Below the pieces are notes generated by a model. It worked only from the letters and a program-made list of their open reading frames with translations. It was not told where the DNA came from and did not search any database. DNA of 64,000 nt from Bolinopsis microptera (taxonomy: Eukaryota; Ctenophora; Tentaculata; Lobata; Bolinopsidae), in assembly GCF_026151205.1 (NCBI RefSeq), contig NC_087084.1, forward strand, positions 432,001 to 496,000. The letters are read 5' to 3'. A program made the position numbers and the translations under genes. This document shows positions 1 to 64,000 of this stretch, one piece after another (position 1 is the first letter of the stretch; the number at the start of each line of letters is the position of its first letter).

Positions 1-249
1 TTAGTGTACACTGTACAATGAGTATACAATGAGTATACAATGAGTATACAATGAGTATACAATGAGTATACAATGAGTATACAATGAGTATACAATGAGT
101 GTACAATGAGTATACAACGAGTGTACAATGAGTATACAACGAGTGTACAATGAGTATACAATGAGTATACAATGAGTATACAATGAGTATACAATGAGTA
201 TACAATGAGTATACAATGAGTATACAATGAGTATACAATGAGTGTACAA
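1..249. repeat. 11-bp tandem repeat (GAGTATACAAT)n
   Basis: About 22 copies of an 11-bp unit GAGTATACAAT, with GTGTACAAT and ACAACGAG variants. It lies in the intron just upstream of the first visible sphingomyelinase exon and stops about 35 bp before its acceptor. An antisense open frame through it is only a by-product of the periodicity. Confidence 0.9.
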
Positions 250-284
250 TGTTTACTTTACACCCCTTACAATATAAACTACAG

Positions 285-3200
285 GTAAAGGAGTTGGTTT
301 GTGTAGAATTGACCACCCATTAGCTACGGTAGACTTCTACATAACTCACATCCACGCTAATTACACACACACTGGCTATGATATGTACACTGGACACAGG
401 TTTGAAATAATATGTTAGTGTGATCTTACCTTAAAAACTTGCTCGCTCAATTTCCTGAGTCTCAAATAAGTTCTGATTCAATAAAATGTATCTCTATAAT
501 ATATATATACTGTAGTATGTATATATGTATCTGTATATCTGTATACTGTATATCTGTATACTATAATTACTACTATACTACTACTATAACTAACTAACTA
601 ACGCTATCTCTTAAGGGTGAGCCAGATGTATTGCATGGCTAAATACATAGCAAGAAGTTGCGACTCTGACGCTATAATAGCAGTAGGGGACTACAACTGT
701 AAAGAGGACGAGGTTGCAACAGAGGTGTTTGTTGAGGCGTCAGGGCTAACAGACAGGTAGTGGAACAACAAATACACTTTTGAGAATCATTACTATCTGG
801 TCACTAACCAGTTACTATCTGGTCACTAACCAGTTACTAACTGCTCACTTACTGGTTACTAACAGGTTACTAACTGGTCACTAACCAGTTACTAACTGGT
901 TACTATATGGTTACTTTCTGGTTACTATCTGCTCACTAACCAGTTACTAACTGGTTACTAACTGTTACTAACTGCTCACTTACTGGTCACTAACTGGTCA
1001 CTAACCAGTTACTAACTGGTCACTTACTGGTCACTAACTGGTTACTAACTGGTTACTATATGGTTACTTTCTGGTTACTATCTGTTCACTAACCAGTTAC
1101 TAACTGGTTACTAACTGTTACTAACTGCTCACTTACTGGTCACTAACTGGTCACTAACCAGTTACTAACTGGTCACTTACTGGTCACTAACTGGTTACTA
1201 ACTGGTTACTATATGGTTACTTTCTGGTTACTATCTGTTCACTAACCAGTTACTAACTGGTCACTAACCAGTTACTAACTGGTCACTTACTGGTCACTAA
1301 CTGGTCACTAACTGGTTACTAACTGGCCACTAACTGGTCACTAACCAGTTACTAACTGGTTACTATATGGTTACTTTCTGGTTACTATCTGTTCACTAAC
1401 CAGTTACTAACTGGTTACTAACTGTTACTAACTGCTCACTTACTGGTCACTAACTGGTCACTAACCAGTTACTAACTTGTCACTTACTGGTCACTAACTG
1501 GTCACTAACTGGTTACTAACTGTTACTAACTGGTTACTGACTGTTACTAACTGGTTATTATATATATATGTATATGGTTACTAACTGTTACTAACTGTTT
1601 ACTATCTGGTTACTACCCAGCTACTAACTGGTTACTAACTGTTACTAACTGTTTACTATCTGGTTACTACCCAGCTACTAACTGGTTACTAACTGTTACT
1701 AACTGTTTACTATCTGGTTACTACCCAGCTACTAACTGGTTACTAACTGTTACTAACTGTTTACTATCTGGTTACTACCCAGCTACTAACTGGTTACTAT
1801 CTGGTTACAAACTGGTTACTATATGGTTACTATCTGGTTACTAACTGGTTACTAACTGGTTAATATCTGGTTACTAACTGGTTAATATCTGGTTACTAAC
1901 TGGTTACTATATGGTTACTATCTGGTTACTAACTGGTTACTAACTGGTTACTAACTGTTTACTAACAGGTTATCTCATATTGCAGTTACAGAGAACTACA
2001 TCCAGATAAGATAAATGATCCCGGATACACTAACGATACACCAGGTAGGGATCCAGCAATTAAACCTATTCCTTAATCAAATGATGGAGTAGTTCGCTGT
2101 TTATTAGTCTCATGATTTAAATACTGATAGTTGGATAATATCCGGTTGGAAGAGACAAGGACAAATGAAACGGGAAGTTAGGAATGTAGGCAAATTTTCG
2201 GCGTCAACGCCATCTTCAGGCTAAAATTGGTACAAATGTTAGTATTATATAATTATAAATGGTTCTACACTAGTTAAAATGCTAAATTAAAATTACACAC
2301 ACTGAATACAGGTTACATCAAATGGTAATATACATTGAAAATTGTGATGTACACACGTTTTACACTTTGTCCAAGTACATAATATCTACTGAACATAAGG
2401 GTCGTGTGCTATTTGTTTAAATTTGTCTCTGAATATGTTGTTAAAGAAATCCCTTAAGCTTCTCGCACTCTTTCTTATTATTGATACTAGGTTTAGATAA
2501 ATTTATGTAGTACGCTTTTCGTTTAATGGTGCTATATAAGTTAATTTCTAAAATATCGAAAGAAATGTCTGGATCTAAGTTATTGTGAAATTCTAAATAA
2601 TGAGCAGCCAACGCATTATCAGGATAGGTTAAAGGCCTGTTGACTGCTCTTCGATGCTCAGAAAATCTATCGTGTGCTGTTCTACTCGTTTCTCCTATAT
2701 ATACTTATAGCTCTTGACATAATTTACACGTGACTTTGTATATTACACATTTTGGTTTGCAGTGGTGATTTGTTGTGATGAGTGGACATATTATGATACA
2801 GTTTGGTATGGTGCAGTGTGGTTTGTCGTGTGGTCGTGATGAACATAAAATATCTGAGAGTTTCTTACCTGGTGTGAATATGAATTTGACAGGTAAGTTC
2901 AGGTGTCACGTGTCACGAAGGAAAACATGCATTACCCTCCGCAAAGCCATTTTAATGTATATTCTCCGCGTGCAGAGCAGTTATGGTGTCGTCGCCACGG
3001 TTACCCTCCGCATACGTTTGCACGATTCGACGATAGAATTACACTTTCAAATGCGCGGCGCCAAGCTGACTGGAAGTTTTCATAAAAGTTACGGTCAGCG
3101 TATGTAATTACAATGATTTATTCTCGATATGTTGTTTTAAAATGGATTTACATACATATAAATTCATTCCCGTTTTACGTAGGTTTATTGTTTAGGTGTT

Positions 3201-6200
3201 AAATGTTAAAGTCATGACAAACATTGTTAGGCTCTGGGTTTTCAATTTCACACAACCTCCTCAAATAGGACAGGATCGTGCTAGCCGTACACTAACAAGC
3301 TGTAACAAGCTGCCAACCACACCACAGCCTACATTACATTTTTTTAAAAATCTCAACACTTATTTTACTTCGGACATTCCAACAGCCACATTGTTACACA
3401 AGTGTGTAACCAGCCAATTACAGGAAGCCGAAGGATTCAATTATACATTAGGCCAGTGACGGTTAAGGTAGTGTGTACCATACTTTCTTCGCCCGAGACT
3501 TTGCTGCAATGGGCAGCTCCTCATTTAACCCTCCCACCCGATTTCTCGAGTATTTGGCTGAGTGGACCGGGGGGCTGCATAGACCACTCAGGATCCTTAG
3601 CTGAGCGTCGACGACGCTCACCCTACGGCTAGTGACAGAGTCGGGAATCGAACCTGGTACCTCAAGCAATACCAGGCAGATTAACCAACTGAGCCACTAA
3701 GCCGTAAAAAATATTCTATGCACGACATTTAAGGCTTTATTTTCATACCTTACAAGACATATTTATAACGTACGAAATGTGGCGGTTTTCCGAAAATTTC
3801 GCCATATTTTCGGACCGCCAAAATTTCGGTCGTCGTAATAGAATCCGTCGCATTATCTTTTAGCTTATTTCAATGACTGTGCCTTCACTGCTTTATTTTG
3901 TTTCTAAAAAGTAATTTCAAGTAAAATAAATAAATAAATTCTGGCATCTTGGGACAAATTATTACCACACCAATGACGAATTGAATGTCAAGCAATACAG
4001 TTTAAATTTGCATTAAAATACATGTATGTGCTAACATGAAAGTCTTACAGTCTTAATACAGACTAAGTTTGAACATGATTTTACCGAATTTCAGAAATTT
4101 CCTTACTGCTTACTGTCACAAAAAATGATGAAAAATACCCTTATTTTCTGTGACGTCCGAAATTTGATGGTTTTTGTTCAATTTCGCCATATTTTCGGAC
4201 CGCCAAAATTTCGGTCGTCGCAAATTAGGCCGCCATAAATATGTCTTGTAAGGTATTTCACAATGGCAATCCCTCCACTTCCTACTACCAATAATGTAGA
4301 ATGAAAAAGCATTATTAAACATTTCCACCATCATAAATTTAAAACGATCGACAAAAGGTAATGCCTACGGTTGATGGAAATTTAGCGTCTGCTAACCGGC
4401 GCAATTCTTGTTTAGTAATAATAATAATCTAATTTGATAAGTGGAAGTAAAAAGTTACATAACGAGACAATTATAATAAATTTGTTACAATATTAGGTAT
4501 AATAATGATTCTGTTAAACTAGAAAAAAGTTACGGCTGCAAAAAACAAAAAAAGATTCAAGATTATTTGATGGGGATTCAAGCCATTTCATAGCTTTGTC
4601 TAAAATATCATACTTAAAAGATAAAATCAGTAGTATGTTAGTATAGTAATATCATCAACTTCAAAGTGAATTAAAACAGTACAAACATGCGGCTATTTAT
4701 ACCGATATTTATTCACAAGATATTTAAATCCCTATACTAATTAATAAATTAACGTGGTTCAGTTAATTAATTTTATTAAAGTATTTTAAAGTTTGAAGTG
4801 TTAATAATATCTTACTTCAGCAGAATCTTTGAGTTTATCAAGTAGACTACTCATGCGATGATAATCCTTAAGTATAGTACTTTTTGTAGGAAACATTATT
4901 ACTATGCACTTAACTCGTGCTCGTGACATGGCCATATATAAAAGTTCTGAATCACATGAAACATTTGTAGACCCGCCATACAGTATCTCAGCTTCACAAT
5001 CATTTAACGTTTGCAGTGCTATAACTACTGGCCATTCTTTTGAATATATTGACATCAACCCACTTGGTGTAATATCCTTTGAAAATAATATTTCATCCAC
5101 AATGGTTTTAACTAAATTTTCTATGTCATGATCCCAAAGATTGTAAATAATACCCACATCATTACTATCTATTATATCATCAAAACATAGTTCATTAAAT
5201 TCTTTGTCAAAAATAGAATATATAAGTTCCTTGTTCAACTTTTGCAGAACATGAACGATAGTTTTTGGTCCATGTATGTAGTGCCCGGGGGCTTGTAAAA
5301 TGGCTAAATCATTTCTAAATGTTGATACTATGTGTCCAGGCTCAGTGATATGTTCTCGAATGACTGACAATGTTTTCGACAAATCAGAGGTGTTTCTCAA
5401 ATTCTTTGATAGACTTACAAGCTGTTTAGATGATAATTTGTCGTTTAAAAAGCTGGCTAGTCTAGAGTCATATCCGAACCTTTCCTCCTCATCAACAATA
5501 TAATGCGGGCTTTGTAACGTGTCACATGAGATCCAAACGTGATAAGAACTTGGCAGTTCAAACAATGCTTTAAATGTCTCAAAGTTTTTATTGATGTCTT
5601 CTTTTACTATATGCCACGTGAACACTCCTTGAATATCGTCGAAAAACACGTGAATTCCTTTTCCTTGGAATAAACGTATTAAGGTTGTATTATCGATGCC
5701 TTCGATACGCTTATTTTTAGTATTAAAATCCCTAACCATTATTATGACAACTTGATTATCATTAAGATAGTCTCCTAATTTACGATAGATGTCATCAACA
5801 GGTTTATGAATCATTTCTCTACCAGAAATAGAAACGTGCTTAACACCTGCTTTTTCTAGCGGCTTATGTAGATACTCTGGGGATTTCATGACGTTATCAA
5901 TGACACACGTTTGACAGAAGAACACAATTTTGTTATCTTCACTTGACAATGCTAGTTGTAGTATCTTAGCTAGTAGTACAACAGTTTTACCAGCTCCAGC
6001 GGGTCCATTAATCCACAAAAACTTCTCATTTGAATGTATCAAATCGTACTGTTGTTTAGTCAAGTTGTCTATTCCTAAATAGTCCCTGACAATCTTGGGT
6101 GATGGAATGACGTCAGGGTTATTGCTCCTGAAGGTAAATCTTCCTGAACACAGTTGCTCGCCGATTTTTACTATACACTTACCCAAACTACATTTGGACT

Positions 6201-9200
6201 TATCACAAATGGTCTTGTCTGTGCACCATATAGCTAATAATAAGTTCCTAACATCTTCATGCTTGGTGCGAAACTCAGGACGCAAAGGCTCATCCAACAC
6301 TAGATCACTTACATTGTCTTTCCACCAATCACTAAAATCTTCCAAATCTTCTTTGAACATTATTGATGAAAGTTTATCCCTGCTAAGCGGAAATTCTTTT
6401 TTGAATGCTTTTTGAAAGTTGGGGTAAACGGTAAACTGGAGAACTGTTAACCGTTTACAAAATCTTTTAACAAATTGTACCATCTTGCTCCTCTGGTCCA
6501 GTGATATCTGGAAAGTGTCGGCCAACGCTTGCGACTGTTGATCGTTGTTACACCCAGGGTGTGATTGATTTCCGATATGACCCTTATTCTTCACTTCGAG
6601 TATTACAAAGTAGTTTGGCGTTATCACTACAAAGTCACTCTCACCCTCCCTATTTTTGACTACCTTCTTCTCACACTTGGGGCATGTTCGTTTAACATGG
6701 GTTAAATCTCCCAGATAATATTGGAAATGAGTATATTCAAAACCATGAAGAACAATAAAATCTCCACCAATTAGTTTCTCCAAAGCTCTGTATACAATAA
6801 CCTCAGCCTCATAGTTGAGTTGCTGGTTTCTGTCGTTTTCAAAACTACATCCGGGCTGATCTTCAGGGTAAAGGTCTACATACTTTTGTTGAGGAGCTCT
6901 GGGTAACATGATGGGATGTTTGTCTCCAGTTGAACAGAAGGTTTCAAATATCTCATTCCCATTCCGCAGGTATTTCTCGTACTGTGTTTCCTTCTTGGTC
7001 ATAGCAAGCAATCCTTACTGTAGTACAAATGTTAAGTACTTTAGTCACAATTAACCTTGTCAGCTAAACAAATTAAGAATAATACCGAGGCCCTGATGCT
7101 AGGAGCTATCAGTACTTAGGGTTTTAGCCGAACTTAATGAAACTTGGTTTCCCGGATTTTGCCACTTGCTAAGCTTTGTCTCACTTTCTTAGTAGAAAAC
7201 CAGCGGTCACCACTTATTGAGGTGACAACCAGCCCCCCTTAATGACAGGTACAGAAAGTGGAATTTAAGATGCAGAGTGATAAAGACACGTACAAATAAG
7301 ATCTTAATAACTACGATTAAATTATCACTAACGTAACAAATATTAAGTAATTTAGTCCCGAGTAACCTTGTCAGCCAATCAGATTAAGAATAATATCAAA
7401 GCTCTGATGCTAGGAGCTATAATTATATAGGTTTATAACCGAAACGTTTCCTAAACCTTCCTTAACATTCACTAATATTCCTAATATTCCTAATATTCCT
7501 AATATTCCTAATATTCCTAATATTCCTAATATTCCTAACATTCCTAATATTTAATAATAACGCCTAACGGTTATAATGCAAAGTCGAACATCATGTTGTT
7601 GAATTTAAAACGAACAAAGCACAACCAAAGGAAGATCACGAGCAATTATATTAATGTAAGTCTCTAAGATTCACTAACACATGCTGCAGTGTCAGGTTTC
7701 ATTTTACAGAGAAACTATCGTTATTAAAGCTTAATTGTGTAATGATTTAGTTAGTTTAGTACTTATGTTATAGTGAGTTATTTAAGTACTATTTACAATT
7801 TAACACGATATGTGGAACCAACTGGTCTGGGGTTTGGGAAACTGCCGGATGTCAATCTCTTTTTCGGTTAAACGGATCTTAACTCTAGAAACCGAATTGA
7901 GAGTTAATCGTTTTACGTAGAATTAAAGGTGCTAAGAGACAAAGAAGTACAAATAGAAATAAAGACAACTTTAACAGCATCTGATTAACTACGACTAAGT
8001 TCTTCTTTTGATTGGTCGGCGTTGACAGTAAGCCTTCCTTACGGTGGCTTTCACAACGCGTCCCTATTCTCCAACTCCTGCTGCCAGAGAGAGAGACTCT
8101 CAATTTATATACCATAAATATATTAAACATAGATATCGACAACAGACTCCGAGAGTCTTGAAGTTCTGTTACCACCGCTCGGCGCTCCTGGTGCAACCCC
8201 GCCGTGTTAACGACAGAGAGACAGGGACTTCCAGGGGAGGTCATGGCCTGCTACGTGCAACTCGTATGAGTATGCAATTTTCCTGTAACGTCACTGTAGA
8301 TCGCTCCTCTTTCTTCATTTGAGTGTCCGATCCAAAACCAAATCTTAGGGTACACGAGACGTGGAAGCCTGTGAGCGTGTTAAATCCTAGGGTTACACGA
8401 GACGTGGTAGCCTGTGAGGCGTGAGCTTGTAGACCGCTCCTCTATCGTTGTTTTGAGTGTCCGATCCAAAACCAAATGCTGGGCCGGGGTTACACGTCAT
8501 GTAGGAGCTTGTGAGCCTGTTAGTTTCCTGCGGAAGGTGTTATTTGCCTGTGGGAAAAGCGGTTATGCTGCGGTTCTAAGGTTAGTAGAGGCTATTAGAG
8601 CCTTTCCTTGTTGTAGAGATGGCTAGTCCCTTCCTTTGCATAGGTTAGAAACACCCATGCACCTCCCGTTCGAGCCACCCACCCGGCACCCCACACCGCG
8701 TGGAGGTTCGGTGAGGTTTTCGTGGGGCCTGTGACTAAGTTATCATTAACTTTAAAATATAAGATACCTTAAGAACGACAAATTTAGTCTACCATAAACT
8801 TAGTCAAACTTTTGACTAAAATTGTTGTAAACCAAATTTCATGTGACTAAATATTTTGGCGACTAATTTGAAGTAGACCAAAATTTTAGTAGAGCATAAA
8901 TGAATTAAATTTTATTGAGCTTACATTCTTTATCATATGTTTTAAATGATAAAGAGTTAAATATCGCTAACTGTACACATAACAGGTCCCTATTGTATGT
9001 AATAAGAAATTGTATGCTATGATATGTAACTAATGTAACTAATGTATGTAACATGCCGTTGGAATGTTCCCAGATCGAGAATATTTCTCCTTACCAAAAT
9101 ACACGCGTATGGTGTAAGTTACAGGATCACGAGGTTGATAATTTGTCCACGTGACCGTTTGACGCGCGGTGTGCACGTGGGTCCATGGGAAATTTCTGAT

Positions 9201-9387
9201 ACATGTGTTCCTTTGTCTGTACTTAGGTCACTATAATTTGGGGGGGGGGGGGGGGGATCATGTTTTTTTGTCCGTTTTTGTCCGTTTGGCAGCTATATTT
9301 TCAAAACGGACAAAAAATAAAGCGGACAAAAACGGACAAAAACGGACAAAAACGGACAAAAAATAACAAAAATTGAAATAACATTTA

Positions 9388-9419
<32 letters not shown>

Positions 9420-12400
9420 CTCCTCCTCCTCCTCCTCCTCCTCCTCCTCCTCCTCCTCCTCCTCCTCCTCCTCCTCCTCCTCCTCCTCCTCCTCCTCCTC
9501 CTCCTCCTCCTCCTCCTCCTCCTCCTCCTCCTCCTCCTCCTCCTCCTCCTCCTCCTCCTCCTCCTCCTCCTCCTCCTCCTCCTCCTCCTCCTCCTCATCC
9601 TCCTCCTCCTCCTCCTCCTCCTCCTCCTCCTCCTCCTCCTCCTCCTCCTCCTCCTCCTCCTCCTCATCCTCCTCCTCCTCCTCCTCCTCCTCCTCCTCCT
9701 CCTCCTCCTCCTCCTCCTCCTCCTCCTCCTCCTCCTCCTCCTCCTCCTCTTCCACCTTCTCCTCCTCCTCCTCCTCAGCCATCCTCCTCAGTCCTCCTCA
9801 GTCCTCCTCCTCTGCAGTCCTCATCATCCTCCTCAGTCCTCCTCCTCCTGGGTCCTCCTCCTCCTCTTCATCCTCCTCCTCTTCCTCCTCAGTCCTCAGT
9901 CCTTCTCCTCAGTCCTCCTCCTCATCCTTTTCGTCAGTACTCCTCCTCCTCAGTCCTCCCCCAGTCCCCCTCCTCCTCCTATTCAGTCCTCCTCCTCCTC
10001 CTCCTCAGTTCTCCTCCTTCTCATTCCTCCTTCTGAGTCCTCCTCATTCCTCCTTCTGAGTCCTCCTCCTCCTCTTTCTCCTGAGTCCTCCTCCTAGGTC
10101 CTCTTTCTCCTCCTCCTTCTCAGTCCTCCTCCTCCTCCCTCTCAGTCATCCTCCTCAGTCATCCTCCTCAGCCATCCTCCTCAGCCATCCTCTTCAGCGA
10201 TCCTCCTCAGTACTCCTCAGTCCTCCTCCTTCTCAGTCCTCGTCAGTCCTCCTCCTCAGTCATCCTTCTCCTCCTCCTCCTCCAGGGGGGACCCTGTTTT
10301 TTATCCGTTTTTTCCGTTCGGAACCCTATATTATCAAAACGGACAAAAAATAGAGCGGACAAAAAAATGGAAATAATATTTAGATGCTTCCTCCTCCTCC
10401 TCAGTCTTCCTCAGTCATCCTCCTCCTCCTCCTGAGTCCTCCTCCTGGGTCCTCCTCCTCTTGGGTCCACCTCCTCTTCATCCTCCTCCTCTTCCTCCTC
10501 AGTCCTCAGTTCTCCTCCTCAGCTCAGTCCTCCTTCTCAGTCCTCCTCCTCATCCTTTTCCTCAGTCCTCCTCCTCAGTCCTGCCCAGTCCCCCTCCTCC
10601 TCCTCCTCCTCCTCCTCCTCCTCCTCCTCCTCCTCCTCCTCCTCCTCCTCCTCCTCCTCCTCAGTCCTCCTCCTCCTCAGTCCTCCTCCTTCTCAGTCCT
10701 CCTCCTCCTCCTCAGTCCTCCTCCTCCTCAGTCATCCTCCTCAGTCCTTCTCCTCCTCAGTCCTTCTCCTCTTCCTCCTCCTCCTCAGTCTTCCTCATAT
10801 TCCTCAGTCCTCCCCCAGTCACCCTCCTCCTCAGTCCTCCCCCAGTCACCCTCCTCCTCATCCTCATCCTCCTCATCAGTCCTCCTTCGCCTTCTCAGTC
10901 CTCCTCTTCAGTCCTCCTCCTCCTTTTCCTGGTTCCTCCTCCTCAGTCCGCATTCTCCTCCTCAGTCCTTCTCAGTCCTTTCCCCAGTCACCCTCCTCCT
11001 CATCCTCCTCATCAGTCCTCCTTCTCCTTAGTCCTCCTCCTCGGTTCTCCTTCTCAGTCTCACTCCTCCTTCTCAGTCCTCCTCCTCCTCTTCTTCCTGG
11101 TTCCTCCTCTTGGGTCCTCCTTCTCCTCCTCAGTCCTCCTCCTCTTCCTCCTCTTCCTGGGTCCTCCTTCTCCTCCTCAGTCTTCTTCCTCCTTCTACTC
11201 CTCAGTCCTCCTCCTGCTCAATCCTCCTCTTCCTCCTAAGTCCTCCCCTCCTCAGTCCTCCTAAGTCCTCCCCTTCTCAGTCCTCCTCCTCATCAGTCCT
11301 CTTCACCAGTCCTCCTCCTCAGTCCTCCTTATCCTCATCCTTTATCTCCTTTCTCCTCCTCATCCTCCTCATACACCTCCTTCTCCTCATCAGTCCTCCT
11401 CCTCACTCCTCAGTCCTTCTCCTCCTCCTCCTCCTCCTCGTCCTTAGTCCTCTTTATCAGTCCTCATCAGTCCTCATCGGTCCTCCTCCTCCCCAGTCCT
11501 CCTCATGGGGCCTTTTCCTGGGTCCTCCTCCTCTTGAGTCCTTCTTCTCCTCCTCCTATTCATTCCTCCTCCTCAGTTCTCCTTCTCAGTCTCACTCCTC
11601 CTCAGCCCCCCTCCTCTCCCTCCTCAGTCCACCTCCTCAGTCCCCCCTCCTCCTTTTCCTCTCTTTCATCTCTCAATAATTTGTTCAATTTATAATTATT
11701 GTTGGTGTTATTGTTAACATAATTTATTGTTATATACTAAAATGTTTTTAAGCGCATTTGAGTCTGACTCAAAATGTGCTCAAGAATCTTTGTGTTTAAC
11801 AAAGTTTTACTCTCCAGTAATAAAACTTTTCATCCCTTTTTATGTTATTAAAAAATGTGTAGACTATTCTTTGTGCCTAATTGAAGATTAAAAGTTTGAG
11901 AAAGGACCATGGTCATTAACCGGGCTACCCATTTCTGCAGATAGCCTGTTACAAATTGTGGAGAAAATTTAAATCAAAAGTTACAATTTTTGTCCGTTTT
12001 TGTCCGTTTTTGTCCGTTTTTGTCCGTTTGGCAGCTATATTTTCAAAACGGACAAAAATTAACGGACAAAAACGGACAAAAACGGACAAAAAATAACATG
12101 ATCCCCCCCCCTAATTTTCAATTTCGCATATAAAGTCATACTTTATAGTATAAAGTTGGACTTTATAATATGCGAAATTGAAAAAAAATAATAATAATGG
12201 AAAAATCAAATAAATGGAATGAAAAATGGTCTCGAAAAGTCAAAAAATTCGACTAAAATTGTTGTAGACTAAAAATTTGCGAAATATGTGCCCAAAATTA
12301 TGGTAATAAAATTTATAGTAACAAAATTTATTGTGACCCAAATTTTTTAGCCCTAAGGTAATCAAGTAACACAACTCAATATACCTTACGAAGCACAGAG

Positions 12401-15400
12401 AGCACAAAGAGAAATGACAGAAAAGTTACACTCACTAATTCCAACATGGTATTACATAATTCACATAACAAAAACAGTCAAGTTGTGTTAGAGGGCAAAT
12501 TGAGTGACTTCTTTGGAAAATGGTTCGTTGATAAATGGTAAGGTGCATGTCACGTGGTTGGTATCTTGTATGTGCGATGATGATGGGTTGTGTCGTGTTG
12601 TAGGTGAGAGAGGGTGAAGTCTTCCTGTTTGGTTTATACGTCATGGGTGTTGGTAACTGTTGTTGAACAACAAGTTGTCTACTATCTTCATGGACTCTTC
12701 TTTATACTCTGGTGGTGATGAGCAATAAGCAGCCGTTTTTTAGAAGTTCTTGATAGTTGATGGTGGCTACTTTTGTTCCCTCATTGTGGTGGCTGTTAGC
12801 GCTAAGTGTGATCTTGGAAATGCTTTTTTCTACTTCTTGTGGTGTAGTGTTCCCTGCTCGTCGATCTTTATCTATTCCTTAATGAACGAGAGAGAATAAG
12901 AATAAAATTTATACAGCAATACAATAAGAATATTTCATTTTGTATAATGTATAATGTATTTAAATGTGTAATGTATTTAAATGTATAATGTATTTAAATG
13001 TATAATGTATTCAAATGTAAAATGTATTTAAATGTGTAATGTATTTAAATGTATAATGTATGTAAATGTATATAGTCCAGTCATTTAAGGACAGCTGCCT
13101 GCAAATCTTCAGATACTCACGAAACTTTGCACAGACCTTCTCAAAGGTATGAATAAACAATTTTCGGTTGGAGACATTTTTTTTACCGTGGGGAAAACCC
13201 AGGAGGGCCACGCCCATGTTGTCCCAATAACGTAACTGACCCCTTGCTTCTGAAGGTCGTAGAGACTTCAAAATAGGCTTAAACGAAGCCGCATATGCAT
13301 GTTTATATAAGAGTTATTGATCAACACATGGCCTAAAATCCTTACTTTTCGAGAAATTCGCCAAAAACCATTTTGGGCGTGGCGCTGAGTCCATTTTACT
13401 TACTTTTGATAGGATTGTGATAGAGTCTTTGGGTAGAGTGCAAAAGAACCGCAATTGGCATATTTATATATGACTTACGAAGAAACATATGCCTTAAAGT
13501 GCTTACTTTTCGAGTTATTAACATAGAACGGGAGGCAAAAATGGCTGATATAACCAATTTTGCTCTATTTTGTGCAAATTTTCTCTGTTTTTCCCCAAAT
13601 AACTCGAAAAGTAAGCATTTTAGGGTGCATGTTGCTTCATAAGTTGTATATAAACATGGCCATTCTGCACAATTTGCACTCATTCAAAAATCTCTAAGGC
13701 CTTCATAGCTTAATGTACCACATACCCATATTTTTGCATGATTTCTGGAACCGAAAATCAGTTTTTCGCCAATAACTGAAAAAGTAAGCACTTTAAGGCA
13801 TATGTTTCTTCGTAAGTCATATATAAATATGCCAATTGCGGTTCTTTTGCACTCTATCCAAAGACTCTATCACAATCCTATCAAAGTTAGTAAAATCGGC
13901 TCAGCGCCACGCCCAAAATGGTTTTTGGCGAATTTCTCGAAAAGTAAGGATTTTAGGCAATGTGTTGATCAATAACTCTTATATAAACATGCATATGCGG
14001 CTTCGTTTAAGCCTATTTTGAAGTCTCTACGACCTTCAGAAGCAAGGGGTCAGTTGCGTTATTGGGTCAATATGGGCGTGGCCCTCCTGGGTTTTCCCCA
14101 CGGTAAAAAAAATGTCTCCAACCGAAAATTGTTTATTCATACCTTTGGGAAGGTCTGTGCAAAGTTTCGTGAGTATCTGAAAATTTGCAGGTTCATGTCC
14201 ATAAATGTCCATAAATGATTGGACTAATAATGTATTTAAATGTATAATGTATTTAAATGTATAATGTTTTTAAATGTATAATGTATTTAAATGTGTAATG
14301 TATTTAAATGTGTAATGTATTTAAATGTGTAATGTATTTAAATGTGTAATGTACTTAAATGTATAATGTATTTAAATGTATAATGTATTTAAATGTGTTA
14401 TGTATTTAAATGTATAATGTATTTAAATGTGTAATGTATTTAAATGTGTAATCATGTATTTAAATGTATAATGTATTTAAATGTATAATGTATTTAAATG
14501 TATAATGTATTTAAATGTGTAATGTATTTAAATGTATAATTTATTTAAATGTATAATGTATTTAAATGTGTAATGTATTTAAATGTACAATTTATTTAAA
14601 TGTGTAATGTATTTAAATGTGTTATGTACTTAAATGTATAATGTATTTAAATGTATAATTATTTAAATGTGTTATGTATTTAAATGTATAATGTATTTAA
14701 ATGTGTAATGTATTTAAATGTGTAATCATGTATTTAAATGTATAATGTATTTAAATGTATAATGTATTTAAATGTATAATGTATTTAAATGTGTAATGTA
14801 TTTAAATGTATAATTTATTTAAATGTATAATGTATTTAAATGTGTAATGTATTTAAATGTGTAATGTATTTAAATGTATAATTTATTTAAATGTGTAATG
14901 TATTTAAATGTGTAATGTATTTAAATGTATAATGTATTTAAATGTATAATGTATTTAAATGTATAATGTATTTAAATGTGTAATGTATTTAAATGTGTAA
15001 TCATGTATTTAAATGTATAATGTATTTAAATGTATAATGTATTTAAATGTATAATGTATTTAAATGTGTAATGTATTTAAATGTATAATGTATTTAAATG
15101 TGTAATGTATTTAAATGTGTAATCATGTATTTAAATGTATAATGTATTTAAATGTATAATGTATTTAAATGTATAATGTATTTAAATGTGTAATGTATTT
15201 AAATGTATAATTTATTTAAATGTTCAATGTATTTAAATGTGTAATGTATTTAAATGTATAATGTATTTAAATGTGTAATGTATTTAAATGTATAATGTAT
15301 TTAAATGTATATAATGTATAATGTATTTAAATGTGTAATGTATTTAAATTTATAATGTATTTAAATGTATAATGTATTTAAATGTATAATGTATTTAAAT

Positions 15401-16236
15401 GTATAATGTATTTAAATGTATAATGTATTTAAATGTGTAATGTATTTAAATGTGTAATGTATTTAAATGTATAATGTATTTAAATGTATAATGTATTTAA
15501 ATGTATAATGTATTTAAATGTATAATGTATTTAAATGTATAATGTATTTAAATGTATAATGTATTTAAATGTATAATGTATTTAAATGTATAATGTATTT
15601 AAATGTATAATGTATTTAAATGTATACTGTATTTAAATGTATAATGTATTTAAATGTATAATGTATTTAAATGTATAATGTATTTAAAAGTGTATAAAGT
15701 ATAACTCCCCCGCAGAGTGTAGCTGGAGGGCAGACACCAGTCTAGCCACGCTGTGCAGTAACGGCACCTGTAAACGTATTGACTACATTTTCTTCAACTC
15801 GACTAAGCTCTCCTGTACAGACTCTTCAGTAGTGATGGGTAAAATACCCGGCCAGACTTTCTCTTACTCTGACCACTTGGGAGTGTCCAGTACATTTGTA
15901 TTGAAACCCCCCTCCACTGCAGTTCGTGTGTGTAAACTATCTAAAAGTACTGCGGAGGGAGCACTGGAGTGTATACACAGAAGCTTAGCCGCTACCCATG
16001 TAGATAGCACACAGAAGGTAGTGTTGTGGTTGTGTTTAACAGTGGTGTGGTGTGTGGTGGTAGTGGCAGCTGTACTGGAGCTGTTACCTGCTGTAGTACT
16101 GGTACTTGTGGGGAGCATCCTCGCTGCAGCTGCTACTGCTGTCTTCTGGTATCTTGTTATCTTCTGTAGGTCTGAGAGTTCTAAATTCTCTGAAGCTTTC
16201 GATGAGATGCAGATACTCACTAGGTTTGCTGAGTAG
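285..16236 (+). CDS. SMPD2: SMPD2-like neutral sphingomyelinase, last four coding exons
   Basis: Four phase-compatible GT-AG exons: 285-399, 616-756, 1986-2044 and 15716-16236 (stop TAG). The product is a membrane enzyme of the endonuclease/exonuclease/phosphatase fold that hydrolyses sphingomyelin to ceramide and phosphocholine. Visible family signatures, in order: GKGVGLC, THIHANY (THLHAEY in relatives), VGDYN (the GDxN catalytic block), KRIDYIFFN, and YSDHLGV (the SDH catalytic histidine). The last exon then encodes two adjacent hydrophobic helices (about VVLWLCLTVVWCVVVVAAV and LLPAVVLVLVGSILAAAA), as in vertebrate SMPD2, and a short tail. Upstream exons with the start lie outside the window. 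The last intron is 13.7 kb and carries an antisense gene and most of the repeats listed up to 15.7 kb. Orthology to SMPD2 rather than another nSMase rests on the paired C-terminal helices. Confidence 0.9.
783..1978. repeat. complex tandem array of GGTTACTAAC / GGTCACTAAC words
   Basis: Higher-order array in the sphingomyelinase intron between exons 616-756 and 1986-2044. The basic word is CTGGTTACTAA or CTGGTCACTAA, organised into longer repeated blocks. Between about 1570 and 1800 a second sub-array repeats four times with a CTACCCAGCTACTAACTGG segment. The array runs to within about 10 bp of the next acceptor. It contains dozens of TACTAAC words, identical to the optimal branch-point sequence. 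Confidence 0.9.
2045..2190. other. intron start, unannotated
   Basis: First part of the 13.7 kb sphingomyelinase intron, after donor GTAGGG. I see no gene or repeat structure before the Penelope remnant. Confidence 0.5.
2196..2219 (-). ncRNA. hammerhead-ribozyme-like core of a Penelope-like element
   Basis: Read on the minus strand: CTGAAGA, then a stem GGCGT/ACGCC closed by a two-base loop, then GAAA. This is the CUGANGA-stem II-GAAA layout of minimal hammerhead motifs reported in Penelope-like elements. It lies downstream of a GIY-YIG remnant in the same orientation. The CUGAUGA position is CUGAAGA, so activity is doubtful. Confidence 0.4.
2441..2754 (-). pseudogene. Penelope-like element GIY-YIG endonuclease remnant
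   Basis: Minus-strand frame of about 105 codons with the typical Penelope C-terminal endonuclease: a CKLC cysteine pair, VYIGETSRTAHDRFSEHRR (the GIY-YIG second half and the catalytic arginine region), then a tail ending in KLKGFL and TAA at 2441. One in-frame stop (TAA at 2705-2707) precedes VYIGET. No reverse transcriptase is visible upstream, so the copy is 5'-truncated. It shares orientation with the hammerhead-like motif at 2196-2219 and lies within the sphingomyelinase intron. Confidence 0.8.
2755..3455. other. intronic stretch without recognised feature
   Basis: Part of the sphingomyelinase intron. Short open frames occur (2775-3107, 3196-3459) but have no recognisable domain or splice context. 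The part before 2960 may be older Penelope sequence. Confidence 0.4.
3456..3705 (-). mobile_element. tRNA-derived SINE
   Basis: Minus-strand head resembling a tRNA gene: A box TGGCTCAGTTGG (3685-3696) and B box GGTTCGATTCC (3644-3654), about 30 bp apart. These are good RNA polymerase III internal promoter boxes. The head is followed by a 180-bp non-tRNA body including GGGTTAAATGAGGAGCTGCC. No cloverleaf acceptor pairing or clean CCA end is evident, so it is a SINE, not a tRNA gene. The 3' boundary is approximate. Confidence 0.75.
3745..4256. mobile_element. MITE with 22-bp terminal inverted repeats
   Basis: About 510 bp bounded by ATACCTTACAAGACATATTT at the left and its reverse complement at the right. 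A direct repeat of about 40 bp (TTTCGCCATATTTTCGGACC... to TTTCGGTCGTCG) occurs near each end at about 3803 and 4180. There is no coding capacity. If the termini are CCTTACAAG/CTTGTAAGG, the target duplication is TA, as for Tc1/mariner-type MITEs. Confidence 0.75.
4257..4800. other. AT-rich intronic spacer
   Basis: I see nothing beyond A/T-rich sequence. It includes the 3' flank of the antisense helicase gene, with several possible polyadenylation signals on the minus strand. Confidence 0.4.
4801..7002 (-). CDS. NERD-nuclease / SF1-helicase fusion protein
   Basis: Intact, intronless frame of about 733 codons; the start chosen is the ATG at 7002, because the nine bases upstream only open with TTG. 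Residues about 60-145 look like a NERD nuclease of the PD-(D/E)XK fold: ESDFVVI, then FVILEVKNKG with the E-V-K catalytic triplet, and an inserted CPKC zinc-like pair. A cysteine cluster (C-x4-C-x4-C) lies near 269-279. Residues about 315-715 form a superfamily 1 helicase: Walker A GPAGAGKT, Walker B FFDDIQ, the arginine-bearing SKNLRNT, and C-terminal YMAMSRAR (motif VI). The likely role is DNA or RNA processing, with nuclease joined to translocase; in bacteria NERD-helicase fusions occur in phage-defence settings. The gene is nested antisense in a sphingomyelinase intron. Lack of introns suggests retroposition, horizontal acquisition or a mobile-element origin. Substrate and function are unknown. 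Confidence 0.85.
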   Translation of the reverse strand: MTKKETQYEKYLRNGNEIFETFCSTGDKHPIMLPRAPQQKYVDLYPEDQPGCSFENDRNQQLNYEAEVIVYRALEKLIGGDFIVLHGFEYTHFQYYLGDLTHVKRTCPKCEKKVVKNREGESDFVVITPNYFVILEVKNKGHIGNQSHPGCNNDQQSQALADTFQISLDQRSKMVQFVKRFCKRLTVLQFTVYPNFQKAFKKEFPLSRDKLSSIMFKEDLEDFSDWWKDNVSDLVLDEPLRPEFRTKHEDVRNLLLAIWCTDKTICDKSKCSLGKCIVKIGEQLCSGRFTFRSNNPDVIPSPKIVRDYLGIDNLTKQQYDLIHSNEKFLWINGPAGAGKTVVLLAKILQLALSSEDNKIVFFCQTCVIDNVMKSPEYLHKPLEKAGVKHVSISGREMIHKPVDDIYRKLGDYLNDNQVVIIMVRDFNTKNKRIEGIDNTTLIRLFQGKGIHVFFDDIQGVFTWHIVKEDINKNFETFKALFELPSSYHVWISCDTLQSPHYIVDEEERFGYDSRLASFLNDKLSSKQLVSLSKNLRNTSDLSKTLSVIREHITEPGHIVSTFRNDLAILQAPGHYIHGPKTIVHVLQKLNKELIYSIFDKEFNELCFDDIIDSNDVGIIYNLWDHDIENLVKTIVDEILFSKDITPSGLMSIYSKEWPVVIALQTLNDCEAEILYGGSTNVSCDSELLYMAMSRARVKCIVIMFPTKSTILKDYHRMSSLLDKLKDSAEVRYY
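7003..7460. promoter_or_regulatory. 5' region of the NERD-helicase gene with duplicated block
   Basis: Two diverged copies of a block of about 95 bp (ACCTTGTCAGC, ATTAAGAATAAT, CTGATGCTAGGAGCTAT) at about 7022-7120 and 7330-7425. They sit directly upstream of the antisense helicase start. It may be 5' UTR or promoter sequence, or a duplicated repeat. No TATA box is assigned. Confidence 0.35.
7463..7554. repeat. 9-bp tandem repeat (TAATATTCC)n
   Basis: About ten copies of TAATATTCC with slight degeneration at both ends. Confidence 0.85.
7555..9240. other. intronic stretch with dispersed duplications, no gene
   Basis: Contains a direct duplication of about 45 bp, GAGTGTCCGATCCAAAACCA with flanks, at about 8299 and 8432. 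Related ACACGAGACGTGG..GCCTGTGAG words lie near 8350, 8395 and 8490. An antisense frame at 7885-8244 has a hydrophobic C-terminus but no recognisable family. A GACTAAAATTGTTGTA word at about 8814 recurs in direct orientation at about 12250, flanking the pyrimidine-tract unit. Confidence 0.4.
9241..12114. mobile_element. TIR-bounded unit carrying a giant pyrimidine tract
   Basis: The left end is a G run, ATCATG, then repeated TTTTTGTCCG and GGCAGCTATATTTTCAAAAC. The right end (11985-12114) is the inverted counterpart ending in CATGATCCCCCCCC. A third, diverged copy of the left end at about 10285-10385 shows that the internal unit (terminal motif, ATTTAGATGCTTCC, pyrimidine tract) is duplicated. 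There is no transposase, so if mobile it is non-autonomous. Exact ends are uncertain because of the G/C runs. Confidence 0.55.
9391..11673. repeat. 2.3 kb (TCC)n-rich polypyrimidine tract
   Basis: The plus strand is almost only C and T, with regular AGTCC interruptions. Near-pure (CTC)n runs at about 9391-9775 and a shorter one near 10590-10660. It is interrupted at 10285-10385 by the TTTTGTCCG motif block. Apparent long Pro/Ser-rich and Glu- or Arg-rich frames in several phases are artefacts of the triplet repeat. Confidence 0.95.
12118..12187. repeat. imperfect hairpin
   Basis: TTTTCAATTTCGCATATAAAG pairs with CTTTATAATATGCGAAATTG about 20 bp downstream, with a smaller internal palindrome around ACTTTATAGTATAAAGT. 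Confidence 0.6.
12188..12940. other. possible degraded coding remnant in intron
   Basis: On the minus strand, segments between about 12880 and 12440 read as interrupted protein-like sequence in shifting frames (for example SPPEYKEESMKIVDNLL). This suggests an old retroelement or pseudogene. I could not assign a family. Confidence 0.25.
12941..15690. repeat. 17-bp AT-rich satellite, split by a fold-back insertion
   Basis: Unit TAATGTATTTAAATGTA or the G variant TAATGTATTTAAATGTG, in two parts: 12941-13074 and 14226-15690. Local higher-order blocks are marked by an extra AATCATG at about 14450, 14725, 15000 and 15120. The array stops about 25 bp before the acceptor of the last sphingomyelinase exon. 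Confidence 0.95.
13075..14225. mobile_element. fold-back element (long inverted repeat)
   Basis: Two arms of about 450 bp (13075-13525 and 13770-14225) are inverted copies at high identity, around a loop of about 245 bp. Ends are AGTCCAGTCATTTA and its inverted, slightly diverged mate TAAATGATTGGACT. The word AACTCGAAAAGTAAGCA and its complement recur about five times in arms and loop. Antisense and sense frames of about 80 codons (13011-13271, 14018-14218) mirror each other and are not genes. It is inserted in the 17-bp satellite, probably at TA. Confidence 0.85.
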
Positions 16237-16301
16237 TTAACAGTTAATTATATGAAGCCCCCCCCCTCCTGTTACCATGGTTACAGCCTCCCCCATCTAC
16301 T

Positions 16302-16351
16302 AATACACCCTGTATATTAGGTGATGCATCACCTAATATACAGGGTGTATT
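16302..16351. repeat. 50-bp perfect palindrome
   Basis: AATACACCCTGTATATTAGG plus TGATG is followed at once by its exact reverse complement, with no spacer. It lies 66 bp after the sphingomyelinase stop codon, so it would form a long hairpin in that 3' UTR. Confidence 0.95.
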
Positions 16352-16394
16352 GTACTTACTACTTTTAAAACAGCAGTACTTTTGTTTTAAGGGG

Positions 16395-16629
16395 GTTCAC
16401 CATGATTTTCTTGTGAAATTTTATTTCGAGATAGGGGACCACTAGCTACAAGTAGAGCACCTAAAATCTGGGTTTTGAGCATGTTAAGACTTAAGATGAT
16501 TTGGCATAATTGGGCATAATTTGGACCAAAAATGGGCGTGGCTCACCCAGAGTCCAGAACCCCTCAAAAGTTGGGTCACATGCCCTAGTTTGTTGGTAAC
16601 TTAAATTTCACAAGAAAATCAGGGTGAAC
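16395..16629. mobile_element. MITE with about 27-bp terminal inverted repeats
   Basis: The left end GTTCACCATGATTTTCTTGT continuing GAAATTT matches the inverted right end ending in GATTTT/AAAATC and GGGTGAAC, with one mismatch. It is 235 bp, non-coding, with TTAA(G)-like sequence on both sides. Confidence 0.8.
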
Positions 16630-16976
16630 TTAAGTAGTTACAACTTATTGTATATTAGTATATGTTACTTTAGTTAAGTTTTCTGAATTTACTAAGTTTT
16701 TGAGATAAATTGTATTTCGGAAGGATTTTGATCTTCAGGGATTTATTGCAGACTGGGTAGTTGATTTATTTAAGAAGATTGGTTTGAGTAAGTAAGTACT
16801 TGTGAGTAAGGTTCCATTACAGATATTTGATATAGTTTACAGTTTCACAGTAACTATTGTTTAGTCAAAATGTATAGCTCAACATTCTTTTCTTCTTTAT
16901 AATACATAACTGAAAAATTCTGATTGTACAGTGATATTATGGTTTATATTGAAATGAAGTTTTGCACTTTTTAAAG
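16630..16976. other. intergenic spacer
   Basis: AT-rich. No gene, repeat or clear polyadenylation signal recognised. Confidence 0.4.
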
Positions 16977-17976
16977 AGTTTGTTATTCTGGTAATCTTGT
17001 TTTGCTCTTATGAGTGGGTCAATCATTTATTTTTAATTGTAGTTGACGAAATGAGAGTCTCCACTCAGTGTGTTAAAACATAATTCTTTGTCGACGTTTC
17101 GGCTACATGCCTTTGTCATAAACAGGAGGTACTGAAAACATAGCTGCAAAGATACAATGTTAAAATAATCTATTAATACTACGAAATATAACAACAAAAA
17201 AATAACATCTTGAAACACAACAACAATCACAAATTTATCCAAAAGAAACATAAAATATAATGGCTAAAAGAATCCACACCGCAACAAACCGTGAACAATT
17301 CCTCATAGTACTACAAACATTTTACCAAGATAGCTCCTTCATAAAACTGATTAATCAAAAATTATCTAGGTTTATAAGTTCAATATTACATTAAATTCCA
17401 AGTATATTTTATCCAATCACCTTCATTTACGGACTCAGACAATTGAGTATTTATTTCTGGGTTTTCACGTTTTATTAGAACCGACTGCCACAATTGACGG
17501 TCCACATAGTCTTTACATCTTTTTCGAACTATAAACCGAAACGGTATGTTTGGCATTGAAATGTCTGCATGCTCCTCTAGGTAGTGCTTCCCCATGGCCG
17601 TAGATTTGTTGCCATCCCTTACTGATTTGTAGTGTTCCCAGGCTCTACTTCTTTTAAACCTACCAGTTTCCCCAATGTAGGACTTATTACATATTTGGCA
17701 TATTAATTGCGGTGTGGATTCTTTTAGCCATTATATTTTATGTTTCTTTTGGATAAATTTGTGATTGTTGTTGTGTTTCAAGATGTTATTTTTTTGTTGT
17801 TATATTTCGTAGTATTAATAGATTATTTTAACATTGTATCTTTGCAGCTATGTTTTCAGTACCTCCTGTTTATGACAAAGGCATGTAGCCGAAACGTCGA
17901 CAAAGAATTATGTTTTAACACACTGAGTGGAGACTCTCATTTCGTCAACTACAATTAAAAATAGTTTGTTATTCTG
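16977..17976 (-). mobile_element. Penelope-like element with inverted terminal arms
   Basis: A GIY-YIG remnant sits between two inverted arms of 257 bp (17028-17284 and 17707-17963) that look identical wherever compared. The 14-bp word AGTTTGTTATTCTG occurs at 16977-16990 and again at 17963-17976, consistent with a target-site duplication. Each arm contains the Penelope-type GCCGAAACGTCGAC block next to an AAGGC..GCC stem, resembling a decayed hammerhead. No reverse transcriptase is present, so the copy is strongly truncated between its arms. Confidence 0.85.
17386..17727 (-). pseudogene. GIY-YIG endonuclease domain of the Penelope-like element
   Basis: Open minus-strand frame of about 113 codons ending in TAA at 17386. 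Motifs: CQIC, then NKSYIGETGRFKRSR (the YIG half and catalytic arginine region), WEHYKSV, and HYLEEH. A homologous domain in the copy at 2441-2754 has a different tail. The frame begins inside the right inverted arm, so its N-terminus is lost. Confidence 0.8.
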
Positions 17977-18281
17977 TAATTACTTAAAATTAACACTGCA
18001 AAATTTCAGAACTTTAGTAAGTTAAGTCTCGCAGTTTAGAGATGTCTGGCTCTACTCTAGTAGCAGGGAGTACTGGCTTACTAGTTGAAATTACTGACTA
18101 CTGTTATAATATAATGAATCTATTGATTGTCAAAATATTTTGCAATAAGTCAGATTATATATTTTAATTAAGTTCTGTCATGTTATACATTACTATTAAT
18201 ATAACTACTGCTATTAAATTTATCAGATAAAATTAGGATCGAACTATTGTTTCCCTAATACTCACGTTATCTAACATATAG
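17977..18281. other. upstream region of the STPR gene
   Basis: AT-rich. No exon recognised before the acceptor at 18280-18281. It may contain promoter, 5' UTR or intron sequence of the next gene. Confidence 0.4.
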
Positions 18282-19892
18282 CTTATGATAGCAAAGTACG
18301 GCACATGTCTATAAAGCCCGATGATTTGGAATGCGACTTTTTAAAATATCCCATTCAGTCTCAAGGTATGTAATATTTCAAATTATTAGTTTACTCTCGA
18401 AACAAGCTAGTCTGAGGTTTCTGTTAAAAATGTTAATTTAATTACTGTTTTAATTAATTACTGTTTAATTACTGTTTTAATTAATGGTTAAAATCACTCA
18501 AGTATTTGGATTAACTTTGCAGGCGAGTTTACATACGAAGAAAATAAAGACTACACAAAGTTTACACAGCACAGTATACACTATGACAACAGTAACCATG
18601 GCAACAGTAACCATGGCAACAGTAACCATGTCGACAAAACCTCTCACCACACAACATATTCCCATTTAACTTGCTCAGACGACAGTGTAACCTCAGATAA
18701 GAGGAGTATTACAGATAGTCCTACAATAGTTTCAGACAATAACAGTTCTGAGATCTCAGATAATTCCAGTTCTACAGTGTTCCGAGCTGAGAATTCAAAA
18801 CAATTATCACAGAGGAAACAGTTAACAGCTGAAGAAAGAAGAGAAAAACACAGAGTAGATCAGCAAGAGCGGCGAATAAACGAGCTGCCCTGGGAGAAAA
18901 CACAGCGGCTCCAGCGCAGCGCAGAGCGTCAGCGCTTAAAGCGCATGAACCTGTCAGAGGTGGAGAAGAAGCACGCAAAGGAGGTAGCAAAGAAGAGAAC
19001 TAAAGAGAGAAGGAGTAGAGAGACTGAGGATGAGAGGGAGATAAGGAGAATAAGAGACAGGATAAGGATGAGAGAGAAAAGAGCACTAATAAAGCAAGTG
19101 AGAGTGTTAGGCGCTGAGGTGGTCGCGCAGACATGCGTGCGGTTACTCAATCCTCCAACTAGCGCGCCGCAGATCAATCAGAATATTGCTCTACCACTGT
19201 TAAACTCAACAACTGGAGTGGTCGATCTATCAAACATAATTCTTAATCCAGACACATTCCCCCCTCACTGTAACGGTATATTAGCTCAGTCTTCAGACAC
19301 GTTCCCCCCTCACTGTAACGGTACTGTACTAGGAGGTAGTAACGGTACTATATTAGCTCAGTCCTCTGTCTATTCAACTGAAGAAGGAGGAGATATGAGT
19401 GATAACGAGGAGACTAAGGAGGAGCTACTAGGAGGAAGTAATATTTCTAACTGTGATTCAGATAGCTCCCACGTCTCAACCACCGCTCTCTTCTCTGTAG
19501 CTAAAGATTACCTCTCATCTGAGCATGAAAAATATTTAAAGCAAAAAGAGAGACAGAGAGTGAGATGTAAGGAGAGGAGAGCTAAAGAGGGGCCTGAAGA
19601 GCGCGCGGTGAGACTGCGCAAGGCTGCACAGCGCCAGAGACAGAAGCGCTTGTCCCTGACAGAGGAGGAGAAGTTGTTGTACAATGAAGTAAACAGAGTG
19701 CGCGCTAAGCAGAGGAGGAGTCAGGAGTCCCCTCAGCAGCAGGAGAGGAGGCGCACTTCAGAACGCGTGCGGAGGAGGGAGCAGCGCGCGCTGTCACGCC
19801 AGTTACAGGACTGTGGGGAGGGACCTCCTACTTTTATTACTAGTCATTCAGAGGGACCAGACTTTACTAACTTTTCATTGGATCTCAGTTAA
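18282..19892 (+). CDS. STPR-repeat DNA-binding protein (FMBP-1/ZNF821-type repeats)
   Basis: Two phase-matched exons: 18282-18365 (donor CAAG|GTATGT) and 18523-19892 (acceptor TTTGCAG, stop TAA). A possible start is the ATG in HMSIKPDD of the first exon; earlier exons are possible. The protein has two basic blocks, each three consecutive 23-residue repeats of the form xxxRR..E...R..RL......R. The first block starts QQERRINELPWEKTQRLQR, the second CKERRAKEGPEERAVRLRK. Each block ends R-E-(K/Q)-RAL. This 23-residue periodicity defines the STPR domain of silkworm FMBP-1, which binds DNA. The linker is Ser/Thr/Asn-rich and carries a repeated DTFPPHCNG motif. Role inferred: nuclear, sequence-specific DNA binding. 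A GTG-initiated frame at 18777 is only the interior of the second exon. Confidence 0.85.
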
Positions 19893-19936
19893 TTTTATCA
19901 TTTTGTATTGCTTCAATCCTACTATATATTAAATAC

Positions 19937-19942
19937 AATAAA
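19937..19942 (+). terminator. polyadenylation signal AATAAA
   Basis: AATAAA 45 bp after the STPR gene stop codon. Confidence 0.6.
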
Positions 19943-20035
19943 TTAAACAAAATACTATAAACTGAACAAATTTCAGAAAATTTTCTAGAGAAATATTTCC
20001 CACTGACTCCTAACTGCAACTTAACGTTATATCAT

Positions 20036-20087
<52 letters not shown>

Positions 20088-20092
20088 ATTAA

Positions 20093-20144
<52 letters not shown>

Positions 20145-20145
20145 C

Positions 20146-20204
<59 letters not shown>

Positions 20205-20241
20205 ATAGTTAATTAGTTAGTAAGTTAGTTAGTTAGTTAGC

Positions 20242-20276
<35 letters not shown>

Positions 20277-20305
20277 CTAGTTAGTTAGTTAGTTAGTTAG
20301 TTAGC

Positions 20306-20349
<44 letters not shown>

Positions 20350-20393
20350 CAATTAGTTAGTTAGTTAGTTAGTTAGCTAGTTAGCTAGTTAGC

Positions 20394-20437
<44 letters not shown>
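20036..20437. repeat. (TTAG)n tetranucleotide repeat
   Basis: About 100 copies of TTAG with occasional TTAA, CTAG and ATAG variants. It is internal, and not the TTAGG or TTAGGG telomere repeat. Confidence 0.95.
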
Positions 20438-20760
20438 GGTGTTTACATGATAATAATGTATCCAGAGAGGTAAAGTATTGTTTGAAAGTATTCAGACAGT
20501 AAAAGAGATAATATTGTATTTTTCGTTTCTAAATTTGATTGTGTTATTTTTACATCCATTTACCTATTTCGTCGGAAAGAATATTAACTTGTGTTTTACT
20601 TGTTTACTTTGATCTTCTCAACGATTCAACTTCATCTTCAGCTAATTGACTCAATTAGGAATTGACTAAGAAAGTAATTATTTTGAATGATTTGGAACAA
20701 GTCAAGAGTGTTTTAAACTCACATACTTAAAAACATATTATGTAACAATACATATTATAA
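20438..20760. other. spacer upstream of ORMDL
   Basis: No gene recognised. It is likely ORMDL promoter or 5' UTR territory, ending at a MITE. Confidence 0.4.
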
Positions 20761-20927
20761 GGGGTCGTTCACATACTATGTAATCAATTTTTGGACAATG
20801 TCCCTCTCCCCTCCGTTATCACTTTTACACATAGCTATTGTGTCATAATTACACTAGCGTAATCATTTGGAAACCCCCGACCCCCCCCCCTCCCCCTCGG
20901 CTGATTACGTAATATGTGAACGCATCC
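20761..20927. mobile_element. MITE in the ORMDL 5' region
   Basis: Imperfect terminal inverted repeats GGGGTCGTTCACATACTATG and its mate ACGTAATATGTGAACGCATCC; the interior has TTTGGAAACCCCC and C runs. It is 167 bp and ends 19 bp before the ORMDL ATG. Family members occur at 42622 (left part, inverted orientation) and 45600-45656. Confidence 0.75.
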
Positions 20928-20946
20928 TGACTAATATCTGAATAGG

Positions 20947-23900
20947 ATGCAAGTTGGAACAACCACTGTTGAGAGCAACCCTAATGCTAGCTACCTGGAC
21001 AGCAGGTTACTAACTTTATTAACTAATGCTAGCTACCTGGATAGCAGGTTACTAACTTTATTAACTAATGCTAGCTACCTGGATAGCAGGTTACTAACTT
21101 TATTAACTAATGCTAGCTACCTGGATAGCAGGTTACTAATTTTATTAACTAATGCTACGGACAGCAGGTTACTAACTTTATTAACTAATGCTAGCTACCT
21201 GGATAGCAGGTTACTAACTTTATTAACTAATGCTAGCTACCTGGATAGCAGGTTACTAACTTTATTAACTAATGCTAGCTACCTGGATAGCAGGTTACTA
21301 ACTTTATTAACTAATGCTAGCTACCTGGATAGCAGGTTACTAACTTTATTAACTAATGCTAGCTACCTGGATAGCAGGTTACTAACTTTATTAACTAATG
21401 CTAGCTACCTGGATAGCAGGTTACTAACTTTATTAACTAATGCTAGCTACCTGGATAGCAGGTTACTAACTTTATTAACTAATGCTAGCTACCTGGATAG
21501 CAGGTTACTAATTTATTAACTAATGCTACGGACAGCAGGTTACTAACTTTATTAACTAATGCTAGCTACCTGGATAGCAGGTTACTAACTTTATTAACTA
21601 ATGCTAGCTACCTGGATAGCAGGTTACTAACTTTATTAACTAATGCTAGCTACCTGGATAGCAGGTTACTAACTTTATTAACTAATGCTACGGACAGCAG
21701 GTTACTAACTTTATTAACTAATGCTAGCTACCTGGATAGCAGGTTACTAACTTTATTAACTAATGCTAGCTACCTGGATAGCAGGTTACTAACTTTATTA
21801 ACTAATGCTAGCTACCTGGATAGCAGGTTACTAACTTTATTAACTAATGCTAGCTACCTGGACAGCAGGTTACTAACTTTATTAACTAATGCTAGCTACC
21901 TGGATAGCAGGTTACTAACTTTATTAACTAATGCTAGCTACCTGGATAGCAGGTTACTAACTTTATTAACTAATGCTAGCTACCTGGATAGCAGGTTACT
22001 AACTTTATTAACTAATGCTAGCTACCTGGATAGCAGGTTACTAACTTTATTAACTAATGCTAGCTACCTGGATAGCAGGTTACTAACTTTATTAACTAAT
22101 GCTAGCTACCTGGATAGCAGGTTACTAACTTTATTAACTAATGCTAGCTACCTGGATAGCAGGTTACTAACTTTATTAACTAATGCTAGCTACCTGGATA
22201 GCGGGTTACTAACTTTATTAACTAATGCTAGCTACCTGGATAGCAGGTTACTAACTTTATTAACTAATGCTAGCTACCTGGATAGCAGGTTACTAACTTT
22301 ATTAACTAATGCTAGCTACCTGGATAGCAGGTTACTAACTTTATTAACTAATGCTAGCTACCTGGATAGCAGGTTACTAACTTTATTAACTAATGCTAGC
22401 TACCTGGATAGCAGGTTACTAACTTTATTAACTAATGCTAGCTACCTGGACAGCAGGTTACTAACTTTATTAACTAATGCTAGCTACCTGGATAGCAGGT
22501 TACTAACTTTATTAACTAATGCTAGCTACCTGGATAGCGGGTTACTAACTTTATTAACTAATGCTAGCTACCTGGATAGCAGGTTACTAACTTTATTAAC
22601 TAATGCTAGCTACCTGGATAGCAGGTTACTAACTTTATTAACTAATGCTAGCTACCTGGATAGCAGGTTACTAACTTTATTAACTAATGCTAGCTACCTG
22701 GATAGCAGGTTACTAACTTTATTAACTAATGCTAGCTACCTGGATAGCAGGTTACTAACTTTATTAACTAATGCTAGCTACCTGGACAGCAGGTTACTAA
22801 CTTTATCAACTAATGCTAGCTACCTGGATAGCAGGTTACTAACTTTATTAACTAATGCTAGCTACCTGGATAGCAGGTTACTAACTTTATTAAATAATGC
22901 TAGCTACCTGGACAGCAGGTTACTAACTTTATTAACTAATGCTAGCTACCTGGATAGCAGGTTACTAACTTTATTAACTAATGCTAGCTACCTGGATAGC
23001 AGGTTACTAACTTTATTAACTAATGCTAGCTACCTGGATAGCAGGTTACTAACTTTATTAGCTAATGCTAGCTACCTGGACAGCAGGTTACTAACTTTAT
23101 TAACTAATGCTAGCTACCTGGATAGCAGGTCACTAACTTTATTAACTAATGCTAGCTACCTGGATAGCAGGTTACTAACTTTATTAACTAATGCTAGCTA
23201 CCTGGACAGCAGGTTACTAACTTTATTAACTAATGCTAGCTACCTGGATAGCAGGTTACTAACTTTATTAACTAATGCTAGCTACCTGGATAGCAGGTTA
23301 CTAACTTTATTAACTAATGCTAGCTACCTGGATAGCAGGTTACTAACTTTATTAACTAATGCTAGCTACCTGGATAGCAGGTTACTAACTTTATTAACTA
23401 ATGCTAGCTACCTGGACAGCAGGTTACTAACTTTATTAACTAATGCTAGCTACCTGGATAGCAGGTTACTAACTTTATTAACTAATGCTAGCTACCTGGA
23501 CAGCAGGTTACTAACTTTATTAACTAATGCTAGCTACCTGGATAGCAGGTTACTAACTTTATTAACTAATGCTAGCTACCTGGACAGCAGGTTACTAACT
23601 TTATTAACTAATGCTAGCTACCTGGATAGCAGGTTACTAACTTTATTAACTAATGCTAGCTACCTGGATAGCAGGTTACTAACTTTATTAACTAATGCTA
23701 GCTACCTGGATAGCAGGTTACTAACTTTATTAACTAATGCTAGCTACCTGGATAGCAGGTTACTAACTTTATTAACTAATGCTAGCTACCTGGATAGCAG
23801 GTTACTAACTTTATTAACTAATGCTAGCTACCTGGATAGCAGGTTACTAACTTTATTAACTAATGCTAGCTACCTGGATAGCAGGTTACTAACTTTATTA

Positions 23901-26900
23901 ACTAATGCTAGCTACCTGGATAGCAGGTTACTAACTTTATTAACTAATGCTAGCTACCTGGATAGCAGGTTACTAACTTTATTAACTAATGCTAGCTACC
24001 TGGATAGCAGGTTACTAACTTTATTAACTAATGCTAGCTACCTGGATAGCAGGTTACTAACTTTATTAACTAATGCTAGCTACCTGGATAGCAGGTTACT
24101 AACTTTATTAACTAATGCTAGCTACCTGGATAGCAGGTTACTAACTTTATTAACTAATGCTAGCTACCTGGATAGCAGGTTACTAACTTTATTAACTAAT
24201 GCTAGCTACCTGGATAGCAGGTTACTAACTTTATTAACTAATGCTAGCTACCTGGATAGCAGGTTACTAACTTTATTAACTAATGCTAGCTACCTGGATA
24301 GCAGGTTACTAACTTTATTAACTAATGCTAGCTACCTGGACAGCAGGTTACTAACTTTATTAACTAATGCTAGCTACCTGGATAGCAGGTTACTAACTTT
24401 ATTAACTAATGCTAGCTACCTGGACAGCAGGTTACTAACTTTATTAACTAATGCTAGCTACCTGGATAGCAGGTTACTAACTTTATTAACTAATGCTAGC
24501 TACCTGGATAGCAGGTTACTAACTTTATTAACTAATGCTAGCTACCTGGATAGCAGGTTACTAACTTTATTAACTAATGCTAGCTACCTGGATAGCAGGT
24601 TACTAACTTTATTAACTAATGCTAGCTACCTGGATAGCAGGTTACTAACTTTATTAACTAATGCTAGCTACCTGGATAGCAGGTTACTAACTTTATTAAC
24701 TAATGCTAGCTACCTGGATAGCAGGTTACTAACTTTATTAACTAATGCTAGCTACCTGGACAGCAGGTTACTAACTTTATTAACTAATGCTAGCTACCTG
24801 GATAGCAGGTTACTAACTTTATTAACTAATGCTAGCTACCTGGACAGCAGGTTACTAACTTTATTAACTAATGCTAGCTACCTGGATAGCAGGTTACTAA
24901 CTTTATTAACTAATGCTAGCTACCTGGATAGCAGGTTACTAACTTTATTAACTAATGCTAGCTACCTGGATAGCAGGTTACTAACTTTATTAACTAATGC
25001 TAGCTACCTGGATAGCAGGTTACTAACTTTATTAACTAATGCTAGCTACCTGGATAGCAGGTTACTAACTTTATTAACTAATGCTAGCTACCTGGATAGC
25101 AGGTTACTAACTTTATTAACTAATGCTAGCTACCTGGATAGCAGGTTACTAACTTTATTAACTAATGCTAGCTACCTGGATAGCAGGTTACTAACTTTAT
25201 TAACTAATGCTAGCTACCTGGATAGCAGGTTACTAACTTTATTAACTAATGCTAGCTACCTGGATAGCAGGTTACTAACTTTATTAACTAATGCTAGCTA
25301 CCTGGATAGCAGGTTACTAACTTTATTAACTAATGCTAGCTACCTGGATAGCAGGTTACTAACTTTATTAACTAATGCTAGCTACCTGGATAGCAGGTTA
25401 CTAACTTTATTAACTAATGCTAGCTACCTGGATAGCAGGTTACTAACTTTATTAAATAATGCTAGCTACCTGGATAGCAGGTTACTAACTTTATTAACTA
25501 ATGCTAGCTACCTGGATAGCAGGTTACTAACTTTATCAGCTAATGCTAGCTACCTGGATAGCAGGTTACTAACTTTATTAACTAATGCTAGCTACCTGGA
25601 TAGCAGGTTACTAACTTTATTAACTAATGCTAGCTACCTGGATAGCAGGTTAATAACTTTATTAACTAATGCTAGCTACCTGGATAGCAGGTTACTAACT
25701 TTATTAGCTAATGCTAGCTACCTGAATAGCAGGTTACTAACTTTATTAACTAATGCTAGCTACCTGGATAGCAGGTTACTAACTTTATTAACTAATGCTA
25801 GCTACCTGGATAGCAGGTTACTTACTTTATTAGCTAATGCTAGCTACCTGGATAGCAGGTTACTAACTTTATTAACTAATGCTAGCTACCTGGACAGCAG
25901 GTTACTAACTTTATCAGCTAATGCTAGCTACCTGGACAGCAGGTTACTAACTTTATTAACTAATGCTAGTTACCTGGACAGCAGGTTACTAACTTTATTA
26001 ACTAATGCTAGCTACCTGGATAGCAGGTTACTAACTTTATTAGCTAATGCTAGCTACCTGGATAGCAGGTTACTAACTTTATTAGCTAATGCTAGCTACC
26101 TGGATAGCAGGTTACTAACTTTATTAACTAATGCTAACTACCTGGATAGCAGGTTACTAACTTTATTAACTAATGCTGGCTACCTGGATATCAGGTTCCT
26201 AACTTTATTAACTAATGCTAGCTACCTGGATAGCAGGTTACTAACTTTATTAACTAATGCTAGCTACCTGGACAGCAGGTTACTAACTTTATTAACTAAT
26301 GCTAACTACCTGGATAGCAGGTTACTAACTTTATTAACTAATGCTAGCTACCTGGATAGCAGGTTACTAACTTTATTAACTAATGCTAGCTACCTGGATA
26401 GCAGGTTACTAACTTTATTAACTAATGCTAGCTACCTGGATAGCAGGTTACTAACTTTATTAACTAATGCTAGCTACCTGGATAGAAGGTTACTAACTTT
26501 ATTAACTAATGCTAGCTACCTGGATAGCAGGTTACTAATTTTATTAACTAATGCTAGCTACCTGGATAGCAGGTTACTAACTTTATTAACTAATGCTAGC
26601 TACCTGGATAGCAGGTTACTAACTTTATTAACTAATGCTAGCTTCCTGGATAGCAGGTTACTAACTTTATTAACTTATGCTAGCTACCTGGATAGCAGGT
26701 TACTAACTTTATTAACTAATGCTAGCTACCTGGATAGCAGGTTACTTACTTTATTAGCTAATGCTAGCTACCTGGATAGCAGGTTACTAACTTTATTAAC
26801 TAATGCTAGCTACCTGGATAGCAGGTTACTAACTTTATTAACTAATGCTAGCTACCTGGATAGCAGGTTACTAACTTTATTAACTAATGCTAGCTACCTG

Positions 26901-29900
26901 GATAGCAGGTTACTAACTTTATTAACTAATGCTAGCTACCTGGATAGCAGGTTACTAACTTTATTAAATAATGCTAGCTACCTGGATAGCAGGTTACTAA
27001 CTTTATTAACTAATGCTAGCTACCTAGATAGCAGGTTACTAACTTTATTAACTAATGCTAGCTACCTAGATAGCAGGTTACTAACTTTATTAACTAATGC
27101 TAGCTACCTGGACAGCAGGTTACTAACTTTATTAACTAATGCTAGCTACTTGGACAGCAGGTTACTAACTTTATTAACTAATGCTAGCTACCTGGATAGC
27201 AGGTTACTAACTTTATTAACTAATGCTAGCTACCTGGACAGCAGGTTACTAACTTTATTAACTACTGCTAGCTACCTGGATAGCAGGTTACTAACTTTAT
27301 TAACTAATGTTAGCTACCTGGATAGCAGGTTACTAACTTTATTAACTAATGCTAGCTACCTGGATAGCAGGTTACTAACTTTATTAACTAATGCTAGCTA
27401 CCTAGATAGCAGGTTACTAACTTTATTAACCAATGCTAGCTACCTGGATAGCAGGTTACTAACTTTATTAACTAATGCTAGCTACCTGGATAGCAGGTTA
27501 CTAACTTTATTAACTAATGCTAGCTACCTGGATAGCAGGTTACTAACTTTATTAAATAATGCTAGCTACCTGGATAGCAGGTTACTAACTTTATTAACTA
27601 ATGCTAGCTACCTGGATAGCAGGTTACTAACTTTATTAACTAATGCTAGCTACCTGGATAGCAGGTTACTAACTTTATTAACTAATGCTAGCTACCTGGA
27701 TAGCAGGTTACTAACTTTATTAACTAATGCTAGCTACCTGGATAGCAGGTTACTAACTTTATTAGCTAATTTGTTTTAATTATTTTACTTATTAAACTTG
27801 ATTACAGGTGGTTTATTTAACTAATACCATTGTGTTTGTTGATTAATAATAACATTACCAGGTATTTCTGGATAGCTTATACTGGAGCAGTGTGTTTCCT
27901 TCACCTCATGTGTTCATGTGTCCCCTCTATTACAGCTACAACTGGCTGGCTCTGCACTATTAACGTGCACAATATCGTTAGTAATCAGTAATTAGTAACT
28001 TATTAACATTAATTAACACTATGTTTTAATTAAACTATTGTCAACTATAGTATTATAAGATGCAAGAATATAGTCTTAGGTACTGGTTTCATTAAAAACG
28101 AAGATCACTTCCTCAACCACTGTGATCTTAACGCTGTTACGAGAGGTGAAAACAACTGCGACATCATATCCTCCTCAGTGCGGAGTCCTCACACTGCCAA
28201 CCTGCTAATACATAATATATATTATATATATGGGCAATTTCATAAAACATGAACAAGGAGGGAAAAAATGTATATATATATATTATATACATTATACAAC
28301 GCAGCCTAGCGTTGCTAAACTATTTGCCTTTACTTTTAACACATCAGTTTCTTGCATCTACTCTAGTAGCACACTACACGCTGCTACATCTACTCTAGTA
28401 GCACACTACACGCTGCTACATCCAGTTTCTTGCATCTACTCTAGTAGCACACTACACGCTGCTACATCTACTCTAGTAGCACACTACACGCTGCTACATC
28501 CAGTTTCTTGCATCTACTCTAGTAGCACACTACACGCTGCTACATCCAGTTTCTTGCATCTACTCTAGTAGCACACTACACGCTGCTACATCTACTCTAG
28601 TAGCACACTACACGCTGCTACATCCAGTTTCTTGCATCTACTCTAGTAGCACACTACACGCTGCTACATCTACTCTAGTAGCACACTACACGCTGCTACA
28701 TCCAGTTTCTTGCATCTACTCTAGTAGCACACTACACGCTGCTACATCCAGTTTCTTGCATCTACTCTAGTAGCACACTACACGCTGCTACATCTACTCT
28801 AGTAGCACACTACACGCTGCTACATCCAGTTTCTTGCATCTACTCTAGTAGCACACTACACGCTGCTACATCTACTTTAGTAGCACACTACACGCTGCTA
28901 CATCTACTCTAGTAGCACACTACACGCTGCTACATTATATACTCTAGTAGCACACTACACGCTGCTACATCTACTCTAGTAGCACACTACACACTGCTAC
29001 ATTATCTACTCTAGTAGCACACTACACGCTGCATCTACTCTAGTAGCACACTACACGCTGCTACTAGAGTATCAGTAGCACACTACACGCTGCTACATCT
29101 ACTCTAGTAGCACACTACACGCTGCTACATCTACTCTAGTAGCACACTACACACTGCTACATTATCTACTCTAGTAGCACACTACACGCTGCTACATCTA
29201 CTCTAGTAGCACACTACACACTGCTACATTATCTACTCTAGTAGCACACTACACGCTGCTGCTAGAGTACCAGGAGAATGGTTTTATTGTACAGGTTCTT
29301 ATAATTCTGTTAAAATCTTATCACACACTCTACTACTACACACACGGATAAAGTTACTTTTGTGTATGATATTTCCAACAAGTACAAGTACAATACCTGT
29401 TGTGTCCCTGTAATACACGTAATTGTTTAAAGGTGACCTGAGTAATTGTTTAAAGGTGACCTGAGTAATTGTTTAAAGGTGACATGAGTAATTGTTTAAA
29501 GGTGACCTGAGTAATTGTTTAAAGGTGACCTGAGTAATTGTTTAAAGGTGACCTGAGTAATTGTTTAAAGGTGACCTGAGTAATTGTTTAAAGGTGACCT
29601 GAGTAATTGTTTAAAGGTGACCTGAGTAATTGTTTAAAGGTGACCTGAGTAATTGTTTAAAGGTGACCTGAGTAATTGTTTAAAGGTGACCTGAGTAATT
29701 GTTTAAAGGTGACCTGAGTAATTGTTTAAAGGTGACCTGAGTAATTGTTTAAAGGTGACCTGAGTAATTGTGTAAAGGTGACCTGAGTAATTGTGTAAAG
29801 GTGACCTGAGTAATTGTTTAAAGGTGACCTGAGTAATTGTTTAAAGGTGACCTGAGTAATTGTTTAAAGGTGACCTGAGTAATTGTTTAAAGGTGACCTG

Positions 29901-32900
29901 AGTAATTGTTTAAAGGTGACCTGAGTAATTGTTTAAAGGTGACCTGAGTAATTGTTTAAAGGTGACCTGAGTAATTGTTTAAAGGTGACCTGAGTAATTG
30001 TTTAAAGGTGACCTGAGTAATTGTTTAAAGGTGACCTGGGTAATTGTGTAAAGGTGACCTGAGTAATTGTTTAAAGGTGACCTGAGTAATTGTTTAAAGG
30101 TGACCTGAGTAATTGTTTAAAGGTGACCTGAGTAATTGTTTAAAGGTGACCTGAGTAATTGTTTAAAGGTGACCTGAGTAATTGTTTAAAGGTGACCTGA
30201 GTAATTGTTTAAAGGTGACCTGAGTAATTGTTTAAAGGTGACCTGAGTAATTGTTTAAAGGTGACCTGGGTAATTGTTTAAAGGTGACCTGAGTAATTGT
30301 TTAAAGGTGATCTGAGTAATTGTTTAAAGGTGATCTGAGTAATTGTTTAAAGGTGACCTGAGTAATTGTTTAAAGGTGACCTGAGTAATTGTTTAAAGGT
30401 GACCTGAGTAATTGTTTAAAGGTGACCTGAGTAATTGTTTAAAGGTGACCTGAGTAATTGTTTAAAGGTGACCTGAGTAATTGTTTAAAGGTGACCTGAG
30501 TAATTGTTTAAAGGTGACCTGAGTAATTGTTTAAAGGTGACCTGAGTAATTGTTTAAAGGTGACCTGAGTAATTGTTTAAAGGTGACCTGAGTAATTGTT
30601 TAAAGGTGACCTGAGTAATTGTTTAAAGGTGACCTGAGTAATTGTTTAAAGGTGACCTGAGTATACTGTACCTTATATATATATACTAGTCTCAAATAAT
30701 ACTGGAAACTAGCTGAAAGCTTTATCCGAGGAATATTAAAATATAATAATATAGATAGTATAATATAGATAGTATATATATAGATAGTATAATATAGATA
30801 GTATATATATATGGGTAAACTAGACCTGCATATATATTCTTGTGAACTCGGCTAGTATATATGAAACATTTGTCATGGAGTTGTAGAGGGAGTTATGTGC
30901 CTCGCCGGGCTAAAGTAGTGGATGACCTTGCTGTACGGCAAGTTAAACAAGGATCTGAAACTACTAGGTTCCGTACAGACTCAACTCTGCACCCGTGTCA
31001 ATATGTTCATTATATGCAAGCCTCTTGATTTATAAGCCAGGGGAACGGCCCATAGCAGGGTAACCAGGATGGCCCGGTACCCAAAAACCTGATTAACTAG
31101 CAAAGATAAAAAATAACAATAGGTAATAAATAGATACCAATACTATACCGATATAAGATGCATAGTTCAGAAGGATCAAACCGGGATGTTCCTTCTGTTA
31201 GTCTTTTGTAGGAGTCCATGGCTGTCGTATTCTTGTCTCTATTTCTTTTCTTCTCCGTGTTGTATTAGTCTTGCTGTAACGAGGAGTTAAAGAAATGTCT
31301 GGTATGGAATACTATGTTCCTGGGAGGTATCATGTTAAAGATATAGAGGGCTGGGGAAGTCCCTGAATCATGTCAATGAGCAATAAGAGGAAACTGAGTA
31401 GGTAACGTGGTTGTCCCTTCCACAATCAGCAAAGATGAAAAAGAGGGGTGAGGGGGGAGAGAGAGAGAGACAGGCATTAAGTCAAGCTACGAGAGCCGTC
31501 CAGTGGACTGTTGAGCCCTTAGAACTGGCTGGGTAGCAGGACCTTCTGCAAGTCTGAACACGATCTGGGGAGGGGAGGGTGATTGTGGTAGAGGGACAAT
31601 TACGTCAGCTAAGGCTAAGAGAAAGAGACTAAGGGGGTTCATAGAAATCTAGATACTTGGTAGCTCTAGCGAACCCCACTATGTTACTGATAGAGAAGGT
31701 TTGATGGAAGGTGTCCTCTCTGATGGTATAGTTACCAAGGTAGTATTTCCTGTGTATGGAGAATGCTGGACAGCTTGTGAGGTAGTGTGCTGTAGTTTCC
31801 TTGTCTTCATCACACTTTTTGCATATGCTGTTGGGTTCGTTGCCAATCTTGTTTTGGAAATATCTGAGATAACTGCATCCTGTGAATAGATGGGTAAGAA
31901 TTCTGGTATTGTCTCTATTATGTCGTTTAACGTCAAGGTGTCTGTCAAAGAAACTAATAATGTTGGATTGTTGAAAATCGGTGGAGGATCTGAAGAGTAA
32001 TAAACGTTTATAGTGAAGTCGAGAAAAGTAACTGTCTAAAATATTAGAGAGAGAGGAGTGAGTGTAAGGGGCAAAAGGAGGCGGTCCAATGGGAGGAGAG
32101 TCGGATCCTTTGTTTGCCAGAGAATCTGCGAGATCATTGCCTATTATTCCACTATGCGCCGGTACCCAGTGGAGGGTGACGGATATCGTCCTGCTAAGTG
32201 CGTTGAGGGCTCCTAGAGTGTCTAGGATGAGGTGGGATCGGGTGATAGTGCCCGATAAGGCAAGAAGAACTGCTTTGCTGTCGATACAGATGTGGAGCTC
32301 AGTAGCTTCGTAAGAGTTCTTGGAGAGGTGGATACAGAGGTGGAGTAAAGCCAGTAACTCTGCTTGGAAGATGGTTGTGGTGTTTCCGAGTTGGTGGAAA
32401 TGTTCTGTAATAGACGATGAGTTAAGAAAGAGGACGAACCCCGCTCCTGCGAGGTTGTTCTTCACCGAGCCGTCGGTGTATCCCACTAGAGTGTCTGGTT
32501 TATGTAGGAGAGGGATCTGAACAAGGGCAACCGAGCGGTCGAGAATATCCGTTGTGAAGGATTGTGACAGGTTGAGTGATGCTGGTGCTATGTCTAAAAG
32601 GGAAAGAGGTGGGAGAATCTTCTTGAGCTGATCATTGAGGAGTATTGAGTGAGATGTCAGCTTTCCGTCTCTAAGTCCGTATGAGGCGGACGAAGTGATG
32701 TTAAGCCTGAGGAAAGTTTTAAGAGAAATGGAGTGAATCCTGAGGTCGAGAGGGGGGATTTGGGTGAGGACCTCTAAGTAACAGGTCGGAGAGGAGGAGA
32801 TGGCTCCTGTGATCAGGAGTAGAGCTGTTCTTTGTACGTGGTTGAGCATGTTAGTAGCCCATTTTCTGGAGTCCAGTATATGGCTCCAGACCACTGATCC

Positions 32901-35900
32901 ATGAGAAAGAGCTGGGATGATGATTTGTTCGTAGATCCAGAGTGTGTAGGAAGGTTTAAGTCCCCATTTTTTGCTACAGGCAGATCTGATGGTGTGCAGG
33001 TTCCTGATAGCTTTATTACAAGTGGCATCAATGTGGGGTCTCCATAGGAGCTTGGAGTCAAGGGTAATACCAAGGTACTTGACCTCATTTACAAGGTGAA
33101 TGTTGATGCCTCTAAGAGATAGGGGTTTATCAAGCGTCCATAATCGTTTCCTGGTAAACATGATAGCTTGGGTCTTGAGAGAGCTAAGTTTTACGCCGAT
33201 GGTCGTGCACCAATTATCAATGATAATGAGGTATCTTTGACAAATGGCTCTGATGGTGGGAATGTCTAATCCTCCTACTATGATGGAGAGGTCGTCTGCG
33301 AAGGCTTGAATGAATGATGTGTCTAGGTTGTGGTTAGAGAGGAGGTCGTTAAGAGTAAGGTTCCAGAGAAATGGCGAGAGTACTCCTCCTTGAGGGCAGC
33401 CTCTGCTGATAGTTCTAGAAATAGAGATACCGTTAAGGGTGAGAGTGATAACTCTACGGGAAACCATATAGTAAATCCAGTTGCATAAGGTGGTGGGAAT
33501 TCCCGAGTTGTTGAGGTTATGGTAGATGGCGTCATAAGAGATGTTGTCGAAGGCTCCTTCAATGTCCAAAAAGAGTCCTAGGGCTTGATTTCCAGCTGAG
33601 AGGGAAAATTCAATTTTGTTGGTAATCTTGTGAAGGGCGGAGTCGGTAGAGAAGTTTCTCTTGAAACCATGTTGGTTGTCTGTAGTGAGGTTGGAGAGTC
33701 CAATGTCGGCTTCAATGTACCAGATGATCAGTTTCTCCATAATCTTCTGTAGAGTCGAAGTAAGGCTGATGATACGAAATGCTCGCACATTTGTATAGTC
33801 GTCTTTAAGAGGTTTGGCGATGACCACACCATTAGCCTCATTCCAGTCGTCAGGTGTGATACCCAAACGGAAGGAGTGTTTATAAAGGTGAAGAATACAA
33901 GGTGAGATAGAATCCCAGCATGCGTTAATCATATTGAGTCGAATGTTGTCTGGTCCCGGAGATTTGTTCGGAGCCATGTCCATGCAGACTTTCTTCAGTC
34001 TGATAGGCGTGATCAAAGAGTTGATGATGTTGTCATGATCTGGGCCTGGCCTGGGTCAATAGGAGTGTGTGCTATCGGGTTGTCAATGGGGAGGAGAGCT
34101 TCCGCTAGCGTATCTAGGGTTTCTCTTGGAGATGATGTGAAGCTGCCGTTCGGTTTTTTAAGGGATCCTAGTTGTCCGGGATTAGTGTTCAGTGATTTCA
34201 TGACTTTATGGAGTCTAGCTGCTGAGGGTATGCTAGAAATAATAATAATATAGATAGTATAATATGTAGATAATTTATAATGTAGATAATATAATATTGA
34301 TAATATATAATATAGATAATATAATATAAAATAATATAACATTGACAATAATATGATGTAGATAATGTAATATAGATTCTTTCCCTTATCAACCCTACAT
34401 GCATCACACCTGATCACACAGTGTCAGGGACCTGATCACACCTGATCACACCCAAATATAAAGTTACCGCTTCTTTAGATAATATTATTATTTTTTCATT
34501 GAAACAACTTATAAATTAACATTCCGCAGGGGAATTTTATCGTGTTTCACTATCTGAGAGGATCTCCGTTTGGTTGCAGCGATCAAGGAGAGAACAGACA
34601 GCTAACACATTGGGAACAGATAAACCACGGCAAACAGTGGACAAACACAAGGAAATTCCTTATCATCTTCCCCTGTATATTGTAAGTAAAACACAAGGAA
34701 ATTCCTTATCATCTTCCCCTGCATATTGTAAGTAAAACACAAGGAAATTCCTTATCATCTTCCCCTGTATATTGTAAGTAAAACACAAGGAAATTCCTTA
34801 TCATCTTCCCCTGCATATTGTAAGTAAAACACAAGGAAATTCCTTATCATCTTCCCCTGCATATTGTAAGTAAAACACAAGGAAATTCCTTATCATCTTC
34901 CCCTGCATATTGTAAGTAAAACACAAGGAAATTCCTTATCATCTTCCCCTGCATATAGTAAGTAAAACACAAGGAAATTCCTTATCATCTTCCCCTGTAT
35001 ATTGTAAGTAAAACACAAGGAAATTCCTTATCATCTTCCCCTGCATATAGTAAGTAAAACACAAGGAAATTCCTTATCATCTTCCCCTGTATATTGTAAG
35101 TAAAACACAAGGAAATTCCTTATCATCTTCCCCTGCATATTGTAAGTAAAACACAAGGAAATTCCTTATCATCTTCCCCTGCACATTGTAAGTAAAACAC
35201 AAGGAAATTCCTTATCATCTTCCCCTGCATATAGTAAGTAAAACACAAGGAAATTCCTTATCATCTTCCCCTGTATATTGTAAGTAAAACACAAGGAAAT
35301 TCCTTATCATCTTCCCCTGTATATTGTAAGTAAAACGCAAGGAAATTCCTTATCATCTTCCCCTGTATATTGTAAGTAAAACGCAAGGAAATTCCTTATC
35401 ATCTTCCCCTGTATATTGTAAGTAAAACACAAGGAAATTCCTTATCATCTTCCCCTGCATATTGTAAGTAAAACACAAGGAAATTCCTTATCATCTTCCC
35501 CTGTATATTGTAAGTAAAACACAAGGAAATTCCTTATCATCTTCCCCTGCATATTGTAAGTAAAACACAAGGAAATTCCTTATCATCTTCCCCTGCATAT
35601 TGTAAGTAAAACACAAGGAAATTCCTTATCATCTTCCCCTGCATATTGTAAGTAAAACACAAGGAAATTCCTTATCATCTTCCCCTGCATATAGTAAGTA
35701 AAACACAAGGAAATTCCTTATCATCTTCCCCTGTATATTGTAAGTAAAACACAAGGAAATTCCTTATCATCTTCCCCTGCATATAGTAAGTAAAACACAA
35801 GGAAATTCCTTATCATCTTCCCCTGTATATTGTAAGTAAAACACAAGGAAATTCCTTATCATCTTCCCCTGCATATTGTAAGTAAAACACAAGGAAATTC

Positions 35901-37860
35901 CTTATCATCTTCCCCTGCACATTGTAAGTAAAACACAAGGAAATTCCTTATCATCTTCCCCTGCATATAGTAAGTAAAACACAAGGAAATTCCTTATCAT
36001 CTTCCCCTGTATATTGTAAGTAAAACACAAGGAAATTCCTTATCATCTTCCCCTGTATATTGTAAGTAAAACGCAAGGAAATTCCTTATCATCTTCCCCT
36101 GTATATTGTAAGTAAAACGCAAGGAAATTCCTTATCATCTTCCCCTGCATATAGTAAGTAAAACACAAGGAAATTCCTTATCATCTTCCCCTGTATATTG
36201 TAAGTAAAACACAAGGAAATTCCTTATCATCTTCCCCTGTATATTGTAAGTAAAACACAAGGAAATTCCTTATCATCTTCCCCTGTATATTGTAAGTAAA
36301 ACGCAAGGAAATTCCTTATCATCTTCCCCTGTATATTGTAAGTAAAACGCAAGGAAATTCCTTATCATCTTCCCCTGCATATAGTAAGTAAAACACAAGG
36401 AAATTCCTTATCATCTTCCCCTGTATATTGTAAGTAAAACACAAGGAAATTCCTTATCATCTTCCCCTGTATATAGTAAGTAAAACACAAGGAAATTCCT
36501 TATCATCTTCCCCTGTATATTGTAAGTAAAACACAAGGAAATTCCTTATCATCTTCCCCTGTATATTGTAAGTAAAACGCAAGGAAATTCCTTATCATCT
36601 TCCCCTGTATATTGTAAGTAAAACGCAAGGAAATTCCTTATCATCTTCCCCTGCATATAGTAAGTAAAACACAAGGAAATTCCTTATCATCTTCCCCTGT
36701 ATATTGTAAGTAAAACACAAGGAAATTCCTTATCATCTTCCCCTGTATATTGTAAGTAAAACACAAGGAAATTCCTTATCATCTTCCCCTGCATATAGTA
36801 AGTAAAACACAAGGAAATTCCTTATCATCTTCCCCTGTATATTGTAAGTAAAACACAAGGAAATTCCTTATCATCTTCCCCTGCATATAGTAAGTAAAAC
36901 ACAAGGAAATTCCTTATCATCTTCCCCTGTATATTGTAAGTAAAACACAAGGAAATTCCTTATCATCTTCCCCTGCATATTGTAAGTAAAACACAAGGAA
37001 ATTCCTTATCATCTTCCCCTGTATATTGTAAGTAAAACACAAGGAAATTCCTTATCATCTTCCCCTGCATATTGTAAGTAAAACACAAGGAAATTCCTTA
37101 TCATCTTCCCCTGCATATTGTAAGTAAAACACAAAGACATTCCTTATCATCTTCCCCTGCATATTGTAAGTAAAACACAAGGAAATTCCTTATCATCTTC
37201 CCCTGTATATTGTAAGTAAAACACAAGGAAATTCCTTATCATCTTCCCCTACATATTGTAAGTAAAACACAAGGAAATTCCTTATCATCTTCCCCTGTAT
37301 ATTGTAAGTAAAACACAAGGAAATTCCTTATCACCTCCCCTGCATATTGTAAGTAAAACACAAGGAAATTTCAAATTACAAGCCGATTAAAGTTGAGTGA
37401 AGAAGAATTACGATTTTTGCCCCGACAAAATTGTTAATGCTACCAAACATACAGTTCTTGAAATATCTCCCAATTGTTTAAGTAACGTCCCCCTAATTTG
37501 AAGTAAAGTTCCTCCTAATTGTGTCAGTCATGTCCCCCTAGATATGTCCCCCTAAACACGCTTTATGTTAAAGTTTTTTAAGTTTGTTGCCATTCAATAA
37601 TAATTTTAAAATTTTTTGTAGACTTATCAGATCTTTAAGATGTTTATTGTTAACTACTTCAGATTTGTGTTAAGTTTGATAATAATGTCCCCCTAATTAT
37701 GTAAGTAAGGTCTCTTTGTCCCAGGTTTCTGATGTGCCAGCACTACTGCGACTACTCTTCTGACGTACTCTTCCAATCAATACCTTCCTTCCTCTTACAG
37801 TTCATACCTAAACAACCCTTCATGCACGCCAAACGACTATTTGGTATTAACAAATACTAA
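20947..37860 (+). CDS. ORMDL: ORMDL sphingolipid biosynthesis regulator, complete gene
   Basis: Four exons with matching phases: 20947-21005, 27862-27976, 34530-34681, 37725-37860. They sum to exactly 153 codons, the length of vertebrate ORMDL proteins. Exon 1 reads MQVGTTTVESNPNASYLDSR, aligning without gaps to the ORMDL N-terminus (M-VG---S--NPN----SR). Exon 3 has GSPF..DQG....LTHWEQI and TRKFL; exon 4 ends RLFGINKY, the invariant ORMDL C-terminus. ORMDLs are ER membrane proteins that bind and restrain serine palmitoyltransferase in response to ceramide. The hydrophobic segments are much diverged (many Cys, Tyr and Phe replacements). Introns are 6.9, 6.6 and 3.0 kb; donors are GTTACT, GTTAGT and GTAAGT. 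Introns 1 and 3 start with tandem copies of their own exon/donor junction. AATAAA at 37883 follows the stop. Confidence 0.95.
20983..27766 (+). repeat. about 160 copies of a 42-bp exon/intron-junction repeat (ORMDL intron 1)
   Basis: Unit: AATGCTAGCTACCTGGATAG plus CAG (the last 23 nt of ORMDL exon 1), then GTTACTAACTTTATTAACT (the first 19 nt of intron 1). The first copy is the real exon end, which has GGACAGC; most array copies have GGATAGC. A few copies are 36 bp (AATGCTACGGACAGC...). Divergence rises toward the 3' part (25.4-27.7 kb), while 22-25 kb is nearly homogeneous. Because 42 and 36 are multiples of 3, the exon frame stays open (NASYLDSRLLTLLT) until a 1-bp deletion near 21511. Confidence 0.97.
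27977..28330. other. start of ORMDL intron 2, with an unassigned open segment
   Basis: From about 28059 to 28215 a plus-strand frame reads like protein (VLGTGFIKNEDHFLNHCDL and onward) without recognised family or clear splice sites. It may be a pseudogene or retroelement fragment. Also holds a short AT repeat near 28215. Confidence 0.3.
28340..29272. repeat. 32/46-bp tandem repeat in ORMDL intron 2
   Basis: Core unit TCTACTCTAGTAGCACACTA plus CACGCTGCTACA (32 bp), alternating with copies extended by TCCAGTTTCTTGCA (46 bp). CTACTCTAGTAG gives each copy a small palindrome. Later copies degenerate and carry TTATATAC or TTATCTAC joints. Confidence 0.9.
29425..30662. repeat. 23-bp tandem repeat in ORMDL intron 2
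   Basis: About 54 copies of GTGACCTGAGTAATTGTTTA plus AAG, very homogeneous; variants are TGTGTAAAG, TGATCTGAG and CTGGGTAA. Confidence 0.95.
30663..30829. repeat. AT-rich (TAGATAGTATAATA)-type repeat
   Basis: Degenerate TAGATAGTATAATA repeats. Related sequence continues at 34237-34380, so the LINE between them was inserted into this array. Confidence 0.7.
30830..34236 (-). mobile_element. 5'-truncated LINE with RT and RNase H (I/R1/LOA-like)
   Basis: Minus-strand non-LTR element inserted in an AT repeat within ORMDL intron 2. It includes the coding frame at 31629-34016, an upstream out-of-frame piece to about 34230, and about 800 bp of presumed 3' UTR. The endonuclease is missing. The 3' boundary is inferred from where the AT array resumes. 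Confidence 0.75.
31629..34230 (-). pseudogene. LINE reverse transcriptase / RNase H (frameshifted, truncated)
   Basis: The 795-codon frame (31629-34016, nominal TTG start, so not the true start) holds RT motifs SPGPDNI, FLDIEGAFD, GCPQGGVLSPFLWN and AFADDLS (a Y-to-F variant of the YxDD box, near residue 240). An RNase H follows (GYTDGS, QAELLALL, IDSKA, HWVPAHSGI), then a C-terminal CxxC..H..C knuckle (CKKC, TAHYLTSC). RT followed by RNase H and a CCHC knuckle fits the I/R1/LOA group. Upstream, a segment with LGSLKKPNGSFTSSPRETLD lies in another frame: a frameshift near 34040 separates it. Loss of the 5' end plus the frameshift means it is dead. Confidence 0.85.
34237..34529. other. end of ORMDL intron 2
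   Basis: Remaining AT array (34237-34380), a short CCTGATCACAC direct repeat near 34410-34450, then the acceptor TTCCGCAG of ORMDL exon 3. Confidence 0.6.
34645..37370 (+). repeat. about 59 copies of a 46-bp exon/intron-junction repeat (ORMDL intron 3)
   Basis: Unit: ACACAAGGAAATTCCTTATC plus ATCTTCCCCTGTATATT (the last 37 nt of ORMDL exon 3), then GTAAGTAAA (the start of intron 3). The first copy is the genuine exon end. Variants GCATATTG, GTATATTG, GCATATAG and GCACATTG leave GTAAGT intact in nearly all copies. A higher-order repeat of 16 units (736 bp) is visible: the rare GCACATTG copy at 35181 recurs at 35917 with the same neighbouring variants. 46 is not a multiple of 3, and GTAAGT gives an in-frame TAA, so read-through truncates the protein. 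Confidence 0.97.
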
Positions 37861-38554
37861 TTAATTAATCAATTAGTTAATTAATAAATTAGTTTTAATT
37901 AGATTCCAGCAAAGACATTCCAGACAATTCTATTGTGACCCATTAACCAATGTTTTATGGACACCTTCATTTGAGTTTGAGGATATTGGTAAATATTAGT
38001 GGTCCTATTAAAAGGGCACAGTGTAGTTGACTTTGTCACACTATGAAATTATTTAAACCCTTGATGGTTAGGATATTCGTCTCATCACTAGGATGGGTAC
38101 ATTATGACCCTTACCTCGTAAACCGCTCGATCCCTGCCCTTTAACCAATGTTGTATCAGATTTGTTAGATTGACCTTATCTACTATATTTTAGACTAAGG
38201 GATGCTTATTGGGCAGCTATAGCTAACAAAGTCGCAAAAAAAGGAACTTTTTAAACATTACAGTGCATAAAAACAATAAATTTTATTTCTGAGCAGTGCA
38301 TATGGAAGTATGGGTCACGTGGCTAATGTTCAGAACTTCTTAACGTGCTAGGTTAATGATGCCAAAATTAAGCCACTATCGTCGAAAACGCTATTATTTT
38401 TGTTTACCACTATCCTCAAAATCAAATGAACGTGTCCATATAATAGGATCTTTATTGAGAATTGTTATTTAAAAGTAAGCAGTGGCATATGAGAGAGCAA
38501 CTTTGTGTTTTAATTTTGTGGAATTTGATTTATTTAGTTGTGTTTGTGTAAGTA
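37861..38554. other. ORMDL 3' flank
   Basis: AATAAA at 37883-37888 is the likely polyadenylation signal. Beyond it I see no gene. Confidence 0.5.
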
Positions 38555-38780
38555 TTGGAGTTGTTGGGTGACTGCCTTGTAGTACACTTTTATATTAATA
38601 CCATTCAAATTGTTACACGATTAATAGCATATCACACTTTCCAAGGGTTTGCATACAAGTTTTTATTGCGTCATGAAATAATATTATATCTTTTTGTATT
38701 ATTTGGCATGTTAGTTTGTAATCACAAATTTTTCAGCGATTCAGAGATTTATTGTGTGGTAGAGCGGGGGATGATTATAT

Positions 38781-38872
38781 CACCCCACCCCCCCCCCCCC
38801 CCCCCCCCCAGTTACATCACCCCCCCCCCCCCCCCCACCCCCACCCCCCCCCCCCCAGTTTACATCACCCCG
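38781..38872. repeat. C-run block with CAGTTACATCACC punctuation
   Basis: Long C runs separated by AGTTACATCA or AGTTTACATCA. The G-rich minus strand could form quadruplexes. Run lengths may be unreliable in assembly. Confidence 0.8.
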
Positions 38873-39316
38873 GCAATTCCGATAACGTAACTTAATACCC
38901 GTGATAACGAGTAAACGCCTGGTTGTAGCACTTCCACCACTCAATCTGCTTCAACTCTAATTACATTTTATCCGGGAGAATGTTGAGTAAAAGTCGGATG
39001 ATGTTTTTATCTGGGTCGTAAAATCTTGGGAACTGTTCTGTAGAGTATTTATAGGCTGTATAGATCCTGTTCTTGTGTAAAACTAATTGTGAGTGAAGGA
39101 AAGCTGTTATATTAGATACGTAAGCAATGTTTCGCTAAACGTTAAAAGAGTCTACATAAAACTGGCAATGGAACGCGCAGTTGAAATATTTCAGAAAGAT
39201 TCGCGCTCACCATACGCGCAGTGATATGGTCAGTGCGCGCGCTGAGTTGATATCATCTGATGATAATATACAGATACCCTGTCTGTACTGATACGGGATT
39301 TGTCCCCAGGTAAGAC

Positions 39317-39344
39317 GCCCCCCCCCCCCCCCCCCCCCCCCCCC
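39317..39344. repeat. C homopolymer (about 28)
   Basis: Uninterrupted C tract just after the GTAAGACG donor-like site. Confidence 0.85.
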
Positions 39345-40415
39345 TAATAACGTAAGCATTTGCCGGAAAAATGAAGATCTACGGTAATAATATAGTATAA
39401 ATTACAATGCCGATAAATTATATATGTAATATGATATTGATACTCCTACTTATTTTTATGAATCACGCCCTGTGAGGACTTTAAAACATGAGCATATTAC
39501 TTACAACTTAGCAGGGTAAGTATCAGCACACTTAGCCGGGTAAGTAACAGCACACGACAAAACAACTTTAGTCATTAACTCGTTTATAATCTGATAATTG
39601 TAAGCAATTCTTAACTTAAAGTTTACGTAACGACTACAGTCTACACGTATAACTTACTTAATTATAACCTTTATAATTATATTCGCTACAAAGTGAGGAA
39701 TAAACCACACCCGGATGAATAGTTACATTTGTTTGTTCAGATTATGCCGATGATTATGCTCTAATCTGGATATTAATATCAACACACTGCCGTGAAGTCT
39801 TCTTGTTTAGTAAGGTTTGTAGGTGTAACATATCCTAATTGTAACCATGACAACGGATTCTTATCTGGGCACGACTCTCACTCCACCTTGACAAATATCC
39901 CTCCCTCAGTTTGATACTTTCGTTTCCTTCTTTTAAACCGCCAAATTCATTACATTGCATATTATTTGGCCGATTAATTAATTACACTTATAGCTGTCAA
40001 CACTTATAGCTGTCAACACTATTAAATGCCTTTTAATAGGGTCACTTTGGTATCTGTTATTAAATTGAAAATAATTCGGTCATTGATTGTTTGCTAGTAA
40101 ATACACTATACACTATACACTATACACTATACATTGATTGTATGCTAGTAAATGAGGAATACTGATTTCGAAATATGCATTGATTCGAAGATATTCATTC
40201 CACGTGTACAGTGTAAAACTGATATTGTGTGATCAGGGAGTGTGCTGTCCCATCTTCATGACAGCATGACATTTGAAACCGAAATTCTAATATTAGAAAT
40301 ACTTTCAATTTGGAATAACACGCGTCCAGGTTATTAAGTTTAGTAAAGGAATAATTCGATTGTGCTCATTAATATTAACGTGAACTTGGCTGTAAAATGT
40401 AATTTAAGACCTTAC

Positions 40416-40540
40416 CAGGGTAGATTGTAGATAGAATATTTTGTTCCGCTCGATTCAGGTTCCTGTACAGTGTACGTTACTCCTGTAATCTGTATACTTT
40501 TTACACTGTTTAAAATATCTCTCACTACGTTAGTCAGATC
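40416..40540 (-). CDS. single exon of an unrecognised gene
   Basis: Minus-strand exon bounded by acceptor ACACTAGAG and donor CCTG|GTAAGG. It reads DLTNVVRDILNSVKSIQITG, then TYTVQEPESSG and KYSIYNLP: hydrophilic and protein-like, without a family I recognise. Its upstream intron ends in a tandem array whose units contain the same ATAATAACACTAG found at this acceptor. Neighbouring exons could not be identified; a possible one lies near 41420-41535 on the same strand. Confidence 0.5.
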
Positions 40541-40888
40541 CTCTAGTGTTATTATGGTTACTATGGTTACTATGGTTACTAGTGTTATTATGGTTACTAT
40601 GGTTACTAGTGTTATTATGGTTACTATGGTTACTAGTGTTATTATGGTTACTAGTGTTACTATGGTTACTAGTGTTATTATGGTTACTATGGTTACTAGT
40701 GTTATTATAGTTACTATGGTTACTAGTGTTATTATGGTTACTATGGTTACTAGTGTTATTATAGTTACTATGGTTACTAGTGTTATTATGGTTACTAGTG
40801 TTATTATGGTTACTATGGTTACTATGGTTCGGTTACTATGTTTACTATGGTTACTAGTGTTATTATGGTTACTATAGTTACTAAGGTA
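40541..40888. repeat. GGTTACTATGGTTAC / AGTGTTATTAT array
   Basis: Interspersed GGTTACTAT and GGTTACTAGTGTTATTAT units (about 9 and 18 bp). It ends exactly at the acceptor of the minus exon at 40540. Sense and antisense frames over 130 codons are periodicity artefacts. Confidence 0.9.
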
Positions 40889-41539
40889 CACCCACCTAAT
40901 AATAGTGTAATATGTATGTACTACGGCTTTAAGCAGGAATGAGGAATAACAATTCCGAGATTTGGTATTGTTCTTTTTATAAACGATTCGTCTGCTCGAG
41001 TATTTGTTTGAAATAATATTAATAATAACTCATCAGCTATATCATAAATATATAGCTATGTATTTATTACACTCATCAGTGGAGAGTCTCACTGTACTTG
41101 AGAGTATCTTAAAATAGTTTAAAGGTTTAAAAACGAACTTATCATACAAACAATCGCCGACATTTTAGTTTACAGCTTTATATCGTGCCGATATTATCTC
41201 CTAAATTAGATATTACCTGGGAACCCCAGGCTATTATAATTATTTTCATATTCATAGAGATTAGGCGAAATTATACTGAGCGCCGCCCAGTAAAATTAGA
41301 TATTGTCCTTATGCAGTAGTGTTACTATGGTTACATTATCTTATCTGGTTACTGTTTGGTCAATTATATGGTTACATTACCATATTTTGCAGCAAATATA
41401 AAATATCTCACCTCTACTGCTCTATCAGTAGTTTTGTGTGTGTGTGTTTATTATTATCTCTCTCTAGCTTTGTAGATTTGAATACAATGTTTGTACATTT
41501 TCTGTACACCGTGTACGATGCCTTTTCCGCTACAGAGTG
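40889..41539. other. spacer without confirmed gene
   Basis: Contains GTTACTATGGTTAC-type words near 41320-41380 and a (GT)n stretch near 41440. A minus-strand open segment (KASYTVYRKC) at about 41420-41530 could be an exon but lacks a convincing donor. Confidence 0.3.
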
Positions 41540-42470
41540 AACACTTGGATATGGTAGATGATGCTGCTATGGTTGAGAATGGCTAATTCCTTCCGGAATA
41601 TGTGGATCAGATACACATGGCGACCTAGTATTTTCAAGGAGTTAGAAGTAAAATCGGTGTTGAACACAATGATGAAGTGCGATTTGACAAACTGAACCAG
41701 AGAAGTGTGCCTAGAAAGAGGTTATCAGAATGGCTAGAGACAGTGTGATGTATGCTGGACAATTATTGTGGTCCATTGTTACAATCCGCCGTTGAAACAG
41801 CTACAGACAACCGAATGTTCAGGAAAGAAAAAATAGCAGATACGACTAAAATCATAGAACTACAAGAGAAATTGCTCTGTAAGCAAGAAGAAGACATGAC
41901 AAAAATCAGTGATTTGCAGGAGAAGTTAGCTTTGAAGAAAGATGATGAGATTGGAATTGTGAAAAGTGCAGCTCAGAAAGGGATGAAGACCTTTTCGTCT
42001 CTGTTAAAAAACACGTGCAAAAACGCTTTTGCACCGAAGAAGATTCAAGCTGCGGTGAAAAGAATTTCCCTAGAAGAAGATCGAAGTAAAAGTCTGATTA
42101 TCTTTGGGCTTCCAGAGACTGAGGAGAACCTGGATGCTAAGGTATCTGGTATTTTGTTGGACCATCTCAACGAAAAACCGAAAATTTTGAGATGTAAACG
42201 AGTTGGAAAGGACACAACTAAAAGTGAGCGTGTCAGACCAGTGAAATTCGCTGTGTCAAGCTCAGATCAAGCTCGTACCATCTTGAGCAAGACTAAGCTA
42301 CTAAGGCATGTAGAGGGGTTTAGTTCTGTTTACATTACTCCAGATAGATCAGCTGCAGACAGAATAGCCTACAAGAAAGTTGTCGACCAACTGCTCAACA
42401 AAAGGACAAAGTTCACGTAATCAGAAACTTTAGAGTCGTTAGTTCGGAGAAGGAGCCTTGAGAGTTTTAT
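41540..42470 (+). pseudogene. LINE ORF1 (coiled coil + RRM-like), degraded 5' end
   Basis: The open frame at 41752-42420 (222 codons) has a heptad-like coiled-coil region (KIIELQEKLLCKQEE, KISDLQEKLALKK). An RRM-like nucleic-acid-binding part follows: EEDRSKSLIIFGLPE, RVRPVKFAVSSSDQA and YITPDRSAADR. This matches the LINE ORF1 type also present at 53585-54445 on the other strand (LLVFGLPE, LSPDRS). Upstream sequence to 41540 continues the same protein with several stops. No ORF2 follows. Confidence 0.75.
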
Positions 42471-42701
42471 ATTTTCTATAAGTACAATATTATATGTTTT
42501 AATTCATTGATTTATTAGTGTTTTGCAAGGGGCCAATGTTATTGCGGGTGCGGTATTCAATACTGCATACTTCCGTGTTTTGGTGACCCGTCTTTCAATA
42601 CATAATTTGGGTTTCAATATAGGGGCTGTTCACATATTACGTAATCAGCCGAGGGGGAGGGGGGTTGAGATGATTACGCTTGTGTAATTTTCATACAATA
42701 G

Positions 42702-44008
42702 CATTGGTAGCTCGCAGTATTGCTGCATTGGTAGCTCGCAGTATTGCAGCATTGGTAGCTCGCAGTATTGCAGCATTGGTAGCTCGCAGTATTGCAGCAT
42801 TGGTAGCTCGCAGTATTGCAGCATTGGTAGCTCGCAGTATTGCAGCATTGGTAGCTCGCAGTATTGCAGCATTGGTAGCTCGCAGTATTGCAGCATTGGT
42901 AGCCCGCAGTATTGCAGCATTGGTAGCTCGCAGTATTGCAGCATTGGTAGCTCGCAGTATTGCAGCATTGGTAGCTCGCAGTATTGCTGCATTGGTAGCT
43001 CGCAGTATTGCAGCATTGGTAGCTCGCAGTATTGCAGCATTGGTAGCTCGCAGTATTGCAGCATTGGTAGCTCGCAGTATTGCTGCATTGGTAGCTCGCA
43101 GTATTGCTGCATTGGTAGCTCACAGTATTGCAGCATTGGTAGCTCGCAGTATTGCAGCATTGGTAGCTCGCAGCATTGCAGCATTGGTAGCTCGCAGCAT
43201 TGCAGCATTGGTAGCTCGCAGCATTGCAGCATTGGTAGCTCGCAGCATTGCAGCATTGGTAGCTCGCAGTATTGCAGCATTGGTAGCTCGCAGTATTGCA
43301 GCATTGGTAGCTCGCAGTATTGCAGCATTGGTAGCTCGCAGTATTGCAGCATTGGTAGCTCGCAGTATTGCAGCATTGGTAGCTCGCAGTATTGCAGCAT
43401 TGGTAGCTCGCAGTATTGCTGCATTGGTAGCTCGCAGTATTGCTGCATTGGTAGCTCGCAGTATTGCAGCATTGGTAGCTCGCAGTATTGCAGCATTGGT
43501 AGCTCGCAGTATTGCAGCATTGGTAGCTCGCAGTATTGCTGCATTGGTAGCTCGCAGTATTGCTGCATTGGTAGCTCGCAGTATTGCAGCATTGGTAGCT
43601 CGCAGTATTGCAGCATTGGTACCTCGCAGTATTGCAGCATTGGTAGCTCGCAGTATTGCAGCATTGGTAGCTCGCAGTATTGCTGCATTGGTAGCTCGCA
43701 GTATTGCAGCATTGGTAGCTCGCAGTATTGCAGCATTGGTAGCTCGCAGTATTGCAGCATTGGTAGCTCGCAGTATTGCTGCATTGGTAGCTCGCAGTAT
43801 TGCAGCATTGGTAGCTCGCAGTATTGCAGCATTGGTAGCTCGCAGTATTGCAGTATTGGTAGCTCGCAGTATTGCAGCATTGGTAGCTCTCAGTATTGCA
43901 GCGTTGGTAGGCGGTAGCTCGCAGTATTGCAGCATTGGTAGCTGATCGCAGTATTGCAGCATTGGTAGCTCGCAGTATTGCTGCATTGGTAGCTGATCGC
44001 AGTATTGC
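42702..44008. repeat. 24-bp tandem repeat, about 54 copies
   Basis: Unit ATTGGTAGCTCGCAGTATTG plus CAGC, with TGC/AGC variation. It starts right after the AATAGC of the MITE left end. Frames of 288-447 codons in three phases are artefacts of a 24-bp unit without stops. Confidence 0.95.
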
Positions 44009-44059
44009 GAATTTCATCTACCAACAATTATGATCGTTAACTCTAATTAAATATCATTG

Positions 44060-44186
44060 CCTTGTAAGGTAGTGTTTCTATAGTAACACTACCTTGTTTC
44101 CATAGTAACACTACCTTGTTTCTATAGTAACACTACCTTTTTTCTATAGTAACACTACCTTGTTTCCATAGTAACACTACCTTGAT
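44060..44186. repeat. 23-bp repeat with GTTTCTATAGTAAC
   Basis: Five to six copies of TAGTAACACTACCTTGTTTC plus CAT or TAT. GTTTCCATAGTAAC in each is X-box-like. Confidence 0.85.
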
Positions 44187-44580
44187 CAATACTAGCGGTC
44201 CGACACACACGCGTAATTAGACAGAATTTCAATTATTACGAAATTCTTTTAAAAACTCTTTGTTTAATTGCGACTCTTTGTGTTTTAAACAGATCCAAAA
44301 GAGTATACTAATAAAGTACTATTAATGTAGTACTATAATAATTCACATGGCATTTAAAGAAGCTGCTTGTAATGCACCAGCTGATAACATGCACACTGTC
44401 TTTGTCAGAGATTGTCAAAGTAGAAAGATAAATCCCCGCTAAGCAGAGAGTACGATAGAAGAGGTAGCAGATATCTCTCGTTACAGTTGTTTTGTTGAAT
44501 TTGTTGCTGACGAGATATCCTCTCTCTCGTTGCAGTTGTTTTGTTGAATTTGTTGGTAACGAGATATCTAATATACGCCC
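44187..44580. other. spacer between arrays
   Basis: A direct duplication of about 45 bp (CGTTGCAGTTGTTTTGTTGA, then ATTTGTTG and ACGAGATATC) at about 44480 and 44530. No gene. Confidence 0.5.
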
Positions 44581-45566
44581 CCTCAACTGTAATCAATACC
44601 CGCTCAACCGTAATCAATACCCGCTCAACCGTAATCAATACCCCCTCAACCGTAATCAATACCCCCTCAACCGTAATCAATACCCCCTCAACCGTAATCA
44701 ATACCCCCTCAACCGTAATCAATACCCCCTCAACCGTAATCAATACCCCCTCAACCGTAATCAATACCCCCTCAACCGTAATCAATACCCCCTCAACCGT
44801 AATCACTACCCCCTCAACCGTAATCAATACCCCCTCAACCGTAATCAATACCCCCTCAACCGTAATCAATACCCCCTCAACCGTAATCAATACCCCCTCA
44901 ACCGTAATCACTACCCCCTCAACCGTAATCAATACCCCCTCAACCGTAATCAATACCCCCTCAACCGTAATCAATACCCCCTCAACCGTAATCAATACCC
45001 CTCAACCGTAATCAATACCCCCTCAACCGTAATCAATACCCCCTCAACCGTAATCAATAGCCCCTCCTAACAGCAACAACCAACCCCCTCAACCGTAATC
45101 AATACCCCCTCAACCGTAATCAATACCCCCTCAACCGTAATCAATACCCCCTCAACCGTAATCAATACCCCCTCAACCGTAATCAATACCCCCTCAACCG
45201 TAATCAATACCCCCTCAACCGTAATCAATACCCCCTCAACCGTAATCAATACCCCCTCAACCGTAATCAATACCCCCTCAACCGTAATCAATACCCCCTC
45301 AACCGTAATCAATACCCCTCAACCGTAATCACTACCCCCTCAACCGTAATCAATACCCCCTCAACCGTTATCAATAGCCCCTCAACCGAAATCAATACCC
45401 CCTCAACCGTAATCAATACCCCCTCAACCGTAATCAATACCCCCTCAACCGTAATCAATACCCCCTCAACCGTAATCAATACCCCCTCAACCGTAATCAA
45501 TACCCCCTCAACCGTAATCAATACCCCCTCAACCGTAATCAATACCCCCTCAACCGTAATCAATAG
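44581..45566. repeat. 21-bp tandem repeat in two duplicated blocks
   Basis: Unit AATCAATACCCCCTCAACCGT, about 45 copies. Two blocks (to 45058 and from 45085) each end in the same spacer AATAGCCCCTCCTAACAGCA followed by ACAACCAACCCC, so a block of about 505 bp was duplicated. Confidence 0.95.
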
Positions 45567-45656
45567 CCCCTCCTAACAGCAACAACCAACCCCCCCCCCC
45601 TCCCGTAATCAACCGTCAGCATTTGGAAACCCCCTCCCCCTCTCGTGAACGACCCC

Positions 45657-45824
45657 TTACGGTGATTGAATAAAACGCTAATTGCGATTTCGTTAGATTG
45701 AATGCCAACCACTCCTGATTTGATTTAGGTTTGATTCTTGTAAATATCGTTAACTTGGAGTGTATAATGACGAAATATCTTCATTGAAACTAAAATGCTG
45801 CTACCAAAGTGCCACAATTCATTT
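45657..45824. other. short unique spacer
   Basis: No feature recognised. Confidence 0.4.
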
Positions 45825-46276
45825 AAAGATAACATTTAAAGATAACATTTAAAGATAACATTTAAAGATAACATTTAAAGATAACATTTAAAGATAACAT
45901 ATAAAGTTAACATATAAAGTTAACATTTAAAGATAACATTTAAAGATAACATTTAAATTGAACATTTAAAGATAACATATAAAGTTAACATTTAAAATTA
46001 ACATTTAAAGATAACATATAAAGATAACATTTAAAGATAACATTTAAAGATAACATTTAAAGATAACATTTAAAGATAACATTTAAGGATAACATATAAA
46101 GTTAACATATAAAGTTAACATTTAAAGATAACATTTAAAGATAACATTTAAATTTAACATTTAAAGATAACATATAAAGTTAACATTTAAAATTAACATT
46201 TAAAGATAACATATAAAGATAACATTTAAAGATAACATTTAAAGATAACATTTAAAGATAACATATAAAGATAACT
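45825..46276. repeat. 13-bp tandem repeat (AAAGATAACATTT)n
   Basis: About 34 copies with AAAGTTAACATAT and AATTTAACATT variants. A block of about 180 bp is repeated at higher order. Every standard copy contains AGATAA, a GATA-factor word. Confidence 0.9.
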
Positions 46277-46345
46277 ACAAATGTTGTCTGTTTGACAAGT
46301 AGCCTCCCAATTGCTGTGCTTCACAACTACCACGTCACGTTATGC

Positions 46346-46383
46346 CCATATAAGGAGATGATCCACGTTATGCCCATATAAGG
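46346..46383. promoter_or_regulatory. two CArG-box words in a 28-bp direct repeat
   Basis: CCATATAAGG at 46346-46355 and 46374-46383, within a duplicated ACGTTATGCCCATATAAGGA, then G(A/G)TGATCC. CC(A/T)6GG is the SRF site. Only the sequence match is seen. Confidence 0.4.
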
Positions 46384-47824
46384 AGGTGATCCACCTCACA
46401 TCACACTCCCTGACTTGTACAGCAGAAATTGGTCTGCAATTATTTGAGATGTATTTCTAATGACGTGCATACGAACAGTGTTTCAGACAATCCACTGTCA
46501 CAATTTGCAGATATTTGCACTGTCACAGTGTTTTAAAAAGGTGTCACGTTGTTTTAAAAGTGTATTTTATAGTGTTTGTTTTGTACATCTCTGTTTATTA
46601 AGATATTCGTAACTCGTAAAAAGAACACTTAAGTTGAGTCTCTGTCTAAAAAGATCTTGACAAATGATATTTTATTTGCTTTGGTACCATACTGTTGGTT
46701 TTAATACTTACTTTTGTTTGGAGACGAAGAGAGCAGCCGTTTACATTTTTATCTGTCAGTCGACTGGTTGAAATATTTTATTAGTTTTACCCTCTTATAT
46801 TAGAACCCCCCTTATATTACCCCCATACAACCTCAGAATGAAGGACAACTCAGCGAGGAAGACTCACATCCGAACATAACGCAAGGATAACATCTCCGAT
46901 AAAACTGTGGGAACCTCAACATAAAGGTGGCATCTGAGAGAAGGACTATAAGGAAGCCCCCTAACTATACTACTAGCCAGTATACTGACTAGATGACATG
47001 ACCTGCCCCAGAACATGGGAGCTAACACTAGAATTGCATCCATGGTCAGTACTGCAGCTCACTTACTTATACTTTCGGGGGGGGGGGGGGGGGGGGTGGT
47101 TTGGAAGGAAAGGTCAGTTCACATACGTTGAAGATTTATTTTCGCATTCATTTCATAGATCGAATAATGGGATTGAACCAGACTGTCTATAAGCTTCTCA
47201 GATGACCGAGTTTCATTGCATCCTAATATATAAAGCTTAACGAGTATTATTATTACGTGTGATCAGGTGATTGGGTTGGCACTATGCTACTATGGGAATC
47301 TTGCAGAGAGCCTAATTACGGTGTCGTAGCACGCTATAATCAATTTTGCTAACGAGATAAACAAATCGCTTGATAACTTCGTCATTTTACATCCGTTTTC
47401 CGCCATCTTTTTAGATCATATTGTTGATTTCATGACCTATAGCAATATGTTACAATAGAGTTTCTAACATGTTCACAAACAATTATAGTATAAGGAATTC
47501 AATGTTGATGGGGTATGGCCCCTAAAAATCGAATTTTCAAATTTTGGCGACGGTATCCTCGAATGAGTAGTTACAGTATGCCATCTGCACAGATCTCAAA
47601 TATGAAATACAGCCTATGTAAATTGACTGCCCCCCCCCCCCCTGTAGTTAGTTAGTAAGTTATACTAGCAGGGCACTCCACTCTGTTAGTAGTGGTAGTT
47701 CACCATCACTGTTCTGATGTGTTATATCTACTATATAAGTATATAGAAGTGGTAACTGTAATACTACTATCCAGCTGTGTCTGACATGCAGGTCAAGTAA
47801 ACTTTTCAAACTTATTGTTCCTTG

Positions 47825-47863
47825 TCACGTGATATGTCCTTATAAGGGCAGCAGGTCACGTGA
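47825..47863. promoter_or_regulatory. E-box / CArG / E-box cluster
   Basis: TCACGTGA (47825-47832), CCTTATAAGG (47838-47847), TCACGTGA (47856-47863). A similar CArG plus CACGTG pair lies at 52516-52540 in an intron of the gene at 51770. It may be a dispersed repeat rather than a functional element. Confidence 0.4.
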
Positions 47864-48045
47864 TATGTCAACTTTAATATTTTTTGAATACAAGTGATTC
47901 TGGAGAATTTACTGTAACATTATTATAAGATGGAGACCTTACAGATGCAGTTAAATTATGTTAATTATGTTAATTAATTTAAATTAAAAACATTTCAATG
48001 AATTGACATTGTGCAGTTTACGAATTTCTAACGGAGATGTTTTAA

Positions 48046-48075
48046 GCCAGAAAAGTTTCCCAATATAAACTGTGG
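48046..48075 (+). pseudogene. partial duplicate of the exon at 51770
   Basis: TTTAAG|CCAGAAAAGTTTCCC and AATATAAACTGTGG repeat the start of the exon at 51770 (CCAGAAAAGTTGCCC and AATATAAACAGTGG), then run into a stop. Both copies adjoin TTAATTATGTTAA repeats, so the duplication probably happened with that array, before or together with LINE insertion. Confidence 0.6.
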
Positions 48076-48249
48076 AACTTAGTCTAACGGTTTAATTATG
48101 TTAATTAATCATGTTATTTAATTATGTTACTTAATTATGTTAACTAATTAGTAGTAGTAGTAAATCTTTCAAAGTACGAAATATCTCTTTAAAAGAGCAT
48201 CCTAGGCACCTTATAGATATCAAAACGCATAAAAAAGAAAACAAAAACA

Positions 48250-51200
48250 TCAACCATCTTCTAACTTCTTCCACTCCTCCCTATCTAAAGCTAAAAATCT
48301 AAGGTCTTCAAAATCAGTCAAATTCTTAAGTCTAATATCAAGATTTCTACTAGTCAAGTCTTTTCTAATAACATCTAATAAGTTTAAACATGGTCTACCC
48401 CGTCTCCCTTCCATAAAAATATCAGAATTTATAGCAAATAACATAGAGGTGTATGCTGGTGAGTCTTCCTGTCCTCTTGAGATATGTCCTAACATTCTCC
48501 ATCGAAACTTAGAGACTCTCACAGACAAGGGAGTGACATAACAACGAGCATAGAGTGCCTCATTAGAAATAACCCCAGTAGGCCATCTGATGTTGAGGAT
48601 TCTTCGGAGGTGTTTGCGATGAGCAATATCAAGTTCATTCAACGAAGCTAGTGGTGCAGCCCAGGAGTTGCAGTTGTAGAGTAGAATAGAGACTACTTGT
48701 GCCTCGTAGATTTTGATCTTCCTTTGGACTGAAATCTTGCTCTTCATCCAAACTTTCTGAAATTTACTAAAGGCAACATTACCAAGGAATATTCGATTCT
48801 TGATATCCTTAACAGTGCACATCAACGATCCTAAAGTTTTGTTAGAGCGCCACTCTTCATCACCTCTATACACTTTTCCAACAATCACCTTGCGTTTAAC
48901 AGTGGGTTTAGGATCTGCTAAATAAAAATGGACAAATTCAGTCTTGGAAGAATTGATATGAAGGTCCCACTGCTGGAATATATCTTTAGCGATAGGAAGC
49001 ATTTCTTTGAGTGGAGCAAGTTCAGTGTTATTAAAGTCAATATCATCAGAGTATCCTGTTTCGAGTGGTATGAATTCTTCTGAGATAGGAGGATTAGGGA
49101 TTGGATGATTCACTGGGTAAGGTGTTGATGATACTTGGGAGAGTACAGATCTGAGGTGAATAAGTGCAGCGGCTTCAACAACAGTAAATAGATTACCTGA
49201 TAGTGCATCTCCTTGAAATGCTCCAGTTGTGCTTTGGAACTCAATTGATACAGTATTATTGACTTTTACTTTCAACACTGTGTTTGATAGTAGGAGCCGT
49301 ACCATCCTAATTTCATCACTAGTACAGCCAGCATCTTCAAGAACATTGAGTACTGTTTCTCTGCTGATGGTGTCAAAGGCACTTGACATGTCTATACTCA
49401 TTCTGTGGTAGCTCCAATGCTTTCTAAGTACCACTGAGGTTAGCATACGTTGAGACCAAATTATATCGCCACAACTTCTACCTCTCTTGTAAGCACTTTG
49501 TGTAGGACCGGTGTACTGATCTAGCTTGCCTTGGATACGTTTTAGGGTAATCATTGACAGTAATTTTCTGGAGCAGTTTGAGAGGGTGAGAGGTCTGATG
49601 TTTGCTGCTGGACCAAGTGGTTTCTTAGGCTTTTGGAGTGGAGTAATGTTGCCTTTTCCAATAGATGTTATGGTGGTGTTTGTTTCAAATGCGGTATTTA
49701 TACAGTCTGCATATTTCTGAAATACACTTCTGTTTGCATACTTAATCAATTCACTTGGGATATCATCAGGCCCAGTGGCTCTACCATTCTTCAAAGCTTT
49801 AGCAGCTATCTCAACTTCAATAGCAGTAATAGGGTCAGCGAGAGGACTAGGTTGATCAAAGAAAGTGTCAATAGGCTCAACTGTATGTTTTGCAGTGAAC
49901 TTCTCTTCAAAGTGGTCCTTTAGTGTAGCAGCTTTTCCAGTGTCTGTACCTATGAAGTTAGAGTTTTCATCATGCACACTTATGGTTGGAGCACGTTTGA
50001 TACCTGCTAGTTGGCGAGTGGCTGCAAAGTATGCTCTAGAACTATCAGTTTCGTTTATCTCTTCAGCAAGAGTGTCTGCATGCTCTTCTTGAAGGAGCTT
50101 GATTCTCTTACGAGTGTCATTTTGAATACGATTGATTTTGGTACGTATAACTGATCTATCTTCAGAGGTGTTGTTCTGATTGAGTAGAGCTTGTAGAACT
50201 TTCTTTTCATCAGACATCTCTCGAATTTCAAGGTCATTACAAAAGTTTTTAGGGCGTTTCCTAGGAAGGTATCCAATACTAACCTCAGCAGCTTTATGTA
50301 CATTGTGAAACAAACTATTCATTTCTTCCTCAGGGTTAGGATTAACAGGGCTGTCTGTTAGAATATCATTCAATGTGTTGTTGTAATGCATTTTAGCAGC
50401 AGGATTACTGACAAGGGTTGTGATAGCAAAATGCATTTTAGGTTTCTGTTTGGGGAAGACAAGGTGAGCGTCACTGAAGTTGAAACGTGTAATAACAATT
50501 TTGTGATCAGATTTAACAAGAGTACCCCCATAACTTCGAGAATTCACTAAAAGTTTCTTCAATCGACTGCTACATAGGACATAGTCAATTTGAGATTAGT
50601 AGGGCAAAGTGCGATGTGAGTTTTTAGGAGCTGAGTAGTCTTTCATAAAACCAATTCTTGTTGTTATATGACGGACAGGGTGCTGGAAGCTAGTGTTGCA
50701 AGCAAAAAGTTTTTTATCAACAAGAAAATTAAGAAGATGCTCTCCATTTGAATTCCTCTTTCCAGACCCATACATACCCATAAAGTCATTATACCCGAAA
50801 ACAATATCTGAATGAGACAATTTACCGAGTCGAGAGTTGAAATCTCCAAGAATATATAAGTCCCAACTTGATGGGATATCAACAGCTTTGCCAAGAAACT
50901 TGTAGAAATAATCACGTCTCTGCGGATACTTATCACAATTTACTTGAGTGTGTCCATAGGCATTGATAACACGGCAAAGTCTTGGTTTACCTGATTTACT
51001 TGGTATCTCAAGATCTAGATAAGCAACCCTGTCACTGATACTGTTGTAACACTTGATGTAGTTGGTATAGACTGAATTTACAAGAAAACCAATACCTGCT
51101 TGCCACTTATTGTCAAATTACTGAAAGTTTATGAAGCGATATTTGTGTGATTTCCCATCATCATCTGTAAAATGCAAAACTGAATCCTCAAAGTGACGAC

Positions 51201-51411
51201 ATTTTGTTTCTTGCACAGCGAGAATGTCTATTTTACGATAAAAGCAATCTCTCAAAAGTTCATCCCGTTTAACTGGAGAAGTAATACCCAGGACATTAAA
51301 AGTAGCTAGAGTGAAGATTAGTGCTGTGCTTCTTCTTTTGCGTTCTGATGTAGATAATCTACTCTGTACGTTGCCGCCAGAGCATCTGCCGAAATCACTC
51401 GAACAGGCCAT
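48250..51411 (-). pseudogene. non-LTR retrotransposon ORF2 (APE endonuclease + RT), two stop codons
   Basis: One continuous frame of about 1,050 codons from the ATG at 51411, broken only by in-frame TAA at 51118 and 50596. Endonuclease motifs: LATFNVLGI, ILAVQETK, RVINAYGHT, ILGDFNSRLG and SDHKIV. RT motifs: GRATGPDDIPSEL, SIDMSSAFDTI, GAFQGDALSGNLF and GYSDDIDF (a YSDD variant of YADD). The C-terminal RRILNIRW..GVISNEALY and RWRMLGHISRG...GRRGRPCLNL resemble RTE/Proto2-type elements; the clade is not certain. Flanks on both sides are TTAATTATGTTAA repeats (about 48090-48150 and 51415-51540), so it inserted into an array; the minus-strand 3' end has a short (TAC)n. No ORF1 is attached. Confidence 0.88.
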
Positions 51412-51414
51412 CCT

Positions 51415-51769
51415 GTTACTTAATTATGTTATTTAATTATGTTAACTTATTATGTTGACTAATTATGTTATTTAATTACGTTAACTAATTACGTTACTTA
51501 ATTATGTTAACTAATTATGTTACTTAATTATGAGTATTGCTGAAAGCACAGTGTAAGGCCTACACGGACCGCCTCTAACTAGCCAATCCCTGTTTACATG
51601 CCGTGTAGCAGGGGACTAGAAAGAGCTAAACTAGTAAGCGGGGCATAGCCAATACACTGTACTTCCATCATTGAGTATATTATGTTATTTAGTTATGTTA
51701 ACTAATTATTTTGATTAATCATGTTAACTAAATATGTTATTTAATTATGTTAATTAATTATGATTTCAG
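51415..51769. repeat. TTAATTATGTTAACTAATTATGTTA-type AT array with a unique insert
   Basis: A degenerate AATTATGTTAACTAATTATG array, interrupted at about 51535-51680 by a non-repetitive GC-richer segment (ACACGGACCGCCTCTAACTA region) that I cannot assign. It ends at the acceptor of the exon at 51770. Confidence 0.7.
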
Positions 51770-53276
51770 CCAGAAAAGTTGCCCAATATAAACAGTGGTT
51801 TCCATGGTTTCGTGGCCGGGCCCCAGTCACAAGGCTCTGTTCACCAGTTAAACATTGAAGACGTTGATATCCAGGTTTGATGCAATTAATATATAAAGTT
51901 ATGTTGCTATGGTAACATTGCCATATAAGGTAGTGTTGCTATGGTAACATTGCCATATAAGGTAGTGTTGCTATGGTTACATTGCCATATAAGGTAGTGT
52001 TGCTATGGTTACATTGCCATATAAGCCATAAGGTAGCGTTGCTATGGTTACATTCATTACATTGTCATATAAGGTAGTGTTGCTATGGTAACATTGCCAT
52101 ATAAGGTAGTGTCGCTATGGTTACATTTCCAAATAAGGTAGTGTTGCTATGGTAACATTGCCATATAAAGTAGTGTTGCTATGGTAACATTGCCATATAA
52201 GGTATTTGTAATACTCGATGGTATGATTAAATTTCAATATTTTCTCTAATTTTTTGAAGCTGAAGTTGCGTTTTTTAATCCTTATCCGAGTTTCTTAATT
52301 CTGAGATTACATGTTTTGAAGCTTCCTGTATCTTCAAAAGTTAAGTTGTATTTACCATGCTACTTCTCAGTTCTCAGTAGTTGTATTTAATAATTATTAA
52401 TAAATATTTCTCAGTTTGAGGTGTCAGATAAAAGGGGTGCTCTGCCTGAAATAAGAGACGGCGGAATACTCGCAAACAGCAACCACCAGGTAAATCTGCC
52501 TATCACGCGATGTGTCCTTATAAGGGCATCTTATCACGTGGTATGTCGCAATTATCGACAAAATTAATATTCTCTCGGACTTGGTTTTAGACTGAACTGA
52601 TTTGTTGCCACAATTAGTGTAAAGAATTACCTGATCAAAACTGGAAATTGACCCTTAGAGGTCAAGAAGTTTTTTTTAAAAAAAATCTTAGATAAGCTCA
52701 AATTTCACGCCAAATTTAAACGCCCCCCGCCCCCCCCCCCCCTGTACATTAAACCCCGCCCCCCCCCCCCCCCATGTACATTAAACCCCGCCCCCCCCCC
52801 CTGTACATTATACCTATAATAATTAGTCTTACTGTCAGACAAGTGATTCAAGAAAACAAAGCCGGCAGAAAACATTTTTGACGGTAAATTAAGATTTCGT
52901 GAGAAAATGTAAAATGTTCACCTCTGCAGGAGAGCACTGCATTTTAAAAGCATTGTTTGAGCTTTAATATAATCTTCTGCTTAATTCTACATATTATTAG
53001 AACTTTAAAAGCATCGTTGCATTCTTCTACATATTCAATCTTTATATTAAAAGTGTAAAATTAAGAACTACATAACTCCCGTGGTTATCTAGCATCCAGC
53101 ATTTTAAAACTCGGCATCATGTCATAACTTATTTGTAGCGACATTTTATCGACAGCAGCATTTATTATATTTTTAGTTTCTGCTTCTTATTCATATCCTA
53201 CAACTTAATTTTAAAGTTATTTCTCTATTTTCAGTGCGTTGACGAAGATGAGGAGATTGGTGTAAGTACATTTTGA
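51770..53276 (+). CDS. three exons of an unrecognised gene (fragment)
   Basis: Exons 51770-51874, 52415-52489 and 53235-53261 are all phase 0 with good acceptors (GATTTCAG, TTCTCAG, TATTTTCAG) and donors (CCAG|GTTTGA, CCAG|GTAAAT, GGT|GTAAGT). They read PEKLPNINSGFHGFVAGPQS... to NIEDVDIQ; FEVSDKRGALPEIRDGG... to NSNHQ; and CVDEDEEIG. If the last donor is not used, the frame ends VSTF and TGA at 53276, which would be a PDZ-class-I-like C-terminus. The acidic, polar composition suggests a cytoplasmic or linker region. Family not recognised; upstream exons were not found, partly because a LINE is inserted just 5'. Confidence 0.65.
51893..52205. repeat. about 32-bp array pairing X-box and CArG words
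   Basis: About nine units, each with GTTGCTATGGTAAC (or GGTTAC) followed by ATTGCCATATAAGGTAGT. It lies in the intron between exons 51770-51874 and 52415-52489. Confidence 0.9.
52490..53234. other. intron with CArG/E-box cluster and C runs
   Basis: CCTTATAAGG at 52516-52525 and CACGTG at 52535-52540, then three C runs (52721-52803) separated by CTGTACATTAAACCCCG. AT-rich otherwise. Confidence 0.6.
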
Positions 53277-53584
53277 TTGATTGGGAACCAGCTTTGTTTA
53301 CTGGTTAATGTTTACTCAAGAATTTATACATACAATAATATATACAATAATTATATACCTAAATCCGCTAATAAGATTTCATTAATTATTGAATACAGGC
53401 GCTGCTTAGATAAATGCAATGCCTAGCAACCAACTCTTGCACTAAAAATAAGCTTTAAAACAGTCTGAAGACTATCCAGTCCTGTATAGAAAGTTATAAG
53501 CCTAGTAGGCACCCGCTTAGCACTAACTAATACTTCACTCACACTGAAAAACAAGCATTATCACACATGTACTGATAAGTACAC

Positions 53585-54445
53585 TCAATTGCGACTACAG
53601 CTGAATATCTGTCCCTCCTTAATGTAAAACTTTTTGTCCGGCTCCGCTAAAGCTTTAGCTCTCATGCTGGCAATCAGCTCCTTTCGGGCTTCCCGCTGCT
53701 CCAGTGATCTGTCAGGGCTCAAAAACACAGTCTTAAACTTGGCTGATTGTCGCAATTTCCGAGCGTTTGCTAAGATTTGATGTACGATCAAGGAGCTGGT
53801 CAGGCAGACTTTCACTGGGCGAGTACAGGTAGAAGTTTTCTTCTTGCCGAGTCGCTCTACTTCCACCTTCGGTTTCTGCCCTATTTCCTCTAAAACCTCG
53901 CCGATTCTCCCCTCTAACTCTTCCTGCTCCTCCTCCGGCAAACCGAAAACAAGAAGATTTCGACTACGGTCCTCTTCTGCGACTACGGTCTTCACAACAT
54001 TTTTTAGGGCTTCTGGGCAGATAACTGGGGCAGTTACCGTCTGTGAATTGCTGACAATTGCGCTGTAAGTCTTAATCTCCTCTTTAACTGAATCAGCGAC
54101 TGAGGTTTCCACGATTTTCTTCATAGATTCCAGTTTCTCGAACTTACACTGAGAGAGCTCCTGCTGAACGCTGATGAGAGTTTCCTGGTTCTGAATCAAC
54201 TTTGCCTGAAGAGTTGTGCAGCAATTTCGGTACGATTCCACAGTTTCCATTAAATAGCCGATGTACTCATAAGACCGACTACAAATGCCAACAAGTTCTG
54301 GCTTATTCACTGATTTCGCAAACTTCGGATCTGCTATGTCCGTCATTTTTCCGTACGGTTTGCCAAAGTTCCGCAACTGCTCTTTGCTCCAAGAATAAAT
54401 CTCATCCCACCTGTAGTTAATACTTTCCAAGTCCATCTTTTCCAT
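53585..54445 (-). CDS. LINE ORF1 protein (intact frame)
   Basis: The start chosen is the ATG at 54445 (MEKMDLESINY); the longer frame to 54532 opens without ATG. The product is about 286 residues. The N-terminal part is unique; the central region is helical and coiled-coil-like (TLQAKLIQNQETLISVQQEL). An RRM-like region has EEDRSRNLLVFGLPEEE, RPVKVCLTSSLIVHQILANA and VFLSPDRSLEQREAR. It is the same family as the degraded copy at 41540-42470. No ORF2 follows downstream on this strand, so the element is 3'-truncated or the ORF1 stands alone. ORF1 proteins bind element RNA. Confidence 0.75.
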   Translation of the reverse strand: MEKMDLESINYRWDEIYSWSKEQLRNFGKPYGKMTDIADPKFAKSVNKPELVGICSRSYEYIGYLMETVESYRNCCTTLQAKLIQNQETLISVQQELSQCKFEKLESMKKIVETSVADSVKEEIKTYSAIVSNSQTVTAPVICPEALKNVVKTVVAEEDRSRNLLVFGLPEEEQEELEGRIGEVLEEIGQKPKVEVERLGKKKTSTCTRPVKVCLTSSLIVHQILANARKLRQSAKFKTVFLSPDRSLEQREARKELIASMRAKALAEPDKKFYIKEGQIFSCSRN

Positions 54446-54532
54446 GATTACAGTTAAAGTTACACAACAAGACGAGCGACAGGCTGAGCGGTGTCGTGAG
54501 TAGAGATAAGCTCTGCGATAAGAGAGCAACAA

Positions 54533-54974
54533 ATCAGCAGCAAATGTGAATGTGCTATTACTGAACTGAATTCAAATTCTTTTATTTTATTTATTTCAAT
54601 TCTTTAATTGATCACTTGGTTTATGATTATTATATAACATTATGATATGATGTATATTACATATTATTATTATGTAACACATTTATCTTAAATACGAATC
54701 TACAAAACAAAATTATTTTTCCACAAATTAATATATCACATAAAAATATCAAATTACCCACGATAATTTCTATTTAATGAAATATACTCGCCACAATGTT
54801 ACAACCCATGTTCAATAAAACAGCGGCAAAATGTGGTATTATCCCGTTCACTTAAATGGGTAGCTGACAAATTCGACCATTGGTTTAGAATGTGAGCTAT
54901 GAAGGGGTTCAAACGCACTTTCACTTCCACTTTCACTTTCACTTTCACTAGTACCTCCTAGACCATATTCTGAT
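54533..54974. other. AT-rich spacer, 3' flank of the minus gene
   Basis: Minus-strand AATAAA words near 54585 could end the large minus gene. A (CTTTCA)n hexamer repeat lies near 54920-54950. No gene. Confidence 0.5.
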
Positions 54975-57900
54975 TTACACGATGGTCACGTCCTCTCGGA
55001 GGCTTTTTGGAGGTTGCACAGCTACAGACGTTTCATACTGAATAGTGGCGGCTCTTCTAACAAAATCAGGATAACCTTGTTGAATATTGTCAGCACGATA
55101 CCTTCTAAAATCAGGGTAACCACTGCTGGATCTGGTCAAGGTTATCATAGATTGAGACTTTATGTTAGTTGGATGGTAAAGTGAAGTTTCGTGTGGGACT
55201 AACTCTTCGCTACTGCGTCCAGTGAGCTGGCTGCAATATACTGGGGACAATAGTGTAGGGTTGTGTAGAGAGGTTTCATACTGTATAGTGGCGTGTGTGC
55301 TTCTGCTGGGGCGGCTGTTCATACCTGTACAAGGGAACAGTCCGAAAAACAGAAAAAAGCAGAAAAACAATTTATAGTCTTCAAATTTATTTGAGATTAC
55401 TTGATGGTTACTATGTTACTACCTGGTTACTAGGTTACTACCTGGTTACTATGTTACTACCTGGTTACTATGTTACTACCTGATTACAAGGTTACTACCT
55501 GGTTACTATGTTACTACCTGGTTACTATGTTACTACCTGGTTACTAGGTTACTACCTGGTTACTATGTTACTACCTGGTTACTATGTTGCTACCTGGTTA
55601 GTGATTACTAGGTTACTACCTGGTTACTACCTGGTTACTAGGTTACTACCTGGTTACTACCTGGTTACTAGGTTACTACCTGGTTACTAGGTTACTAGAG
55701 ATTACCTGATGTATACAGGTTTACCATAGACTTTGCGTGTACTCCTACTGGACCACCTGGTTTCCAATGTGAATTGTCCAATGTTGTTTCGTACTGCATT
55801 GTAGCGGCTCTGTTCTCTTTCACATCTCCTGTGGGAGTGAGGGTTTCTTGTGCGATCTGAGAGATTTGGTATTCCCTTTAAACTAATAGGTTAAAACATA
55901 TTTCTAAAAAAGTACCTGTAGTATGGTAGGGATTGTGTGTACTTTGTAAAGAAGTCTCTACTAAATCTCCAGTGGATTTGTTCTGGGATAGCTTCACTGG
56001 TGTGTCAAACGAAGTCTCATGCTCCATAGCAACCATGCCCCTAGCAACCAGGTCACCTCTGTAAGGAATGTGTTTTAAACTGTGAGCTTGTCTTAGATAT
56101 GGAGCTGAGTGTTGTGCTGTGTCACCATGGTAACCTGCTGTGTCACCATGGTAACCTGCTGTGTTACCATGGTAACCTGCTGTGTCACCATGGTAACCTG
56201 CTGTGTCACCATGGTAACCTGCTGTGTCACCATGGTAACCTGCTGTGTCACCATGGTAACCTGCTGTGTCACCATGGTAACCTGCTGTGTCACCATGGTA
56301 ACCTGCTGTGTCACCATGGTAACCTGCTGTGTCACCATGGTAACCTGCTGTGTCACCATGGTAACCTGCTGTGTCACCATGGTAACCTGCTGTGTCACCA
56401 TGGTAACCTGCTGTGTCACCATGGTAACCTGCTGTGTCACCATGGTAACCTGCTGTGTTACCATGGTAACCTGCTGTGTCACCATGGTAACCTGCTGTGT
56501 CACCATGGTAACCTGCTGTGTTACCATGGTAACCTACAGGTACTGGTACCAGGCTCCTCCTGGGAGCCTTGTGTTGGGATTGGGTTAAATCAAACAACTT
56601 AAAACAGAATACTTAGGGAATACTAGAGGCAGTTCAATAACAAAATCTACATTAATTGCTGAATGTTAGATCTGTTGTAACCTGTTTGTGTGGACGAGTT
56701 GTGTTTCTTTTGTAAAAACAGGAGAATTGCGACTATCCAGGCTTGTCTCTCTCTCAATTAAACAAGGAGTAGTTTTATTTCCAAGTTTATAACTACCCCC
56801 TCTCTGTACAGCAAGGTGGTTAATGGTAACCTGCTGTGTAACCTGCTGTGTAACCTGCTGTGTAACCTGCTGTGTAACCTGCTGTGTAACCTGAAGTGTA
56901 ACCTGCTGTGTAACCATGGAAACGGCTGAGGAGCACCTTCTTATTGGTACAGTCTTTAACCCTCTGGAGTTATCTAGTGTTGTCTCACGCTCCATCCTCC
57001 TGCTTACCACACTATCTGATACTCTCCTAGCTCCGTCACCATAGTAACCAAGCTGTCTCTCTCCGAACTGAGGACTAGGGAACCCTCTGGAGTTATCTAG
57101 TGTTGTCTCACGCTCCATCCTCCTGCTTACCACACTATCTGATACTCTCCTAGCTCCGTCACCATAGTAACCAAGCTGTCTCTCTCCGAACTGAGGACTA
57201 GGGAACCCTCTGGAGTTATCTAGTGTTGTCTCACGCTCCATCCTCCTGCTTACCACACTATCTGATACTCTCCTAGCTCCGTCACCATAGTAACCAAGCT
57301 GTCTCTCTCCGAACTGAGGACTAGGGAACCCTCTGGAGTTATCTAGTGTTGTCTCACGCTCCATCCTCCTGCTTACCACACTATCTGATACTCTCCTAGC
57401 TCCGTCACCATAGTAACCAAGCTGTCTCTCTCCGAACTGAGGACTAGGGAACCCTCTGGAGTTATCTAGTGTTGTCTCACGCTCCATCCTCCTGCTTACC
57501 ACACTATCTGATACTCTCCTAGCTCCGTCACCATAGTAACCAAGCTGTCTCTCTCCGAACTGAGGACTAGGGAACCCTCTGGAGTTATCTAGTGTTGTCT
57601 CACGCTCCATCCTCCTGCTTACCACACTATCTGATACTCTCCTAGCTCCGTCACCATAGTAACCAAGCTGTCTCTCTCCGAACTGAGGACTAGGGAACCC
57701 TCTGGAGTTATCTAGTGTTGTCTCACGCTCCATCCTCCTGCTTACCACACTATCTGATACTCTCCTAGCTCCGTCACCATAGTAACCAAGCTGTCTCTCT
57801 CCGAACTGAGGACTAGGGAAGCCAGCATATAGAGGAGCACTGAATTGTAACCCAGCTGAGAGCACTGAGTCTGTGTTACCTGAACTACTTGTAATACTGA

Positions 57901-60900
57901 ACTCCTGCGGGGCTAATGTTTCTCTCACTTGAGATCCTCCTGAGATGGAATCCAGACTGCTCTGAGACCACTTGTGCTCCTCAAGGTCACGTGTCAAACT
58001 ATAAAGATCTCCTACACTGGTAGATGATCCTCTGATATGCCCCTCTATACTAGTTTCATGCTCCGTTAGTAATCCCTCCCTGTGTCCGGGAGGTGTAGTT
58101 TTGTAGGGGCGTTGGTTGGAAGCAGGAGGTTCGTCCTGAACTATCTCTTTTCCATCAAATGAGTTTTTGGACACTGATTTTTTCACTGTTTTTACGGTTT
58201 TCATCACCTTGTCAAGCAGTGACAATTTAATCTTTTTCGGTTTCTTAGGCCTCTTGTACTTTTCAAATTTATCATTAGATTCTGGAGCCCTACCAAATCT
58301 AACTCTGTGAGATGAATGTATAACCCTACTAGCTTGTTTAATCTCTTGTGTTGGTTCCGGACCCTCTTGAACAGCGTGTATAGTTTCCAGTGTAGGTGCC
58401 CGGGATATTCGGGGACTCATTAACCCAGAGCTCCTTTTAACCGGAGGAGGAGCTGTTTCCTTACCGTCAACATGTCTTGTTACAGTTACTGAAGTGACCA
58501 CCACCTTTTTAATGATCCTACGCTGACCTGATGAGGTCACTACTTCTGGTGACGTCTCTACTCCTGGTGACGTCACTACTCCTGGTGAGGTCACTACTTC
58601 TGGTGACGTCACTACTTCTGGTGACGTCACTACTCCTGGTAACGTCACTACTCCTGATGACGTCACTACTCCTGGTGACGTCACTACTCCTGGTGAGGTC
58701 ACTACTCCTGGTGACTTCACTACTCCTGGTAACGTCACTACTCCTGGTGAGGTCACTACTCCTGGTGAGGTCACTACTTCTGATGACGTCACTACTCCTG
58801 GTAACGTCACTACTCCTGGTGAGGTCACTACTCCTGGTGACGTCAATACTCCTGGTGAGGTCACTACTCCTGGTGACGTCACTACTTCTGGTGACGTCAC
58901 TACTCCTGGTGACGTCACTACTCCTGGTGAAGTCACTACTCCTGGTAACGTCACTACTGCTGATGACGTAACTACTCCTGGTGACGTCACTACTCCTGGT
59001 GACGTCACTACTCCTGGTGATGTCACTACTCCTGGTGACGTCACTACTCCTGGTGAGGTCACTATTCCTGGTGACGTCACTACTCCTGGTGACGTCACTA
59101 CTCCTGGTGACGTCACTACTCCTGGTGACGTCATTACTCCTGGTGACGTCATTACTCCTGGTGACGTCACTACTCCTGGTGACGTCTCTACTCCTGGTAA
59201 CGTCACTACTCCTGGTGACGTCACTACTCCTGGTAACGTCACTACTCCTGGTGACGTCTCTACTCCTGGTGACGTCACTACTCTCCCTCCTGCTGGTTTG
59301 TCTCCTGGTAAGGTCCTCATCATCTGGTTGGCCTGTGTCTCTTGAGCACCAATTCTATTTGAGGCCTCACTAACTCCGCTAGCAGGAGATGTGATATGTA
59401 GGAAGGTTTTCATTTTACCATCTTCATTATCTTCCAGTACGGGAGACAGATCTAGTACAGGCTGGACTATTTCCTTCACTTTACCATCAGTGAGAGATGG
59501 TTGTATTGTGAAGGTACAAGGTCTTATCAAGTTAGAAAGAGGGTTTAGTAGAGCATTAAAGTTTATATTAACCTTTTTAATAGCTTCATTAATAGGTTCA
59601 TATTCGCAATTATTGGTTCTAGTAAAGATACTTTGATCCGAAAAGTCTCCTCTTGAGTTGTCATGGTCACAGCTAGTTTCAAATCTGGTCATCTTTGTAA
59701 CAAATAAATCAACATCGTCAATACTTGGTGGTGACGTCACTACTCCTGGTGAGGTCACTACTCCTGGTGACGTCACTACTCCTGGTGACGTAACTACTCC
59801 TGGTGACGTCACTACTCCTGTTGACGTCACTACTCCTGGTGACGTCACTACTCCTGGTAATGAGGAACTTGAAGCAGCTTCCTCAACTTCCTTAGCTTCT
59901 GTCTCCATTACAGATATCACGTTATCTCGTTCTGGTACTGGTGATAAGGTGTGGGGAATGTAAGATGGCATTAATGGCGAAATATTGCACAAGAAATTAA
60001 GCCAGTTGAAACGGAACCCTTCCGGAGCTCCTGCTAAAGTGTAATCATTAATCAGATCTGAAGGAGTCACTCCTGGTGACGTCACTACCCCTGGTGACGT
60101 CACTACTCCTGGTGAGGTCACTACTCCTGGTGACGTCACTACTCCTGGTGACGTCACTACTCCTGGTGACGTCACTACTCCTGGTGACGTCACTACTCCT
60201 GGTGACGTCACTACTCCTGGTGACTTCACTACTCCTGGTGACTTCACTACTCCTGGTGACGTCAATACTCCTGGTGACGTCAATACTCCTGGTGACATCA
60301 CTACTCCTGGTGACGTCACTACTCCTGGTGACGTCACTACTCCTGGTGACGTCACTACTCCTGGTGACGTCACTACTCCTGGTGACTTCACTACTCCTGG
60401 TGACGTCACTACTCCTGTTGACGTCACTACTCCTGGTGACGTCACTACTCCTGGTGACGTCATAACTCCTGGTGACTTCACTACTCCTGGTGACGTCACT
60501 ACTCCTGTTGACGTCACTACTCCTGGTGACGTCACTACTCCTGGTGACGTCACTACTCCTGGTGACGTCACTACTCCTGGTGACGTCACTACTCCTGGTG
60601 ACGTCACTACTCCTGGTGACGTCACTACTCCTGGCGACTTCACTACTCCTGGTGACTTCACTACTCCTGGTGACGTCACTACTCCTGCTAAAGTGTAATC
60701 ATTAATCAGATCTGAAGGAGTGAATATTGGCTCCAATGTGGCTTCATTATCTAAAATGTCAGAATCTGAAGCAAAGATTAGATCATCCGCACAAGCAAGT
60801 TCCTCTGACGTTACTACTCCTGATGACTCTGATTCTGTGAACAATTCACTTTCATTATCTGATAGTGAAATTAAAGAAAGTGAATCGTGATCGAGAAAAT

Positions 60901-63900
60901 ATGAGGATTCACTACTTGTACCGACTGTATCAACAAATATTGGATCATGCTCTGCTGGCATTGTTCTGCTCGCTATATTTGGAGTTAATATCCCAAAATT
61001 TCTCAAAGTAACCTGTGGTGACGTCACTACTCCTGGTGACGTCACTACTCCTGGTGACGTCACTACTCCTGGTGACGTCTCTACTTCTGGTGACGTCATT
61101 ACTCCTGGTGACGTCTCTACTCCTGGTGACGTCATTACTCCTGGTGACGTCTCTACTCCTGGTGACGTCACTACTCCTGGTAACGTCACTACTCCTGGTG
61201 ACGTCTCTACTCCTGGTGACGTCTCTACTCCTGGTGACGTCACTACTCCTGGTGACGTCACTACTTCTGGTGACGTCACTACTCCTGGTGACGTCACTAC
61301 TCCTGGTGACGTCACTACTCCTGGTGACGTCACTACTCCTGGTGACGTCACTACTCCTGGTGACGTCACTACTCCTGGTGACGTCTCTACTTCTGGTGAC
61401 GTCATTACTCCTGGTGACGTCTCTACTCCTGGTGACGTCACTACTCCTGGTAACGTCACTACTCCTGGTGACGTCTCTACTCCTGGTGACGTCTCTACTC
61501 CTGGTGACGTCACTACTCCTGGTGACGTCACTACTTCTGGTGACGTCACTACTCCTGGTGACGTCACTACTCCTGGTGACGTCACTACTCCTGGTGACGT
61601 CACTACTCCTGGTGACGTCACTACTCCTGGTGACGTCTCTACTCCTGGTGACGTCACTACTCCTGGTGACGTCTCTACTCCTGGTGACGTCTCTACTCCT
61701 GGTGACGTCACTACTCCTGGTGAAGTCACTACTCCTGGTGACGTTACTACCCCAGTTGTTGGATTGAGTGAGACTTGATCTGCAGGTTTGGTGTTTGTTA
61801 CTGGTAAAGAGTTATCCTCCGAGGGAACTGTTTCGCTTGGTTTGGCAGATTTAGTTGGTTTGTATAAAGCTGTTAATTGGCTCACATTTTGTGCATGTTC
61901 GCTTATCGGTGACTCCAAATCCCTATCTGAAAGAGTACTTTGGCCTTCTTTCCGTTTTGATTTCTTTGTTTTCTTATGCTTCTTCTTCTTCTTCTTCTTC
62001 TTCTTTCTCTGCTTTAGCTCTGATTGATCACTTTCTTCATCACCCACCTTTTTTATTTTATGAGGAGTACTTATCTGCTCAATATCTTCTGGTTTCATCA
62101 GTTGAACCGGCCTTAGGATGAACGCCGGTACAGTTGCGTGAGGAATTTCTGGCTTATTTATAGTTACTGATCTGAGATGAACAGAGGGTAGTTCTGCATG
62201 GGTGAGGTCAGTTTTTATTACTGTCCCAGGTTTCAGCGGGAATAAATGTGGCTGCTCTGTTTGCAGTTGTGCAGTTAGAGCTACTTGTTTGTCTGGTGTC
62301 GTCACTACCCCTGTTAGAGCTACTTGTTTCATATCAACTGGATCAACAGGCGTCTCTGAACAATCTAGCTCTTTTTGCGTCGTGTTCATCACAGGTTTCA
62401 ATTCGACGGAGTTTCTTATAGTTGTCTGGTAATTTGTAGCATCGTTAGCTGGTCGCACTAACTTTATTACTGTAACCTCTCTTTCTTTGTGAAGTACAGG
62501 TTTTAGCTTGAAAAGTTCAGGAGCAAGTTCAGGAGCAAGTTCAGGAGCAAGTTCAGGAACAATAACTTCCGAAAGATCCATCTTGTCCGGAAATTGTTCT
62601 CCTTTTTCCGGTTCTCTTGTTGTAGGCCTGTTATCAGATGTCATCTCTTTCACTGCAGCAGATCTGATATCAACTGGCGTTTTTATGGAGCGAGATTTCT
62701 TTTTTGTCTTATTCGACTTTTTGATTTTTTCGCGTTTCTTTTTGCTTTTTGCTGTCTCTTCCTTTCTTGTTTGTTCCTTATTAGTATATGAAGGAGCTTC
62801 TTCTCCGCCTGCAACTGTTGCTATGGCAACTAACTGATTAGTTTCTCTTCTTTTGTAGGATAAGCTACCGTCTTGAGACGAGCCACTTTCTTCATCTTGA
62901 ACACTATCTTCATTATTAGGGTCATTCTTCGCAAGTTGAGAGAGCTTATCTCCTACATTAAGAGATAAGGAGGAGTCTGGTAACCAGGAGTCTAAACTGC
63001 AGCTTGATGAACTGTTTATAGAGTTTATAGAGTAACTCTCTTTAGAACAGGCGGTAGCAGTACGTGCAGTGGGGCTATGTAGTACTTCTTCAGAAGTGCT
63101 AGAGTTGCACTCCAAACCTTGTGTAGTGGTGCTATGTGGTACTTCTTCAGAAGTACTAGAGTTGCACTCCAAACTTTGTGTAGTGGGGCTATGTGGTACT
63201 TCTTCAGAAGTACTAGAGTTGCACTCCAAACTTTGTGTAGTGGGGCTATGTGGTACTTCTTCAGAAGTACTAGAGTTGCACTCCAAACTTTGTGTAGAAT
63301 TATTTATGAACTTTATAGGTTCTTTAACTGGGGAACAGTAAGGGTTCTCATCCTGCGAGGAACTAACCTCCTCCTCTTGAGACCAGGAACAGTAGGGAGT
63401 GTGATGATGGAGGTCGTGGTGAACATTACACATTATAATAACCTCTGGTGTGCTCGACACTGAGGAGGGAGACGGGTTTCTCTCAACTGAGGAGGGAGAT
63501 GGGTTTCTCTTTCTCTTTCTCTTTCTCTTTCTCTTGTTATCTATGTTAATAGATAGCTTGCTTTTAGGAGGACTGGAAACTTCCTCCGTATTCCATTTCT
63601 TGAATGGGTGGTCATTTTTCCGCGGTGACCTGGCAGCTTTAACCGGATGCCGCAGATTGTCGAGGAAAAATTTGTTAACTGTTTCTCTGGCCCGACCCTC
63701 AAAATCTTGAAACTCAGCCACTCGGTCCGAACTGATTTGGAAGTGTGTCTTGTCAGTGACATTCCAACCAGGGTCAACTGTAACTTCTACCTTACACTTC
63801 ACTCCCTTGTAGAGGAAGTTGTGGAAATTGTAGGAACCGTCAGTATTCTCAGTAAAGTGTCGTTCATGTGATGATAATGTGGTTCTAGCTTCACGAGGTA

Positions 63901-64000
63901 AGGAACCCTGAAATGAGAGGTCAACTCTTAGTCTATACTTGGATAAATCAGAAAAATCTAAACTTTTAAATTCTAAGTGGAAATTATAAATAAGAACAAA
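54975..64000 (-). CDS. giant repeat-rich protein, 3' part of gene, PDZ-ligand-like C-terminus
   Basis: Phase-consistent exons: 56682 to beyond 64000, then 55916-56559, 55706-55828 and 54975-55325 (stop TAA). Over 2,800 codons. The frame is open to the window edge; TCATTTCAG|GG near 63908 may be an internal acceptor. The N-terminal part (LDFSDLSKYRLRVDLSFQG; VEVTVDPGWNVTDKTHF) looks like a folded domain I do not recognise; a resemblance to the FAM135 N-terminus is only impressionistic. Then come Lys-rich clusters (NLS-like), four SLECNSSTSEEVPHS repeats, four blocks of SPGVVT hexapeptides, seven 41-residue repeats (GFPSPQFGERQLGYYGDGAR onward) and about 20 GYHGDTA heptapeptides. A short motif (Y/H/R)-E-T-(S/T)-hydrophobic recurs through all four exons. 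The last residues are EDVTIV, fitting a class I PDZ ligand. Intrinsically disordered scaffold inferred. Confidence 0.8.
55396..55700. repeat. intronic array of CAGGTAGTAACC words
   Basis: Fills the intron 55326-55705 of the minus gene. Read in the gene's sense it is built of GTAACCAGGTAGTAACCTA and GTAACATA-type units, so CAG|GTAGTA donor-like words recur directly after the true donor ATCAG|GTAATC. Confidence 0.85.
56106..56534 (-). repeat. coding 21-bp repeat (GYHGDTA), about 20 copies
   Basis: In-frame minisatellite in exon 55916-56559. The sense unit is GGTTACCATGGTGACACAGCA; some copies have AAC (HGN) and then contain the palindrome GTTACCATGGTAAC. Confidence 0.9.
56828..56925 (-). repeat. 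coding 12-bp repeat (QQVT)
   Basis: In-frame CAGCAGGTTACA units near the 3' end of the giant exon, encoding (QQVT)n. Confidence 0.85.
56957..57826 (-). repeat. coding 123-bp repeat, seven near-identical copies
   Basis: Seven copies of a 41-residue unit (GFPSPQFGERQLGYYGDGAR, then RVSDSVVSRRMERETTLDNS and R). The copies look identical at the DNA level, implying very recent amplification or gene conversion. Each contains the ERETTLD version of the recurring motif. Confidence 0.95.
58537..61750 (-). repeat. coding 18-bp repeat (SPGVVT), four blocks with CRE octamers
   Basis: Blocks at about 58537-59283, 59729-59860, 60064-60690 and 61014-61750, separated by unique coding sequence; more than 100 hexapeptides in total. 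The plus-strand unit is ACTCCTGGTGACGTCACT, so most copies contain the palindromic octamer TGACGTCA. Variants change codons to E, K, M, L or A. A TLAGV segment recurs at two block edges near 60048 and 60690 (GVTPSDLINDYTLAG), a larger duplication. Confidence 0.95.

Follow-up and report, generated by a model that had tools for sequence, protein, structure and literature searches.

Tandem arrays headed by a coding exon end and its splice donor in two introns of the ORMDL gene of Bolinopsis microptera, with boundary duplications in other genes

Intron 3 of the ORMDL gene of the ctenophore Bolinopsis microptera opens with a tandem array in which the end of coding exon 3 and its splice donor are repeated dozens of times, and a second array of the same design opens intron 1 of the same gene. 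Tandem duplications that span an exon–donor boundary recur beyond ORMDL in the same genome. The ORMDL arrays are a variant of the intronic minisatellite combined with boundary duplication, recurrent in one genome, and we consider it probable that they began as boundary-straddling tandem duplications, were tolerated via splicing from the first donor and then grew as minisatellites.

The ORMDL Gene and the Array in Intron 3

The DNA analyzed, here called the window, is a stretch of 64,000 nucleotides (bases 432001–496000 of contig C13 in an assembly of 264.65 Mb). When spliced from their first donors, the four exons of the ORMDL gene on its plus strand (Table 1) encode a protein of 153 aa. This protein is a full-length member of Pfam family PF04061 (147.1 bits, profile positions 1–135 of 135), and its gapless alignment to a protein of Mnemiopsis leidyi, which is also 153 aa long and has no insert, shows 95% identity. 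The interval 34530–37860 singled out in the first-pass annotation proved to begin with exon 3 and to end with the stop codon in exon 4. Intron 2 also contains arrays, none of which touches either exon.

Table 1. Features of the ORMDL gene (positions in the window) and duplications at the donors of other genes.
Feature	Position	Strand	Description
ORMDL exon 1	20947..21005	+	last 25 nt are the head of the intron-1 array
42-bp array	20981..27770	+	other sequence, same design; 162.1 copies of 25 nt of exon 1 end and 17 nt of intron 1
ORMDL exon 2	27862..27976	+	donor without array
ORMDL exon 3	34530..34681	+	last 37–39 nt are the first unit of the 46-bp array
46-bp array	34643..37370	+	exon end plus donor repeated; TRF: 59.3 copies, 97% matches, 0% indels
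First donor GTAAGT	34682..34687	+	use gives the conserved protein; if passed, in-frame TAA directly after
Two 736-bp (16-unit) higher-order blocks	34645..36116	+	735/736 bases identical
ORMDL exon 4 with stop codon	37725..37860	+	unrepeated
L117 (myosin)			40 bp × 22.1, 100% identical
L152 (kinesin)			35 bp, about 25 copies
L168 (kinesin)			about 33 bp, about 52 copies
L150 (kinesin)			53 bp, about 8 copies
L147 (kinesin)			38 bp × 2
L087 (kinase)			39 bp × 2, with G run
L118 (myosin)			two copies, 4 exon nt only; fails the 12-nt rule and is excluded from the six

The first-pass annotation had described the end of exon 3 and its donor as repeated about 59 times, and this was borne out by the TRF copy number and by the presence of 59 GTAAGTAAA donors, the first at 34682 and the last at 37349. 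The spacing between donors was 46 bp in 57 of the 58 cases and 45 bp in the other. The consensus GTAAGT, which that annotation had noted in nearly all copies, was found in 59 of 59 units. Each unit consists of 37–39 nt of the exon 3 end (37 nt had been claimed) and 7–9 nt of the intron, the exact register being ambiguous because AAACACAAGG is present at both ends. The 16-unit higher-order repeat was likewise recovered, with the qualification that it spans two blocks and not all of the array. Units 1–16 and units 17–32 matched in 15 of 16 unit types, and the agreement between units 16 apart was 21/43 (0.488), compared to at most 0.395 in shuffled arrays (n = 2000). Chance is excluded as an explanation of the array by its copy number and identity. 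At its downstream end the array shares a partial unit of 14–17 nt with the unit start, and intron 3 continues outside it with about 350 nt and the acceptor. In a search of first-look candidates, a query of two units matched only this array and, at C13:1-25752, the inverted counterpart of the region (34 matches).

Among the 58 parsed units, only 7 of 46 positions were variable. We considered the uniform donors as a sign of selection and rejected this, as the whole unit is uniform; the preservation of GTAAGT in every unit says little because so few unit positions vary. If they were exonic, 21 of the 58 units in the window would change the peptide, 12 of them via a stop, and the other 37 would encode it intact.

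The Array in Intron 1

As the first-pass annotation had proposed, the array in intron 1 is an independent case: its 42-bp unit is unrelated in sequence to the 46-bp unit of intron 3. The length of this unit, a multiple of three, bears on the idea that the arrays are used, with downstream donors spliced and the repeats translated as a region of variable length. In the copy of the gene at C13:1-25752 the frame through the intron-1 array is open for 869 codons, which speaks for that idea; in the window, however, it stops at codon 191, the 46-bp array of intron 3 stops at once, and the Mnemiopsis relative carries no such region. We also examined whether the open frame is guarded and rejected this, based on the stop at codon 191 in one copy and on the distinct unit variants that create a stop (0/15 in the window and 1/10 in the other copy, against 8/126 of the possible single changes). 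We regard translation of the repeats as very improbable. With its frame open in one copy and broken in the other, the array may also lead gene finders to call a false repeat protein.

A Second Copy of the Region

Window positions 1–41997 are present a second time, in inverted orientation, at C13:1-25752, the very start of the same contig, with the larger aligned blocks about 83–97% identical. This second copy may be a retained second haplotype, in which case a haplotig has been joined to the end of the chromosome, or a real terminal inverted duplication. The arrays differ in length between the copies: 59 units of the 46-bp array are in the window and about 18 in the second copy, and the 42-bp array has 162 copies in the window and 61 in the second copy. 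In the shorter 46-bp array one unit has GTTAGT and one unit lacks GT. The presence of the region twice, once at a contig start as a retained haplotype would be, is what one might expect if the assembly had collapsed or falsely expanded repeats. Nevertheless, both copies carry both arrays, with differing lengths and variants, the differences among units are ordered, and a like design is found in other genes, so that an assembly artefact is the explanation to which we give the least credence of all.

Between the two copies, the ORMDL coding sequence has five differences in 462 positions, every one of them synonymous, and the exons are intact in both. One of the five differences lies inside the first unit of the array (exon T versus C, both common among the array units). 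Intact exons beside variable units fit selection on the first unit only, which is a weak test because 37 of the 58 units encode the intact peptide anyway.

Two further arrays were observed in these regions. In intron 2 of the window, 54 copies of a 23-bp unit (29419–30663) correspond to a single unit in the other copy (L001, around 2010–2045), and this array has been gained or lost between two close copies of the region. The second copy also has, at C13:1330-2165, a 58–60-bp array whose frame is open (KHETTRYVERKPVSDEG...) and which may be a coding repeat.

Boundary Duplications at the Donors of Other Genes

To extend the analysis beyond ORMDL, exons were mapped in kinase, dynein, myosin and kinesin genes, and their donor ends, mostly those of long introns or of exons for which no next exon was found, were examined for downstream recurrence of the 12 exon and 6 intron bases at the donor. 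A credible GT was present at 122 of 132 donors; the ten that were dropped had a best GT score below 6.5, and some of these are frames that simply read on. A duplication spanning the boundary was found at 6 of the 122 donors (6 of 120 after removal of near-duplicate partner loci), and four of the six are arrays of about 8, 22, 25 and 52 copies (Table 1). By family, the matches were 0/18 in dyneins, 1/22 in kinases, 1/42 in myosins and 4/38 in kinesins, a tally that leaves out the dynein donors L176 and L177 (no match). The units at L150, L152 and L168 each matched only their own locus among the first-look candidates, and based on this the three arrays look like independent births.

The early dynein and kinase donors and the first myosin donors had suggested that ORMDL was the sole case, which was overturned by the later myosin and kinesin donors. 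Three other candidates (L057, L061 and L086) were rejected as exon-headed since their arrays begin about 4–7 nt inside the intron, and the acceptor flags at L050 and L060 were rejected because they are at AGs other than the acceptor of the exon, both arrays stopping short of the exon. A codon-score screen for exon-headed arrays over 306 kb, a weak method, recognized only the four ORMDL arrays (two introns in two gene copies).

Several arrays of other kinds were seen during the survey. At L050 (C4:10060300-10061250), a dynein intron has an acceptor-side array that ends at the acceptor and whose 26-bp unit contains a branch-like TACTAAT motif and CAG. At L128 (C2:3175000-3177230), behind the next exon of the L117 myosin gene, is a long G-rich array that combines GTAATCAGTGAGTATTACAAATGTT with G runs. 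Arrays of GTTACTATG / CCATGGTAACC recur in the window (40548–40887, 55405–55697 and 56115–56535), at L057 and at C13:5957-6341; they resemble RFX X-box sites.

Evidence for a Probable Excess at Donors

The first-pass annotation had taken the two independent ORMDL cases to argue for a mechanism. This stood in so far as boundary duplications recur elsewhere, but two cases in one gene do not show a mechanism alone, because tandem arrays fill 14.8% of the 306 kb examined (window included) and the excess at donors has P values of 0.002 to 0.05. The annotation had staked its reading on a genome-wide search for further boundary arrays, and it was not refuted: the sampled donors supplied further cases, and triples of a donor word far outnumber those of its mirror image.

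We compared the six boundary duplications to two controls. The first took first-copy positions from other parts of the sampled introns of dynein, kinase and myosin genes (573/54,385), and gave an expectation of 1.3 (P = 0.002; at the upper bootstrap rate, 0.02); for duplications of at least three copies, the expectation was 0.57 and the observed number four (P = 0.003 or 0.02). The second control, positions +14 to +110 of the donors' own introns, gave an expectation of 2.6 (P = 0.049) and is inflated, as it contains 58 positions inside the L168 array itself. With this control, kinesins alone gave P = 0.085 and the rest P = 0.23. Together, these data make an excess at donors, 2- to 5-fold with a P value that depends on the control, likely rather than firm.

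Genome-wide, GGTAAGT in triples at 20–50-bp steps gave 5,515 matches (2009 + 3506) and the reversed word 47 (28 + 19), a 117-fold difference; these totals are of matches and not arrays, and are dominated by long arrays and perhaps by few repeat families. Outside arrays, GGTAAGT was only 1.7 times as frequent as the reversed word in the sampled sequence (31 versus 18). Triples of an acceptor-like word numbered 1,482 (627 + 855) compared to 307 (158 + 149) in the control, with a base excess of 2.3-fold (63 versus 27). Among the matches listed, we counted six loci of the donor type over the first 3.1 Mb of C1; for the acceptor type, 17 loci were counted over about 60 Mb. Two of the six listed donor-type loci are less than 40 kb from where the contig begins, and some of the loci may belong to a single repeat family. 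Arrays of GGTAAGT units with 32-bp steps are present at C1:36576-37702 and C1:761375-762149 and are perhaps duplicated; the printed unit of the former reads YLSKERYHE before GTAAG, and that array may be exon-headed.

Two explanations would account for an excess of this kind. In one, selection favors the repeated donors, since U1-binding sites in a row would help to define a long intron or to suppress premature cleavage and polyadenylation, an activity of U1 known as telescripting. The triple-word counts, large in spite of the small base ratio and exceeding the excess of the acceptor-like word, are in keeping with this, as is the number of sampled donors with duplications. On the other hand, long arrays contribute most of the matches counted, the donor shows no visible additional conservation within units in which only 7 of 46 positions vary, the other ORMDL copy has about a third of the donors, and the matched local control is only just significant. 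We therefore regard selection of the donors as unlikely. The same doubt attaches to the broader proposal that hundreds of introns begin with exon-headed arrays in which identical 5' splice sites are retained in excess for long-intron definition or shielding from premature cleavage, with ORMDL intron 3 being one of them, which we would put at about the same low level.

In the other explanation, donor boundaries are mutation hot spots at which DNA damage linked to transcription or splicing starts duplications more often. The donor excess and the triple-word excess would both follow, and the units at ORMDL intron 3, L117, L152 and L168 take in only 2–9 nt of intron, a pattern that we noted post hoc. 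The units of the other boundary cases take in 17–27 nt, however, and purely intronic arrays are common. No acceptor among 34 had exon sequence in the repeat unit, and the difference between this and 6/122 donors is not significant (P = 0.34). These observations make a hot spot at donors somewhat less probable still than selection.

Relation to Known Systems

Introners are near-identical repeated sequences with splice signals that are dispersed in the introns of unrelated genes. The ORMDL arrays are alike in that intronic sequence is repeated together with splice signals. The ORMDL unit differs in being undispersed, its matches among first-look candidates being at one locus and the inverted copy, and each of the other cases uses the exon end of its own gene.

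The array in intron 3 has the unit length and copy number of an intronic minisatellite (46 bp × 59.3), and its copy number varies between gene copies, whether these are alleles or paralogs. It is not wholly within the intron, as its first 37–39 nt are coding exon, and it works like a minisatellite with an exonic head. In the material cited here from PMC12783039, intron 1 of an earthworm metallothionein gene has an intronic minisatellite/VNTR that is similarly a high-copy array with copy-number differences between gene copies; the ORMDL array differs from it in beginning in a coding exon and including the donor.

Intron gain by tandem duplication across an intron–exon boundary, with splice signals inherited from the parent, is described for a potato RdRp gene, and multi-copy 24-bp exonic repeats containing AGGT for fission yeasts, in the parts of PMC4974935 used here, where introners are named as well. 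The likeness to ORMDL is in the boundary-crossing duplication and the inherited parental signals, the duplicated segment supplying a splice site in every unit. The difference is that a new intron results there, whereas in ORMDL a presumably existing intron keeps its first donor and its acceptor and is lengthened by dozens of copies. In human UBC, tandemly arrayed dual-specific splice sites flank coding monomers and serve as both donor and acceptor, and 792 human introns are embedded in tandem repeats, according to the portion of PMC10809524 to which we refer. ORMDL shares with UBC a splice site in each tandem unit, but the intron-3 unit cannot be dual-specific, since it has TT before GT and no AG: its units read ATT/GT or ATA/GT in place of AGGT, and the acceptor is outside the array. 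The CAG/GT of ORMDL intron 1 and of the L117 myosin is dual-specific in sequence only and not in use.

An intron whose donor and coding exon end head an array of dozens is described in neither PMC4974935 nor PMC10809524, as far as the portions cited of each extend. Searches of the open-licence literature listed nothing whose title or abstract mentions exon-headed donor arrays, which is weak evidence of absence.

A Model for the Origin of the Arrays

Based on these observations, we propose that a tandem duplication over the boundary of exon 3 and intron 3 would have copied the donor along with the ~37 nt of exon end before it. Splice-site duplications have been the subject of experiments. Splicing from the first, exon-proximal donor would leave the mRNA unchanged, and the duplication would thereby be harmless and tolerated. 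Later units would then be intron, nearly neutral and free to expand as an intronic minisatellite, with unequal exchange or slippage bringing the array to about 59 units and a block of 16 units being duplicated on the way; purifying selection would have maintained the exon copy throughout. Like events would have taken place independently in intron 1 and at the donors of several other genes. The anatomy of the arrays, their private sequence, the differing copy numbers and the intact exons beside variable units were all observed directly. Passing the first donor leads to a stop within 28 codons in 8 of the 9 boundary duplications, the exception being ORMDL intron 1. That the first donor is the one used is inferred.

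The duplications may have been born via short shared sequence. The start of the unit shares five bases with the sequence that follows the array in ORMDL intron 1 (CTAAT) and in the L117 myosin (CCTTC), which suggests microhomology at birth. In L147 and L118, which have two copies each, the shared sequence is about 1 nt at most. The 14–17-nt partial unit at the end of the intron-3 array is more than microhomology, and birth by microhomology does not explain it. Similarly, pure tolerance predicts a rate at donors close to that at other intron positions, and the donor and triple-word excesses are unexplained by tolerance alone.

These findings bear on how splicing is modeled, as models must say which of many identical 5' splice sites wins, and dozens of consensus donors after conserved coding exons are a natural experiment. 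With gene copies that have arrays of different length, first-donor choice, U1 crowding and cryptic use are directly measurable. The arrays also offer a route by which an intron is greatly lengthened with the protein untouched, and through them a coding exon end is linked, by identity of sequence, to a minisatellite that changes fast. Should the donor excess hold up in a count at the level of arrays, donor repetition would be a structure that is selected or targeted, and a new one.
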